This document shows positions 1-33,636 of a DNA stretch of 33,636 nt, piece by piece. The DNA lies in contig JAAFHC010000012.1 in NCBI GenBank assembly GCA_010906935.1, positions 1 through 33,636 on the forward strand. The letters run 5' to 3'. The notes beneath the pieces were generated by a model, which saw only the letters and a program-made list of their open reading frames with translations, was not told the origin of the DNA and ran no database searches. The position numbers were made by a program, and so were the translations under genes. Positions within the stretch are counted from its first letter, which is position 1, and each line of letters starts with the position of its first letter. The DNA is from Gelidibacter sp. Its GTDB lineage: Bacteria; Bacteroidota; Bacteroidia; Flavobacteriales; Flavobacteriaceae.

Positions 1-1352
1 ACGTAAATACCAAAAATTTATTGGTGTTAAACACAGTTGAGAAAGAAAACTCTGTGTATTATGGTACCGGATTTTTGGAAGGCTATGCAAACTTATATGG
101 ACCAACAGATAAATTGGTGATTAATGTTGTTGGAAAAACAAAAAGAGGCACATACCTTACAATTCCTGTGAGTGATGTGAAAACTGCCGAATCTTCTCAA
201 TTAATTCGATTTGTAAACAAAAGCAATCCCGAAGAAAATGAAGAAACAAGAAGACAGTATATTTCTGAAAAACTAAAGGGATTGTCCTTAAATTTCAATA
301 TAGATGTCACAAAAGATGCGGTTGTTGAAATGGTGCTAGACAAATCAACAGGAAGTTTTTTAAGAGGTAGCGGAACTGGAAACATACAAATAGCCATAGA
401 CACCAAAGACAAGTTTGAAATGTATGGCGACTTTATTGTGGACAATGGCGTTTATAACTTTAAATATGGCGGATTTATTAACAAGCCGTTTATTGTAAGA
501 AGAGGCGGAAGCATTTCCTGGAGCGGAGATCCTTTAACTGCAGATATTAATATTGAAGCTGTTTACAGAGTCTCGGCAAATCCGAGATCATTGCTGGAAA
601 ATATTTCCTCAAGCAGAAAAATTCCTATTGATTTGGTTACCCGTTTTTCAGGAGAATTGTTTAATACCCAAAGAGAATTTGACATTGAAATTCCCAATGC
701 AAGTTCAACGGTGGCTTCAGAGCTCGCATTTAGGTTGAATAGCGATAATTTAAACAACAAAACAGTTCAATTTATATCATTACTTATATCAGGAAGTTTT
801 TATAATGAAAGCGATTTAGGCGTTAACAGCAGTACTGCTTTGTATGGAACCGGTTTTGACATACTTTCAAATGCCTTCGACAATATTTTTAATCAGGGAA
901 ACAATCGTTTCAAACTGAGACCTGAATATACCGTTGGCGAAAGAGGCAAAGTGGATAATTTAAATATAGAAGACCAATTGGCCATTGGGTTAGATTATCA
1001 GCTAAATGACCGAATTATCATTAATGGAAAAGTTGGTGTTCCTATGGGTAACAGCAACCAAACCAATATTATTGGAGAAGTAAATATTGAATTTTTATTG
1101 AATGAAGAAGGAACTTTACGATCATCAATATTCAACCGACAAAACGAAATTCAATATTCTGAAGAAGAAGAAGGATATACACAAGGCGTAGGTTTAAGCT
1201 ATCAAATAGATTTTGATAATAGCAAAGAATTGCTTCAAAAATTAGGGCTTAGAAAGAAAAAAGTAATAGATCCGGTTATAAAACCTCTTGATACCATAGA
1301 AGAAATTGACAGAATAATAGATTTTAAAAATAAAAATAAAAGAAATGAATAA
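1..1352 (+). CDS. tamB: TamB-like translocation/assembly protein, C-terminal part (5' truncated)
   Basis: The reading frame is open from the first bases of the window (codons in phase with position 3), so only the last ~450 residues are present and the true start lies upstream. The visible part is rich in beta-strands and resembles the C-terminal DUF490/TamB domain: a GNIQIAIDTKDKFEMYGDF segment, then VDNGVYNF and RRGGSISWSGDP, and near the end a repeat-like barrel-type stretch (EGTLRSSIFNR). In this family the protein spans the periplasm and is thought to help move lipids or outer-membrane proteins to the outer membrane. The tail is very acidic and then basic (EEEE, RKKK, KNKNKRNE), which I read as a non-conserved end. 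The stop overlaps the next gene by 8 bp, so the two are probably cotranscribed. The family call is confident; the exact role is inferred. Confidence 0.85.
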   Translation, partial: VNTKNLLVLNTVEKENSVYYGTGFLEGYANLYGPTDKLVINVVGKTKRGTYLTIPVSDVKTAESSQLIRFVNKSNPEENEETRRQYISEKLKGLSLNFNIDVTKDAVVEMVLDKSTGSFLRGSGTGNIQIAIDTKDKFEMYGDFIVDNGVYNFKYGGFINKPFIVRRGGSISWSGDPLTADINIEAVYRVSANPRSLLENISSSRKIPIDLVTRFSGELFNTQREFDIEIPNASSTVASELAFRLNSDNLNNKTVQFISLLISGSFYNESDLGVNSSTALYGTGFDILSNAFDNIFNQGNNRFKLRPEYTVGERGKVDNLNIEDQLAIGLDYQLNDRIIINGKVGVPMGNSNQTNIIGEVNIEFLLNEEGTLRSSIFNRQNEIQYSEEEEGYTQGVGLSYQIDFDNSKELLQKLGLRKKKVIDPVIKPLDTIEEIDRIIDFKNKNKRNE

Positions 1353-2247
1353 ACCAACATTGGTAATTTTAGCTGCAGGAGTAGGCAGCCGATACGGAGG
1401 ATTAAAGCAATTGGATACTTTTTCAGAACAAGGCGACACCATTTTAGATTTTTCAATATATGATGCCATTCGCGCAGGATTTGGTAAAGTTGTTTTTATC
1501 ATCAGAAAAAATATTGAAGCCGATTTTAAAGCGTTTTTCGATAAAAAATTAGCAGGTAAAATTGAAGTGGATTACGTTTTTCAGGAATTGGAAAATATTC
1601 CTGAAAAATATTTAGATAACAATCGCGAAAAACCATGGGGAACTGGTCATGCATTGTTGATGGCCAAAGATGTTGTGAAAGAAAATTTTGCGGTCATCAA
1701 TGCCGATGATTTTTATGGTGCCGAGGCTTTTAAAGTGGAGGCAGAATCGTTGATAAAAATGAATTCGGAATCCACCGATTTTAATATGATGGGCTATGTG
1801 CTAAAAAATACCATTTCTGAATATGGTTCTGTTTCAAGAGGAGAATGCAGCGTTGATAAAAATGGTTTTTTAACTGGTGTTACCGAAAGAACGCATATTG
1901 AAAAAGTGAATGGAGAACTTAAATATAAAGATGAAAATGACAATTTAATTCCAATTTCAGAAGAAACAATCGTATCGATGAACTTTTTTGGATTTACCCC
2001 AAAATACTTCGAATTGTCTGAATCTTTGTTTGAAGAATTCTTGGCTAAAAATTATAAAGAACCAAAAGCAGAGTTTTTTATTCCATTGGTCATCAACCAT
2101 ATTATTGTCCATAAATTGGCAACCATGGAAGTGTTGAAATCCAATGCACGCTGGTTTGGCGTTACCTACAAACAGGATAAGGAATATGTGACTTCAGAAA
2201 TTCAAAAGTTAAAAGACAACGGCGTTTACCCAATTAATTTATGGTAG
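1345..2247 (+). CDS. Sugar-phosphate nucleotidyltransferase family protein
   Basis: This 300-aa protein opens with a nucleotide-binding signature of the NTP_transferase fold: LVILAAGVGSRYGGLKQ (residues ~6-22), where the Gly-rich loop, Arg and Lys normally contact the NTP. A second typical motif is AVINADDFYG (~117-126), whose Asp pair would hold the metal. Members transfer a nucleotidyl group onto a sugar phosphate to make activated sugars for envelope glycans. The sugar cannot be told from sequence; no dedicated dTDP- or UDP-sugar pathway genes are adjacent. The ATG lies inside the end of the TamB gene (8-bp overlap), which suggests translational coupling. The length fits the single-domain flavobacterial nucleotidyltransferase family, without a C-terminal beta-helix acetyltransferase domain. 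Confidence 0.8.
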   Translation: MNKPTLVILAAGVGSRYGGLKQLDTFSEQGDTILDFSIYDAIRAGFGKVVFIIRKNIEADFKAFFDKKLAGKIEVDYVFQELENIPEKYLDNNREKPWGTGHALLMAKDVVKENFAVINADDFYGAEAFKVEAESLIKMNSESTDFNMMGYVLKNTISEYGSVSRGECSVDKNGFLTGVTERTHIEKVNGELKYKDENDNLIPISEETIVSMNFFGFTPKYFELSESLFEEFLAKNYKEPKAEFFIPLVINHIIVHKLATMEVLKSNARWFGVTYKQDKEYVTSEIQKLKDNGVYPINLW

Positions 2248-2296
2248 GCAATCTTAAAGAACAACATAAAAAAATTTATCATTTAAAATAAAATCA

Positions 2297-2304
2297 TAAT
2301 TTTG
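2297..2304 (+). promoter_or_regulatory. Candidate -7 box upstream of pfkA
   Basis: TAATTTTG fits the Bacteroidota -7 consensus TAnnTTTG exactly and ends 11 nt before the pfkA ATG, giving a very short leader. I see no clear -33 TTG at the usual distance, so this is a candidate only. Confidence 0.45.
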
Positions 2305-2315
2305 CCTTTCGCTTT

Positions 2316-3302
2316 ATGGGAAACAATATAAAAAAAATAGGGTTAATGACATCCGGTGGTGATGCTCCAGGGATGAACGCAGCTATTAGGGCAGTTGTTA
2401 GGGCTTGCACCTACTATAAAGTTGAGTGTGTTGGCATTTATAGAGGTTATCAGGGAATGATTGAAGGGGATTTTGAACCTCTTAATGCACGCCACGTAAG
2501 CAATATCATAAACAGGGGAGGCACCATATTAAAAACTGACCGATCAAAAGAATTTAGAACAAAAGAAGGAAGGCAAAAAGCTTATGATCAGTTAAAAAAT
2601 GCTGAAATAGATGCTTTAGTACTCATTGGTGGAGACGGAACTTTTAATGGTGGGATTGTTTTTAACAAGGAATTTAATTTTCCTTGTATTGGAATTCCAG
2701 GCACCATTGACAATGATATTTTCGGAACTGATTATACCATTGGATATGACACTGCGCTGAATACTATTGTTCAAGTGATAGATAAAATTAGAGACACGGC
2801 GAGTTCACACAATCGGTTATTTTTTGTGGAGGTTATGGGTCGTGATGCAGGTTTTATAGCGCTAAATGCAGGTGTTGGTGCTGGAGCGGAAGAAATTTTA
2901 ATTCCTGAAGAAAATTTGGGGTTAGACCGCCTTTTGGAATCCTTAAAAAGAAGCAAACGTTCAGGGAAATCATCGAGTATTGTTGTGGTTGCTGAAGGGG
3001 ATAAAATTGGAAAAAACGTATTTGAACTGGCCGATTATGTGGAACAAAATTTACCGCAATATGAAGTGAGGGTTTCTGTATTGGGACATATGCAAAGAGG
3101 AGGCAGCCCAAGTTGTTTTGACCGTGTTTTGGCAAGCAGATTGGGCGTAAAGTCGGTTGAATTATTATTGGACGGCAAAACAAATTTAATGGTGGGTATG
3201 GTTAATAATAAAATAGAAGCCATTGAATTAAAAGAAGCAGTGAAAGGGCGTCATGAAATAGATAAAGAATTATTGCGCGTTAGTGATATTATGTCCATTT
3301 AG
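2316..3302 (+). CDS. pfkA: ATP-dependent 6-phosphofructokinase
   Basis: This 328-aa protein has the full bacterial PfkA layout. It phosphorylates fructose-6-phosphate to fructose-1,6-bisphosphate, the committed step of glycolysis, in the cytoplasm. Visible motifs are TSGGDAPGMNAAIR (12-25), GGDGTFNGG (105-113), and PGTIDND (128-134), whose first Asp (D132) matches the catalytic base D127 of the E. coli enzyme. MGRDAG lies near 174. Gly occurs at the two positions (G108 and G129) where pyrophosphate-dependent enzymes carry Asp and Lys, so ATP should be the phosphate donor. It starts a forward glycolytic cluster with gapA 121 bp downstream. The ATG at 2316 puts the SGGDAPG motif at the usual distance from the N-terminus. 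Confidence 0.96.
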   Translation: MGNNIKKIGLMTSGGDAPGMNAAIRAVVRACTYYKVECVGIYRGYQGMIEGDFEPLNARHVSNIINRGGTILKTDRSKEFRTKEGRQKAYDQLKNAEIDALVLIGGDGTFNGGIVFNKEFNFPCIGIPGTIDNDIFGTDYTIGYDTALNTIVQVIDKIRDTASSHNRLFFVEVMGRDAGFIALNAGVGAGAEEILIPEENLGLDRLLESLKRSKRSGKSSSIVVVAEGDKIGKNVFELADYVEQNLPQYEVRVSVLGHMQRGGSPSCFDRVLASRLGVKSVELLLDGKTNLMVGMVNNKIEAIELKEAVKGRHEIDKELLRVSDIMSI

Positions 3303-3423
3303 TGAATAAACCAGTTCAATAAGTACTTTCGTTAAAAAAATAACTTATTCCATTTGTTTCAATACTTTTTTAGATTGGATGAAAGTGTTGTGAAATTTGA
3401 AAATAAATAGCAATTAAAATTGA

Positions 3424-4419
3424 ATGATTAAAATAGGAATAAATGGCTTTGGAAGAATAGGACGCCTGGCTTTTAGAACTGCAATCAATAAAAAAAATAT
3501 AGAAGTTGTTGCTATAAATGATTTGCTGGATATTAATCACCTGGCCTATTTATTAAAATACGATTCGGTTCACGGACGTTTTATGGGAACCATTGAGGTA
3601 AAAGACAAACTACTTATTGTAAATGGAAATCCTATTAGAGTTACCGGAGAAATAAATCCGGAAGCCATTGATTGGGGAAAAGTTGGGGTTGATTATGTGA
3701 TTGAAGCTACGGGATTATTTACAGATAAGAATAAAGCGGAACTACACTTAAAAGGTGGGGCAAAAAAAGTGGTGATTTCAGCACCATCAAAAGATGCCCC
3801 TATGTTTGTAATGGGCGTTAACCATACAAAACTTTCCAAAGAAAACCTCGTTTTTTCAAATGCTTCTTGCACCACAAACTGTTTGGCACCAATTGCCAAA
3901 GTATTGCATGAAAATTTTGGCATTGTTGAAGGCATTGTGACCACTGTTCATTCGGCAACCGCTAGCCAGAAAACGGTTGATGGCCCTGAAAAGCAATGGC
4001 GTAGAGGAAGATCGGCCTTAAATAATATGATTCCAACCACCACAAATGCGGCCGTTGCAGTTACTGAAATTATGCCCGAATTAAAGGGGAAATTGTTGGC
4101 GATGGCCATACGAGTTCCTATTGCAGATGTTTCTTTGGTAGATTTAACGGTTCGGCTGGAAAAGCCTACTTCTTATCAGGAAATTAAAGAGGCGATGAAA
4201 AAAGCATCCGAAAATGAATTGAAGGGGATTTTAGGATATACAGAAGACGAAGTGGTTTCGCAGGACTTTGTTTCGGAACCAAGAACCTCAGTTTTTGATG
4301 CCGCAGCCGGATTGGAACTGAATCCAAATTTTTATAAAATTATATCCTGGTACGATAACGAATTTGGTTACGCAACTAAAATTGTTGAATTGATTGAATA
4401 TGCATCATCCCTTGAATAA
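3424..4419 (+). CDS. gapA: Type I glyceraldehyde-3-phosphate dehydrogenase
   Basis: This 331-aa protein is a standard GAPDH that oxidises glyceraldehyde-3-phosphate to 1,3-bisphosphoglycerate with NAD+. The N-terminal dinucleotide fold shows INGFGRIGR (6-14) and an Asp (D33) at the end of the second strand, which favours NAD over NADP. The active site is SNASCTTNC with catalytic Cys149, and His176 follows in TVHSATA; both fall on the textbook GAPDH numbering. The C-terminal signature [11 protein letters not shown] is intact. It follows pfkA on the same strand, 121 bp away, and precedes mgsA, so it may be cotranscribed with one or both. I found no good TAnnTTTG box in the gap before it. Confidence 0.97.
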
Positions 4420-4488
4420 GAAATTTGATATTTAACTGTTTAATTGTTTATTTAATTTGGCCTAAAACTTAATACTCAATACTAAAAT

Positions 4489-4851
4489 ATGGAAATAGCA
4501 ATCATAGCCCACGATGGCAAAAAAGCCGAAATGATTCAGTTTTTAATGGATTTTAAAGCTATTTTAATTTCTAAAAATGTGAAGTTAGTGGCAACAGGCA
4601 CAACAGGCAAAAATGCCGAGAAGGCCGGATTTGAAGTGGTGAAATTTTTATCGGGGCCCTATGGTGGTGATGCGCAAATAGCTGCACGTGTAGCGGAAGG
4701 AAAAACAAATATGGTTTTCTTTTTCAGAGATCCGCTGGGAATGCATCCTCATGAACCGGATATTGCTATGCTCTTGCGTTTGTGCGATGTTCATGACGTT
4801 CCGTTGGCTACAAATCCTGCAACAGCCGAGCGATTGATAAAATCGATTTAA
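4489..4851 (+). CDS. mgsA: Methylglyoxal synthase
   Basis: The enzyme removes phosphate from dihydroxyacetone phosphate to give methylglyoxal, a bypass of lower glycolysis when sugar phosphates accumulate. At 120 aa it is shorter than the 152-aa E. coli enzyme but keeps the whole catalytic core: GPYGGD with D61 (E. coli D71), RDPL with D81, and PHEPD with H88 and D91 (E. coli H98 and D101). The phosphate-binding LVATGTTG is at 33-40. The shortening is at the termini, as is usual in this phylum. It lies 69 bp after gapA. Its stop is only 4 bp from the stop of the convergent ridA gene. Confidence 0.95.
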   Translation: MEIAIIAHDGKKAEMIQFLMDFKAILISKNVKLVATGTTGKNAEKAGFEVVKFLSGPYGGDAQIAARVAEGKTNMVFFFRDPLGMHPHEPDIAMLLRLCDVHDVPLATNPATAERLIKSI

Positions 4852-4855
4852 ATGG

Positions 4856-5236
4856 TTACTTTACCGCAATCATAGAGATTTCTACATTCACAAACTTAGG
4901 CAAATTACCCACTTCCACAGTTTCGCGTGCTGGTTCATTACCGGCTTCAAAATACTTACCATAAACAGCATTCATTTTTGAGAAATCATTCATATTTTTG
5001 ATAAATATGGTGGTTTTTACCACGTTTTCAAAAGTCATATCAGCTTCAACCAAAATAATTTTCAAGTTTTCCATCACCTGTTTGGTTTCATCTTCAATAG
5101 TGTTGGTTACCAATTCCCCATTTTTAGGATTGATGGCAATTTGACCTGAAGTGTATAAAGTGTTCCCTGCTAATACCGCCTGATTGTATGGTCCAACCGG
5201 TGCAGGTGCGTTGTTGGTGTTAATTATTTTTTTCAT
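4856..5236 (-). CDS. ridA: RidA family reactive intermediate/imine deaminase
   Basis: This 126-aa protein is a full-length RidA/YjgF-family member. RidA hydrolyses reactive enamine/imine intermediates, such as 2-aminoacrylate from PLP enzymes, to keto acids plus ammonia in the cytoplasm. Visible marks are the N-terminal APAPVGPYNQAV, LYTSGQIAINP, the central ENLKIILVEA, and the C-terminal EPARETVEVGNLP. The Arg in the ARETVEV segment corresponds to the conserved active-site Arg (R105 in Salmonella RidA), so it is probably an active deaminase. It lies downstream of lptD on the same strand, 170 bp away, and the gap carries two GC-rich repeat elements. No functional link with lptD is evident. 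Confidence 0.93.
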   Translation of the reverse strand: MKKIINTNNAPAPVGPYNQAVLAGNTLYTSGQIAINPKNGELVTNTIEDETKQVMENLKIILVEADMTFENVVKTTIFIKNMNDFSKMNAVYGKYFEAGNEPARETVEVGNLPKFVNVEISMIAVK

Positions 5237-5271
5237 GATTATAGTATTTTTTTGTTTAACTTATTATCCTA

Positions 5272-5301
5272 TTCCCATCCCCGACCGAAGGAAAGGGAGC
5301 T
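5272..5301. repeat. GC-rich imperfect palindromic element in the ridA-lptD gap
   Basis: A GC-rich island in an AT-rich gap. It runs from TCCC to GGGA around a core CCGAAGG, reading TCCCATCCCCGACCGAAGG followed by AAAGGGA. The core resembles the CCGAAGG centre of the nearby palindrome at 5381-5409. I interpret it as a degenerate member of a dispersed intergenic repeat family; only one copy is seen in this window. Confidence 0.4.
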
Positions 5302-5380
5302 TGATTTGAGACTCTAATTATATTATTTTAATACAAATTTTTAGTATTTTACGCTACCTTTTATACCTTTCCAATATAAA

Positions 5381-5409
5381 TTCCCCCTTCGGGGGTTAGG
5401 GGGCTTTTA
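5381..5409 (-). repeat. Stop-codon-overlapping palindromic repeat (long form) at the lptD end
   Basis: Read on the lptD strand, the element begins with the lptD stop codon: TAA, then AAG, CCCCC, TAA, CCCCC, GAA, GGGGG, AA. It can form a CCCCC/GGGGG hairpin with a small GAA loop, but no U-run follows, so it is at best a weak terminator. A shorter copy lacking one TAACCCCC unit sits in the same place at the end of the CPBP gene (20823-20843). Confidence 0.7.
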
Positions 5410-8127
5410 AAATAGCCTTTTGTCCGGAACTTGTCTCTTATCATATTTTAGATCGCTAAGCATTGACGATTTTACGCCAATAAAAAAGTAATAAGTTTGT
5501 CTTTCCCCAAAAGGAACCCAGTTGAAATTAAGTTTCCAACTGTCCAAATCGCGTGAAAACCTTAATTGCGTATAGGTAAATCCTTTATTTTTTATGTCAT
5601 AACCCGATGAAACGCCAACGTTCCATTTAGGGGTCAATTCAATATCTCCTGAAAACATCAACGAGTTGGATGAAATTTCCTGCTCTCTATTGTTATTGCT
5701 ATAATTTAAGGAATAGGCCAATTGCAAAGTCCATGGTATTTTGGATTGATACAATTTGGTTTCTTTAACCTTATTTTTATCGGATTCCTTATTGTCCGTT
5801 TGCTTATTTGTAACATCTAAATCTTCCCCAAAAACGCCGTCGGAGTTGTTATCTTGGGCATTTTTTTCTTCAGAAGTTTTCTTGCTTTTATCATCTTTGC
5901 TTGAAAGTGAATAATTCATCGTTAGTCCTGCATTCGTAAGCCGGAATAAACTTCCTCCGTTATTGATGTTAAATGTATTAATTTTTCTGCCATTTGCATC
6001 AATCGCATAAGGGTCAAGCGTTCCTCTTACATTTAGGGTTAACTTGTCTTTAAAAATCTTGGTTCCCGCATTTACGCCTACCGGACTCCATTTTAAGGAA
6101 TCGGCAGCCATATTGTAACTGGTACTGAAATTTAAATTGTTCAGTAAAATAATTTTTCTGGCTTCTTTTTCGGTTGAATCTTTTTTTCTAACTTTTGCTT
6201 CTAAGTTGTTATCCAATGAAAAATTTAAGCTGTTTGAAATTCCAGTGCCCGGGCTTCCAAAGATACCGTTGGCAAAAGGAGAATATTCCAAATAGTCATT
6301 TGGATCTGCGGTTTTTTGGACTTGTTCATTGTAACTGCTAAAATCGGGGCGGTAACTATAAGAAACACTTGGTCTAACAACGTGGCGTATGGCCTCAATA
6401 TTTCCTTTTTTAAATTTGAACATACCATAAAAAGTGGTTGCCAATGATACCGCTCCTGAATATTCCCTAAATGCATTAAAACCGGTCAAAGTATCAGTAA
6501 CAACTTTATTATTTTCTGCATCATACGTTTTGTTAAGTCGGTCAAAATACCAAACTTCTTTATAACTCACGCTGGGCGAAAGCGTAAAAAACTTTAAAGC
6601 TTTCATGTTTGTGTTTAAAGATATATCTTGTTGAATACCCGATTTGGCGTCTTCAAACATTTCTTTTTTGAAGAAAAATTCATCAGTGGTTTTAATTCTG
6701 TTATCTGCTTTCAACGAGTAACTCAATCCTGTTTTTTGAATGGCATTTTTTTTAACGCCGCCTTTCCCGGTAAAAGGATAAATTCTGTCCATATTAACCT
6801 GCAAAGATGGAAGTGCCATTGCAATTTCTTCCGTATTCGTATTTTGGGAATGCGTAACGGATAGCGACATATTAAAAGGCGTTCCCACAAATTTCTTATA
6901 ATAGGAAACAGAGGAACTTAAAGTGTTGTTTAAGAATGAATTTGTATTGTATTCATTAATGGATTCTTTATAATATTTGCTGCTTCCCAAATTTACGGAA
7001 GCCGAAAATCTCGAATTTGGACTTGCCTTTGTGTCTTGGCTATGATTCCAACGAATGTTGTAATTGGTAGATTTTGAATAATCGTCGAGACCTTTAAGGC
7101 TATTGATTAAATTTTCATATTTAAAATCAAATTTTCCCGAAAACCGGTAGCGCTTCGCATAACCCGATTCAGCCCTCATTCCCCAACTTCCATTGGTATA
7201 AATATCGCCAAGCAATGCCAAATCAAAATTGTCATTGAGCACAAAATAATAACCGCCATTTTGTAAAAAATAACCTTGCCTGTTATTATCACCCCAAGTA
7301 GGCATTAAAACTCCTGAAGTTCTTCCTTTGGTTAAAGGAACGTAGGCAAAAGGTAATACAACTGGCGTGGGTACATCGGCAATCACTAGTTGACTTGTGC
7401 CGGCCACCAATTTTTTGTCTTTGATAAATTTGGCTCTTTTGATAGCAATGTAATAATCGGGCTTTTCTTTTTCTGAAGAGGTTAATTTTATATTTTCAAT
7501 AAAAATAACGGAATCATTGTGTTTTTTACTCACTTCACCTCTTATAATAATGCCTTGTTGTTCGGTTTTCAATCCCCAAATTTTTGCTTTTTCAGTCTTG
7601 AAATTAAATTTTATAGTGTCTTGAGTAGATTCTTGAGAGCCCTGCTTAAAAATGGGGCGCTGGGAATAGCTTCCAATACTGTCTTTAATACCTTTGGCAG
7701 TAATAATGTTAGTATTGTTGTCTATTTCAATAAAACCGGCCGTTAAATCAATATTATTATAATTAACATGAGCATTATCAAATAATAGTACTTTTTTGTT
7801 TTTCAAGTCTTGCCTTATCAAACTATCTGCACTGTGAACTATAATACTTTCAAGTAATTCTTTGGGTTTGGCAATGGAATCTTTTGGTTTTATTCCTAAA
7901 GAATCTTTAGGTTTAACGGCCAATGTGTCTTTTTTGGGAATTTTCAGGGTATCGTTAAGTTTTGTCTTGAAATTTTCAGAGGATTTTTCTTTGATTTCTT
8001 GAGTGTAAGCTGTAAAGTTGATCATGCTAAAAATCATTATCAGCAAAAATAAAAAATGATTATTTTTACGAGACGTTTTAATAATGAAATTTTTATAAAA
8101 ATATCTTTTAAATTGGGTTGATAGCAT
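5407..8127 (-). CDS. lptD: LptD-like LPS-assembly outer-membrane protein
   Basis: This 906-aa protein matches the Bacteroidota form of LptD, the outer-membrane barrel that inserts lipopolysaccharide at the cell surface with LptE. An N-terminal basic, hydrophobic segment (residues ~22-42) acts as signal sequence. A low-complexity Lys/Pro/Asp stretch with repeated KPKDS units follows (~61-90). An OstA/LptA-like jellyroll region comes next (~95-250, including LFDNAHVNYNNIDLTAGFIE). The long C-terminal region alternates polar and aromatic residues as in large beta-barrels and ends in Phe (RQVPDKRLF). A hydrophilic acidic insertion (DKSKKTSEEKNAQDNNSDG) falls near residue 750. The gene is divergent from the amidase gene with a 114-bp gap. 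The ATG at 8127 is the longest reasonable start; an internal Met could also serve. Confidence 0.88.
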   Translation of the reverse strand: MLSTQFKRYFYKNFIIKTSRKNNHFLFLLIMIFSMINFTAYTQEIKEKSSENFKTKLNDTLKIPKKDTLAVKPKDSLGIKPKDSIAKPKELLESIIVHSADSLIRQDLKNKKVLLFDNAHVNYNNIDLTAGFIEIDNNTNIITAKGIKDSIGSYSQRPIFKQGSQESTQDTIKFNFKTEKAKIWGLKTEQQGIIIRGEVSKKHNDSVIFIENIKLTSSEKEKPDYYIAIKRAKFIKDKKLVAGTSQLVIADVPTPVVLPFAYVPLTKGRTSGVLMPTWGDNNRQGYFLQNGGYYFVLNDNFDLALLGDIYTNGSWGMRAESGYAKRYRFSGKFDFKYENLINSLKGLDDYSKSTNYNIRWNHSQDTKASPNSRFSASVNLGSSKYYKESINEYNTNSFLNNTLSSSVSYYKKFVGTPFNMSLSVTHSQNTNTEEIAMALPSLQVNMDRIYPFTGKGGVKKNAIQKTGLSYSLKADNRIKTTDEFFFKKEMFEDAKSGIQQDISLNTNMKALKFFTLSPSVSYKEVWYFDRLNKTYDAENNKVVTDTLTGFNAFREYSGAVSLATTFYGMFKFKKGNIEAIRHVVRPSVSYSYRPDFSSYNEQVQKTADPNDYLEYSPFANGIFGSPGTGISNSLNFSLDNNLEAKVRKKDSTEKEARKIILLNNLNFSTSYNMAADSLKWSPVGVNAGTKIFKDKLTLNVRGTLDPYAIDANGRKINTFNINNGGSLFRLTNAGLTMNYSLSSKDDKSKKTSEEKNAQDNNSDGVFGEDLDVTNKQTDNKESDKNKVKETKLYQSKIPWTLQLAYSLNYSNNNREQEISSNSLMFSGDIELTPKWNVGVSSGYDIKNKGFTYTQLRFSRDLDSWKLNFNWVPFGERQTYYFFIGVKSSMLSDLKYDKRQVPDKRLF

Positions 8128-8241
8128 AAGTTTTTTTACATTAGCTTCCTAAATAATCAACCACATTATTGATTGGTTGTAAATGTATGGCTTAATATTT
8201 GAAACACAAATAACAGTTGCCAAAAATAACTAAAATTATTG

Positions 8242-9393
8242 ATGAACACACCACTCTTAAATAAAAATAAAATGACAATGAAGCACGCTCTAATTTTTGT
8301 GTTTTTGATCGCATTTCTATTTAATTATCAGACAGTTTTTGCTCAAAAAAAAGAATTTACTGTTGTTTTAGACGCCGGTCATGGAGGTAAAGATCCAGGC
8401 AAGGTTGGCTATAATCATGCCAAGGAAAAAGATATTGCATTGAAAATTGTTTTGCAGGTGGGAGAAATATTGCAAAATGAAAAAAACATCAGGGTTGTTT
8501 ATACCAGAAAAACAGATGTTTTTGTCGATTTATGGGAGCGTGGAAGAATTGCCAATAAAGCAGATGCAGATTTATTTGTTTCCATCCACTGTAATGCACA
8601 TAATTCGCAAGCTGCCGGAGCCGAAACTTGGGTATTGGGAACCCATGTAAATCGCCAGAATTTTGAAGTGGCGAAGGCAGAAAACTCCGTTATTTTGATG
8701 GAAGACAATTATGAAATGAAATATAAGGGTTTTGATCCAAATTCTCCTGATTCCGTAATTGGTTTAACTTTGATGCAAGAAGAATATTTAGATAAAAGTA
8801 TACAATTGGCGAGTATTATTCAGGACGGATTTACAAACAATTTAAACAGAATTGATCGCGGGGTTAAACAGGCGGGTTTTGTTGTTTTACATCAAACCTA
8901 TATGCCAAGCGTTTTAATTGAAACTGGTTTTTTAACAAATGCAGAGGAAGGCACCTATTTAAATTCCGATATTGGGCAGGATATATTTTCTAAATCGATT
9001 GCATCCGATATTTTAAAATACATTCAGCAACTCAGTTTAAATACTGTACAAAGCACCAATGTTGCTAAAAATGAAAATATCCCAGCATCAAAAACAAATA
9101 CGCCCATCTCTAAAAATACAAGTAATAATTTTTCCAAAATTGAATTTAGGGTGCAAATTGCATCTGGAGCCAATAAAATAGAAACAAAACCCTATAATTT
9201 TAAAGGACTTACCAATGTTGAGCGCGTTCGTGTTGATGGTAGCTATAAATATTACCTAGGCAGCACATCAGATTATGCAGAAATACAAAAAATACACGAA
9301 TTGGCGAAATCTAAAGGATATACTTCGGCTTTTATTGTGGCATTTGAAAATGGAAAAAAAATACCGGTGGAGGATGTTTTTAAAAAATCATGA
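8242..9393 (+). CDS. N-acetylmuramoyl-L-alanine amidase (AmiC type) with C-terminal SPOR-like domain
   Basis: This secreted peptidoglycan amidase cleaves the bond between MurNAc and the stem peptide, usually for daughter-cell separation. A signal peptide ends near VFAQ (residues ~15-35). The Amidase_3 catalytic domain (~38-255) shows DAGHGGKDPG with zinc-ligand H47, E62 in AKEKDIAL, H116 in SIHCNAH, and the C-terminal SVLIETGFLTN with the catalytic Glu. The last ~80 residues (EFRVQIASGANKIE onward) look like a SPOR-type module, which binds denuded septal glycan. I prefer the ATG at 8242 over the TTG just before it. ATGs at 8272 and 8278 would give a shorter signal peptide and cannot be excluded. 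It is followed 58 bp later by the MCE-domain gene. Confidence 0.92.
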   Translation: MNTPLLNKNKMTMKHALIFVFLIAFLFNYQTVFAQKKEFTVVLDAGHGGKDPGKVGYNHAKEKDIALKIVLQVGEILQNEKNIRVVYTRKTDVFVDLWERGRIANKADADLFVSIHCNAHNSQAAGAETWVLGTHVNRQNFEVAKAENSVILMEDNYEMKYKGFDPNSPDSVIGLTLMQEEYLDKSIQLASIIQDGFTNNLNRIDRGVKQAGFVVLHQTYMPSVLIETGFLTNAEEGTYLNSDIGQDIFSKSIASDILKYIQQLSLNTVQSTNVAKNENIPASKTNTPISKNTSNNFSKIEFRVQIASGANKIETKPYNFKGLTNVERVRVDGSYKYYLGSTSDYAEIQKIHELAKSKGYTSAFIVAFENGKKIPVEDVFKKS

Positions 9394-9451
9394 TATGTTT
9401 TTTTACTCCCAAAAATAAGTAGTATTTTGCGCCAATAAAATTGAATTGATT

Positions 9452-10423
9452 TTGAAAATTAGCAGAGAGTTAAAAACAGGTATTGTATCCGTAGCAGTAA
9501 TTGCTTTATTTATATGGGGTTACAATTATTTAAAAGGTCAAAATTTATTTGACGCACCATCAAAAACCTATTTTACGGAATATAGCAATGTGGAAGGTTT
9601 AAGCACTGCGAGTGTTGTTACCTTAAGCGGTGTTGAAGTTGGGAAAGTTATTGCGGTAACGTTTAACAAAGATCCTAACAAACGTGGCTGGTTGATTGTG
9701 GAATTTAGTGTGGAAACCGATTTAGAATTTTCAAAAAATAGCATTGCCAAGATTTACAGCGCCAGTTTAATGGGCGGAAAATCCTTGGCGCTTGTGCCTT
9801 CCTATGAAGGCGAAATTGCGAAGCCCGGCGATTATTTACCAGGTGAAATAGAAGCGGATGTGATTTCTTCAGTATCTGAAAACTTAAAACCACTTTTCGA
9901 AAAAGTTGAAAATGCGATGGTGAGCGCAGATTCAGTATTGGTAGGTATCAATGATATTATGGATGCCAAAACCAGAGAAAATCTAAAATCGAGTATCGCA
10001 GAGTTAAACGCCACAATTTCAAACTTCAATGCCATTTCAAAATCTGTGAATGAAATGGTGGCCACTAATAAAGTTAAATTAGGCAATACGTTAACCAATG
10101 CAGAGTTAATGAGCAGTAATTTTGCAAAACTTTCAGATTCTTTGGCAAATTCAAATCTTAGTACAACCATTAAAAATTTAGAAACCACCGTGAATAGTTT
10201 AAACGGTATTTTAGCAAATGCTGAATCGGGCAAAGGAACTTTGGGTAAATTATTGAAAGATGAAGAGATGTACAATAACCTTACAAGTGCTTCAAAAGAA
10301 TTGGATGAGTTATTGCGCGAAATGAAATTAAATCCGAAACGTTTTGTTCACTTTTCTTTATTCGGAAAAAAAGATAAAGGTTATGTAGCTGAACCTGAAC
10401 CTGAGGTTGAGGTAGAAAAATAA
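9452..10423 (+). CDS. MCE domain (MlaD-like) lipid-transport protein
   Basis: This 323-aa protein has one N-terminal membrane anchor (~8-26, GIVSVAVIALFIWGYNYL) and a single MCE domain (~35-115). The MCE domain contains YSNVEGLSTASVVTLSGVEVGKV and SASLMGGKSLALVP. An extended, Ser/Asn/Leu-rich helical region (~140-285) follows, suited to a coiled coil, then an acidic tail with EPEPEVEVEK. MCE proteins form hexameric rings in the periplasm that carry phospholipids between membranes with an ABC transporter. No permease or ATPase gene of the system is adjacent. The start is a TTG: 9452 gives MKISRELKTG, which fits the family N-terminus better than the TTG at 9446. A distinct MCE signature makes the family call firm. 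Confidence 0.87.
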   Translation: MKISRELKTGIVSVAVIALFIWGYNYLKGQNLFDAPSKTYFTEYSNVEGLSTASVVTLSGVEVGKVIAVTFNKDPNKRGWLIVEFSVETDLEFSKNSIAKIYSASLMGGKSLALVPSYEGEIAKPGDYLPGEIEADVISSVSENLKPLFEKVENAMVSADSVLVGINDIMDAKTRENLKSSIAELNATISNFNAISKSVNEMVATNKVKLGNTLTNAELMSSNFAKLSDSLANSNLSTTIKNLETTVNSLNGILANAESGKGTLGKLLKDEEMYNNLTSASKELDELLREMKLNPKRFVHFSLFGKKDKGYVAEPEPEVEVEK

Positions 10424-10483
10424 AAAGCAGTGAGCCAGCGACACAAAATTTAAACAATTGAAAATAGCAAAAAACCAAAATGT

Positions 10484-11782
10484 ATGAATTATATAGATAA
10501 CATTGCATTTGCAATTCTTTTAATTATTGGAATTGGGTTTTTTGTAAAAAACAGCAAAAAAATTGTCAGAAATATAAAGCTTGGCAAAAGCATTGATAGA
10601 TCCGATTTACCAAAAGAACGTTTTCAAAATATGCTGAAAATTGCTTTTGGGCAATCTAAAATGGTAAAACGTCCAATTGCCGGCATATTGCACATCATCG
10701 TTTACGCAGGTTTTATCATTATCAACATTGAAGTGTTGGAAATAATCATCGACGGACTTTTTGGAACGCATCGTGTTTTTTCTGTTTTAGGAGGTTTTTA
10801 TAGCTTTTTGATCGGATCTTTCGAAATATTGGCATTCCTTGTTTTGGCATCAGTAATCATATTTTGGATTCGCAGAATGGTTTTGCAAATTCCCCGTTTC
10901 TGGAACAAAGAAATGAAAGGCTGGCCAAAAAATGACGCTTTGAATATTTTATATTTCGAAATGGTTTTAATGTCGTTATTCCTGATAATGAATGCTACCG
11001 ACAATCATTTTCAAAATCTAAATCTTGGGAATCCAATAAGTCAATACATTGCGATTTTATTTCATGATTCCAGTTTTATTGTTGTAAATATAATTGAAAG
11101 AACAGCTTGGTGGTTGCACATTATTGGTATTTTTATATTCTTAAATTACTTGTACTATTCAAAACACCTGCACATATTATTGGCTTTTCCAAACACTTAC
11201 TTTGCAAATTTAAAACCGAATGGACAGTTTACCAATTTAGAAGCGGTGACCAATGAGGTTAAATTAATGATGGATCCAAGTGCCGATCCTTATGCAGCGC
11301 CTGCTGATAATGCCGCGCCACCCGAAAAATTTGGCGCCAGCGATGTGGCCGATTTAAATTGGGTGCAATTAATGAATGCTTATACTTGTACTGAATGCGG
11401 AAGATGCACTGCTGCTTGTCCGGCAAGTATCACAGGAAAAGAATTATCGCCTCGTGCCATTATGATGAAAACCAGAGATAGGTTGGAAGAGGTTGGCGCA
11501 AACATTGATAAAAACGGCAAATTTATTGATGATGGCAAACAATTGTTAAACGATTATATCACATCTGAAGAAATTTGGGCATGCACAAGCTGCAATGCGT
11601 GTGTGGAGGAATGTCCCGTAAATATTGATCCGCTTTCAATTATTATCGATTTACGTCGTTATTTGGTGATGGAACAATCAGCTGCACCGCAAGAATTGAA
11701 CAGTATGATGACAAATATTGAAAACAACGGCGCACCTTGGCAATACAACCAAATGGACCGACTTAATTGGAAAGACGAATAA
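10484..11782 (+). CDS. Membrane (Fe-S) oxidoreductase subunit, heterodisulfide-reductase/NarI-like fusion
   Basis: This 432-aa protein joins a membrane domain to a ferredoxin-like domain. About five hydrophobic helices lie within residues 5-235, resembling the cytochrome b domain of respiratory nitrate reductase gamma/DsrM. Candidate heme ligands are H70, H212, H228 and H230. The soluble half carries two [4Fe-4S] motifs: CTECGRCTAACP (C302, 305, 308, 312) and CTSCNACVEECP (C367, 370, 373, 377). Paired with the CCG-domain protein encoded at 12291, it should form a quinone-linked complex that moves electrons between a soluble donor and menaquinone; the substrate is unknown. Flavobacteria commonly carry these two genes together. 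Here a small HAD gene lies between them, with short gaps (32 and 29 bp), so one operon is likely. Confidence 0.85.
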   Translation: MNYIDNIAFAILLIIGIGFFVKNSKKIVRNIKLGKSIDRSDLPKERFQNMLKIAFGQSKMVKRPIAGILHIIVYAGFIIINIEVLEIIIDGLFGTHRVFSVLGGFYSFLIGSFEILAFLVLASVIIFWIRRMVLQIPRFWNKEMKGWPKNDALNILYFEMVLMSLFLIMNATDNHFQNLNLGNPISQYIAILFHDSSFIVVNIIERTAWWLHIIGIFIFLNYLYYSKHLHILLAFPNTYFANLKPNGQFTNLEAVTNEVKLMMDPSADPYAAPADNAAPPEKFGASDVADLNWVQLMNAYTCTECGRCTAACPASITGKELSPRAIMMKTRDRLEEVGANIDKNGKFIDDGKQLLNDYITSEEIWACTSCNACVEECPVNIDPLSIIIDLRRYLVMEQSAAPQELNSMMTNIENNGAPWQYNQMDRLNWKDE

Positions 11783-11814
11783 ATTACTAACTAAAAATAT
11801 AAAAATCTTTTACC

Positions 11815-12261
11815 ATGAAAAATGAAGATGTGGAAAAATTATTACACGAAAAAGTAGCAGCTGGATTACATATAAGTCCGGTATTGCCAAAAGGCGTTAA
11901 AAATTATTTGATTGATATTGACGGTACTGTTGGAGAAGATATTCCTAATGAAGAACCTGAACGTATGGTAACCGCTCAAGCTTATCCAGATGCCATTAAA
12001 ACGTTGAATAAATGGTACGATGAAGGACATATTATTTTCTTCTTTACCTCTAGAACAGAAGCGCATCGTGAAATCACAGAAACTTGGCTTAAAAAGCACG
12101 GATTCAAATATCACGGAATGGTCATGGGAAAACCAAGAGGCGGTAATTATCACTGGATAGACAATCATTTGGTAAAAGCAACCCGTTACCGCGGTAAATT
12201 TACCGATTTAATCAATAAAGAAGTTACTATTGAAGTGTTTGACGATGGTCAACACGAATAA
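11815..12261 (+). CDS. Small HAD-superfamily phosphatase
   Basis: This 148-aa protein shows the HAD phosphatase core: motif I DIDGT (nucleophile Asp within LIDIDGTVGED, ~34-44), motif II FTSRT (~79-83), a likely motif III Lys in the following helix, and a motif IV-like NYHWIDN (~117-123). The lack of a large cap insert suggests a phosphatase acting on a large or accessible substrate. Database relatives in this phylum are sometimes labelled phosphoheptose isomerase; nothing in this sequence supports that name. It lies inside the Fe-S oxidoreductase operon, between its two subunits, so a role tied to that complex is possible but only inferred. Confidence 0.72.
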   Translation: MKNEDVEKLLHEKVAAGLHISPVLPKGVKNYLIDIDGTVGEDIPNEEPERMVTAQAYPDAIKTLNKWYDEGHIIFFFTSRTEAHREITETWLKKHGFKYHGMVMGKPRGGNYHWIDNHLVKATRYRGKFTDLINKEVTIEVFDDGQHE

Positions 12262-12290
12262 TAGCATAAATATTTAAAAATAACAGACTT

Positions 12291-13067
12291 ATGAATGTAC
12301 CTACAATGGCTGAAATGACCGCGCAAGGTATTCAACCAGATGTTTTATTTTGGGTTGGATGTGCCGGAAGTTTTGACGACAGAGCAAAAAAAATCACAAA
12401 AGCTTTTGTAAAAATTTTAAACAAGGCAAATGTAAATTTTGCTGTTTTGGGTACCGAAGAAAGCTGTACGGGTGATCCGGCTAAAAGAGCTGGAAATGAA
12501 TTTTTGTTTCAGATGCAGGCAATGACCAATATTGAGGTTTTGAATGCCTATGAAGTCAAAAAAATAGTAACTGCTTGTCCGCATTGCTTCAACACCTTAA
12601 AAAATGAATATCCTGAACTTGGCGGGAAATATGAAGTATTGCATCATACTGAATTTTTGAAATCTTTGTTTGATGAAGGAAAAATCACTATTGAAGGTGG
12701 AAAATTTAAAGGCAAACGCATTACTTTTCACGATCCATGTTATTTGGGAAGGGCAAACGATATTTACGAAGCACCACGTTTGTTGATTGAGAAATTAGAA
12801 GCCGAATTGGTTGAAATGAAACGTTGCAAAACCAACGGACTTTGTTGTGGTGCAGGTGGTGCGCAAATGTTTAAAGATGCTGAAAAAGGAGATAAAGAGA
12901 TCAACGTTGAACGCACAGAAGAAGCGTTAGATACAAAACCAAATATTATTGCCACAGGTTGCCCGTTTTGCAATACAATGATCACCGACGGCATAAAAGC
13001 AAAAAACCAAGAACATGTTGAGGTATTGGATATTGCTGAATTAATTGCCAACGCCGAAGATTTATAA
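12291..13067 (+). CDS. (Fe-S)-binding protein with two CCG domains (HdrB/LutA/GlpC-like)
   Basis: This 258-aa protein contains two cysteine-rich CCG modules. The first runs from VGCAGSFD (~22-29) through ESCTGDPA to TACPHCFNTL (~93-102). The second has HDPCYLGR, CCGAGGAQM (~185-193) and ATGCPFCNTM (~223-232). In heterodisulfide reductase subunit B and in LutA/GlpC such modules bind a non-cubane or regular iron-sulfur centre that handles thiol or 2-hydroxyacid chemistry. It is the soluble partner of the membrane Fe-S protein encoded at 10484. Together they most likely pass electrons into the menaquinone pool, consistent with menA directly after (35-bp gap). The substrate is not predictable. 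Confidence 0.86.
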   Translation: MNVPTMAEMTAQGIQPDVLFWVGCAGSFDDRAKKITKAFVKILNKANVNFAVLGTEESCTGDPAKRAGNEFLFQMQAMTNIEVLNAYEVKKIVTACPHCFNTLKNEYPELGGKYEVLHHTEFLKSLFDEGKITIEGGKFKGKRITFHDPCYLGRANDIYEAPRLLIEKLEAELVEMKRCKTNGLCCGAGGAQMFKDAEKGDKEINVERTEEALDTKPNIIATGCPFCNTMITDGIKAKNQEHVEVLDIAELIANAEDL

Positions 13068-13102
13068 ATTTTCTGACAAATAGCTGTTGAAAAAATCGCA
13101 CC

Positions 13103-14005
13103 ATGTTTAAAGTCTATTTGAAAGCTGCTCGCTTAAGAACGCTGCCATTGTCCGTTTCAGGGATTATTGTGGGCAGTTTTTTGGCTGCGTCTCATGGCTA
13201 TTTTAACTGGTTAATTTGTGCGCTGGCTTTGCTAACCACAGTTGGTTTTCAAATTATTTCAAACTTCGCCAACGATTATGGAGATGGCGTAAAAGGAACA
13301 GACAATGACGATAGAATTGGCCCAAAACGCGCCATACAGAGCGGCGAAATTTCACCTGAACAATTGTTAAAGACCATTAAAATAACAAGCGCTGTTACCT
13401 TTATTATCGCCATTTTTCTTATTTATACCGCTTTTGGTAAAGATGATTTTGTAAACTTATTGGTGTTTTTTGTGCTTGGAATTGCAAGTATTGCCGCCGC
13501 AGTAAAATATACCGTGGGAAAAAAAGCTTATGGTTATAGCGGGTTCGGAGATTTTTTTGTATTCCTGTTTTTTGGATTGCTTAGCGTTTGCGGCAGTTAT
13601 TACTTATTTGCAAAACAATTAGACTTTACCATTTTTTTACCCGCATTTTCAATTGGTTTTTTAAGCATTGGCGTATTAAATTTAAACAATATGCGCGATA
13701 GTGTATCCGATGCAAAATCGGGTAAAAATACCATAGTGGTAAAAATAGGGGTTGAGTTCGCCAAATATTATCATTATTATTTGTTGATTGCTTCTTTTTT
13801 GTTTGCTTCATTGTATTCATTTATTTTTTTCAAATCTTGGCACCAACTATTATTTTTGCTGGCGTATATTCCAATTGGTAAACATTTGTTGGTGGTGTAC
13901 CGCAATAAAAGACCCGTGCTTTTAGACCCAGAATTGAAAAAATTGGCACTTAGTACTTTTTTGTTTTCAATATTATTTGGTTTGGGTACATTTTTAGCTT
14001 CATAA
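13103..14005 (+). CDS. menA: 1,4-dihydroxy-2-naphthoate polyprenyltransferase
   Basis: This 300-aa UbiA-superfamily membrane protein attaches the isoprenoid tail to 1,4-dihydroxy-2-naphthoate, giving demethylmenaquinone. The prenyl-diphosphate binding motif NFANDYGDGVKGTDNDD (~54-70) has the MenA-type NxxxDYxxGxxGxD form. A second Asp-rich motif is NLNNMRDSVSDAKSGK (~193-208). Seven to nine hydrophobic helices cover the chain. AARLRTLPLSVSGI near the N-terminus is characteristic of MenA. It follows the Fe-S oxidoreductase operon by 35 bp and is separated by over 4 kb from menC and menE, so the menaquinone genes here are split in two groups. Confidence 0.94.
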   Translation: MFKVYLKAARLRTLPLSVSGIIVGSFLAASHGYFNWLICALALLTTVGFQIISNFANDYGDGVKGTDNDDRIGPKRAIQSGEISPEQLLKTIKITSAVTFIIAIFLIYTAFGKDDFVNLLVFFVLGIASIAAAVKYTVGKKAYGYSGFGDFFVFLFFGLLSVCGSYYLFAKQLDFTIFLPAFSIGFLSIGVLNLNNMRDSVSDAKSGKNTIVVKIGVEFAKYYHYYLLIASFLFASLYSFIFFKSWHQLLFLLAYIPIGKHLLVVYRNKRPVLLDPELKKLALSTFLFSILFGLGTFLAS

Positions 14006-14020
14006 TGTGACTTTTGTCGC

Positions 14021-14050
14021 TTTGTAAATGAAAAATAAAAGATATATTTG
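14021..14050 (+). promoter_or_regulatory. Strong Bacteroidota promoter (-33 TTTG / -7 TAnnTTTG) for the metal locus
   Basis: TTTG at 14021-14024 and TATATTTG at 14043-14050 are separated by 18 nt, matching the -33/-7 consensus and spacing of the phylum's primary sigma factor. It ends 19 nt before the ATG of the small Cys/His protein, implying a leader of roughly 15 nt. This is the clearest promoter in the window and marks the start of the copper-type locus, independent of menA. Confidence 0.7.
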
Positions 14051-14069
14051 TCCTGTATATAAATTATAA

Positions 14070-14453
14070 ATGAAAAATCAATTTTTCGGCATATTTTTTT
14101 ATCTGCTTTATTTGTTGGCTATGGTTCGTCCATTGGTTCCAATCATGGAGTATTATGCCAATTATGATTATATTGCCACTGTACTTTGTGAAAACAAGGA
14201 CAAACCTTATTTAGAATGCAATGGAAAGTGTTATTTGGAGAAGCAAATTAAAAAAGCAAATCATTCCGATCACGACCATAAATCTACCATTCCCCAAATT
14301 GATTTTGAGAAATATCCTGTTTCACCTTTAGATCAATTTTCCTATAATATTAAAAATTTCGAAGAAGTTTATACCCATAGATTTTTTGTTAATAAATACA
14401 CTTCACAAGATTTCTATCAGTCTTTATTGAAACCGCCTCAATTCGTTTCCTAA
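14070..14453 (+). CDS. Small membrane-anchored Cys/His protein, probably metal-related
   Basis: I cannot name this 127-aa protein. An N-terminal hydrophobic helix (residues 4-26) would anchor it in the inner membrane or act as an uncleaved signal. Three cysteines follow within 15 residues (C40, C50, C54 in VLCEN, LECNGKC), then a basic helix and a His/Asp cluster HSDHDH (65-70). This is a plausible metal site in the periplasm. The C-terminal half is aromatic-rich with no recognisable domain. The gene has its own strong promoter and lies directly before an OprC-like TonB-dependent receptor, so a copper-related role (sensing, chaperoning or reduction) is an inference from context. There is no lipobox and no thioredoxin CxxC. 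Confidence 0.75.
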   Translation: MKNQFFGIFFYLLYLLAMVRPLVPIMEYYANYDYIATVLCENKDKPYLECNGKCYLEKQIKKANHSDHDHKSTIPQIDFEKYPVSPLDQFSYNIKNFEEVYTHRFFVNKYTSQDFYQSLLKPPQFVS

Positions 14454-14636
14454 TTTTTTCAGTTACGCTTTTTATTTAATTTATCTCTTGGAATTATTGT
14501 CAAGTAAATCGACGATGAATACGTTTTGGTTTGAAACATTAAGTTTTGGAACAATAATGGTTTTTGGCGAATTCGACTATGTTTAAATTATTTAAGATCA
14601 AGTAATTAGTAAATTTTTGAAAAGCTAAAAATTTTC

Positions 14637-14664
14637 ATCATTTATCATTTTTTTGATGAATGAT
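14637..14664 (+). repeat. Inverted repeat in the leader of the TonB receptor gene
   Basis: ATCATTTATCA (14637-14647) and TGATGAATGAT (14654-14664) can pair over 11 bp with one G-U, around a T6 loop. It sits in the 297-bp gap (14454-14750) between the small Cys/His gene and the receptor gene. The rest of this gap is AT-rich and I see no ORF or exact TAnnTTTG box there. The hairpin may be an RNA control element or an operator; this is unproven. Confidence 0.4.
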
Positions 14665-14750
14665 TGTTTGAGAAAATTCCGAACATATCATAAATATGGA
14701 TTCGGAAAATCACTGGGTTGAACAAAAAAATATCAAAACGAAATTATCAA

Positions 14751-17021
14751 ATGAAAAATATTATTATACCAATCATATTGGTCATGTTTAGCGTTGCAAC
14801 AGCTTATTCGCAATCTGTTTTAGTAAGCGGAAAAATTGTATCGGAAGAAACGAATAATCCCATAGAATATGCAACCATTAAATTACTTAAAAATAAATTA
14901 GTGACCATTTCCAATGCAAATGGTGAATTTTCTATTCAGGCTGAAAATGGCGATAAAGCAGAAATTTCACATATCAGTTTTAAAACCTTTGTTGTGGAAT
15001 TGCAAAATGAAATGTTGGTTAAAATGCAATCGGCTCAAATAGATTTAAGTGAAATTATTGTGGATGCCAATCCTTTAAGAGATATTTCTCAATCTATTAT
15101 TATCAATGATATCGAAAAAAAGGTCAGCCAGCCAAGAAGCGTTGGACATTTATTTAGAGACATTCAGGGATTTGCAATTGTAAAACGCGGCGCTTATGCT
15201 TCTGAACCTGTATTTCGTTCTTTTAAATATGAGCAGTTAAATGTTCAATATGATGGCGGAATGAAAATCCACAATGCTTGTCCGAGCCGAATGGATCCAA
15301 TTACAACGCACGTAATTCCTGAGGAAATAGAAAAAATTGAAATTGTAAAAGGACCTTTTACGGTTCGGTTCGGACAAAATTTTGGCGGAATTATTAATTT
15401 AGTGTCTAAAAATCCATCAAAAAATGAACTCGGTTTCCATGGAAGTGTTGAAGGCGGTTATGAAACCAATGGCCAAAATTTAGTAAATGGAGCATCATTG
15501 GTTTATGTTGCCAAGAAATTCGACATTCAGTTGAATGGTTCTTATCGTGATTTTGGAGATTATACCGACGGAAATGGAGATGAGGTGCAATCATCATTCA
15601 GAACAACAGATTATTCCATTAAAGTTGGTGTAAATCCAACCGATAATCAACGATTGCAATTCAGTTGGAGGCAATCTTTTGCAAGGGATATTGACCATGC
15701 CGGATTGCCAATGGATTCTCCTTACGACGACAGTTATTTGGCAGGTATAGACTATAAATTCAATAATATTTCTGAAAAAATAAGCGGTTTTACTTTTAAA
15801 GCTTTTTATTCGTATGTAGATCATTTAATGACCAATGAAAATCGCCCAAGCTTTATGGCGACCGATTCAAAATCGCCTGTTGAATCTTTTTCTTATGGCG
15901 GTAAAGCAGAAATGGTAATTAATACTTCCAACAATTCAAAATTGTTTGCCGGCGTTGATGCCAATTTATTGAACAGAAAAGGCGACAGAACACGAATTGT
16001 AAAAATGATGAACGGCAATGTTTTGCCAATACCTAAGACTTTTGTGGATAAAGTTTGGCAAGATGCCGATGTAAATGATATAGGTGTTTTTGCGGAAGAA
16101 AAAATAAAAATTACAGATTACACCACAATTACGGCTGGTGTTCGGGCCGATTTTATTTCAGTAAAACTTAATGATCCTGCACCTGATTTTGAAGCTTTGT
16201 ATGGTGGAAAAATTAAGGACGAGTCGGAAGTGAATATCGGCGGAAATGCTTCCGTAAAATTTCAAAAAAACGGATTTCAAACACAATTTGCTGTTGGAAG
16301 GGGAATTAGAACAGCATCAATGACCGAACGTTTTATCAATCATTTTAATGTTGGCGTCGATCCTTACGAATATATTGGAAATCCCAATTTAAAACCTGAA
16401 ATAAATAACCAGATTGAACTTTCAGTTTCAAAGAAATTTGAGTCTTTTGAAGTTGGCGCTTCGGTTTTTCATTCCTTTTTGGAAGACTATATTTATGGTG
16501 TGATAAATACCGATATTCCAAGAAAATTTATGCCAACAACGCCGCCAGTTTATGCAAAACAATTTGTCAATATTGATAAAGCTTCACAAACCGGATTTGA
16601 GTTTAATTTTAATGTTCACGCAACAGAAAAACTATCTTTTTCGTCTGAACTTTCTTATACACGTGCACAAAATGAAGATTTGGACGAGCCTTTGGCGCAA
16701 ATTCCTCCTTTAATGGCAAATTTAGGAGTGAAGTTTGAAGAAAATAAATTTTGGGTAGCGTTAAATTCAAGATTGGTGGCAAAACAAGATAGGGTCTCAG
16801 CTTCATTTATGGAAGAAGAAACCCCAGGTTTCGGCACCATGGATTTAAGAGCCGGAATAACTGCATTTACCAATTTTTCAATCGGATTTGCGGTTTTGAA
16901 TATTTTTGACAAGGCATATTATGAACATTTAAACTATTCTTATCAAAATTCAAATACATCAGCAGGCCATATTTATGAAACTGGCAGAAATTTTACTGCC
17001 TATCTCAAGTATAAGTTTTAA
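14751..17021 (+). CDS. TonB-dependent receptor of the OprC/NosA copper type
   Basis: This 756-aa outer-membrane receptor has a signal peptide (1-20, ending AYSQ), a carboxypeptidase-regulatory-like Ig domain (~22-100), a TonB plug (~110-220, with IEKIEIVKGPFTVRFGQNFG) and a 22-strand-type barrel ending in YLKYKF. The plug has CPSRM (C177, M181), a CxxxM motif. The barrel has M321 in AGLPMDS and HLM (H358, M360), an HxM motif. From my knowledge of P. aeruginosa OprC, its copper is bound by C143, M147, M286 and M325 with H323 in a CxxxM-HxM arrangement. Spacing here (M-to-M 140, then 39) is within one residue of OprC (139, 39). Copper import is therefore the best prediction. I use the ATG at 14751 because an in-frame TTG at 14718 would add 11 residues before a normal signal peptide. 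Confidence 0.88.
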   Translation: MKNIIIPIILVMFSVATAYSQSVLVSGKIVSEETNNPIEYATIKLLKNKLVTISNANGEFSIQAENGDKAEISHISFKTFVVELQNEMLVKMQSAQIDLSEIIVDANPLRDISQSIIINDIEKKVSQPRSVGHLFRDIQGFAIVKRGAYASEPVFRSFKYEQLNVQYDGGMKIHNACPSRMDPITTHVIPEEIEKIEIVKGPFTVRFGQNFGGIINLVSKNPSKNELGFHGSVEGGYETNGQNLVNGASLVYVAKKFDIQLNGSYRDFGDYTDGNGDEVQSSFRTTDYSIKVGVNPTDNQRLQFSWRQSFARDIDHAGLPMDSPYDDSYLAGIDYKFNNISEKISGFTFKAFYSYVDHLMTNENRPSFMATDSKSPVESFSYGGKAEMVINTSNNSKLFAGVDANLLNRKGDRTRIVKMMNGNVLPIPKTFVDKVWQDADVNDIGVFAEEKIKITDYTTITAGVRADFISVKLNDPAPDFEALYGGKIKDESEVNIGGNASVKFQKNGFQTQFAVGRGIRTASMTERFINHFNVGVDPYEYIGNPNLKPEINNQIELSVSKKFESFEVGASVFHSFLEDYIYGVINTDIPRKFMPTTPPVYAKQFVNIDKASQTGFEFNFNVHATEKLSFSSELSYTRAQNEDLDEPLAQIPPLMANLGVKFEENKFWVALNSRLVAKQDRVSASFMEEETPGFGTMDLRAGITAFTNFSIGFAVLNIFDKAYYEHLNYSYQNSNTSAGHIYETGRNFTAYLKYKF

Positions 17022-17050
17022 TTCATAAACTTTACTTATTTGTTTGTTTG

Positions 17051-17084
17051 AAACCACGGAAAATTAGTTTTTCGTGGTTTTTTT
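17051..17084 (+). terminator. Intrinsic terminator after the TonB receptor gene
   Basis: AAACCACG (17051-17058) pairs with CGTGGTTT (17073-17080). An inner AAAA/TTTT and a G-U pair extend the stem to 13 bp around a TTAG loop, and the right arm runs into a T-tract (17078-17084). It lies 30 bp after the receptor stop and closes the metal locus. Confidence 0.85.
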
Positions 17085-17134
17085 ATGGATTTATTTTATT
17101 AAATTGCAGGGTATCATCTAACACATTTCTCATT

Positions 17135-17815
17135 ATGAAAATCACCTATTTAGGCCACTCAAGTTTAAGTATCGAAACAAAAGACAAAACACTGCTAATT
17201 GATCCCTTTATTTCTGGAAATGAATTGGCCAAAAACATTGACATCAATAAATTACAGGCCGATTATATTTTAATCACACACGCACATCAGGATCATATTT
17301 TAGATGTTGAAACCATTGCAAAACGTACCGGAGCCACAGTTATTTCCAATTTTGAAATCGTTACTTATTTTGAGAGCAAAGGAATTAAAGGACATCCTAT
17401 GAATCACGGCGGAAAATGGACATTCGATTTTGGAACAGTGCATTATACAAATGCCATTCATTCCAGTTCTTTTCCCGACGGAAGTTATGGCGGACAACCG
17501 GGAGGTTTTGTTATAGAAACAAGCCATCACCGGATTTATATTTCCGGAGATACCGCTTTAACTTACGATATGAAATTAATTCCTCAAGTAATAGGCGAAC
17601 TCGATTTGGCGATTTTGCCGATAGGCGACAATTTCACGTTGGGCGTGGATGAAGCTATTATTGCGACTAAATTTTTGGGATGCAATAAAGTTTTGGGCGT
17701 TCATTTTGATACTTTTGGCTTTATAAAAATAAATCATAAAAAAGCTTTTGAAAAGTTTGCCAAAGCAAAAAAGGAGTTGGTTCTGCTAGATATTGGCACC
17801 AGTCTCAAATTATAG
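17135..17815 (+). CDS. UPF0173 metal-dependent hydrolase (metallo-beta-lactamase fold)
   Basis: This 226-aa cytoplasmic protein belongs to the UPF0173 (YtkL-like) branch of the metallo-beta-lactamase fold. It begins MKITYLGHSSLSIE, contains LLIDPFISGN (20-29) and the zinc motif THAHQDH (48-54: H49, H51, D53, H54), then MNHGG, GGQPGGFVIE, YISGDTALTYDM with a further metal Asp, and GVHFDTFGFI near the C-terminus. The family is thought to hydrolyse an unknown substrate. An in-frame ATG at 17048 would add 29 residues, but that stretch overlaps the intrinsic terminator at 17051-17084, so I take 17135 as the start. Its convergent neighbour on the right ends 17 bp away. Confidence 0.92.
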   Translation: MKITYLGHSSLSIETKDKTLLIDPFISGNELAKNIDINKLQADYILITHAHQDHILDVETIAKRTGATVISNFEIVTYFESKGIKGHPMNHGGKWTFDFGTVHYTNAIHSSSFPDGSYGGQPGGFVIETSHHRIYISGDTALTYDMKLIPQVIGELDLAILPIGDNFTLGVDEAIIATKFLGCNKVLGVHFDTFGFIKINHKKAFEKFAKAKKELVLLDIGTSLKL

Positions 17816-17832
17816 AAAAACAAGTTGTAGTG

Positions 17833-18753
17833 TTAATTTTGTTTTAGATCAGCACTTTTTTGTTGGTTCATAAGCCATTCTTTTCTTAAATCTTCAGAAA
17901 GCAAGCCTGAACCGTCGTGTTTCCATCCCGGCGGTTTAATGAAATAGCCAAGTTTGTTTACAAAAGAAGTTTTTGCCGAAAAGGCATCTTTAAAAACGTC
18001 AATCCACTCGTTAAAAGCAATTTTTATGGGATTGTAAGTGTTTATGTTTGAATGCAATCCGTAAATCACTTTTTCTTCCTTTAATTCAGGTTGAAAAGTG
18101 CCGAAAAATCTATCCCAAATAATTAAAATTCCCGCATAATTTCTGTCCAAATACAGCGGATTTGATCCATGATGCACTCGGTGATGTGAAGGCGTGTTGA
18201 AAACGGCTTCAAACCAACGGGGCATTTTGTCAATTAATTCGGTATGAATCCAATATTGGTAAATTAAACTCACAGCCATTTGCGTTAAAATCATCAAGGG
18301 ATGAAAACCAAAAAATGGTAAGGCCAAATAAAAGACAAAACTAAAAAATCCGCCGGTCCAGGTTTGACGCAAAGCGGTGCTTAAATTGTATTTTTGAGAG
18401 GAATGATGGATGATATGCGATGCCCAAAAAAACCGACTTTCGTGTCCAATTCTGTGAAACCAATAATAGCAAAAATCATCGGCAAACATTATCAAAAACC
18501 AAGCCCACCAAGTAAACGGAATGGTTGTCATTCTAAAATTTTCGTATAAAAAAGTAATCACAAAAACCACGATTAATTTGCTTAACAAATTAACCAAAAC
18601 ATTGCCAACGCCCATGGATAAAGATGCAAATGTGTCTTTAATGTTATAGCCTTCAGGATTTTTTTTGAAAATAGCAATGCCTTCAATAATAACCGTTACG
18701 ATAAAAAAAGGAATCGCATAATAAATCAAATTTGGTATTTCAGGGAGATCCAT
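17833..18753 (-). CDS. Sterol desaturase / fatty acid hydroxylase family membrane protein
   Basis: This 306-aa integral membrane diiron enzyme has four or five hydrophobic helices and the family's histidine clusters: HRIGH (H100, H104), SHIIHH (H113, H116, H117) and HHRVHH (H190, H191, H194, H195). These bind two irons for O2-dependent hydroxylation or desaturation of a lipid. Bacterial relatives act on fatty acyl chains, carotenoids or aminolipids; nothing nearby narrows the substrate. It is divergent from menC (75-bp gap) and ends 17 bp from the convergent UPF0173 gene, so it looks monocistronic. The start MDLPEIPNLIYYAIPF places a helix immediately, typical of the family. Confidence 0.88.
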   Translation of the reverse strand: MDLPEIPNLIYYAIPFFIVTVIIEGIAIFKKNPEGYNIKDTFASLSMGVGNVLVNLLSKLIVVFVITFLYENFRMTTIPFTWWAWFLIMFADDFCYYWFHRIGHESRFFWASHIIHHSSQKYNLSTALRQTWTGGFFSFVFYLALPFFGFHPLMILTQMAVSLIYQYWIHTELIDKMPRWFEAVFNTPSHHRVHHGSNPLYLDRNYAGILIIWDRFFGTFQPELKEEKVIYGLHSNINTYNPIKIAFNEWIDVFKDAFSAKTSFVNKLGYFIKPPGWKHDGSGLLSEDLRKEWLMNQQKSADLKQN

Positions 18754-18828
18754 AAATCAGTTTTAATTTCTTTTGCCAATATAAAATAAATTTTCAAATA
18801 GTTGTATCTTTCGCATTTAATAAAATGA

Positions 18829-19869
18829 ATGAAGGCGTTTTTTCAAAAATATATTTTAAATTTTAAGCAGGCAAGCGGCACCTCCAGAGGTGTTTTACGT
18901 ACCAAGGAAACCTATTTTTTAAAAGTGGTTGATGGTGATATAGTTGGTTATGGTGAATGCGCTGTTTTTAAAGGATTAAGTGTCGATGACACACCTGATT
19001 ATGAAAGAAAATTAGCCTGGCTTTGCGAAAATATTAATAAAAATATTGCTGAATTATTAGAGGAACTCATAGAATTTCCTTCCATTCAGTTCGGATTAGA
19101 GCAGGCGCTTTTGTCGTTAAAAAGTGAAAATCCTTTTGAATTATTTCCTTCAAAATTTACCAAATCTGAAGATGGTATAAAAATCAACGGGTTGATTTGG
19201 ATGGGAAGTGAAGCTTTTATGAAACAACAAATTTCAGAAAAAATTAAAGCTGGTTTTTCAACCCTTAAATTGAAAATTGGCGCCATCGATTTTGAAACAG
19301 AAATTTCTTTGCTGAAAAGCATCAGAAATGAATTTTCTTCCGAAGAAATTGAACTGAGAGTTGATGCCAACGGCGGATTTCTTTCATCAGAAGCCTTAGA
19401 AAAATTAAAAAGATTGTCCGATTTGAAAATTCATTCCATTGAACAGCCAATAAAACAGGGTCAAATTCATGAAATGGCAGAATTATGCTCAAAAACACCT
19501 GTTCCAATTGCGCTTGATGAAGAATTAATAGGCATTTTTAATGTAACAGATAAGCAGAAAATGCTACAAACTATAAAGCCGCAATACATTATTCTAAAAC
19601 CCAGTTTGGTGGGCGGATTTAAAGGAAGTGCTGAATGGATTGATCTTGCTTCAACACAACATATTGGTTGGTGGATTACCTCGGCGCTGGAAAGCAATAT
19701 TGGTCTAAACGCCATTGCACAATGGACTTACACCTTAAAAAACAGTATGCCGCAAGGCTTGGGAACCGGAAGTTTATTTGCCAATAATGTTGAAAGTCCG
19801 CTAGAGGTAAAAGGGGAACAGTTGCATTACAACAAAAATAAAAAATGGGATTTTAATTTAGAAATATGA
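18829..19869 (+). CDS. menC: o-Succinylbenzoate synthase
   Basis: This enolase-superfamily enzyme dehydrates SHCHC to o-succinylbenzoate in menaquinone synthesis. At 346 aa it shows the barrel-end catalytic residues in order: KLKIG (K147, K149), RVDANGG (D179), SIEQPI (E205), ALDEELIG (D230) and ILKPSLVGG (K257). The KxK, the three acidic metal ligands and the distal Lys are all intact. Assignment to MenC rather than a dipeptide epimerase rests on the GECAVF and LVGGF segments and on menE two genes later in the same operon. It overlaps the CPBP gene by 4 bp (ATGA). Confidence 0.92.
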   Translation: MKAFFQKYILNFKQASGTSRGVLRTKETYFLKVVDGDIVGYGECAVFKGLSVDDTPDYERKLAWLCENINKNIAELLEELIEFPSIQFGLEQALLSLKSENPFELFPSKFTKSEDGIKINGLIWMGSEAFMKQQISEKIKAGFSTLKLKIGAIDFETEISLLKSIRNEFSSEEIELRVDANGGFLSSEALEKLKRLSDLKIHSIEQPIKQGQIHEMAELCSKTPVPIALDEELIGIFNVTDKQKMLQTIKPQYIILKPSLVGGFKGSAEWIDLASTQHIGWWITSALESNIGLNAIAQWTYTLKNSMPQGLGTGSLFANNVESPLEVKGEQLHYNKNKKWDFNLEI

Positions 19870-20825
19870 AATTTATACAACAAGCATACAAAGGAAATAA
19901 TGAGTGGACTGCTTACTTGGTCGCTTTAATGTTGTTGGTTTTTGGTTGGCAAATTGTGGGAATCATTCCTTTAACGGTAGTCGCTTACATTTATGCAGGT
20001 GATTTGGAAACGTTTATGTTGGCCGCAAACTCCAATTTCACAGATTTAGGAATCAATGCAAATTTGTATCTTTTATTGGTTATTGCTACTTTTTTATTCG
20101 GATTGTTGTCCTTGTTTTTAGGCATAAAATTTATTCATAAGAGAAAAATAGTGACTTTAATTACCAGTAGGGAAAAAGTAGATTGGGGACGATTTTTTTA
20201 CGCGTTTATTGTTTGGGGAATTGTGGGATGTTTTATGATCACTGTTGGTTATTTTGTGGCGCCTGAAGATTATGTTTGGAATTTTAAACCCATTCCGTTT
20301 TTTACATTATTGCTTATTTCGTTTTTGTTTTTGCCTATACAAACCAGCATGGAAGAATTATTGTTTCGAGGTTATTTAATGCAAGGGTTTGGAACCTGGT
20401 TTAAAAATTCTTTTGTGGCGCTTATTTTAACTTCTGTAATATTTGGTTTGTTGCACGGTTTAAATCCGGAAGTGGAGAAATTGGGCTGGCTTATTATGGT
20501 GTATTATATTGGAACGGGCTTGGTACTTGGGATTTTCACCTTGATGGATGAAGGAACAGAATTGGCTATGGGTTTTCATGCGGCAAATAATATTGTAGCG
20601 GCGGTCTTGGTGACCACAAACTGGACGGTTTTTCAAACAGATGCTTTGTTGGTTGATATTTCTAAACCTTCCATTGATTGGGAAATGTTTGTGCCGGTAT
20701 TTATATTGTATCCATTAATTTTGCTATTGTTTTCAAAAAAATACGGATGGGTCAACTGGAAAGAAAAATTATTTGGTCACGTTTTTAAACCAATTGAATT
20801 TAAGGAAGAGGAGTTTATAGCTTAA
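19866..20825 (+). CDS. CPBP family intramembrane metalloprotease
   Basis: This 319-aa polytopic protein carries the CPBP (Abi/CAAX protease-like) motifs in its second half: MEELLFRGYL (EExxxR), FGLLHGLNPE with the second-motif His, and a third motif near FHAANN. The family cleaves within membranes or processes prenylated or other membrane proteins; its bacterial substrates are mostly unknown. Seven or eight hydrophobic segments can be seen. It overlaps menC by 4 bp and lies 61 bp before menE, so it is embedded in a menaquinone operon. Whether that reflects function or only shared expression is unknown. Its stop codon is the first base triplet of a GC-rich palindromic repeat. Confidence 0.88.
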   Translation: MKFIQQAYKGNNEWTAYLVALMLLVFGWQIVGIIPLTVVAYIYAGDLETFMLAANSNFTDLGINANLYLLLVIATFLFGLLSLFLGIKFIHKRKIVTLITSREKVDWGRFFYAFIVWGIVGCFMITVGYFVAPEDYVWNFKPIPFFTLLLISFLFLPIQTSMEELLFRGYLMQGFGTWFKNSFVALILTSVIFGLLHGLNPEVEKLGWLIMVYYIGTGLVLGIFTLMDEGTELAMGFHAANNIVAAVLVTTNWTVFQTDALLVDISKPSIDWEMFVPVFILYPLILLLFSKKYGWVNWKEKLFGHVFKPIEFKEEEFIA

Positions 20826-20843
20826 AAGCCCCCGAAGGGGGAA
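20823..20843 (+). repeat. Stop-codon-overlapping palindromic repeat (short form) at the CPBP gene end
   Basis: The CPBP stop TAA is followed by AAG, CCCCC, GAA, GGGGG, AA. This is the same element as at 5381-5409 (lptD strand), in the same orientation and at the same position relative to the gene, minus an internal TAACCCCC. It forms a 5-bp CCCCC/GGGGG hairpin with a GAA loop. The next bases are also similar (CTAATATTG here, TTTATATTG there). Confidence 0.7.
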
Positions 20844-20862
20844 CTAATATTGATACGAAAAA

Positions 20863-20897
20863 ATGTTAAATGTTAAAAGTTAAAAGTTGAAAGTTGA
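20863..20897 (+). repeat. Tandem heptamer repeat spanning the menE start
   Basis: There are five consecutive 7-nt units: ATGTTAA, ATGTTAA, AAGTTAA, AAGTTGA, AAGTTGA. The fourth unit contains the TTG used as the menE start (20887). Similar heptameric tracts are seen before other genes here (for example AATACTC AATACTA before mgsA). Confidence 0.65.
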
Positions 20898-21963
20898 AAA
20901 TCCATTTCATAGTGCATTTAAATTGCAGGGAAAATCATTTAGTTCTAAGGAAGAACTGATTGATTTTTCCAAAGAAATTTCTGTTGAAGTTGGTGATTTT
21001 TTAACGGATTGGTTTGATGCGACATCTTTTGTTGAAGTAAAAACTTCCGGATCTACAGGAAATCCGAAAATTATTAAGCTTCAAAAAAAACATATGATTA
21101 ACAGCGCCAAAGCAACGGGTAACTATTTTAATTTGCCCGAAAATACAACAGCTTTGTTGTGTATGTCTATAAATTATATTGCCGGGAAAATGATGTTGGT
21201 AAGAGCGCTAACGTTGGGCTGGCATTTGGAAATTGAGGAACCGACTTCAAATCCGCTAAAAAATAGCGATAAAAACTACGATTTTTCGGCAATGGTTCCT
21301 ATGCAATTGCACAATTCTATAGATGATATTCATAAAATAAAAAAACTGATTGTTGGCGGCGGAACTGTTTCAAATGAATTGTTAGCTAAAATTCAAAAAG
21401 TTGAAACAGAAATATTTGCCACTTACGGAATGACGGAAACCATTACGCATATCGCGGTAAAAAAACTCAATAATTTAAAAAGCGTCATTGCGAGTGAAAA
21501 GAAGCAATCTAATTATACAATCTTGCCAAACATTAGAATTTCTATTGATCATAGAGGCTGTTTGGTTATTGATGCGCCTAAAGTTTCAGATGAAAAAGTA
21601 ATTACCAATGATTTGGTTGAACTCATTTCTCCAACAGAATTTAAATGGCTGGGAAGAGTTGATAACTTCATAAATTCAGGCGGCATAAAATTAATTCCAG
21701 AACAGATTGAAGAAAAATTAGCTAAAATTATTGAAAACAGGTTTTTTGTTGCAGGAAAAAAAGATGAAATTCTTGGTGAAAAATTGATTCTGATTTGTGA
21801 AGGAGTTACGAATGAAAATTTGCTTGTTAAAATTCAGCAGTTAAAATCACTTTCAACCTATGAGACCCCTAAGGAAATCTATTTTTTAGAAAAATTTATA
21901 GAAACGGAAACTAACAAAATTGACAGAACAAAAACGTTGATTTTGTGTAATATAGAAAAATAG
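20887..21963 (+). CDS. menE: o-Succinylbenzoate-CoA ligase (short AMP-binding form)
   Basis: This ANL-superfamily enzyme activates o-succinylbenzoate with ATP and CoA, the step after MenC. The ATP loop TSGSTGNPK is at 53-61. Later motifs include IFATYGMTETITHIA (the A5 region), a WLGRVDNFINSGGIKL hinge segment (with the usual GRxD) and a reduced C-terminal lid. At 358 aa it is about 100 residues shorter than the proteobacterial enzyme, mostly before the ATP loop, as is usual in Bacteroidota. The start is a TTG inside a heptamer repeat; there is no in-frame ATG before the core, and MKVENPFHSAFKLQG fits an N-terminus. It lies 61 bp downstream of the CPBP gene in the menC operon. Confidence 0.9.
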   Translation: MKVENPFHSAFKLQGKSFSSKEELIDFSKEISVEVGDFLTDWFDATSFVEVKTSGSTGNPKIIKLQKKHMINSAKATGNYFNLPENTTALLCMSINYIAGKMMLVRALTLGWHLEIEEPTSNPLKNSDKNYDFSAMVPMQLHNSIDDIHKIKKLIVGGGTVSNELLAKIQKVETEIFATYGMTETITHIAVKKLNNLKSVIASEKKQSNYTILPNIRISIDHRGCLVIDAPKVSDEKVITNDLVELISPTEFKWLGRVDNFINSGGIKLIPEQIEEKLAKIIENRFFVAGKKDEILGEKLILICEGVTNENLLVKIQQLKSLSTYETPKEIYFLEKFIETETNKIDRTKTLILCNIEK

Positions 21964-22000
21964 CTTTTTTGTCTTTTCTATTTTAACTTTCTAACAAAAT

Positions 22001-22336
22001 TTAGAAGTATCTGCTAAATATTTTAACTAAAACCAGCACTTTTATTCCAATCAATCCGCTATAAAACCAAATTGGTGTCTTAGCGGTTTCTTTCAATTCA
22101 TAATAAGCCAATTTAATGTCCATTGGCATTTTTGGCAATTCAAAAGTATGATTGCAATTTGTGCAAACGGAAGCGCCCAACTTTCCGCCTGATAAAAACG
22201 GAATATGAAAAAGGTGTTTGTAAACCCCAGTTACGGTAACTTTTGTCGTGTTTTTTGAAAGACAGTTCGGACAAGTAATTTCCTTGGGTGTTTCCTGTTT
22301 TAATTCCGAAGATTTTTTGCCAAATAGATACATCAT
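22001..22336 (-). CDS. Zinc-ribbon protein with C-terminal membrane helix
   Basis: I cannot assign a function to this 111-aa protein. It has a zinc ribbon made by CPNC (C22-C25) and CTNC (C58-C61), with a hydrophobic, glycine-containing insert (HIPFLSGGKLG) between. A C-terminal hydrophobic segment (~90-108, IWFYSGLIGIKVLVLVKIF) should anchor it in the membrane with the ribbon in the cytoplasm. The ATG overlaps the yebC stop by one base (TGATG), so translational coupling is likely. Zinc-ribbon tail-anchored proteins of this size are common in the phylum and poorly characterised. Confidence 0.8.
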   Translation of the reverse strand: MMYLFGKKSSELKQETPKEITCPNCLSKNTTKVTVTGVYKHLFHIPFLSGGKLGASVCTNCNHTFELPKMPMDIKLAYYELKETAKTPIWFYSGLIGIKVLVLVKIFSRYF

Positions 22337-23055
22337 CAATTCATTTCCATGGAGTGATAAACATTTTGAACATCATCATCATCTTCCAAACGTTCCAATA
22401 ATTTTTCAACATCAGCTTGTTCTTCTTCTGAAAGCTTGGTTGTGGTGGCAGGAATTCTTTCAAAACCTGAGGAAAGAATTTCTATATTATTTTCTTCTAA
22501 ATATTTTTGAATGGCTCCAAATTGTTCAAAAGGCGCGTAAATTAGAATTCCTTCTTCGTCTTCAAAAACTTCTTCCACATTAAAGTCGATGAGCTCCAAT
22601 TCAAATTCCTCCAAATCCATTTTAAGATCTTCAGCTTTAATTAGGAAATTACAAGTATGGTCAAACATAAAAACAACCGAACCTGAAGTTCCGAAGTTTC
22701 CATTGCATTTATTAAAAGCCGCTCTCACATTGGCAACGGTTCGGTTATTGTTGTCGGTTGCGGTTTCAATAACAACGGCAATTCCGTGTGGTGCGTAACC
22801 TTCAAACAGTACTTCTTTATAATTGGCAGTATCTTTATCGGTTGCTTTTTTAATGGCACGCTCAACATTTTCTTTAGGCATATTAGCTGCCTTGGCATTT
22901 TGAATTACCGCTCTTAAACGTGAATTGGCTTCCGGATTTGGCCCGCCTTCTTTTACCGCCATCACAATATCTTTACCAATTCTGGTAAAGGTTTTCGCCA
23001 TAGCCGACCAGCGTTTCATTTTTCTTCCTTTTCTAAATTCGAAGGCTCTTCCCAT
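22336..23055 (-). CDS. yebC: YebC/PmpR (TACO1) family protein
   Basis: This 239-aa protein matches the family closely: MGRAFEFRKGRKMKRWSAMAK at the N-terminus, the helical domain with IVMAVKEGGPNPEANSRLR, then NMPKENVERAIKKA, EGYAPHGIAVVIE and NGNFGTSGSVVFMF. YebC proteins were first described as DNA-binding regulators; more recent work links them and mitochondrial TACO1 to helping ribosomes through proline-rich stretches. It lies downstream of the acyl-CoA carboxylase gene (62 bp) and is coupled to the zinc-ribbon gene. Confidence 0.95.
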   Translation of the reverse strand: MGRAFEFRKGRKMKRWSAMAKTFTRIGKDIVMAVKEGGPNPEANSRLRAVIQNAKAANMPKENVERAIKKATDKDTANYKEVLFEGYAPHGIAVVIETATDNNNRTVANVRAAFNKCNGNFGTSGSVVFMFDHTCNFLIKAEDLKMDLEEFELELIDFNVEEVFEDEEGILIYAPFEQFGAIQKYLEENNIEILSSGFERIPATTTKLSEEEQADVEKLLERLEDDDDVQNVYHSMEMN

Positions 23056-23117
23056 ACTGTTTTCTATATTTTTATGTGCTGCAAATGTAATTATTACAAA
23101 AGGTATTTACAATTATT

Positions 23118-24746
23118 TTAAACCTGAATTATGCCTAAATTGAATTGTTTTTCAATGGGTGCGTGATTTGCTGCTTCAATGCCCATGCCAATCCATTTTC
23201 TGGTGTCTAACGGATTGATTACACCATCGGTCCATAAACGTGCCGCGGCATAATAGGGTGATGTTTGCGTGTCGTATTTTTGCTGAATAGATTCCAGTAT
23301 TTTTTGTTCTTTTTCTTCTGTGATTTCTTCTCCCTTATTTTTTAGCGAAGCGGTTTCTATTTGCAATAACACTTTTGAAGCCTGCTCGCCACCCATCACT
23401 GCAAGTCGGGCAGAAGGCCAAGCAACAATTAATCTTGGATCGTAAGCTTTGCCGCACATGGCGTAATTTCCCGCGCCGTATGAATTTCCTATCACCACCG
23501 TAAATTTTGGAACTACAGAATTGCTAACTGCATTTACCATTTTGGCGCCGTCTTTTATAATGCCGCCGTGCTCGCTTTTGCTGCCAACCATAAATCCGGT
23601 AACGTCTTGTAAAAACACCAAAGGAATTTTTTTCTGGTTGCAGTTTGCTATAAATCTTGTTGCTTTATCTGCGGAATCGGAATAGATGACGCCGCCAAAT
23701 TGCATTTCTTTATTGGCGTTTTTAACTACTTTTCGTTGGTTGGCGACAATGCCAACGGCCCAACCTTCAATTCTTGCGTAGCCGCAGATAATGGTTTTTC
23801 CGTAGTCTTTTTTATATTCTTCAATTTCTGAATTGTCAACCAAACGTTTGATGATTTCCAACATATCGTATTGGTCGGTTCTTGTGGCGGGTAAAATGCC
23901 GAAGATTTCTTCCGGATTTTCAACCGGATTTACAGTTTCTATTCTGTTAAAACCAGCTTTGTTGTAATCCCCAATTTTATCAATGATATTTTTTATTTTA
24001 TTCAAGGCGTCATAGTCATCAGTGGCTTTATAATCTGTTACGCCACTTATTTCGCTGTGAGCCGTTGCACCACCCAACGTTTCATTGTCCACATTTTCTC
24101 CTATAGCAGCTTTCACCAAATAACTTCCGGCTAAAAAAATACTTCCGGTTTTATCAACAATAATAGTTTCGTCGCTCATAATGGGTAAATAAGCGCCTCC
24201 AGCAACACAACTTCCCATAACCGCGGCAATTTGTGTAATTCCCATGCTACTCATTACGGCATTGTTCCTGAAGATTCTTCCAAAGTGTTCTTTATCGGGA
24301 AAAATTTCATCTTGCATAGGCAAATAAACCCCTGCGCTGTCAACCAAATAAATGATAGGCAATTTATTTTCCATGGAAATTTCCTGAGCACGCAAATTCT
24401 TTTTTCCTGTAATGGGAAACCATGCGCCGGCTTTTACGGTTGCGTCATTGGCAACAACAATGCATTGTTTTTTTTTGATGTAGCCAATTTTGACGATGAC
24501 GCCGCCCGACGGACATCCACCGTGTTCTTCATACATTTTTTCGCCAGCCAAGGCGCCAATTTCAATGGAATCACTCTTGGCGTCAAAAAGATACTCAATG
24601 CGTTCTCTTGCTGTTAACTTTCCTTTGTCTTTGTGTTTTTCAGTTCTTTTTTCACCGCCACCTTTATAAACTTTCACAAGTTTTCTTTTTAGTGCCGATA
24701 ATTGTAGTTTATTGAAATCTTCGTTTTTATTGAAGTTAATGTCCAT
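23118..24746 (-). CDS. Acyl-CoA carboxylase beta (carboxyltransferase) subunit, methylcrotonyl-CoA type
   Basis: This 542-aa protein carries both crotonase-like halves of the biotin-dependent carboxyltransferase. The N-terminal half has KGKLTARERIEYL (~43-55), an acyl-CoA binding GGVIVKIG region and PIIYLVDSAGVYLPMQ. The C-terminal half has IPLVFLQDVTGFMVGS, GAKMVNAVSNS, GNSYGAGNYAMCGKAYDPR and AVMGGEQASKVL. The spacing and the YLPMQDEIFPDKEHFGRIF segment point to 3-methylcrotonyl-CoA carboxylase (leucine degradation), but propionyl or geranyl types cannot be excluded. No biotin-carboxylase subunit gene is adjacent, so the partner must be elsewhere. Transcribed leftward, divergent from the FMN reductase operon across 140 bp. 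Confidence 0.9.
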   Translation of the reverse strand: MDINFNKNEDFNKLQLSALKRKLVKVYKGGGEKRTEKHKDKGKLTARERIEYLFDAKSDSIEIGALAGEKMYEEHGGCPSGGVIVKIGYIKKKQCIVVANDATVKAGAWFPITGKKNLRAQEISMENKLPIIYLVDSAGVYLPMQDEIFPDKEHFGRIFRNNAVMSSMGITQIAAVMGSCVAGGAYLPIMSDETIIVDKTGSIFLAGSYLVKAAIGENVDNETLGGATAHSEISGVTDYKATDDYDALNKIKNIIDKIGDYNKAGFNRIETVNPVENPEEIFGILPATRTDQYDMLEIIKRLVDNSEIEEYKKDYGKTIICGYARIEGWAVGIVANQRKVVKNANKEMQFGGVIYSDSADKATRFIANCNQKKIPLVFLQDVTGFMVGSKSEHGGIIKDGAKMVNAVSNSVVPKFTVVIGNSYGAGNYAMCGKAYDPRLIVAWPSARLAVMGGEQASKVLLQIETASLKNKGEEITEEKEQKILESIQQKYDTQTSPYYAAARLWTDGVINPLDTRKWIGMGIEAANHAPIEKQFNLGIIQV

Positions 24747-24808
24747 TTTAGTTGTGCTTTTCAGGAAATGCTAAAGTACAAAATGAATGTGAATCAGCAT
24801 CAAATAAT

Positions 24809-24839
24809 TACCTTGTAAATAAATACCTAGGTAAATAAA
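24809..24839 (+). promoter_or_regulatory. Tandem candidate operator (MarR-type) before the FMN reductase operon
   Basis: Two adjoining copies of one unit occur: TACCTTGTAAATAAA (24809-24823) and TACCTAGGTAAATAAA (24824-24839). The second holds the perfect 10-bp palindrome TACCTAGGTA (24824-24833). It sits where the -33 element of the downstream promoter would lie, so a bound repressor would block initiation. The MarR protein encoded in the operon is the natural candidate. Confidence 0.55.
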
Positions 24840-24850
24840 AATAATTCATG

Positions 24851-24858
24851 TATATTTG
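24851..24858 (+). promoter_or_regulatory. -7 box of the FMN reductase-marR-pirin operon
   Basis: TATATTTG matches TAnnTTTG exactly and ends 28 nt before the ATG. The usual -33 position is occupied by the palindrome TACCTAGGTA and shows no TTG, which suits a regulated promoter. Confidence 0.6.
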
Positions 24859-24886
24859 CATCAGAAATTAATTTTAAGACAAAAAT

Positions 24887-25420
24887 ATGACAAAAAATAT
24901 TGTTACAATAGGTGGAAGTTCAAGCAAAAATTCAATCAATAAAATATTGGCTGAATATGCAGGTGAATTGTTAAAAAATGCAAAATTGACAAAATTAGAT
25001 TTAAATGATTTTGAAATGCCTTTATTTTCGGTTGATGTTGAAGATGAAAAAGGATATTCAAAAGGGGTGCTAAGTTTAAATGAAATTTTCGAAAATACTG
25101 ATGGATTTATAATCTCGTTAGCTGAGCACAATGGTGCATATTCAACCGCTTTTAAAAATGCTTTTGACTGGCTTTCAAGAATTGAGGGTAAGGTTTGGAG
25201 AAATAAGCCTATGTTGTTATTGAGTACTTCACCAGGAATTAGAGGAGGAAAATCTGTTTTAGAAATTGCTTTAGGTAAATTTCCATATATGGGTGCAAAT
25301 ATTGTTGGCAGTATGTCATTTCCCTTATTTAATGAAAATTTTAAAGAAGGTGAAATAGTGAACATTGAATTGAAGGAAAAACTTGATGTCTTGGTTGATA
25401 AATTTGAAAAAGCCTTGTAG
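24887..25420 (+). CDS. NAD(P)H-dependent FMN reductase / quinone reductase family protein
   Basis: This 177-aa flavodoxin-fold protein reduces FMN or quinone-like electrophiles with NAD(P)H. The FMN phosphate loop is GGSSSKNSINK (~9-19). The LAEHNGAYSTAFKNAFDWL segment (~79-97) corresponds to the PEYNxSxPxxLKNAxDW motif of the family (ArsH/AzoB/YieF group), and LLLSTSPGIRGGKSVL follows. It is the first gene of an operon with marR (2 bp to its ATG) and pirin. Such pairs usually respond to quinones or other electrophiles. The ATG at 24887 is well placed after the -7 box. Confidence 0.88.
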   Translation: MTKNIVTIGGSSSKNSINKILAEYAGELLKNAKLTKLDLNDFEMPLFSVDVEDEKGYSKGVLSLNEIFENTDGFIISLAEHNGAYSTAFKNAFDWLSRIEGKVWRNKPMLLLSTSPGIRGGKSVLEIALGKFPYMGANIVGSMSFPLFNENFKEGEIVNIELKEKLDVLVDKFEKAL

Positions 25421-25422
25421 TG

Positions 25423-25860
25423 ATGGGAGATATTTCAAAAGACATCAATTCAAAGTTTCCAAATGAGCATGTAAAAGCGCTGATAAATATTAAATATACA
25501 GCGAATTGGCTGAATACTGTTGGTAATGAATTTTTAAATCCTTTTAAAATTTCCAATCAGCAATACAATATTTTAAGAATATTAAAAGGAGCCAATGAAG
25601 CAGTAACAGTGAATATGGTAAAAGAAAGGATGATTGAAAAATCCCCAAATGCAACTAGACTCATGGATAAATTGTGCGATAAAGGTTTAATGGAAAGAAC
25701 TCGTTGTGAGAACGATAGAAGGGTAGTGTTTGTGAAAATTTCGGAAAAAGGGTTAAAATTACTGGATAAAATTAATATGGAGGAGCTTGGTAATCCTATG
25801 AATGCAATCACAGAAGAAGAAGCAAAAATATTGAATGAAATACTTGATAAAATTCGATAA
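25423..25860 (+). CDS. MarR family transcriptional regulator
   Basis: This 145-aa winged-helix regulator shows the MarR core. It has a helix-turn-helix near QQYNILRILKGANEAVTVNMV (~46-66), the recognition helix with SPNATRLMDKLCDKGLMER (~75-93), and the wing with DRRVVFVKISEKGLKLL (~98-114). MarR proteins bind palindromic operators as dimers and are released by ligands or oxidation; there are two cysteines (in KLCDK and TRCEN) that could be redox switches. It lies between the FMN reductase and pirin genes. I take ATG 25423; a GTG at 25420 overlaps the previous stop. It probably autoregulates via the tandem site at 24809-24839. Confidence 0.92.
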   Translation: MGDISKDINSKFPNEHVKALINIKYTANWLNTVGNEFLNPFKISNQQYNILRILKGANEAVTVNMVKERMIEKSPNATRLMDKLCDKGLMERTRCENDRRVVFVKISEKGLKLLDKINMEELGNPMNAITEEEAKILNEILDKIR

Positions 25861-25879
25861 CCAAGTAAAAATCACAAAA

Positions 25880-26602
25880 ATGGAAAAAATAATTTATAAA
25901 TCAATTGATAGAGGTCAAGCTAATTATGGATGGCTAAATGCAAATTATTCCTTTAGTTTTGCAAGTTATAAAAATCCTGAAAAAGTGAATTTTGGCGCAT
26001 TAAGAGTGTTAAACGATGATGTAATTCAAGGCGGAATGGGTTTTGGAACGCATACTCATGACAATATGGAAATCATTACAATTCCATTAAAAGGATCGTT
26101 AAAACATAAAGATTCAATGGGCAATAAATGGATTGCCATTGAAACAGGAGAAGTTCAGGTGATGTCTGCCGGAAGCGGTTTGCAGCATTCTGAAATGAAC
26201 AATTCGCAAAGCGAAGAAATAAATTTATTTCAAATTTGGATTTTTCCAAACAAAACGGATGTGAAACCAAGATATGATCAAAAGAAATTTAATCCTTCAG
26301 AAAGAAAAAATAAGCTTCAAATTTTGGTTTCTTCTATTGATGGCGATATAAAAGACACTTTGAAGATTCATCAGGATGCGCTGATTTCAAAAATCGATTT
26401 GGATGCAAATTCAGCATTTAGCTACACCATAAAATCTAAAAATCACGGATTGTATGCGATGGTTATTGAAGGTGAAATCAATATCGAAAATGAAATTTTA
26501 GGAAAAAGAGATGCCATCGGAATTTCTGATGCTAAAAATGTTGATATAAAAGCCAAGAGCGCTTCTGAATTAATTTTTATTGAAGTGCCCATGCAGTTTT
26601 AA
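25880..26602 (+). CDS. Pirin family protein (YhhW-like, quercetinase-type bicupin)
   Basis: This 240-aa bicupin has the metal site in its N-terminal cupin: GFGTHTHDNMEII with H58 and H60, and SGLQHSEMN with H103 and E105, matching the His/His/His/Glu set of E. coli YhhW and human pirin. Some family members oxidise quercetin in vitro; the natural role is often redox or stress related. An in-frame ATG at 25835 lies inside the marR gene; ATG 25880 gives the normal MEKIIYKSIDRGQANYGW N-terminus. It lies 19 bp after marR. Its stop codon overlaps the convergent regulator's stop (TTAA), leaving no intergenic space. Confidence 0.9.
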   Translation: MEKIIYKSIDRGQANYGWLNANYSFSFASYKNPEKVNFGALRVLNDDVIQGGMGFGTHTHDNMEIITIPLKGSLKHKDSMGNKWIAIETGEVQVMSAGSGLQHSEMNNSQSEEINLFQIWIFPNKTDVKPRYDQKKFNPSERKNKLQILVSSIDGDIKDTLKIHQDALISKIDLDANSAFSYTIKSKNHGLYAMVIEGEINIENEILGKRDAIGISDAKNVDIKAKSASELIFIEVPMQF

Positions 26603-28074
26603 GAAAAATCATTTAAAATTTGTTGGACCGTTTTGGCAATTTCTTCATTTTTGGCTATTTTTTGCAGTTCAGTTGGTTCACAAACCCTTACATCACAATC
26701 GGTTATAGGGCAACGTTCACAAGTAACGCCAACATTTTTTGATTTAATATTAGAATCGTTTATAAAGTTAATTTTACTTGTTAATAATGGCGAAATCAGC
26801 AAACCGATGCTGATACTTCGATTGTGATTTTCTTTAAATGGATCTTTGGTGGCACTTGAAATAAGCAAATAACTTAATTCATTTCCCGGATAATTAGAAA
26901 TTTGAATGTCGGAAATGATATCATTTTCAGCAACCCTATTTAAAATATCAATGGAAATCCACCTTCTGCAATAACGTTCATGCGTTTCGTTGGCGGTTGG
27001 TGGTTGCTGTTGGGTAATATGAAGTTCTTTTGAAAGTTTGTACTTGTTTTCGCCATTTTTATTGGTGAAACGCAAAAAAAATAAATTTTTGAAATGAAAT
27101 ATTTTAGGCAATATGTTTGTTAAGCGCTGGTAATAGGTTTCGGGAGAATCTGTGAAATGGGTAATCATTTTATTAAAATGATCAGCATCCCATTTTTCTT
27201 GCTCAAAAAATGTTTTCAACTGATTTTCAATCGCCTTTTTTGGAATAATGAGTGCGCCGGCAAAATACGATGCCATAAAATTATTTAAAACCTGGTCGAA
27301 AGTTTCAAATTTTATCCAGGAAAAGGTATAGAGTCTTTCTTTTAAATTAAGGAAATTATAGGCAAGTTCTTTAGCGAAAATAAATGTTTTTTGAGATTCA
27401 TCTATGGTGTCGCTTAACAGTAAAGTGTTTGTTTTTGGAATGAATACGCATCTTAATTCCGTTAGATTTGTGTAAGAAGAAAGTCCGTTATTGATTATTT
27501 TATAATTAAATTCTTCCACTAAAATTTCTTCCAGATCGCTCGATTTTATTTTTTTTTCTAAATTTATTTGATAGGCTTTGGCAAATTTTTCGACACTGAG
27601 TTCAATGTCTTCAAAATAATTGTTATGCGCTTCCTGATAAGAACGCAAAGCCGCCAAAAAGAAACTTTCACGCGACATATTATAGTTTTGGGCAATCTTA
27701 ATTAAGGTACTTATAAATGCATTTACCTTCGCTGGCGCATTTGAAATAATGTCAATCAAGTCGGCTTCTTGGATGCCAAATAAATCCAAAGGAATTTCTT
27801 TTAATATTTTGGATTTCAATATTTCCCCCAGGGGCGCCAGGTTTTTATCAAGTTTTAAAGAAACCATATTGTCATACGGCACATCCAACACTTGTGACAA
27901 TAGCGCAATTTTATCCGTTTTGGGATATTTTTTTCCTTTTTCAATTTCGTTTAAGTACGATTTTGAAATGTTTGTCAATTTAGAAAGTCCAAATAAAGAC
28001 AGATTTTTCTCTGTTCTGATTTGCTTCAATTTCAATCCAAAGATTAAACGGATGTATTCTTCTTCGATATTCAT
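26599..28074 (-). CDS. RamB/ScfR-type XRE regulator of the glyoxylate shunt
   Basis: This 491-aa protein has an N-terminal XRE helix-turn-helix (13-70: LKQIRTEKNLSLFGLSKLT, ISKSYLNEIEKGKKYP), a middle M78/IrrE-like domain (~160-290) and a C-terminal domain with ERYCRRW (367-372) and a Cys cluster C452, C455, C460, C465 in GVTCERCPITDCDVRVCEP. This layout defines the short-chain-fatty-acyl regulators (RamB of Corynebacterium, PccR of Rhodobacter), which sense acyl-CoA and control aceA/aceB or propionyl-CoA genes. The peptidase motif HExxH is replaced by KELAY (235-239), so the domain should bind a ligand rather than cut. It is divergent from aceB with a shared 121-bp region holding a palindromic site. 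Confidence 0.88.
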   Translation of the reverse strand: MNIEEEYIRLIFGLKLKQIRTEKNLSLFGLSKLTNISKSYLNEIEKGKKYPKTDKIALLSQVLDVPYDNMVSLKLDKNLAPLGEILKSKILKEIPLDLFGIQEADLIDIISNAPAKVNAFISTLIKIAQNYNMSRESFFLAALRSYQEAHNNYFEDIELSVEKFAKAYQINLEKKIKSSDLEEILVEEFNYKIINNGLSSYTNLTELRCVFIPKTNTLLLSDTIDESQKTFIFAKELAYNFLNLKERLYTFSWIKFETFDQVLNNFMASYFAGALIIPKKAIENQLKTFFEQEKWDADHFNKMITHFTDSPETYYQRLTNILPKIFHFKNLFFLRFTNKNGENKYKLSKELHITQQQPPTANETHERYCRRWISIDILNRVAENDIISDIQISNYPGNELSYLLISSATKDPFKENHNRSISIGLLISPLLTSKINFINDSNIKSKNVGVTCERCPITDCDVRVCEPTELQKIAKNEEIAKTVQQILNDFS

Positions 28075-28078
28075 AAAA

Positions 28079-28086
28079 CAAAGGTA
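28079..28086 (-). promoter_or_regulatory. -7 box of the RamB-like regulator gene
   Basis: On the minus strand TACCTTTG fits TAnnTTTG exactly and ends 4 nt before the ATG, so the transcript would be nearly leaderless. The half-site at 28092-28100 lies between this box and the -33 region. Confidence 0.5.
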
Positions 28087-28091
28087 TGTTT

Positions 28092-28100
28092 TTTAGCGAA
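28092..28100 (+). promoter_or_regulatory. Operator half-site in the regulator promoter
   Basis: TTTAGCGAA repeats the left arm of the main palindrome (28128-28136) exactly, 36 bp apart. Its position in the spacer of the regulator's own promoter suggests weak autoregulation. Confidence 0.4.
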
Positions 28101-28130
28101 ATAATAAAAATTAGTTCATTATTTAAATTT

Positions 28131-28144
28131 AGCGAACGTTCGCT
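28131..28144 (+). promoter_or_regulatory. Candidate operator: perfect 14-bp palindrome before aceB
   Basis: AGCGAACGTTCGCT is a perfect inverted repeat with no spacer, in an AT-rich region. It ends on the first base of the aceB -33 TTG. From the literature, PccR of this regulator family binds repeated TTTGCAAA sites; the arm here (TTTAGCGAA) is different but of similar size. Confidence 0.65.
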
Positions 28145-28174
28145 TGTTTTATAAAAAACTTTTTTTTATGTTTG
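28144..28174 (+). promoter_or_regulatory. aceB promoter (-33 TTG / -7 TATGTTTG)
   Basis: TTG at 28144-28146 and TATGTTTG at 28167-28174 are 20 nt apart and fit the phylum consensus. The -7 box ends 21 nt before the aceB ATG. The -33 box abuts the palindrome, as expected for repression. Confidence 0.65.
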
Positions 28175-28195
28175 TCGTCATAAAAATAAACCAAC

Positions 28196-29794
28196 ATGGA
28201 AAAATTTAATGAATCAACAGTTCACCCGGTATCTTTTTCTGCGGATGTAAAAAATGCTTACCCTTCTATTTTAACCAATGAAGCGATGGATTTTTTAGTG
28301 CAACTGCATGAAAAATTTAACAGCGAGCGATTGGAGTTGTTGGAGAGCAGGGTTGCGCAGCAAAATTATTTTGACAAAGGAAATTTTCCGGAATTTCCAA
28401 AGGAAACAAAGGCTATAAGAGAAGGTGACTGGACTGCAGCGCCATTGCCGAAAGATTTGCTGGACAGAAGGGTTGAAATTACGGGACCTGTTGACAGGAA
28501 AATGATTATCAACGCACTAAATTCTGGTGCAAAAGTTTTTATGGCAGATTTGGAGGATAGCAATTCCCCAACCTGGAGCAATATCATGGAAGGGCAGCAA
28601 AACTTAAGGGATGCGGTGAATAAAACCATTTCATTTTCTAACGAAAACGGGAAGGAATATAAATTAAATGAAATGATTGCCAGAATGATGGTTAGGCCAA
28701 GAGGCTTGCATTTAAATGAAAAGCATTTGCTAATTAATGAGGAACCAATGTCGGGTTCATTGGTCGATTTCGGTTTGTACTTTTTTCACAATGTGAAACA
28801 ATTGTTATTAAATGAATCCGGTCCTTATTTCTATTTACCAAAATTGGAACATTATTTAGAAGCACGTTGGTGGAATGAAGTTTTCATATTTTCACAGGAA
28901 TACTTCGGAATAAAACAAGGAACCATTAAAGCCACAGTTTTAATTGAAACAATTACTGCAAGTTTTCAAATTGATGAAATTATATATGAATTAAAAGACC
29001 ATATGGCGGGATTGAATTGTGGTCGTTGGGATTATATTTTTTCTTATATCAAAAAATTCAGGAATCACCAAAATTTTACGGTGCCAGATAGAGGTCAGGT
29101 AACAATGGCAACACCTTTTATGGAAGCATATTCATTGTTGGTTATTCAACGCTGCCACAAGCGAAACGTCCATGCAATGGGAGGAATGGCGGCTCAAATT
29201 CCTGTAAAAAATAATGAAGAGGCAAACAGAATTGCTTATGAGAAAGTGAGAACAGACAAAGAGCGCGAGGCAAAAAACGGACACGACGGAACTTGGGTAG
29301 CACATCCGGGATTGGTGCCTATTGCTTTGGAAGTTTTTAATAAATATATGCCCGAAAGCAATCAGATTCAGAATAAACGAGAGGATTTAAAAATTTTAGA
29401 GTCCCAGTTGCTTGAACAGCCAAAAGGAACAATTACAGAAGATGGAATTCGTAAAAACATCAATGTCGGAATTTTATATCTGGAATCCTGGTTGTCGGGA
29501 AATGGCGCCGCAGCGTTGTACAATTTAATGGAAGATGCTGCAACAGCTGAAATTTCAAGAACACAATTGTGGCAATGGCTTCATAACATGTCGACACTTG
29601 AAGATGGAAGAAAATTTACTGTTGAATTGTATATTGAATTATTGGAATCTGAAATTCATCAAATAAAAAATATGGTAGGGGAAGATGCATTTAAAAACGG
29701 AAAATTTATACTGGCAATAGAACTCTTTGATTCACTGGTCATTTCAGAAAAATTTGAAGAATTTTTAACTTTAAAAGCGTATAAATACCTATAA
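28196..29794 (+). CDS. aceB: Malate synthase A
   Basis: The enzyme condenses glyoxylate with acetyl-CoA to malate, the second step of the glyoxylate shunt. The 532-aa length is that of the malate synthase A type. The acidic strand VFMADLEDSNSPTWSN is near 116-131, followed by MVRPRGLHLNEKH. The family signature GHDGTWVAHPGL (362-373) is intact. The C-terminal plug domain includes LESWLSGNGAAALYNLMEDAA, which carries the catalytic Asp region, then WQWLHN. It is the first gene after the regulator and precedes aceA by 75 bp on the same strand; this gap has no clear promoter or terminator, so an aceBA operon is likely. Confidence 0.97.
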   Translation: MEKFNESTVHPVSFSADVKNAYPSILTNEAMDFLVQLHEKFNSERLELLESRVAQQNYFDKGNFPEFPKETKAIREGDWTAAPLPKDLLDRRVEITGPVDRKMIINALNSGAKVFMADLEDSNSPTWSNIMEGQQNLRDAVNKTISFSNENGKEYKLNEMIARMMVRPRGLHLNEKHLLINEEPMSGSLVDFGLYFFHNVKQLLLNESGPYFYLPKLEHYLEARWWNEVFIFSQEYFGIKQGTIKATVLIETITASFQIDEIIYELKDHMAGLNCGRWDYIFSYIKKFRNHQNFTVPDRGQVTMATPFMEAYSLLVIQRCHKRNVHAMGGMAAQIPVKNNEEANRIAYEKVRTDKEREAKNGHDGTWVAHPGLVPIALEVFNKYMPESNQIQNKREDLKILESQLLEQPKGTITEDGIRKNINVGILYLESWLSGNGAAALYNLMEDAATAEISRTQLWQWLHNMSTLEDGRKFTVELYIELLESEIHQIKNMVGEDAFKNGKFILAIELFDSLVISEKFEEFLTLKAYKYL

Positions 29795-29869
29795 AAAAAC
29801 CACCCAAAAACCGCGAAATTAAAGGGTGATTCATATAAATAACTATAAAAATTAAATACAACCAAAATT

Positions 29870-31501
29870 ATGAAAAATTTATCACAAAGTAATTATAGTT
29901 CTGCTTTGCAAACTGTAAGAGATCTTAAAGTTAAGTATGGAAATACTTGGAATGCAATAAATCCTGAAATCGCAGCTAGAATGGTTGCTCAAAATCGTTT
30001 TAAAACAGGTTTAGATATCGCTAAATATACAGCTGCCATTATGAGAAAAGATATGGCAGAATATGATGCAGATGCTTCTAATTATACACAATCATTAGGT
30101 TGCTGGCATGGTTTTGTTGCGCAACAAAATATGATAGCTGTTAAAAAGCATCATAAAACAACAAGTAAAAGATATTTATATCTATCTGGTTGGATGGTAG
30201 CTGCATTACGCTCAGAATTTGGACCATTACCAGATCAATCGATGCACGAAAAAACTGCTGTTCCATCATTAATTAAAGAAATTTATGATTTCTTACGTCA
30301 AGCAGATGCAATTGAGTTAAATGATTTATTTAGAAGACTTGAAAAAGGTGAAGATGTGCAAAATCAAATTGATAATTTTGAAACACATATAGTTCCTATT
30401 ATTGCTGATATTGATGCAGGTTTTGGGAATGAAGAAGCTACTTATTTGTTAACAAAGAAAATGATTGAAGCTGGCGCTTGTGCTATTCAAATTGAAAATC
30501 AAGTTTCTGATGCTAAACAATGTGGTCATCAAGATGGAAAAGTTACGGTGCCTCATGAAGATTTTGTTGCTAAATTGAATGCTATTAGGTATGCGTTTTT
30601 AGAATTAGGAGTAGATGATGGAATTATTGTTGCAAGAACAGATTCTGAAGGTGCTAGTTTAACGCAGAAATTACCAGTTAGTGAGGAGCCAGGAGATTTA
30701 GCTTCTCAATATTTAGCCTTTATAGAAGCAGAAGAAATTGACATAAATGATGCTAAAGAAGATGATGTGTTTCTTAAAAGAGATGGTAAATTGGTGCGTC
30801 CTGTAAGATTGCCAAATGGATTGTATCAATTTAAAGATGGCTCTAATATAGATAGAGTTGTGTTAGATTGTGTTACGAGTCTTCAAAATGGAGCAGATTT
30901 ACTATGGATTGAAACTCCAACACCAAATGTTAAGCAAATCGCAAATATGGTAAATAGAATTAAAGAAGTTGTGCCAAATGCTAAATTGGTTTACAATAAC
31001 TCGCCATCTTTTAATTGGACATTAAATTTCCGTAATCAGGCATATGAAGAAATGCTTTCGGAAGGTGAAAATATGACAGACTATGATAGAAATAATTTAA
31101 TGGATGTACAATATGATGATTCGGAATTGTGCTATCGTGCTGATGAGAAAATTAGAACGTTCCAAATAGATGGCGCAAGAGATGCAGGCATTTTTCATCA
31201 CTTAATTACGTTACCAACTTATCATACAACAGCACTTCATATGAATGATTTAACGGAAGGTTATTTTGGAGAAGAAGGTATGTTGGCTTATGTAAAAGGT
31301 GTTCAGAGACAGGAAATTCGTAAAGGTGTTTCTTGCGTAAAACATCAAAGAATGGCAGGGTCAAATCTTGGTGATGACCATAAAACATTTTTTGCAGGAG
31401 ACAAAGCTTTAAAAGCAGGAGGCGAAAACAACACCTCTAATCAATTTGAAGTTAGTTCTAAAAACTATAAAGTTGAAGAAAAATTAAGGAGGGTTGTATA
31501 A
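29870..31501 (+). CDS. aceA: Isocitrate lyase (long form)
   Basis: The enzyme splits isocitrate into succinate and glyoxylate, opening the glyoxylate shunt. At 543 aa it is longer than the 434-aa E. coli enzyme and close to the ~531-aa P. aeruginosa type. The catalytic loop is KQCGH (216-220) with the active Cys218; KQ rather than KK is normal for the long form. Other motifs are PIIADIDAGFGNEEA (~177-191), a substrate Arg in VARTDSEGA, YNNSPSFNW and a C-terminal YHTTALHMND segment. Its codon use differs from aceB: Ala is mostly GCT/GCA, Gly is GGT/GGA and C-ending codons are few. This may reflect high expression or a separate history. Two terminators follow. Confidence 0.96.
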   Translation: MKNLSQSNYSSALQTVRDLKVKYGNTWNAINPEIAARMVAQNRFKTGLDIAKYTAAIMRKDMAEYDADASNYTQSLGCWHGFVAQQNMIAVKKHHKTTSKRYLYLSGWMVAALRSEFGPLPDQSMHEKTAVPSLIKEIYDFLRQADAIELNDLFRRLEKGEDVQNQIDNFETHIVPIIADIDAGFGNEEATYLLTKKMIEAGACAIQIENQVSDAKQCGHQDGKVTVPHEDFVAKLNAIRYAFLELGVDDGIIVARTDSEGASLTQKLPVSEEPGDLASQYLAFIEAEEIDINDAKEDDVFLKRDGKLVRPVRLPNGLYQFKDGSNIDRVVLDCVTSLQNGADLLWIETPTPNVKQIANMVNRIKEVVPNAKLVYNNSPSFNWTLNFRNQAYEEMLSEGENMTDYDRNNLMDVQYDDSELCYRADEKIRTFQIDGARDAGIFHHLITLPTYHTTALHMNDLTEGYFGEEGMLAYVKGVQRQEIRKGVSCVKHQRMAGSNLGDDHKTFFAGDKALKAGGENNTSNQFEVSSKNYKVEEKLRRVV

Positions 31502-31516
31502 ATAATTTAAACAAAA

Positions 31517-31538
31517 AAAACTGAGTCAGCTCAGTTTT
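31517..31538 (+). terminator. Intrinsic terminator 1 after aceA
   Basis: AAAACTGAG (31517-31525) pairs perfectly with CTCAGTTTT (31530-31538) around a TCAG loop, 15 bp after the aceA stop. The T-run is short, so it may act together with the next hairpin. Confidence 0.6.
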
Positions 31539-31568
31539 AAATAGTCGTTTTTACGGTTATTTTCATCC

Positions 31569-31597
31569 AACGCCTTCTTAAAGAAGGCGTTTTTTTG
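31569..31597 (+). terminator. Intrinsic terminator 2 after aceA
   Basis: AACGCCTTCT (31569-31578) pairs perfectly with AGAAGGCGTT (31582-31591) around a 3-nt loop, followed by a run of T. This is a strong rho-independent terminator ending the aceBA transcript. Confidence 0.88.
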
Positions 31598-31676
31598 TAT
31601 TTTTGTATTTTTAAATTGCGATATTTGTAAACTGTAATTTTTTTAAGAAATCTAATTTAACAAATAACCATACAAA

Positions 31677-31853
31677 ATGAATAAAAATACTGTATTAGCT
31701 TGGGCAACATTTATTATGCTTGTAGTTGGCGTTGGACTTATTGCGCTTGGCGCTTTTCGATATAACGACATAGCTGGCTGGGGATTTGCCTCAGTAGGAA
31801 TTGGATTTTTTGCTATCGCGTGGGTGTTTAACGCTTTAAAAGGAAGGGTTTAA
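31677..31853 (+). CDS. CAL67264-type small membrane protein
   Basis: This short 58-aa ORF begins MNKNTVLAWATFIMLVVGVG. It has two hydrophobic segments (~7-25 and ~36-52) joined by a short loop with FRYNDIAGWG, and ends in a basic ALKGRV tail. I recognise it as the CAL67264 family of small flavobacterial membrane proteins, whose function is unknown. The family is often found directly upstream of ettA, as here (144-bp gap). The hairpin-like two-helix topology with short polar ends suggests an inner-membrane protein. There are no cysteines or charged residues within the helices to suggest catalysis or metal binding. Confidence 0.85.
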   Translation: MNKNTVLAWATFIMLVVGVGLIALGAFRYNDIAGWGFASVGIGFFAIAWVFNALKGRV

Positions 31854-31997
31854 TAATTAAATATACTTTGGTAACAGAGACTAGAGAAAAGAGACAAAAT
31901 AGTTGAAAGGAAAAAGTTGAGCATCTATAAATCAACCCAAACAACTTACAATTCAAAACCAACAACCAATAACTTTTAACAAATAACTAAAAAGAAT

Positions 31998-33636
31998 ATG
32001 GCAGACGATAATAAGGTAATTTTTTCAATGGCAGGTTTAACAAAAACTTACCAAGGCGCAAACAAGCCAGTTTTAAAAAATATTTATTTAAGTTTCTTTT
32101 ACGGGGCTAAAATTGGAATTTTAGGTTTAAACGGCTCGGGTAAATCCACTTTGCTTAGAATTATTGCAGGACTTGAAAAAAATTATCAGGGTGATGTGGT
32201 TTTTGCGCCAGGTTATTCTGTCGGATTTTTATCGCAGGAACCGCAATTGGATGATACTAAAACAGTATTGGATGTTGTAAAAGAAGGTGTTGCAGAAACT
32301 GTGGCCATTTTAGAGGAATACAATAAAATAAATGACATGTTTGGCTTAGAAGAAGTGTATTCCGATGCCGACAAAATGGATAAATTAATGGCGCAACAAG
32401 CGGTGCTTCAGGATAAAATTGATGCTTCCAATGCTTGGGAATTGGATACCAAACTTGAAATTGCCATGGATGCCTTAAGAACGCCCGATGGTGATACCCC
32501 AATTAAAAATCTTTCTGGAGGAGAACGCAGAAGAGTTGCACTTTGTAGATTGTTGTTGCAGGAACCTGATATTTTATTGTTGGATGAACCTACCAACCAC
32601 CTAGATGCAGAATCCGTACATTGGTTGGAAAATCACTTGCAACAATATAAAGGAACTGTAATTGCCGTAACGCACGACCGTTACTTTCTTGATAATGTTG
32701 CGGGTTGGATTTTAGAGCTGGATCGAGGAGAAGGAATTCCTTGGAAAGGAAATTATTCAACTTGGCTAGAGCAAAAATCCAAAAAATTAGCGCAAGAATC
32801 TAAGCAAGCTTCCAAACACCAAAAAACTTTGGAAAGAGAGTTGGAATGGGTTAGAATGGCACCAAAAGGCCGTCACGCAAAATCAAAAGCGCGTTTGTCG
32901 AATTACGATAAATTAATGAGTCAGGATCAAAATCAACTGGATGAAAAATTGGAGATCTATATTCCAAACGGTCCGCGTTTAGGAACAAATGTTATTGATG
33001 CGATTGGCGTTTCGAAAGCGTATGGTGATAAATTATTGTATGAAAATTTAAATTTTAAGCTTCCCCAAGCTGGTATAGTTGGAGTTATTGGTCCGAATGG
33101 CGCGGGTAAAACTACCATTTTCAAAATGATTATGGGCGAAGAAAAGCCTGATAATGGCGAGTTTATGGTTGGTGAAACTGCTAAAATCGCTTATGTAGAC
33201 CAAAGTCACTCAAACATCAATCCTGAAAAAACGATTTGGCAAAATTTTGCCAATGAACAGGAACTTGTTTTAATGGGAGGCAGACAGGTAAATTCAAGAG
33301 CCTATTTAAGCAGGTTCAACTTTTCAGGTAGTGACCAAAATAAAAAAGTGAGCACGCTTTCGGGCGGTGAAAGAAACAGGTTGCATTTGGCAATGACTTT
33401 GCGTGAAGAAGGAAACGTGTTGTTGCTGGATGAGCCAACAAACGATTTGGACATTAATACGTTGCGTGCATTGGAAGAAGGTTTGGAAAATTTTGCTGGT
33501 TGCGCTGTTGTTATTAGTCACGACCGTTGGTTTTTAGACCGAGTTTGTACACACATATTGGCTTTTGAAGGAAATTCTGAAGTTTATTTCTTTGAAGGTT
33601 CTTTTACCGATTATGAAGAAAATAAGAAAAAACGAT
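31998..33636 (+). CDS. ettA: Energy-dependent translational throttle protein EttA (ABC-F), 3' truncated
   Basis: This ABC-F protein has two ATPase cassettes and no membrane domain. EttA binds the ribosomal E site and gates the first elongation step according to the ATP/ADP ratio. Both Walker A loops (GLNGSGKST ~47-55, GPNGAGKTT ~365-373), both signatures (LSGGERRR, LSGGERNR) and both Walker B motifs (LLLDEPTNHLD, LLLDEPTNDLD) are present. The inter-domain linker contains the EttA-type MAPKGRHAKSKARLSNYDKL. The frame is open at the window end after 546 codons; EttA is about 555-565 residues, so only a short C-terminal tail should be missing. The 144-bp upstream gap holds an A/C-rich leader (AACAACTTACAATTC, then CCAACAACC) but no firm promoter. 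Confidence 0.95.
   Translation, partial: MADDNKVIFSMAGLTKTYQGANKPVLKNIYLSFFYGAKIGILGLNGSGKSTLLRIIAGLEKNYQGDVVFAPGYSVGFLSQEPQLDDTKTVLDVVKEGVAETVAILEEYNKINDMFGLEEVYSDADKMDKLMAQQAVLQDKIDASNAWELDTKLEIAMDALRTPDGDTPIKNLSGGERRRVALCRLLLQEPDILLLDEPTNHLDAESVHWLENHLQQYKGTVIAVTHDRYFLDNVAGWILELDRGEGIPWKGNYSTWLEQKSKKLAQESKQASKHQKTLERELEWVRMAPKGRHAKSKARLSNYDKLMSQDQNQLDEKLEIYIPNGPRLGTNVIDAIGVSKAYGDKLLYENLNFKLPQAGIVGVIGPNGAGKTTIFKMIMGEEKPDNGEFMVGETAKIAYVDQSHSNINPEKTIWQNFANEQELVLMGGRQVNSRAYLSRFNFSGSDQNKKVSTLSGGERNRLHLAMTLREEGNVLLLDEPTNDLDINTLRALEEGLENFAGCAVVISHDRWFLDRVCTHILAFEGNSEVYFFEGSFTDYEENKKKR

Follow-up and report, generated by a model that had tools for sequence, protein, structure and literature searches.

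The closest described system is OprC of Pseudomonas aeruginosa, whose high-affinity copper ligands are C143, M147, H323 and M325; Met286 belongs to the Ag2 site of a methionine track, and not to the high-affinity site (PMC8610252). By the residue numbers in that paper, the steps from 147 to 286 to 325 are 139 and 39 residues. Expression of Pseudomonas oprC is lowered by copper, and a cruR homologue precedes the gene; more generally, homologues of CruR are found ahead of receptors of the OprC type (TIGR01778) (PMC9426467). In the CruR system of Bordetella pertussis, copper turns the receptor off (PMC9426467; PMC12914433). An OprC-type receptor has already been reported in a flavobacterium: G2EC70, a TonB-dependent transporter of Bizionia argentinensis, carries CxxxM-HxM and is 21.8% identical to OprC (PMC11213822). 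The "CutF" of that paper (G2ED03) is an NlpE-type protein, distinct from the leader-type CutF.

Two surveys bear on small leaders of this kind. The survey of CutF-like proteins gathered 5,334 members, of which 40% came from Bacteroidota after normalising and 19% otherwise, and found TonB genes among their frequent neighbours; Pro-Pro was a filter of that search, and the available text does not single out the Bacteroidota members (PMC9973294). The survey of RAPP/RGPP leaders placed them before TonB-related genes throughout Gram-negative bacteria, and the available text reports copper-linked examples in many groups, Bacteroidota not being among them (PMC12992588). Our literature search returned no paper on the leader described below together with an OprC-like receptor in Bacteroidota, and no experiment on any member of its family, as far as the available texts go; the supplementary list of CutF-like proteins may include it.

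We analysed a stretch of 33,636 nucleotides (the window), and compared its receptor locus with those of relatives. The features of the locus are collected in Table 1.

Table 1. Features of the leader-receptor locus, in window positions
Feature	Position	Strand	Basis
Crp/Fnr-like palindrome TGAC-TTTT-GTCG, one base off TGAY-N4-RTCA	14008..14019	+	35 nt upstream of TAnnTTTG box
TATATTTG, putative Bacteroidota-type -7 promoter box	14043..14050	+	TAnnTTTG, position in relatives
Leader ORF, 127 aa, Cys/Pro-Pro family; proposed copper-sensing arrest leader	14070..14453	+	family comparison
Codons of C40...C50-x3-C54 (CENKDKPYLECNGKC), putative copper-binding motif	14187..14231	+	invariant Cys, 24/24
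Pro-Pro codons P122-P123, 4 residues ahead of stop; proposed stall site	14433..14438	+	invariant, 24/24
5' arm behind Pro-Pro codons, including leader stop codon	14442..14457	+	complementary to receptor start region
3' arm, before and across receptor ATG	14736..14754	+	partner of 5' arm
OprC-like TonB-dependent receptor, 756 aa	14751..17021	+	sequence, profile and fold matches
CarboxypepD_reg-like N-terminal domain, residues 25-104	14823..15062	+	PF13715, E 4e-10
Plug domain, residues 110-213	15078..15389	+	PF07715
CxxxM: C177 and M181 (CPSRM), counterpart of OprC C143/M147	15279..15293	+	phmmer alignment, invariant columns
M321, counterpart of OprC Met286 (methionine track, not primary ligand)	15711..15713	+	alignment
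HxM: H358 and M360, counterpart of OprC H323/M325	15822..15830	+	alignment, invariant columns

The receptor and its putative metal-site residues

The first-pass annotation had read the ORF from the ATG at 14751 to the stop at 17021 as a copper-import receptor of the OprC type. The coordinates are correct and give 756 aa, and the assignment is likewise the best reading of the evidence, supported by the top PDB, NCBIfam and fold matches and by five invariant residues. The best PDB sequence match is OprC 6fok (phmmer, E 6e-39), and the best NCBIfam match is TIGR01778 (259 bits, E 1e-76), followed by TIGR01785. Because the score lies below the curated TIGR01778 equivalog cut-off of 472.45, we filed the receptor as OprC-like and not as an OprC equivalog. 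When the AF2 model of the receptor (pLDDT 83.9, pTM 0.76) was searched with Foldseek, ranks 1-28 were all OprC chains (E 3.7e-45, TM 0.74/0.87), with the haem receptors PhuR and ChuA and the zinc receptor ZnuD as the next folds; identity to OprC in the fold alignment was 21-22%. The sole other genome of the same genus in our sample (G047) had no match to the receptor at E 1e-30. An extra "Ig-like" domain had also been claimed at the N-terminus. It is a CarboxypepD_reg-like domain, and is not a special feature of this protein, as several orthologues align only from receptor residue 91-98 and leave PF13715 outside the match.

The residues that had been named as the metal site (C177, M181, M321, H358 and M360) are present as numbered. 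In the phmmer alignment with 6fok, CPSRM falls on CPNRM, AGLPMD on AGRGMD and DHLM on DHIM, and the steps from 181 to 321 to 360 are 140 and 39, bearing out the spacing given earlier against 139 and 39 in OprC. The description of a "complete" five-residue OprC site stands in part: all four ligands are matched, but the lone methionine was taken for a ligand and corresponds to a residue of the track. The receptor and OprC are homologous over their length by both sequence and fold, and the five-residue match is therefore a matter of homology; convergence is ruled out.

A family alignment, which had been named as a possible source of refutation, places the match well beyond chance. Each of the five residues is invariant in 30/30 receptors, at identities down to 24%; this set comprises the window and 29 others with DNA, out of 45 matches of which the 15 weakest were left out. 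Apart from the start Met, the same five are the only Cys, Met or His columns kept in at least 27 of the 30. They are also invariant in 75/75 sequences (74 named relatives and the window), a set that was retrieved in part, and parsed throughout, with a peptide pattern that held the plug Cys and Met, so that only M321, H358 and M360 were freely tested in it. Since 181, 321 and 360 are the only Met columns to reach 95% conservation, one residue of the methionine track, the Met286 equivalent, has been kept; by that measure most of the OprC track is absent from the receptor family.

In the window the receptor is followed by a PRK00685-type hydrolase, and sequence comparison shows the same arrangement in Lutibacter and a few close relatives. 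At the other named loci it was not the next listed ORF, and we do not regard it as a conserved neighbour beyond this group. A crude motif scan for copper genes around the named loci gave no hits, and we draw no conclusion from it.

A leader family and the putative promoter ahead of it

Upstream of the receptor lies a short ORF, which the first-pass annotation does not mention. Its product belongs to a family of small Bacteroidota proteins with C-x9-C-x3-C and with Pro-Pro near the stop codon. C40, C50 and C54, a putative copper-binding motif, are invariant in 24/24 aligned leaders, and Pro-Pro is invariant in the same 24; the segment between the two is variable. A Cys-only profile that ended before the C-terminus recovered 62 new members, and 62/62 have Pro-Pro. 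Within the last 15 residues Pro-Pro occurs in 141 of 143 leaders and in 68 of 69 leaders of the named loci (the one without it is L177), against 40/989 other small ORFs and 1/271 ORFs longer than 200 aa. The residues ahead of it in the 141 Pro-Pro leaders are mostly FH (58) or FR (18), so the RAPP arrest sequence is not how these leaders end. No DUF2946 match was obtained for any of the 24 at E up to 0.1, and membership of that family is not supported. Pfam and NCBIfam gave no fitting family for the 24; six families turned up with a match to a single member apiece, and they seem to have no connection with the leaders.

The leader accompanies the receptor closely. It was found upstream in 17/17 of the closest relatives (31-68% identity) and in 69 of the 74 parsed named loci. 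Two of the five misses are at contig ends, and the leader is absent from the three with enough upstream DNA (L164, L229 and L241). The 74 were parsed from 80 named loci, the receptor pattern having missed six, including the window-like CPSRM form. Start codons were set by rule, and one search drew on 69 places of a longer list. Genes downstream of the family include MbnP, MbnH-like and SCO genes, and several of those that can be named are copper genes.

The promoter elements were compared with a looser receptor pattern, which gave 96 leader-receptor pairs from 110 loci. The octamer at 14043..14050 matches TAnnTTTG, which we take to be the -7 box consensus of Bacteroidota. Of 96 relatives, 53 have this box ahead of the leader (shuffles: mean 7, maximum 16), and 2 of 94 have it between leader and receptor (mean 8.6, maximum 15); across the whole window it is at chance level, with 54 found and 56 expected. 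The palindrome at 14008..14019 is presumably of the Crp/Fnr type. Such a site is present in 52 of 94 relatives (mean 0.6, maximum 3, these shuffles, like those for the box, preserving base composition only), and in 34 of the 43 relatives with both elements it stands 35 nt from the box, the register of the window. In the window's own genome, 31 sites combine box and palindrome, as compared with one for the reversed pattern. They include sites before ccoS/ccoN and before a copper-ATPase-like gene, and an Fnr-like gene adjoins. With the box ahead of the leader and rarely in the gap, and with copper genes as neighbours, the leader probably heads a copper operon.

Predicted pairing between leader end and next start

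The mRNA just after the proposed stall site is complementary to the start region of the next gene. This holds for the family, far beyond permuted pairs. No shared RNA structure emerged when 20 of the 21 loci whose gaps measure 60-70 nt were aligned together, and a subgroup of nine gave an inner hairpin only. A further group was aligned from 16 of the 23 loci with 74-90 nt gaps, and in the one group with a consensus helix, changes on both sides were seen in only 2/10 pairs. Because no common structure was obtained, the arms were tested locus by locus against permuted partners. Across 90 loci, own arm pairs gave -10.74 kcal/mol and permuted ones -6.94 (Z -15, 0/2000). The loci are related by descent, and a deduplicated test run beside the full one gave Z -13.1 (71 loci). 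A second set of 168 leaders gave Z -14.5; of the 169 found for it, 17 precede a CxxxM receptor and the remainder precede genes of other kinds. Controls gave Z -0.9, -2.2, -3.0, 0.1 and -2.0 in the first set and -3.0 and -2.1 in the second; since some reach -2 to -3, composition or descent adds a little to the signal. Duplexes at least 8 kcal/mol strong (58/91 and 103/169) start at a median distance of 8 or 6 nt downstream of the first Pro base.

In the window itself the pairing is suggestive only. Its best duplex joins TTCGTTT (14442-14448) with AAACGAA (14736-14742), and its own pair ranks 7/91. The minimum-energy fold instead pairs 14443-14457 with 14740-14754, the same stretch with the start codon, so that two registers compete for the arms, the first with pair probabilities of 0.24-0.49. 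Folding of the region as a whole is no more favourable than that of shuffled sequence (z -0.68). Pairing was weaker at loci with 100-500 nt gaps (Z -3.5, n=25), and nine Lutibacter loci, counted as the window's likely genus, showed no pairing signal (Z +0.5).

We consider it probable that the locus is a two-gene copper-uptake unit, in which an OprC-like importer is joined to a copper-sensing arrest leader with control by promoter and helix. The proposal builds on homology, the invariant residues, gene order, promoter position, co-conservation of the Cys motif with Pro-Pro, and partner-specific complementarity; copper as the ligand, stalling, the direction of the response and the identity of the activator are what we infer. 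Like OprC, the receptor would bind ionic copper at the CxxxM-HxM site between plug and barrel and import it with TonB. Receptor expression would be set at two levels. A Crp/Fnr-like factor would act at the promoter ahead of the leader, placing the operon under joint control with microaerobic genes such as that for the cbb3 oxidase, which is a copper enzyme. Translation of the leader would follow, and at low copper the ribosome would pause at the C-terminal Pro-Pro, covering the mRNA just behind and blocking its pairing with the receptor start, so that receptor is made. Copper on the Cys motif of the nascent chain would relieve the pause, the helix would form, and the receptor would be turned off.

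A stalled ribosome could instead act as in CruR-type control, by shielding the gap from Rho-dependent termination, with the helix secondary. We think this unlikely, although it fares best among the alternatives. The order of leader and copper receptor and the C-terminal Pro-Pro match Bordetella CruR (PMC9426467), gaps are long and lack a helix signal in the window and its relatives from Lutibacter (106-297 nt in the nine compared), and no intrinsic terminator was found between 13950 and 14800. Control through Rho, however, would not call for the family-wide complementarity between leader end and downstream start.

The leader product might also chaperone or store copper as a mature, membrane-anchored protein acting in trans, with nothing unusual in its operon position. 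The three invariant Cys and a hydrophobic N-terminal stretch (judged by eye) fit a copper-binding protein, as do neighbours that include MbnP, SCO and receptors. A plain chaperone would not be expected to keep Pro-Pro fixed near the stop behind a variable segment, nor to have mRNA behind it complementary to the next start, and the promoter box lies ahead of the leader and almost never in the gap; we hold this explanation to be improbable. We give equally little credence to a response of opposite sign, in which copper would prolong the pause and raise the downstream gene. CutF, with its CxxxC motif, proline-rich end and stem over the next start, offers a precedent (PMC9973294), but the downstream gene here is an importer, expected to fall in excess copper, and the bfrG operon and oprC both fall with copper (PMC9426467). 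Finally, the ranking of PhuR, ChuA and ZnuD as next folds and of TIGR01785 as second profile might point to a different substrate (zinc, chelated copper or a haem-like compound) with the five residues serving something else, which is very improbable given that the four OprC ligands and M321 are, beside the start Met, the only conserved Cys, Met or His of the 30 receptors and that several of the genes identified behind the leader family are copper genes.

The preferred model, in which a stalled ribosome keeps the helix from occluding the next start, yields sharp, testable predictions. Gram-negative copper uptake and its metering are still thinly known, and the leader family opens a way into how copper is regulated in Bacteroidota, where the RAPP/RGPP survey reported none that are copper-linked; by position alone, it may reveal more receptors and other proteins for copper. 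Coupling of copper import to the cbb3 oxidase, itself dependent on copper, is suggested for low oxygen by the Crp/Fnr-like site.

Comparison with known systems

The receptor shares with OprC/NosA (TIGR01778; PDB 6fok) the fold, the CxxxM-HxM ligands, their spacing and the Met286 equivalent. It differs in its low identity (21-22%), its sub-cut-off TIGR01778 score, the CarboxypepD_reg domain in front and a methionine track that is mostly missing. OprC in Pseudomonas also has a small copper leader upstream, of the CruR family (PMC9426467). G2EC70 is likewise a Bacteroidota receptor with CxxxM-HxM; the available text of PMC11213822 gives no leader for it.

The layout resembles that of translation-arrest leaders (CruR, CutF and SecM), and by this analogy we propose copper-responsive control of copper import by the leader. 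CruR of B. pertussis (DUF2946), found with BfrG/CrtA, is likewise a small leader with a Cys motif and a C-terminal Pro-Pro before a copper receptor (PMC9426467; PMC12914433). In contrast to CruR, the leaders described here have no DUF2946 match (24/24), carry C-x9-C-x3-C and not CXXC, end in HPP or RPP and not RAPP, and would rely on pairing with the next start in place of a Rho site. They also lack the RAPP/RGPP sequence of the PMC12992588 survey. CutF of Rhodobacter capsulatus shares CxxxC and a proline-rich end with the leaders here, and its stem covers the start of the following gene, as proposed for the helix (PMC9973294); the published CutF-like list could contain the leader family. In SecM, MifM, ApdA/ApdP and the NAP-stop and NSP-stop leaders of Bacteroidota, C-terminal arrest controls the next gene, as proposed here; these export-linked leaders monitor secretion, unlike the copper sensing that we propose (PMC10987492).

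On balance we lean towards a broader view, in which Bacteroidota would have nascent-chain copper sensors of their own, with HPP or RPP ends in place of RAPP and without a DUF2946 match, at the head of copper operons (OprC-like, MbnP/MbnH, SCO). A Pro-Pro stall would keep the helix open, and an Fnr-like switch would be shared with the cbb3 oxidase. Such sensors would combine the logic of CruR with the mechanics of CutF and SecM.

The receptor and its predicted copper-site residues

The first-pass annotation had described a TonB-dependent receptor with a complete five-residue OprC-type copper site, and its ORF coordinates and residue numbering proved correct. OprC was the top PDB match of the receptor (phmmer, E 6e-39; the first non-OprC match was PhuR, 5e-16). 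An AlphaFold2 model built on a 30-sequence alignment (pLDDT 83.9) retrieved only OprC chains as Foldseek matches 1-28. The top NCBIfam match was TIGR01778 (TonB-dependent copper receptor), at 259 bits against 171 for the runner-up, TIGR01785; the score is below the family cut-off of 472.

Features of the putative copper leader and receptor region of the window
Feature	Position	Details
Crp/Fnr-like palindrome TGACTTTTGTCG	14008	one mismatch
TAnnTTTG box TATATTTG	14043	35 nt from palindrome
Leader ORF	14070-14453	127 aa; directly 5' of receptor
Pairing register 1	14442-14448 with 14736-14742	TTCGTTT with AAACGAA; pair probabilities 0.24-0.49
Pairing register 2	14443-14457 with 14740-14754	minimum-energy fold; includes receptor start codon
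Alternative in-frame TTG start	14718	33 nt 5' of receptor ATG
Receptor ORF	14751-17021	
PRK00685-type metal-dependent hydrolase	17048-17815	3' of receptor

Relatives of the receptor at E <= 1e-30 were present in 44 of 120 Flavobacteriaceae genomes, its own counted (45 matches); the one same-genus companion in this sample had none at that threshold. Thirty of the 45 matches came as DNA and were aligned: the window's receptor, 17 close relatives (31-68% identity) and 12 at 24-27% identity. Conservation among homologues, which the earlier annotation had set as a test of its claim, held: C177, M181, M321, H358 and M360 were each invariant (30/30), and every further Cys, Met or His column, the start Met excepted, fell short of 27/30. 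The five were also invariant in the window's receptor and 74 named relatives, a set built in a way that fixed the plug Cys and Met. The OprC copper ligands are given in the relevant part of PMC8610252 as C143, M147, H323 and M325, with Met286 placed in the Ag2 site together with Met339 and Met343. Therefore, the proposed five comprise four residues matching OprC ligands and one methionine-track residue, the lone M321 (Met286). Beyond the Met286 equivalent, the track was unconserved among the relatives aligned. By itself the receptor belongs to an already known type, since a flavobacterial receptor carrying the CxxxM-HxM motif was published in 2024 (PMC11213822).

The closest named receptors were from Lutibacter (94% identity to a Lutibacter MAG) and other Flavobacteriaceae; judged by these, the genus is likely Lutibacter. 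The source genome comprises 3.3 Mb in 296 contigs, with the window in contig C206. Lutibacter loci and a handful of close relatives show the hydrolase gene after the receptor too.

The leader family and the genes behind it

A leader-type ORF preceded the receptor in 17/17 of the closest relatives. Six of the 12 distant receptors also had one, in two cases with a ~285-aa gene intervening; the other six likewise had a ~285-aa gene 5' of the receptor, but their DNA stops before a whole leader would fit, and two end in a cut-off ORF with a Pro-rich tail. Columns C40, C50, G52, C54, P122 and P123 were invariant (alignment A1, 24 sequences). The leader is not covered by any Pfam or NCBIfam family; it is single-copy in its own genome, and its profile matched 94/296 Bacteroidota genomes, with one to three copies apiece.

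Pro-Pro lay within the last 15 residues in 141 of 143 unique complete leaders, and further in for the remaining two, in a set found with a profile that itself includes Pro-Pro. Because of this, we repeated the search in 198 genomes of the class with a profile ending after the Cys motif (A3), which matched in 100. Among the loci inspected (29 from the search, the window's own excluded, and 40 of the weaker places), all 62 complete leaders absent from the previous set had Pro-Pro in the last 15 residues, compared with 40/989 for the remaining small ORFs at the earlier loci and 1/271 for ORFs longer than 200 aa.

Next genes other than CxxxM receptors included MbnP (PF20243, E 1e-45), SCO1/SenC and a gene for an MbnH-like dihaem protein, along with further TonB-dependent receptors and uncharacterised proteins; family libraries were applied to 8 next or next-but-one genes. 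Sorting 169 next genes by motif, a crude procedure, yielded 34 MbnP-like genes, 17 for CxxxM receptors and 16 for receptors of other kinds; 14 had an early CxxC-type motif, 3 were SCO and 85 stayed unsorted. A set of 10 additional leaders had no next ORF within range. A copper theme is clear among the nameable genes, half of the genes being unnamed.

At one locus (L045:3-1403, minus strand) the gene behind the leader encodes a TonB-dependent receptor (Pfam Plug and barrel) whose fetched part has several plug Met and no CxxxM; copper receptors of other types may be marked by the leader family as well. At four loci (L243:1971-2873, L252, L274 and L295) leaders precede ~300-aa uncharacterised proteins with C[DE]xCGC past a signal-like start; the L243 protein, the single one put to Pfam and NCBIfam, had no match. 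At L253:2161-3150 a leader precedes, by 295 nt, a DsrO-like 4Fe-4S protein gene, with no evident copper link.

Promoter elements and mRNA pairing

We compared 96 leader-receptor pairs from 110 loci. TAnnTTTG, which we take to be the Bacteroidota -7 promoter element, occurred within 90 nt 5' of the leader in 53/96 (shuffles: mean 7, maximum 16) and in the leader-receptor gap in 2/94 (mean 8.6, maximum 15). In 36 matches the box starts 10-14 nt 5' of the leader's start codon, as set by rule, and boxes ending a few bases before it are frequent (e.g., loci L013-L024 and L178-L239). This abutment suggests that the leaders are translated from leaderless mRNAs. The palindrome TGAY-N4-RTCA, presumably of Crp/Fnr type, was found within 100 nt 5' of 52/94 leaders (shuffles: mean 0.6, maximum 3) and in 2/92 gaps, and its start was precisely 35 nt 5' of the box at 34 of the 43 loci carrying both.

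In the window TAnnTTTG alone occurs at chance frequency; box plus palindrome occurs at 31 sites in its genome, versus 1 for the reversed pattern. Behind one site is ccoS (TIGR00847), the site itself being ~290 nt 5' of ccoN (TIGR00780, 653 bits); behind another is an HMA-domain P-type ATPase, adjoined by a Crp/Fnr-family gene (best NCBIfam match Fnr, at 86 bits below that model's cut-off). By eye, ferredoxin oxidoreductase genes and an NADH dehydrogenase-like subunit follow further sites, and several have no recognisable gene behind them. The leader-receptor unit therefore probably falls under the same low-oxygen regulon as the cbb3 oxidase. On contig C243 (~17784-22714), ccoN, ccoS, the copper-ATPase-like gene and the Fnr-like regulator (N-terminal CxxC) are clustered, with two Crp/Fnr-like sites laid out as 5' of the copper leader.

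Two registers would allow pairing, across the 297-nt gap, between the mRNA right behind the leader's Pro-Pro codons and the start region of the receptor (see table). The window's whole leader-receptor region folded no better than shuffles (z -0.68), and the test of own against permuted pairs was flat in 9 Lutibacter loci (Z +0.5). By gap length, the same test gave Z -14.4 at 25-99 nt (n=65) and Z -3.5 at 100-500 nt (n=25). A different mechanism, such as Rho, may operate in the window's genus. Between both arms, the gaps of loci L178-L192 and L213-L238 carry an inner hairpin (GGTAG...CTACC type) that includes covarying pairs.

Proposed copper gating and known systems

Most simply, the pair would be a copper importer and a putative nascent-chain copper sensor that gates its synthesis. 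Copper would switch importer synthesis off, a direction drawn from the importer's role and by analogy with CruR. CruR, CutF and SecM are known relatives in kind of the leader. Pseudomonas oprC is reported to be lowered by copper, with a CruR homologue 5' of the gene (PMC9426467); therefore, the combination of a small copper leader and an OprC-type receptor has a precedent in another phylum. Bacteroidota CutF-like proteins were counted in a survey with Pro-Pro as a requirement (PMC9973294). In the sections of PMC12992588 concerned, copper-linked RAPP/RGPP leaders are reported absent from Bacteroidota and TonB-linked ones present throughout Gram-negative bacteria. To these systems our analysis adds a distinct, non-DUF2946 leader closely linked to OprC-like receptors in Flavobacteriaceae, a Pro-Pro test that does not presuppose Pro-Pro, predicted base-pairing between the end of the leader and the start of the following gene, and a promoter with a Crp/Fnr-like site.
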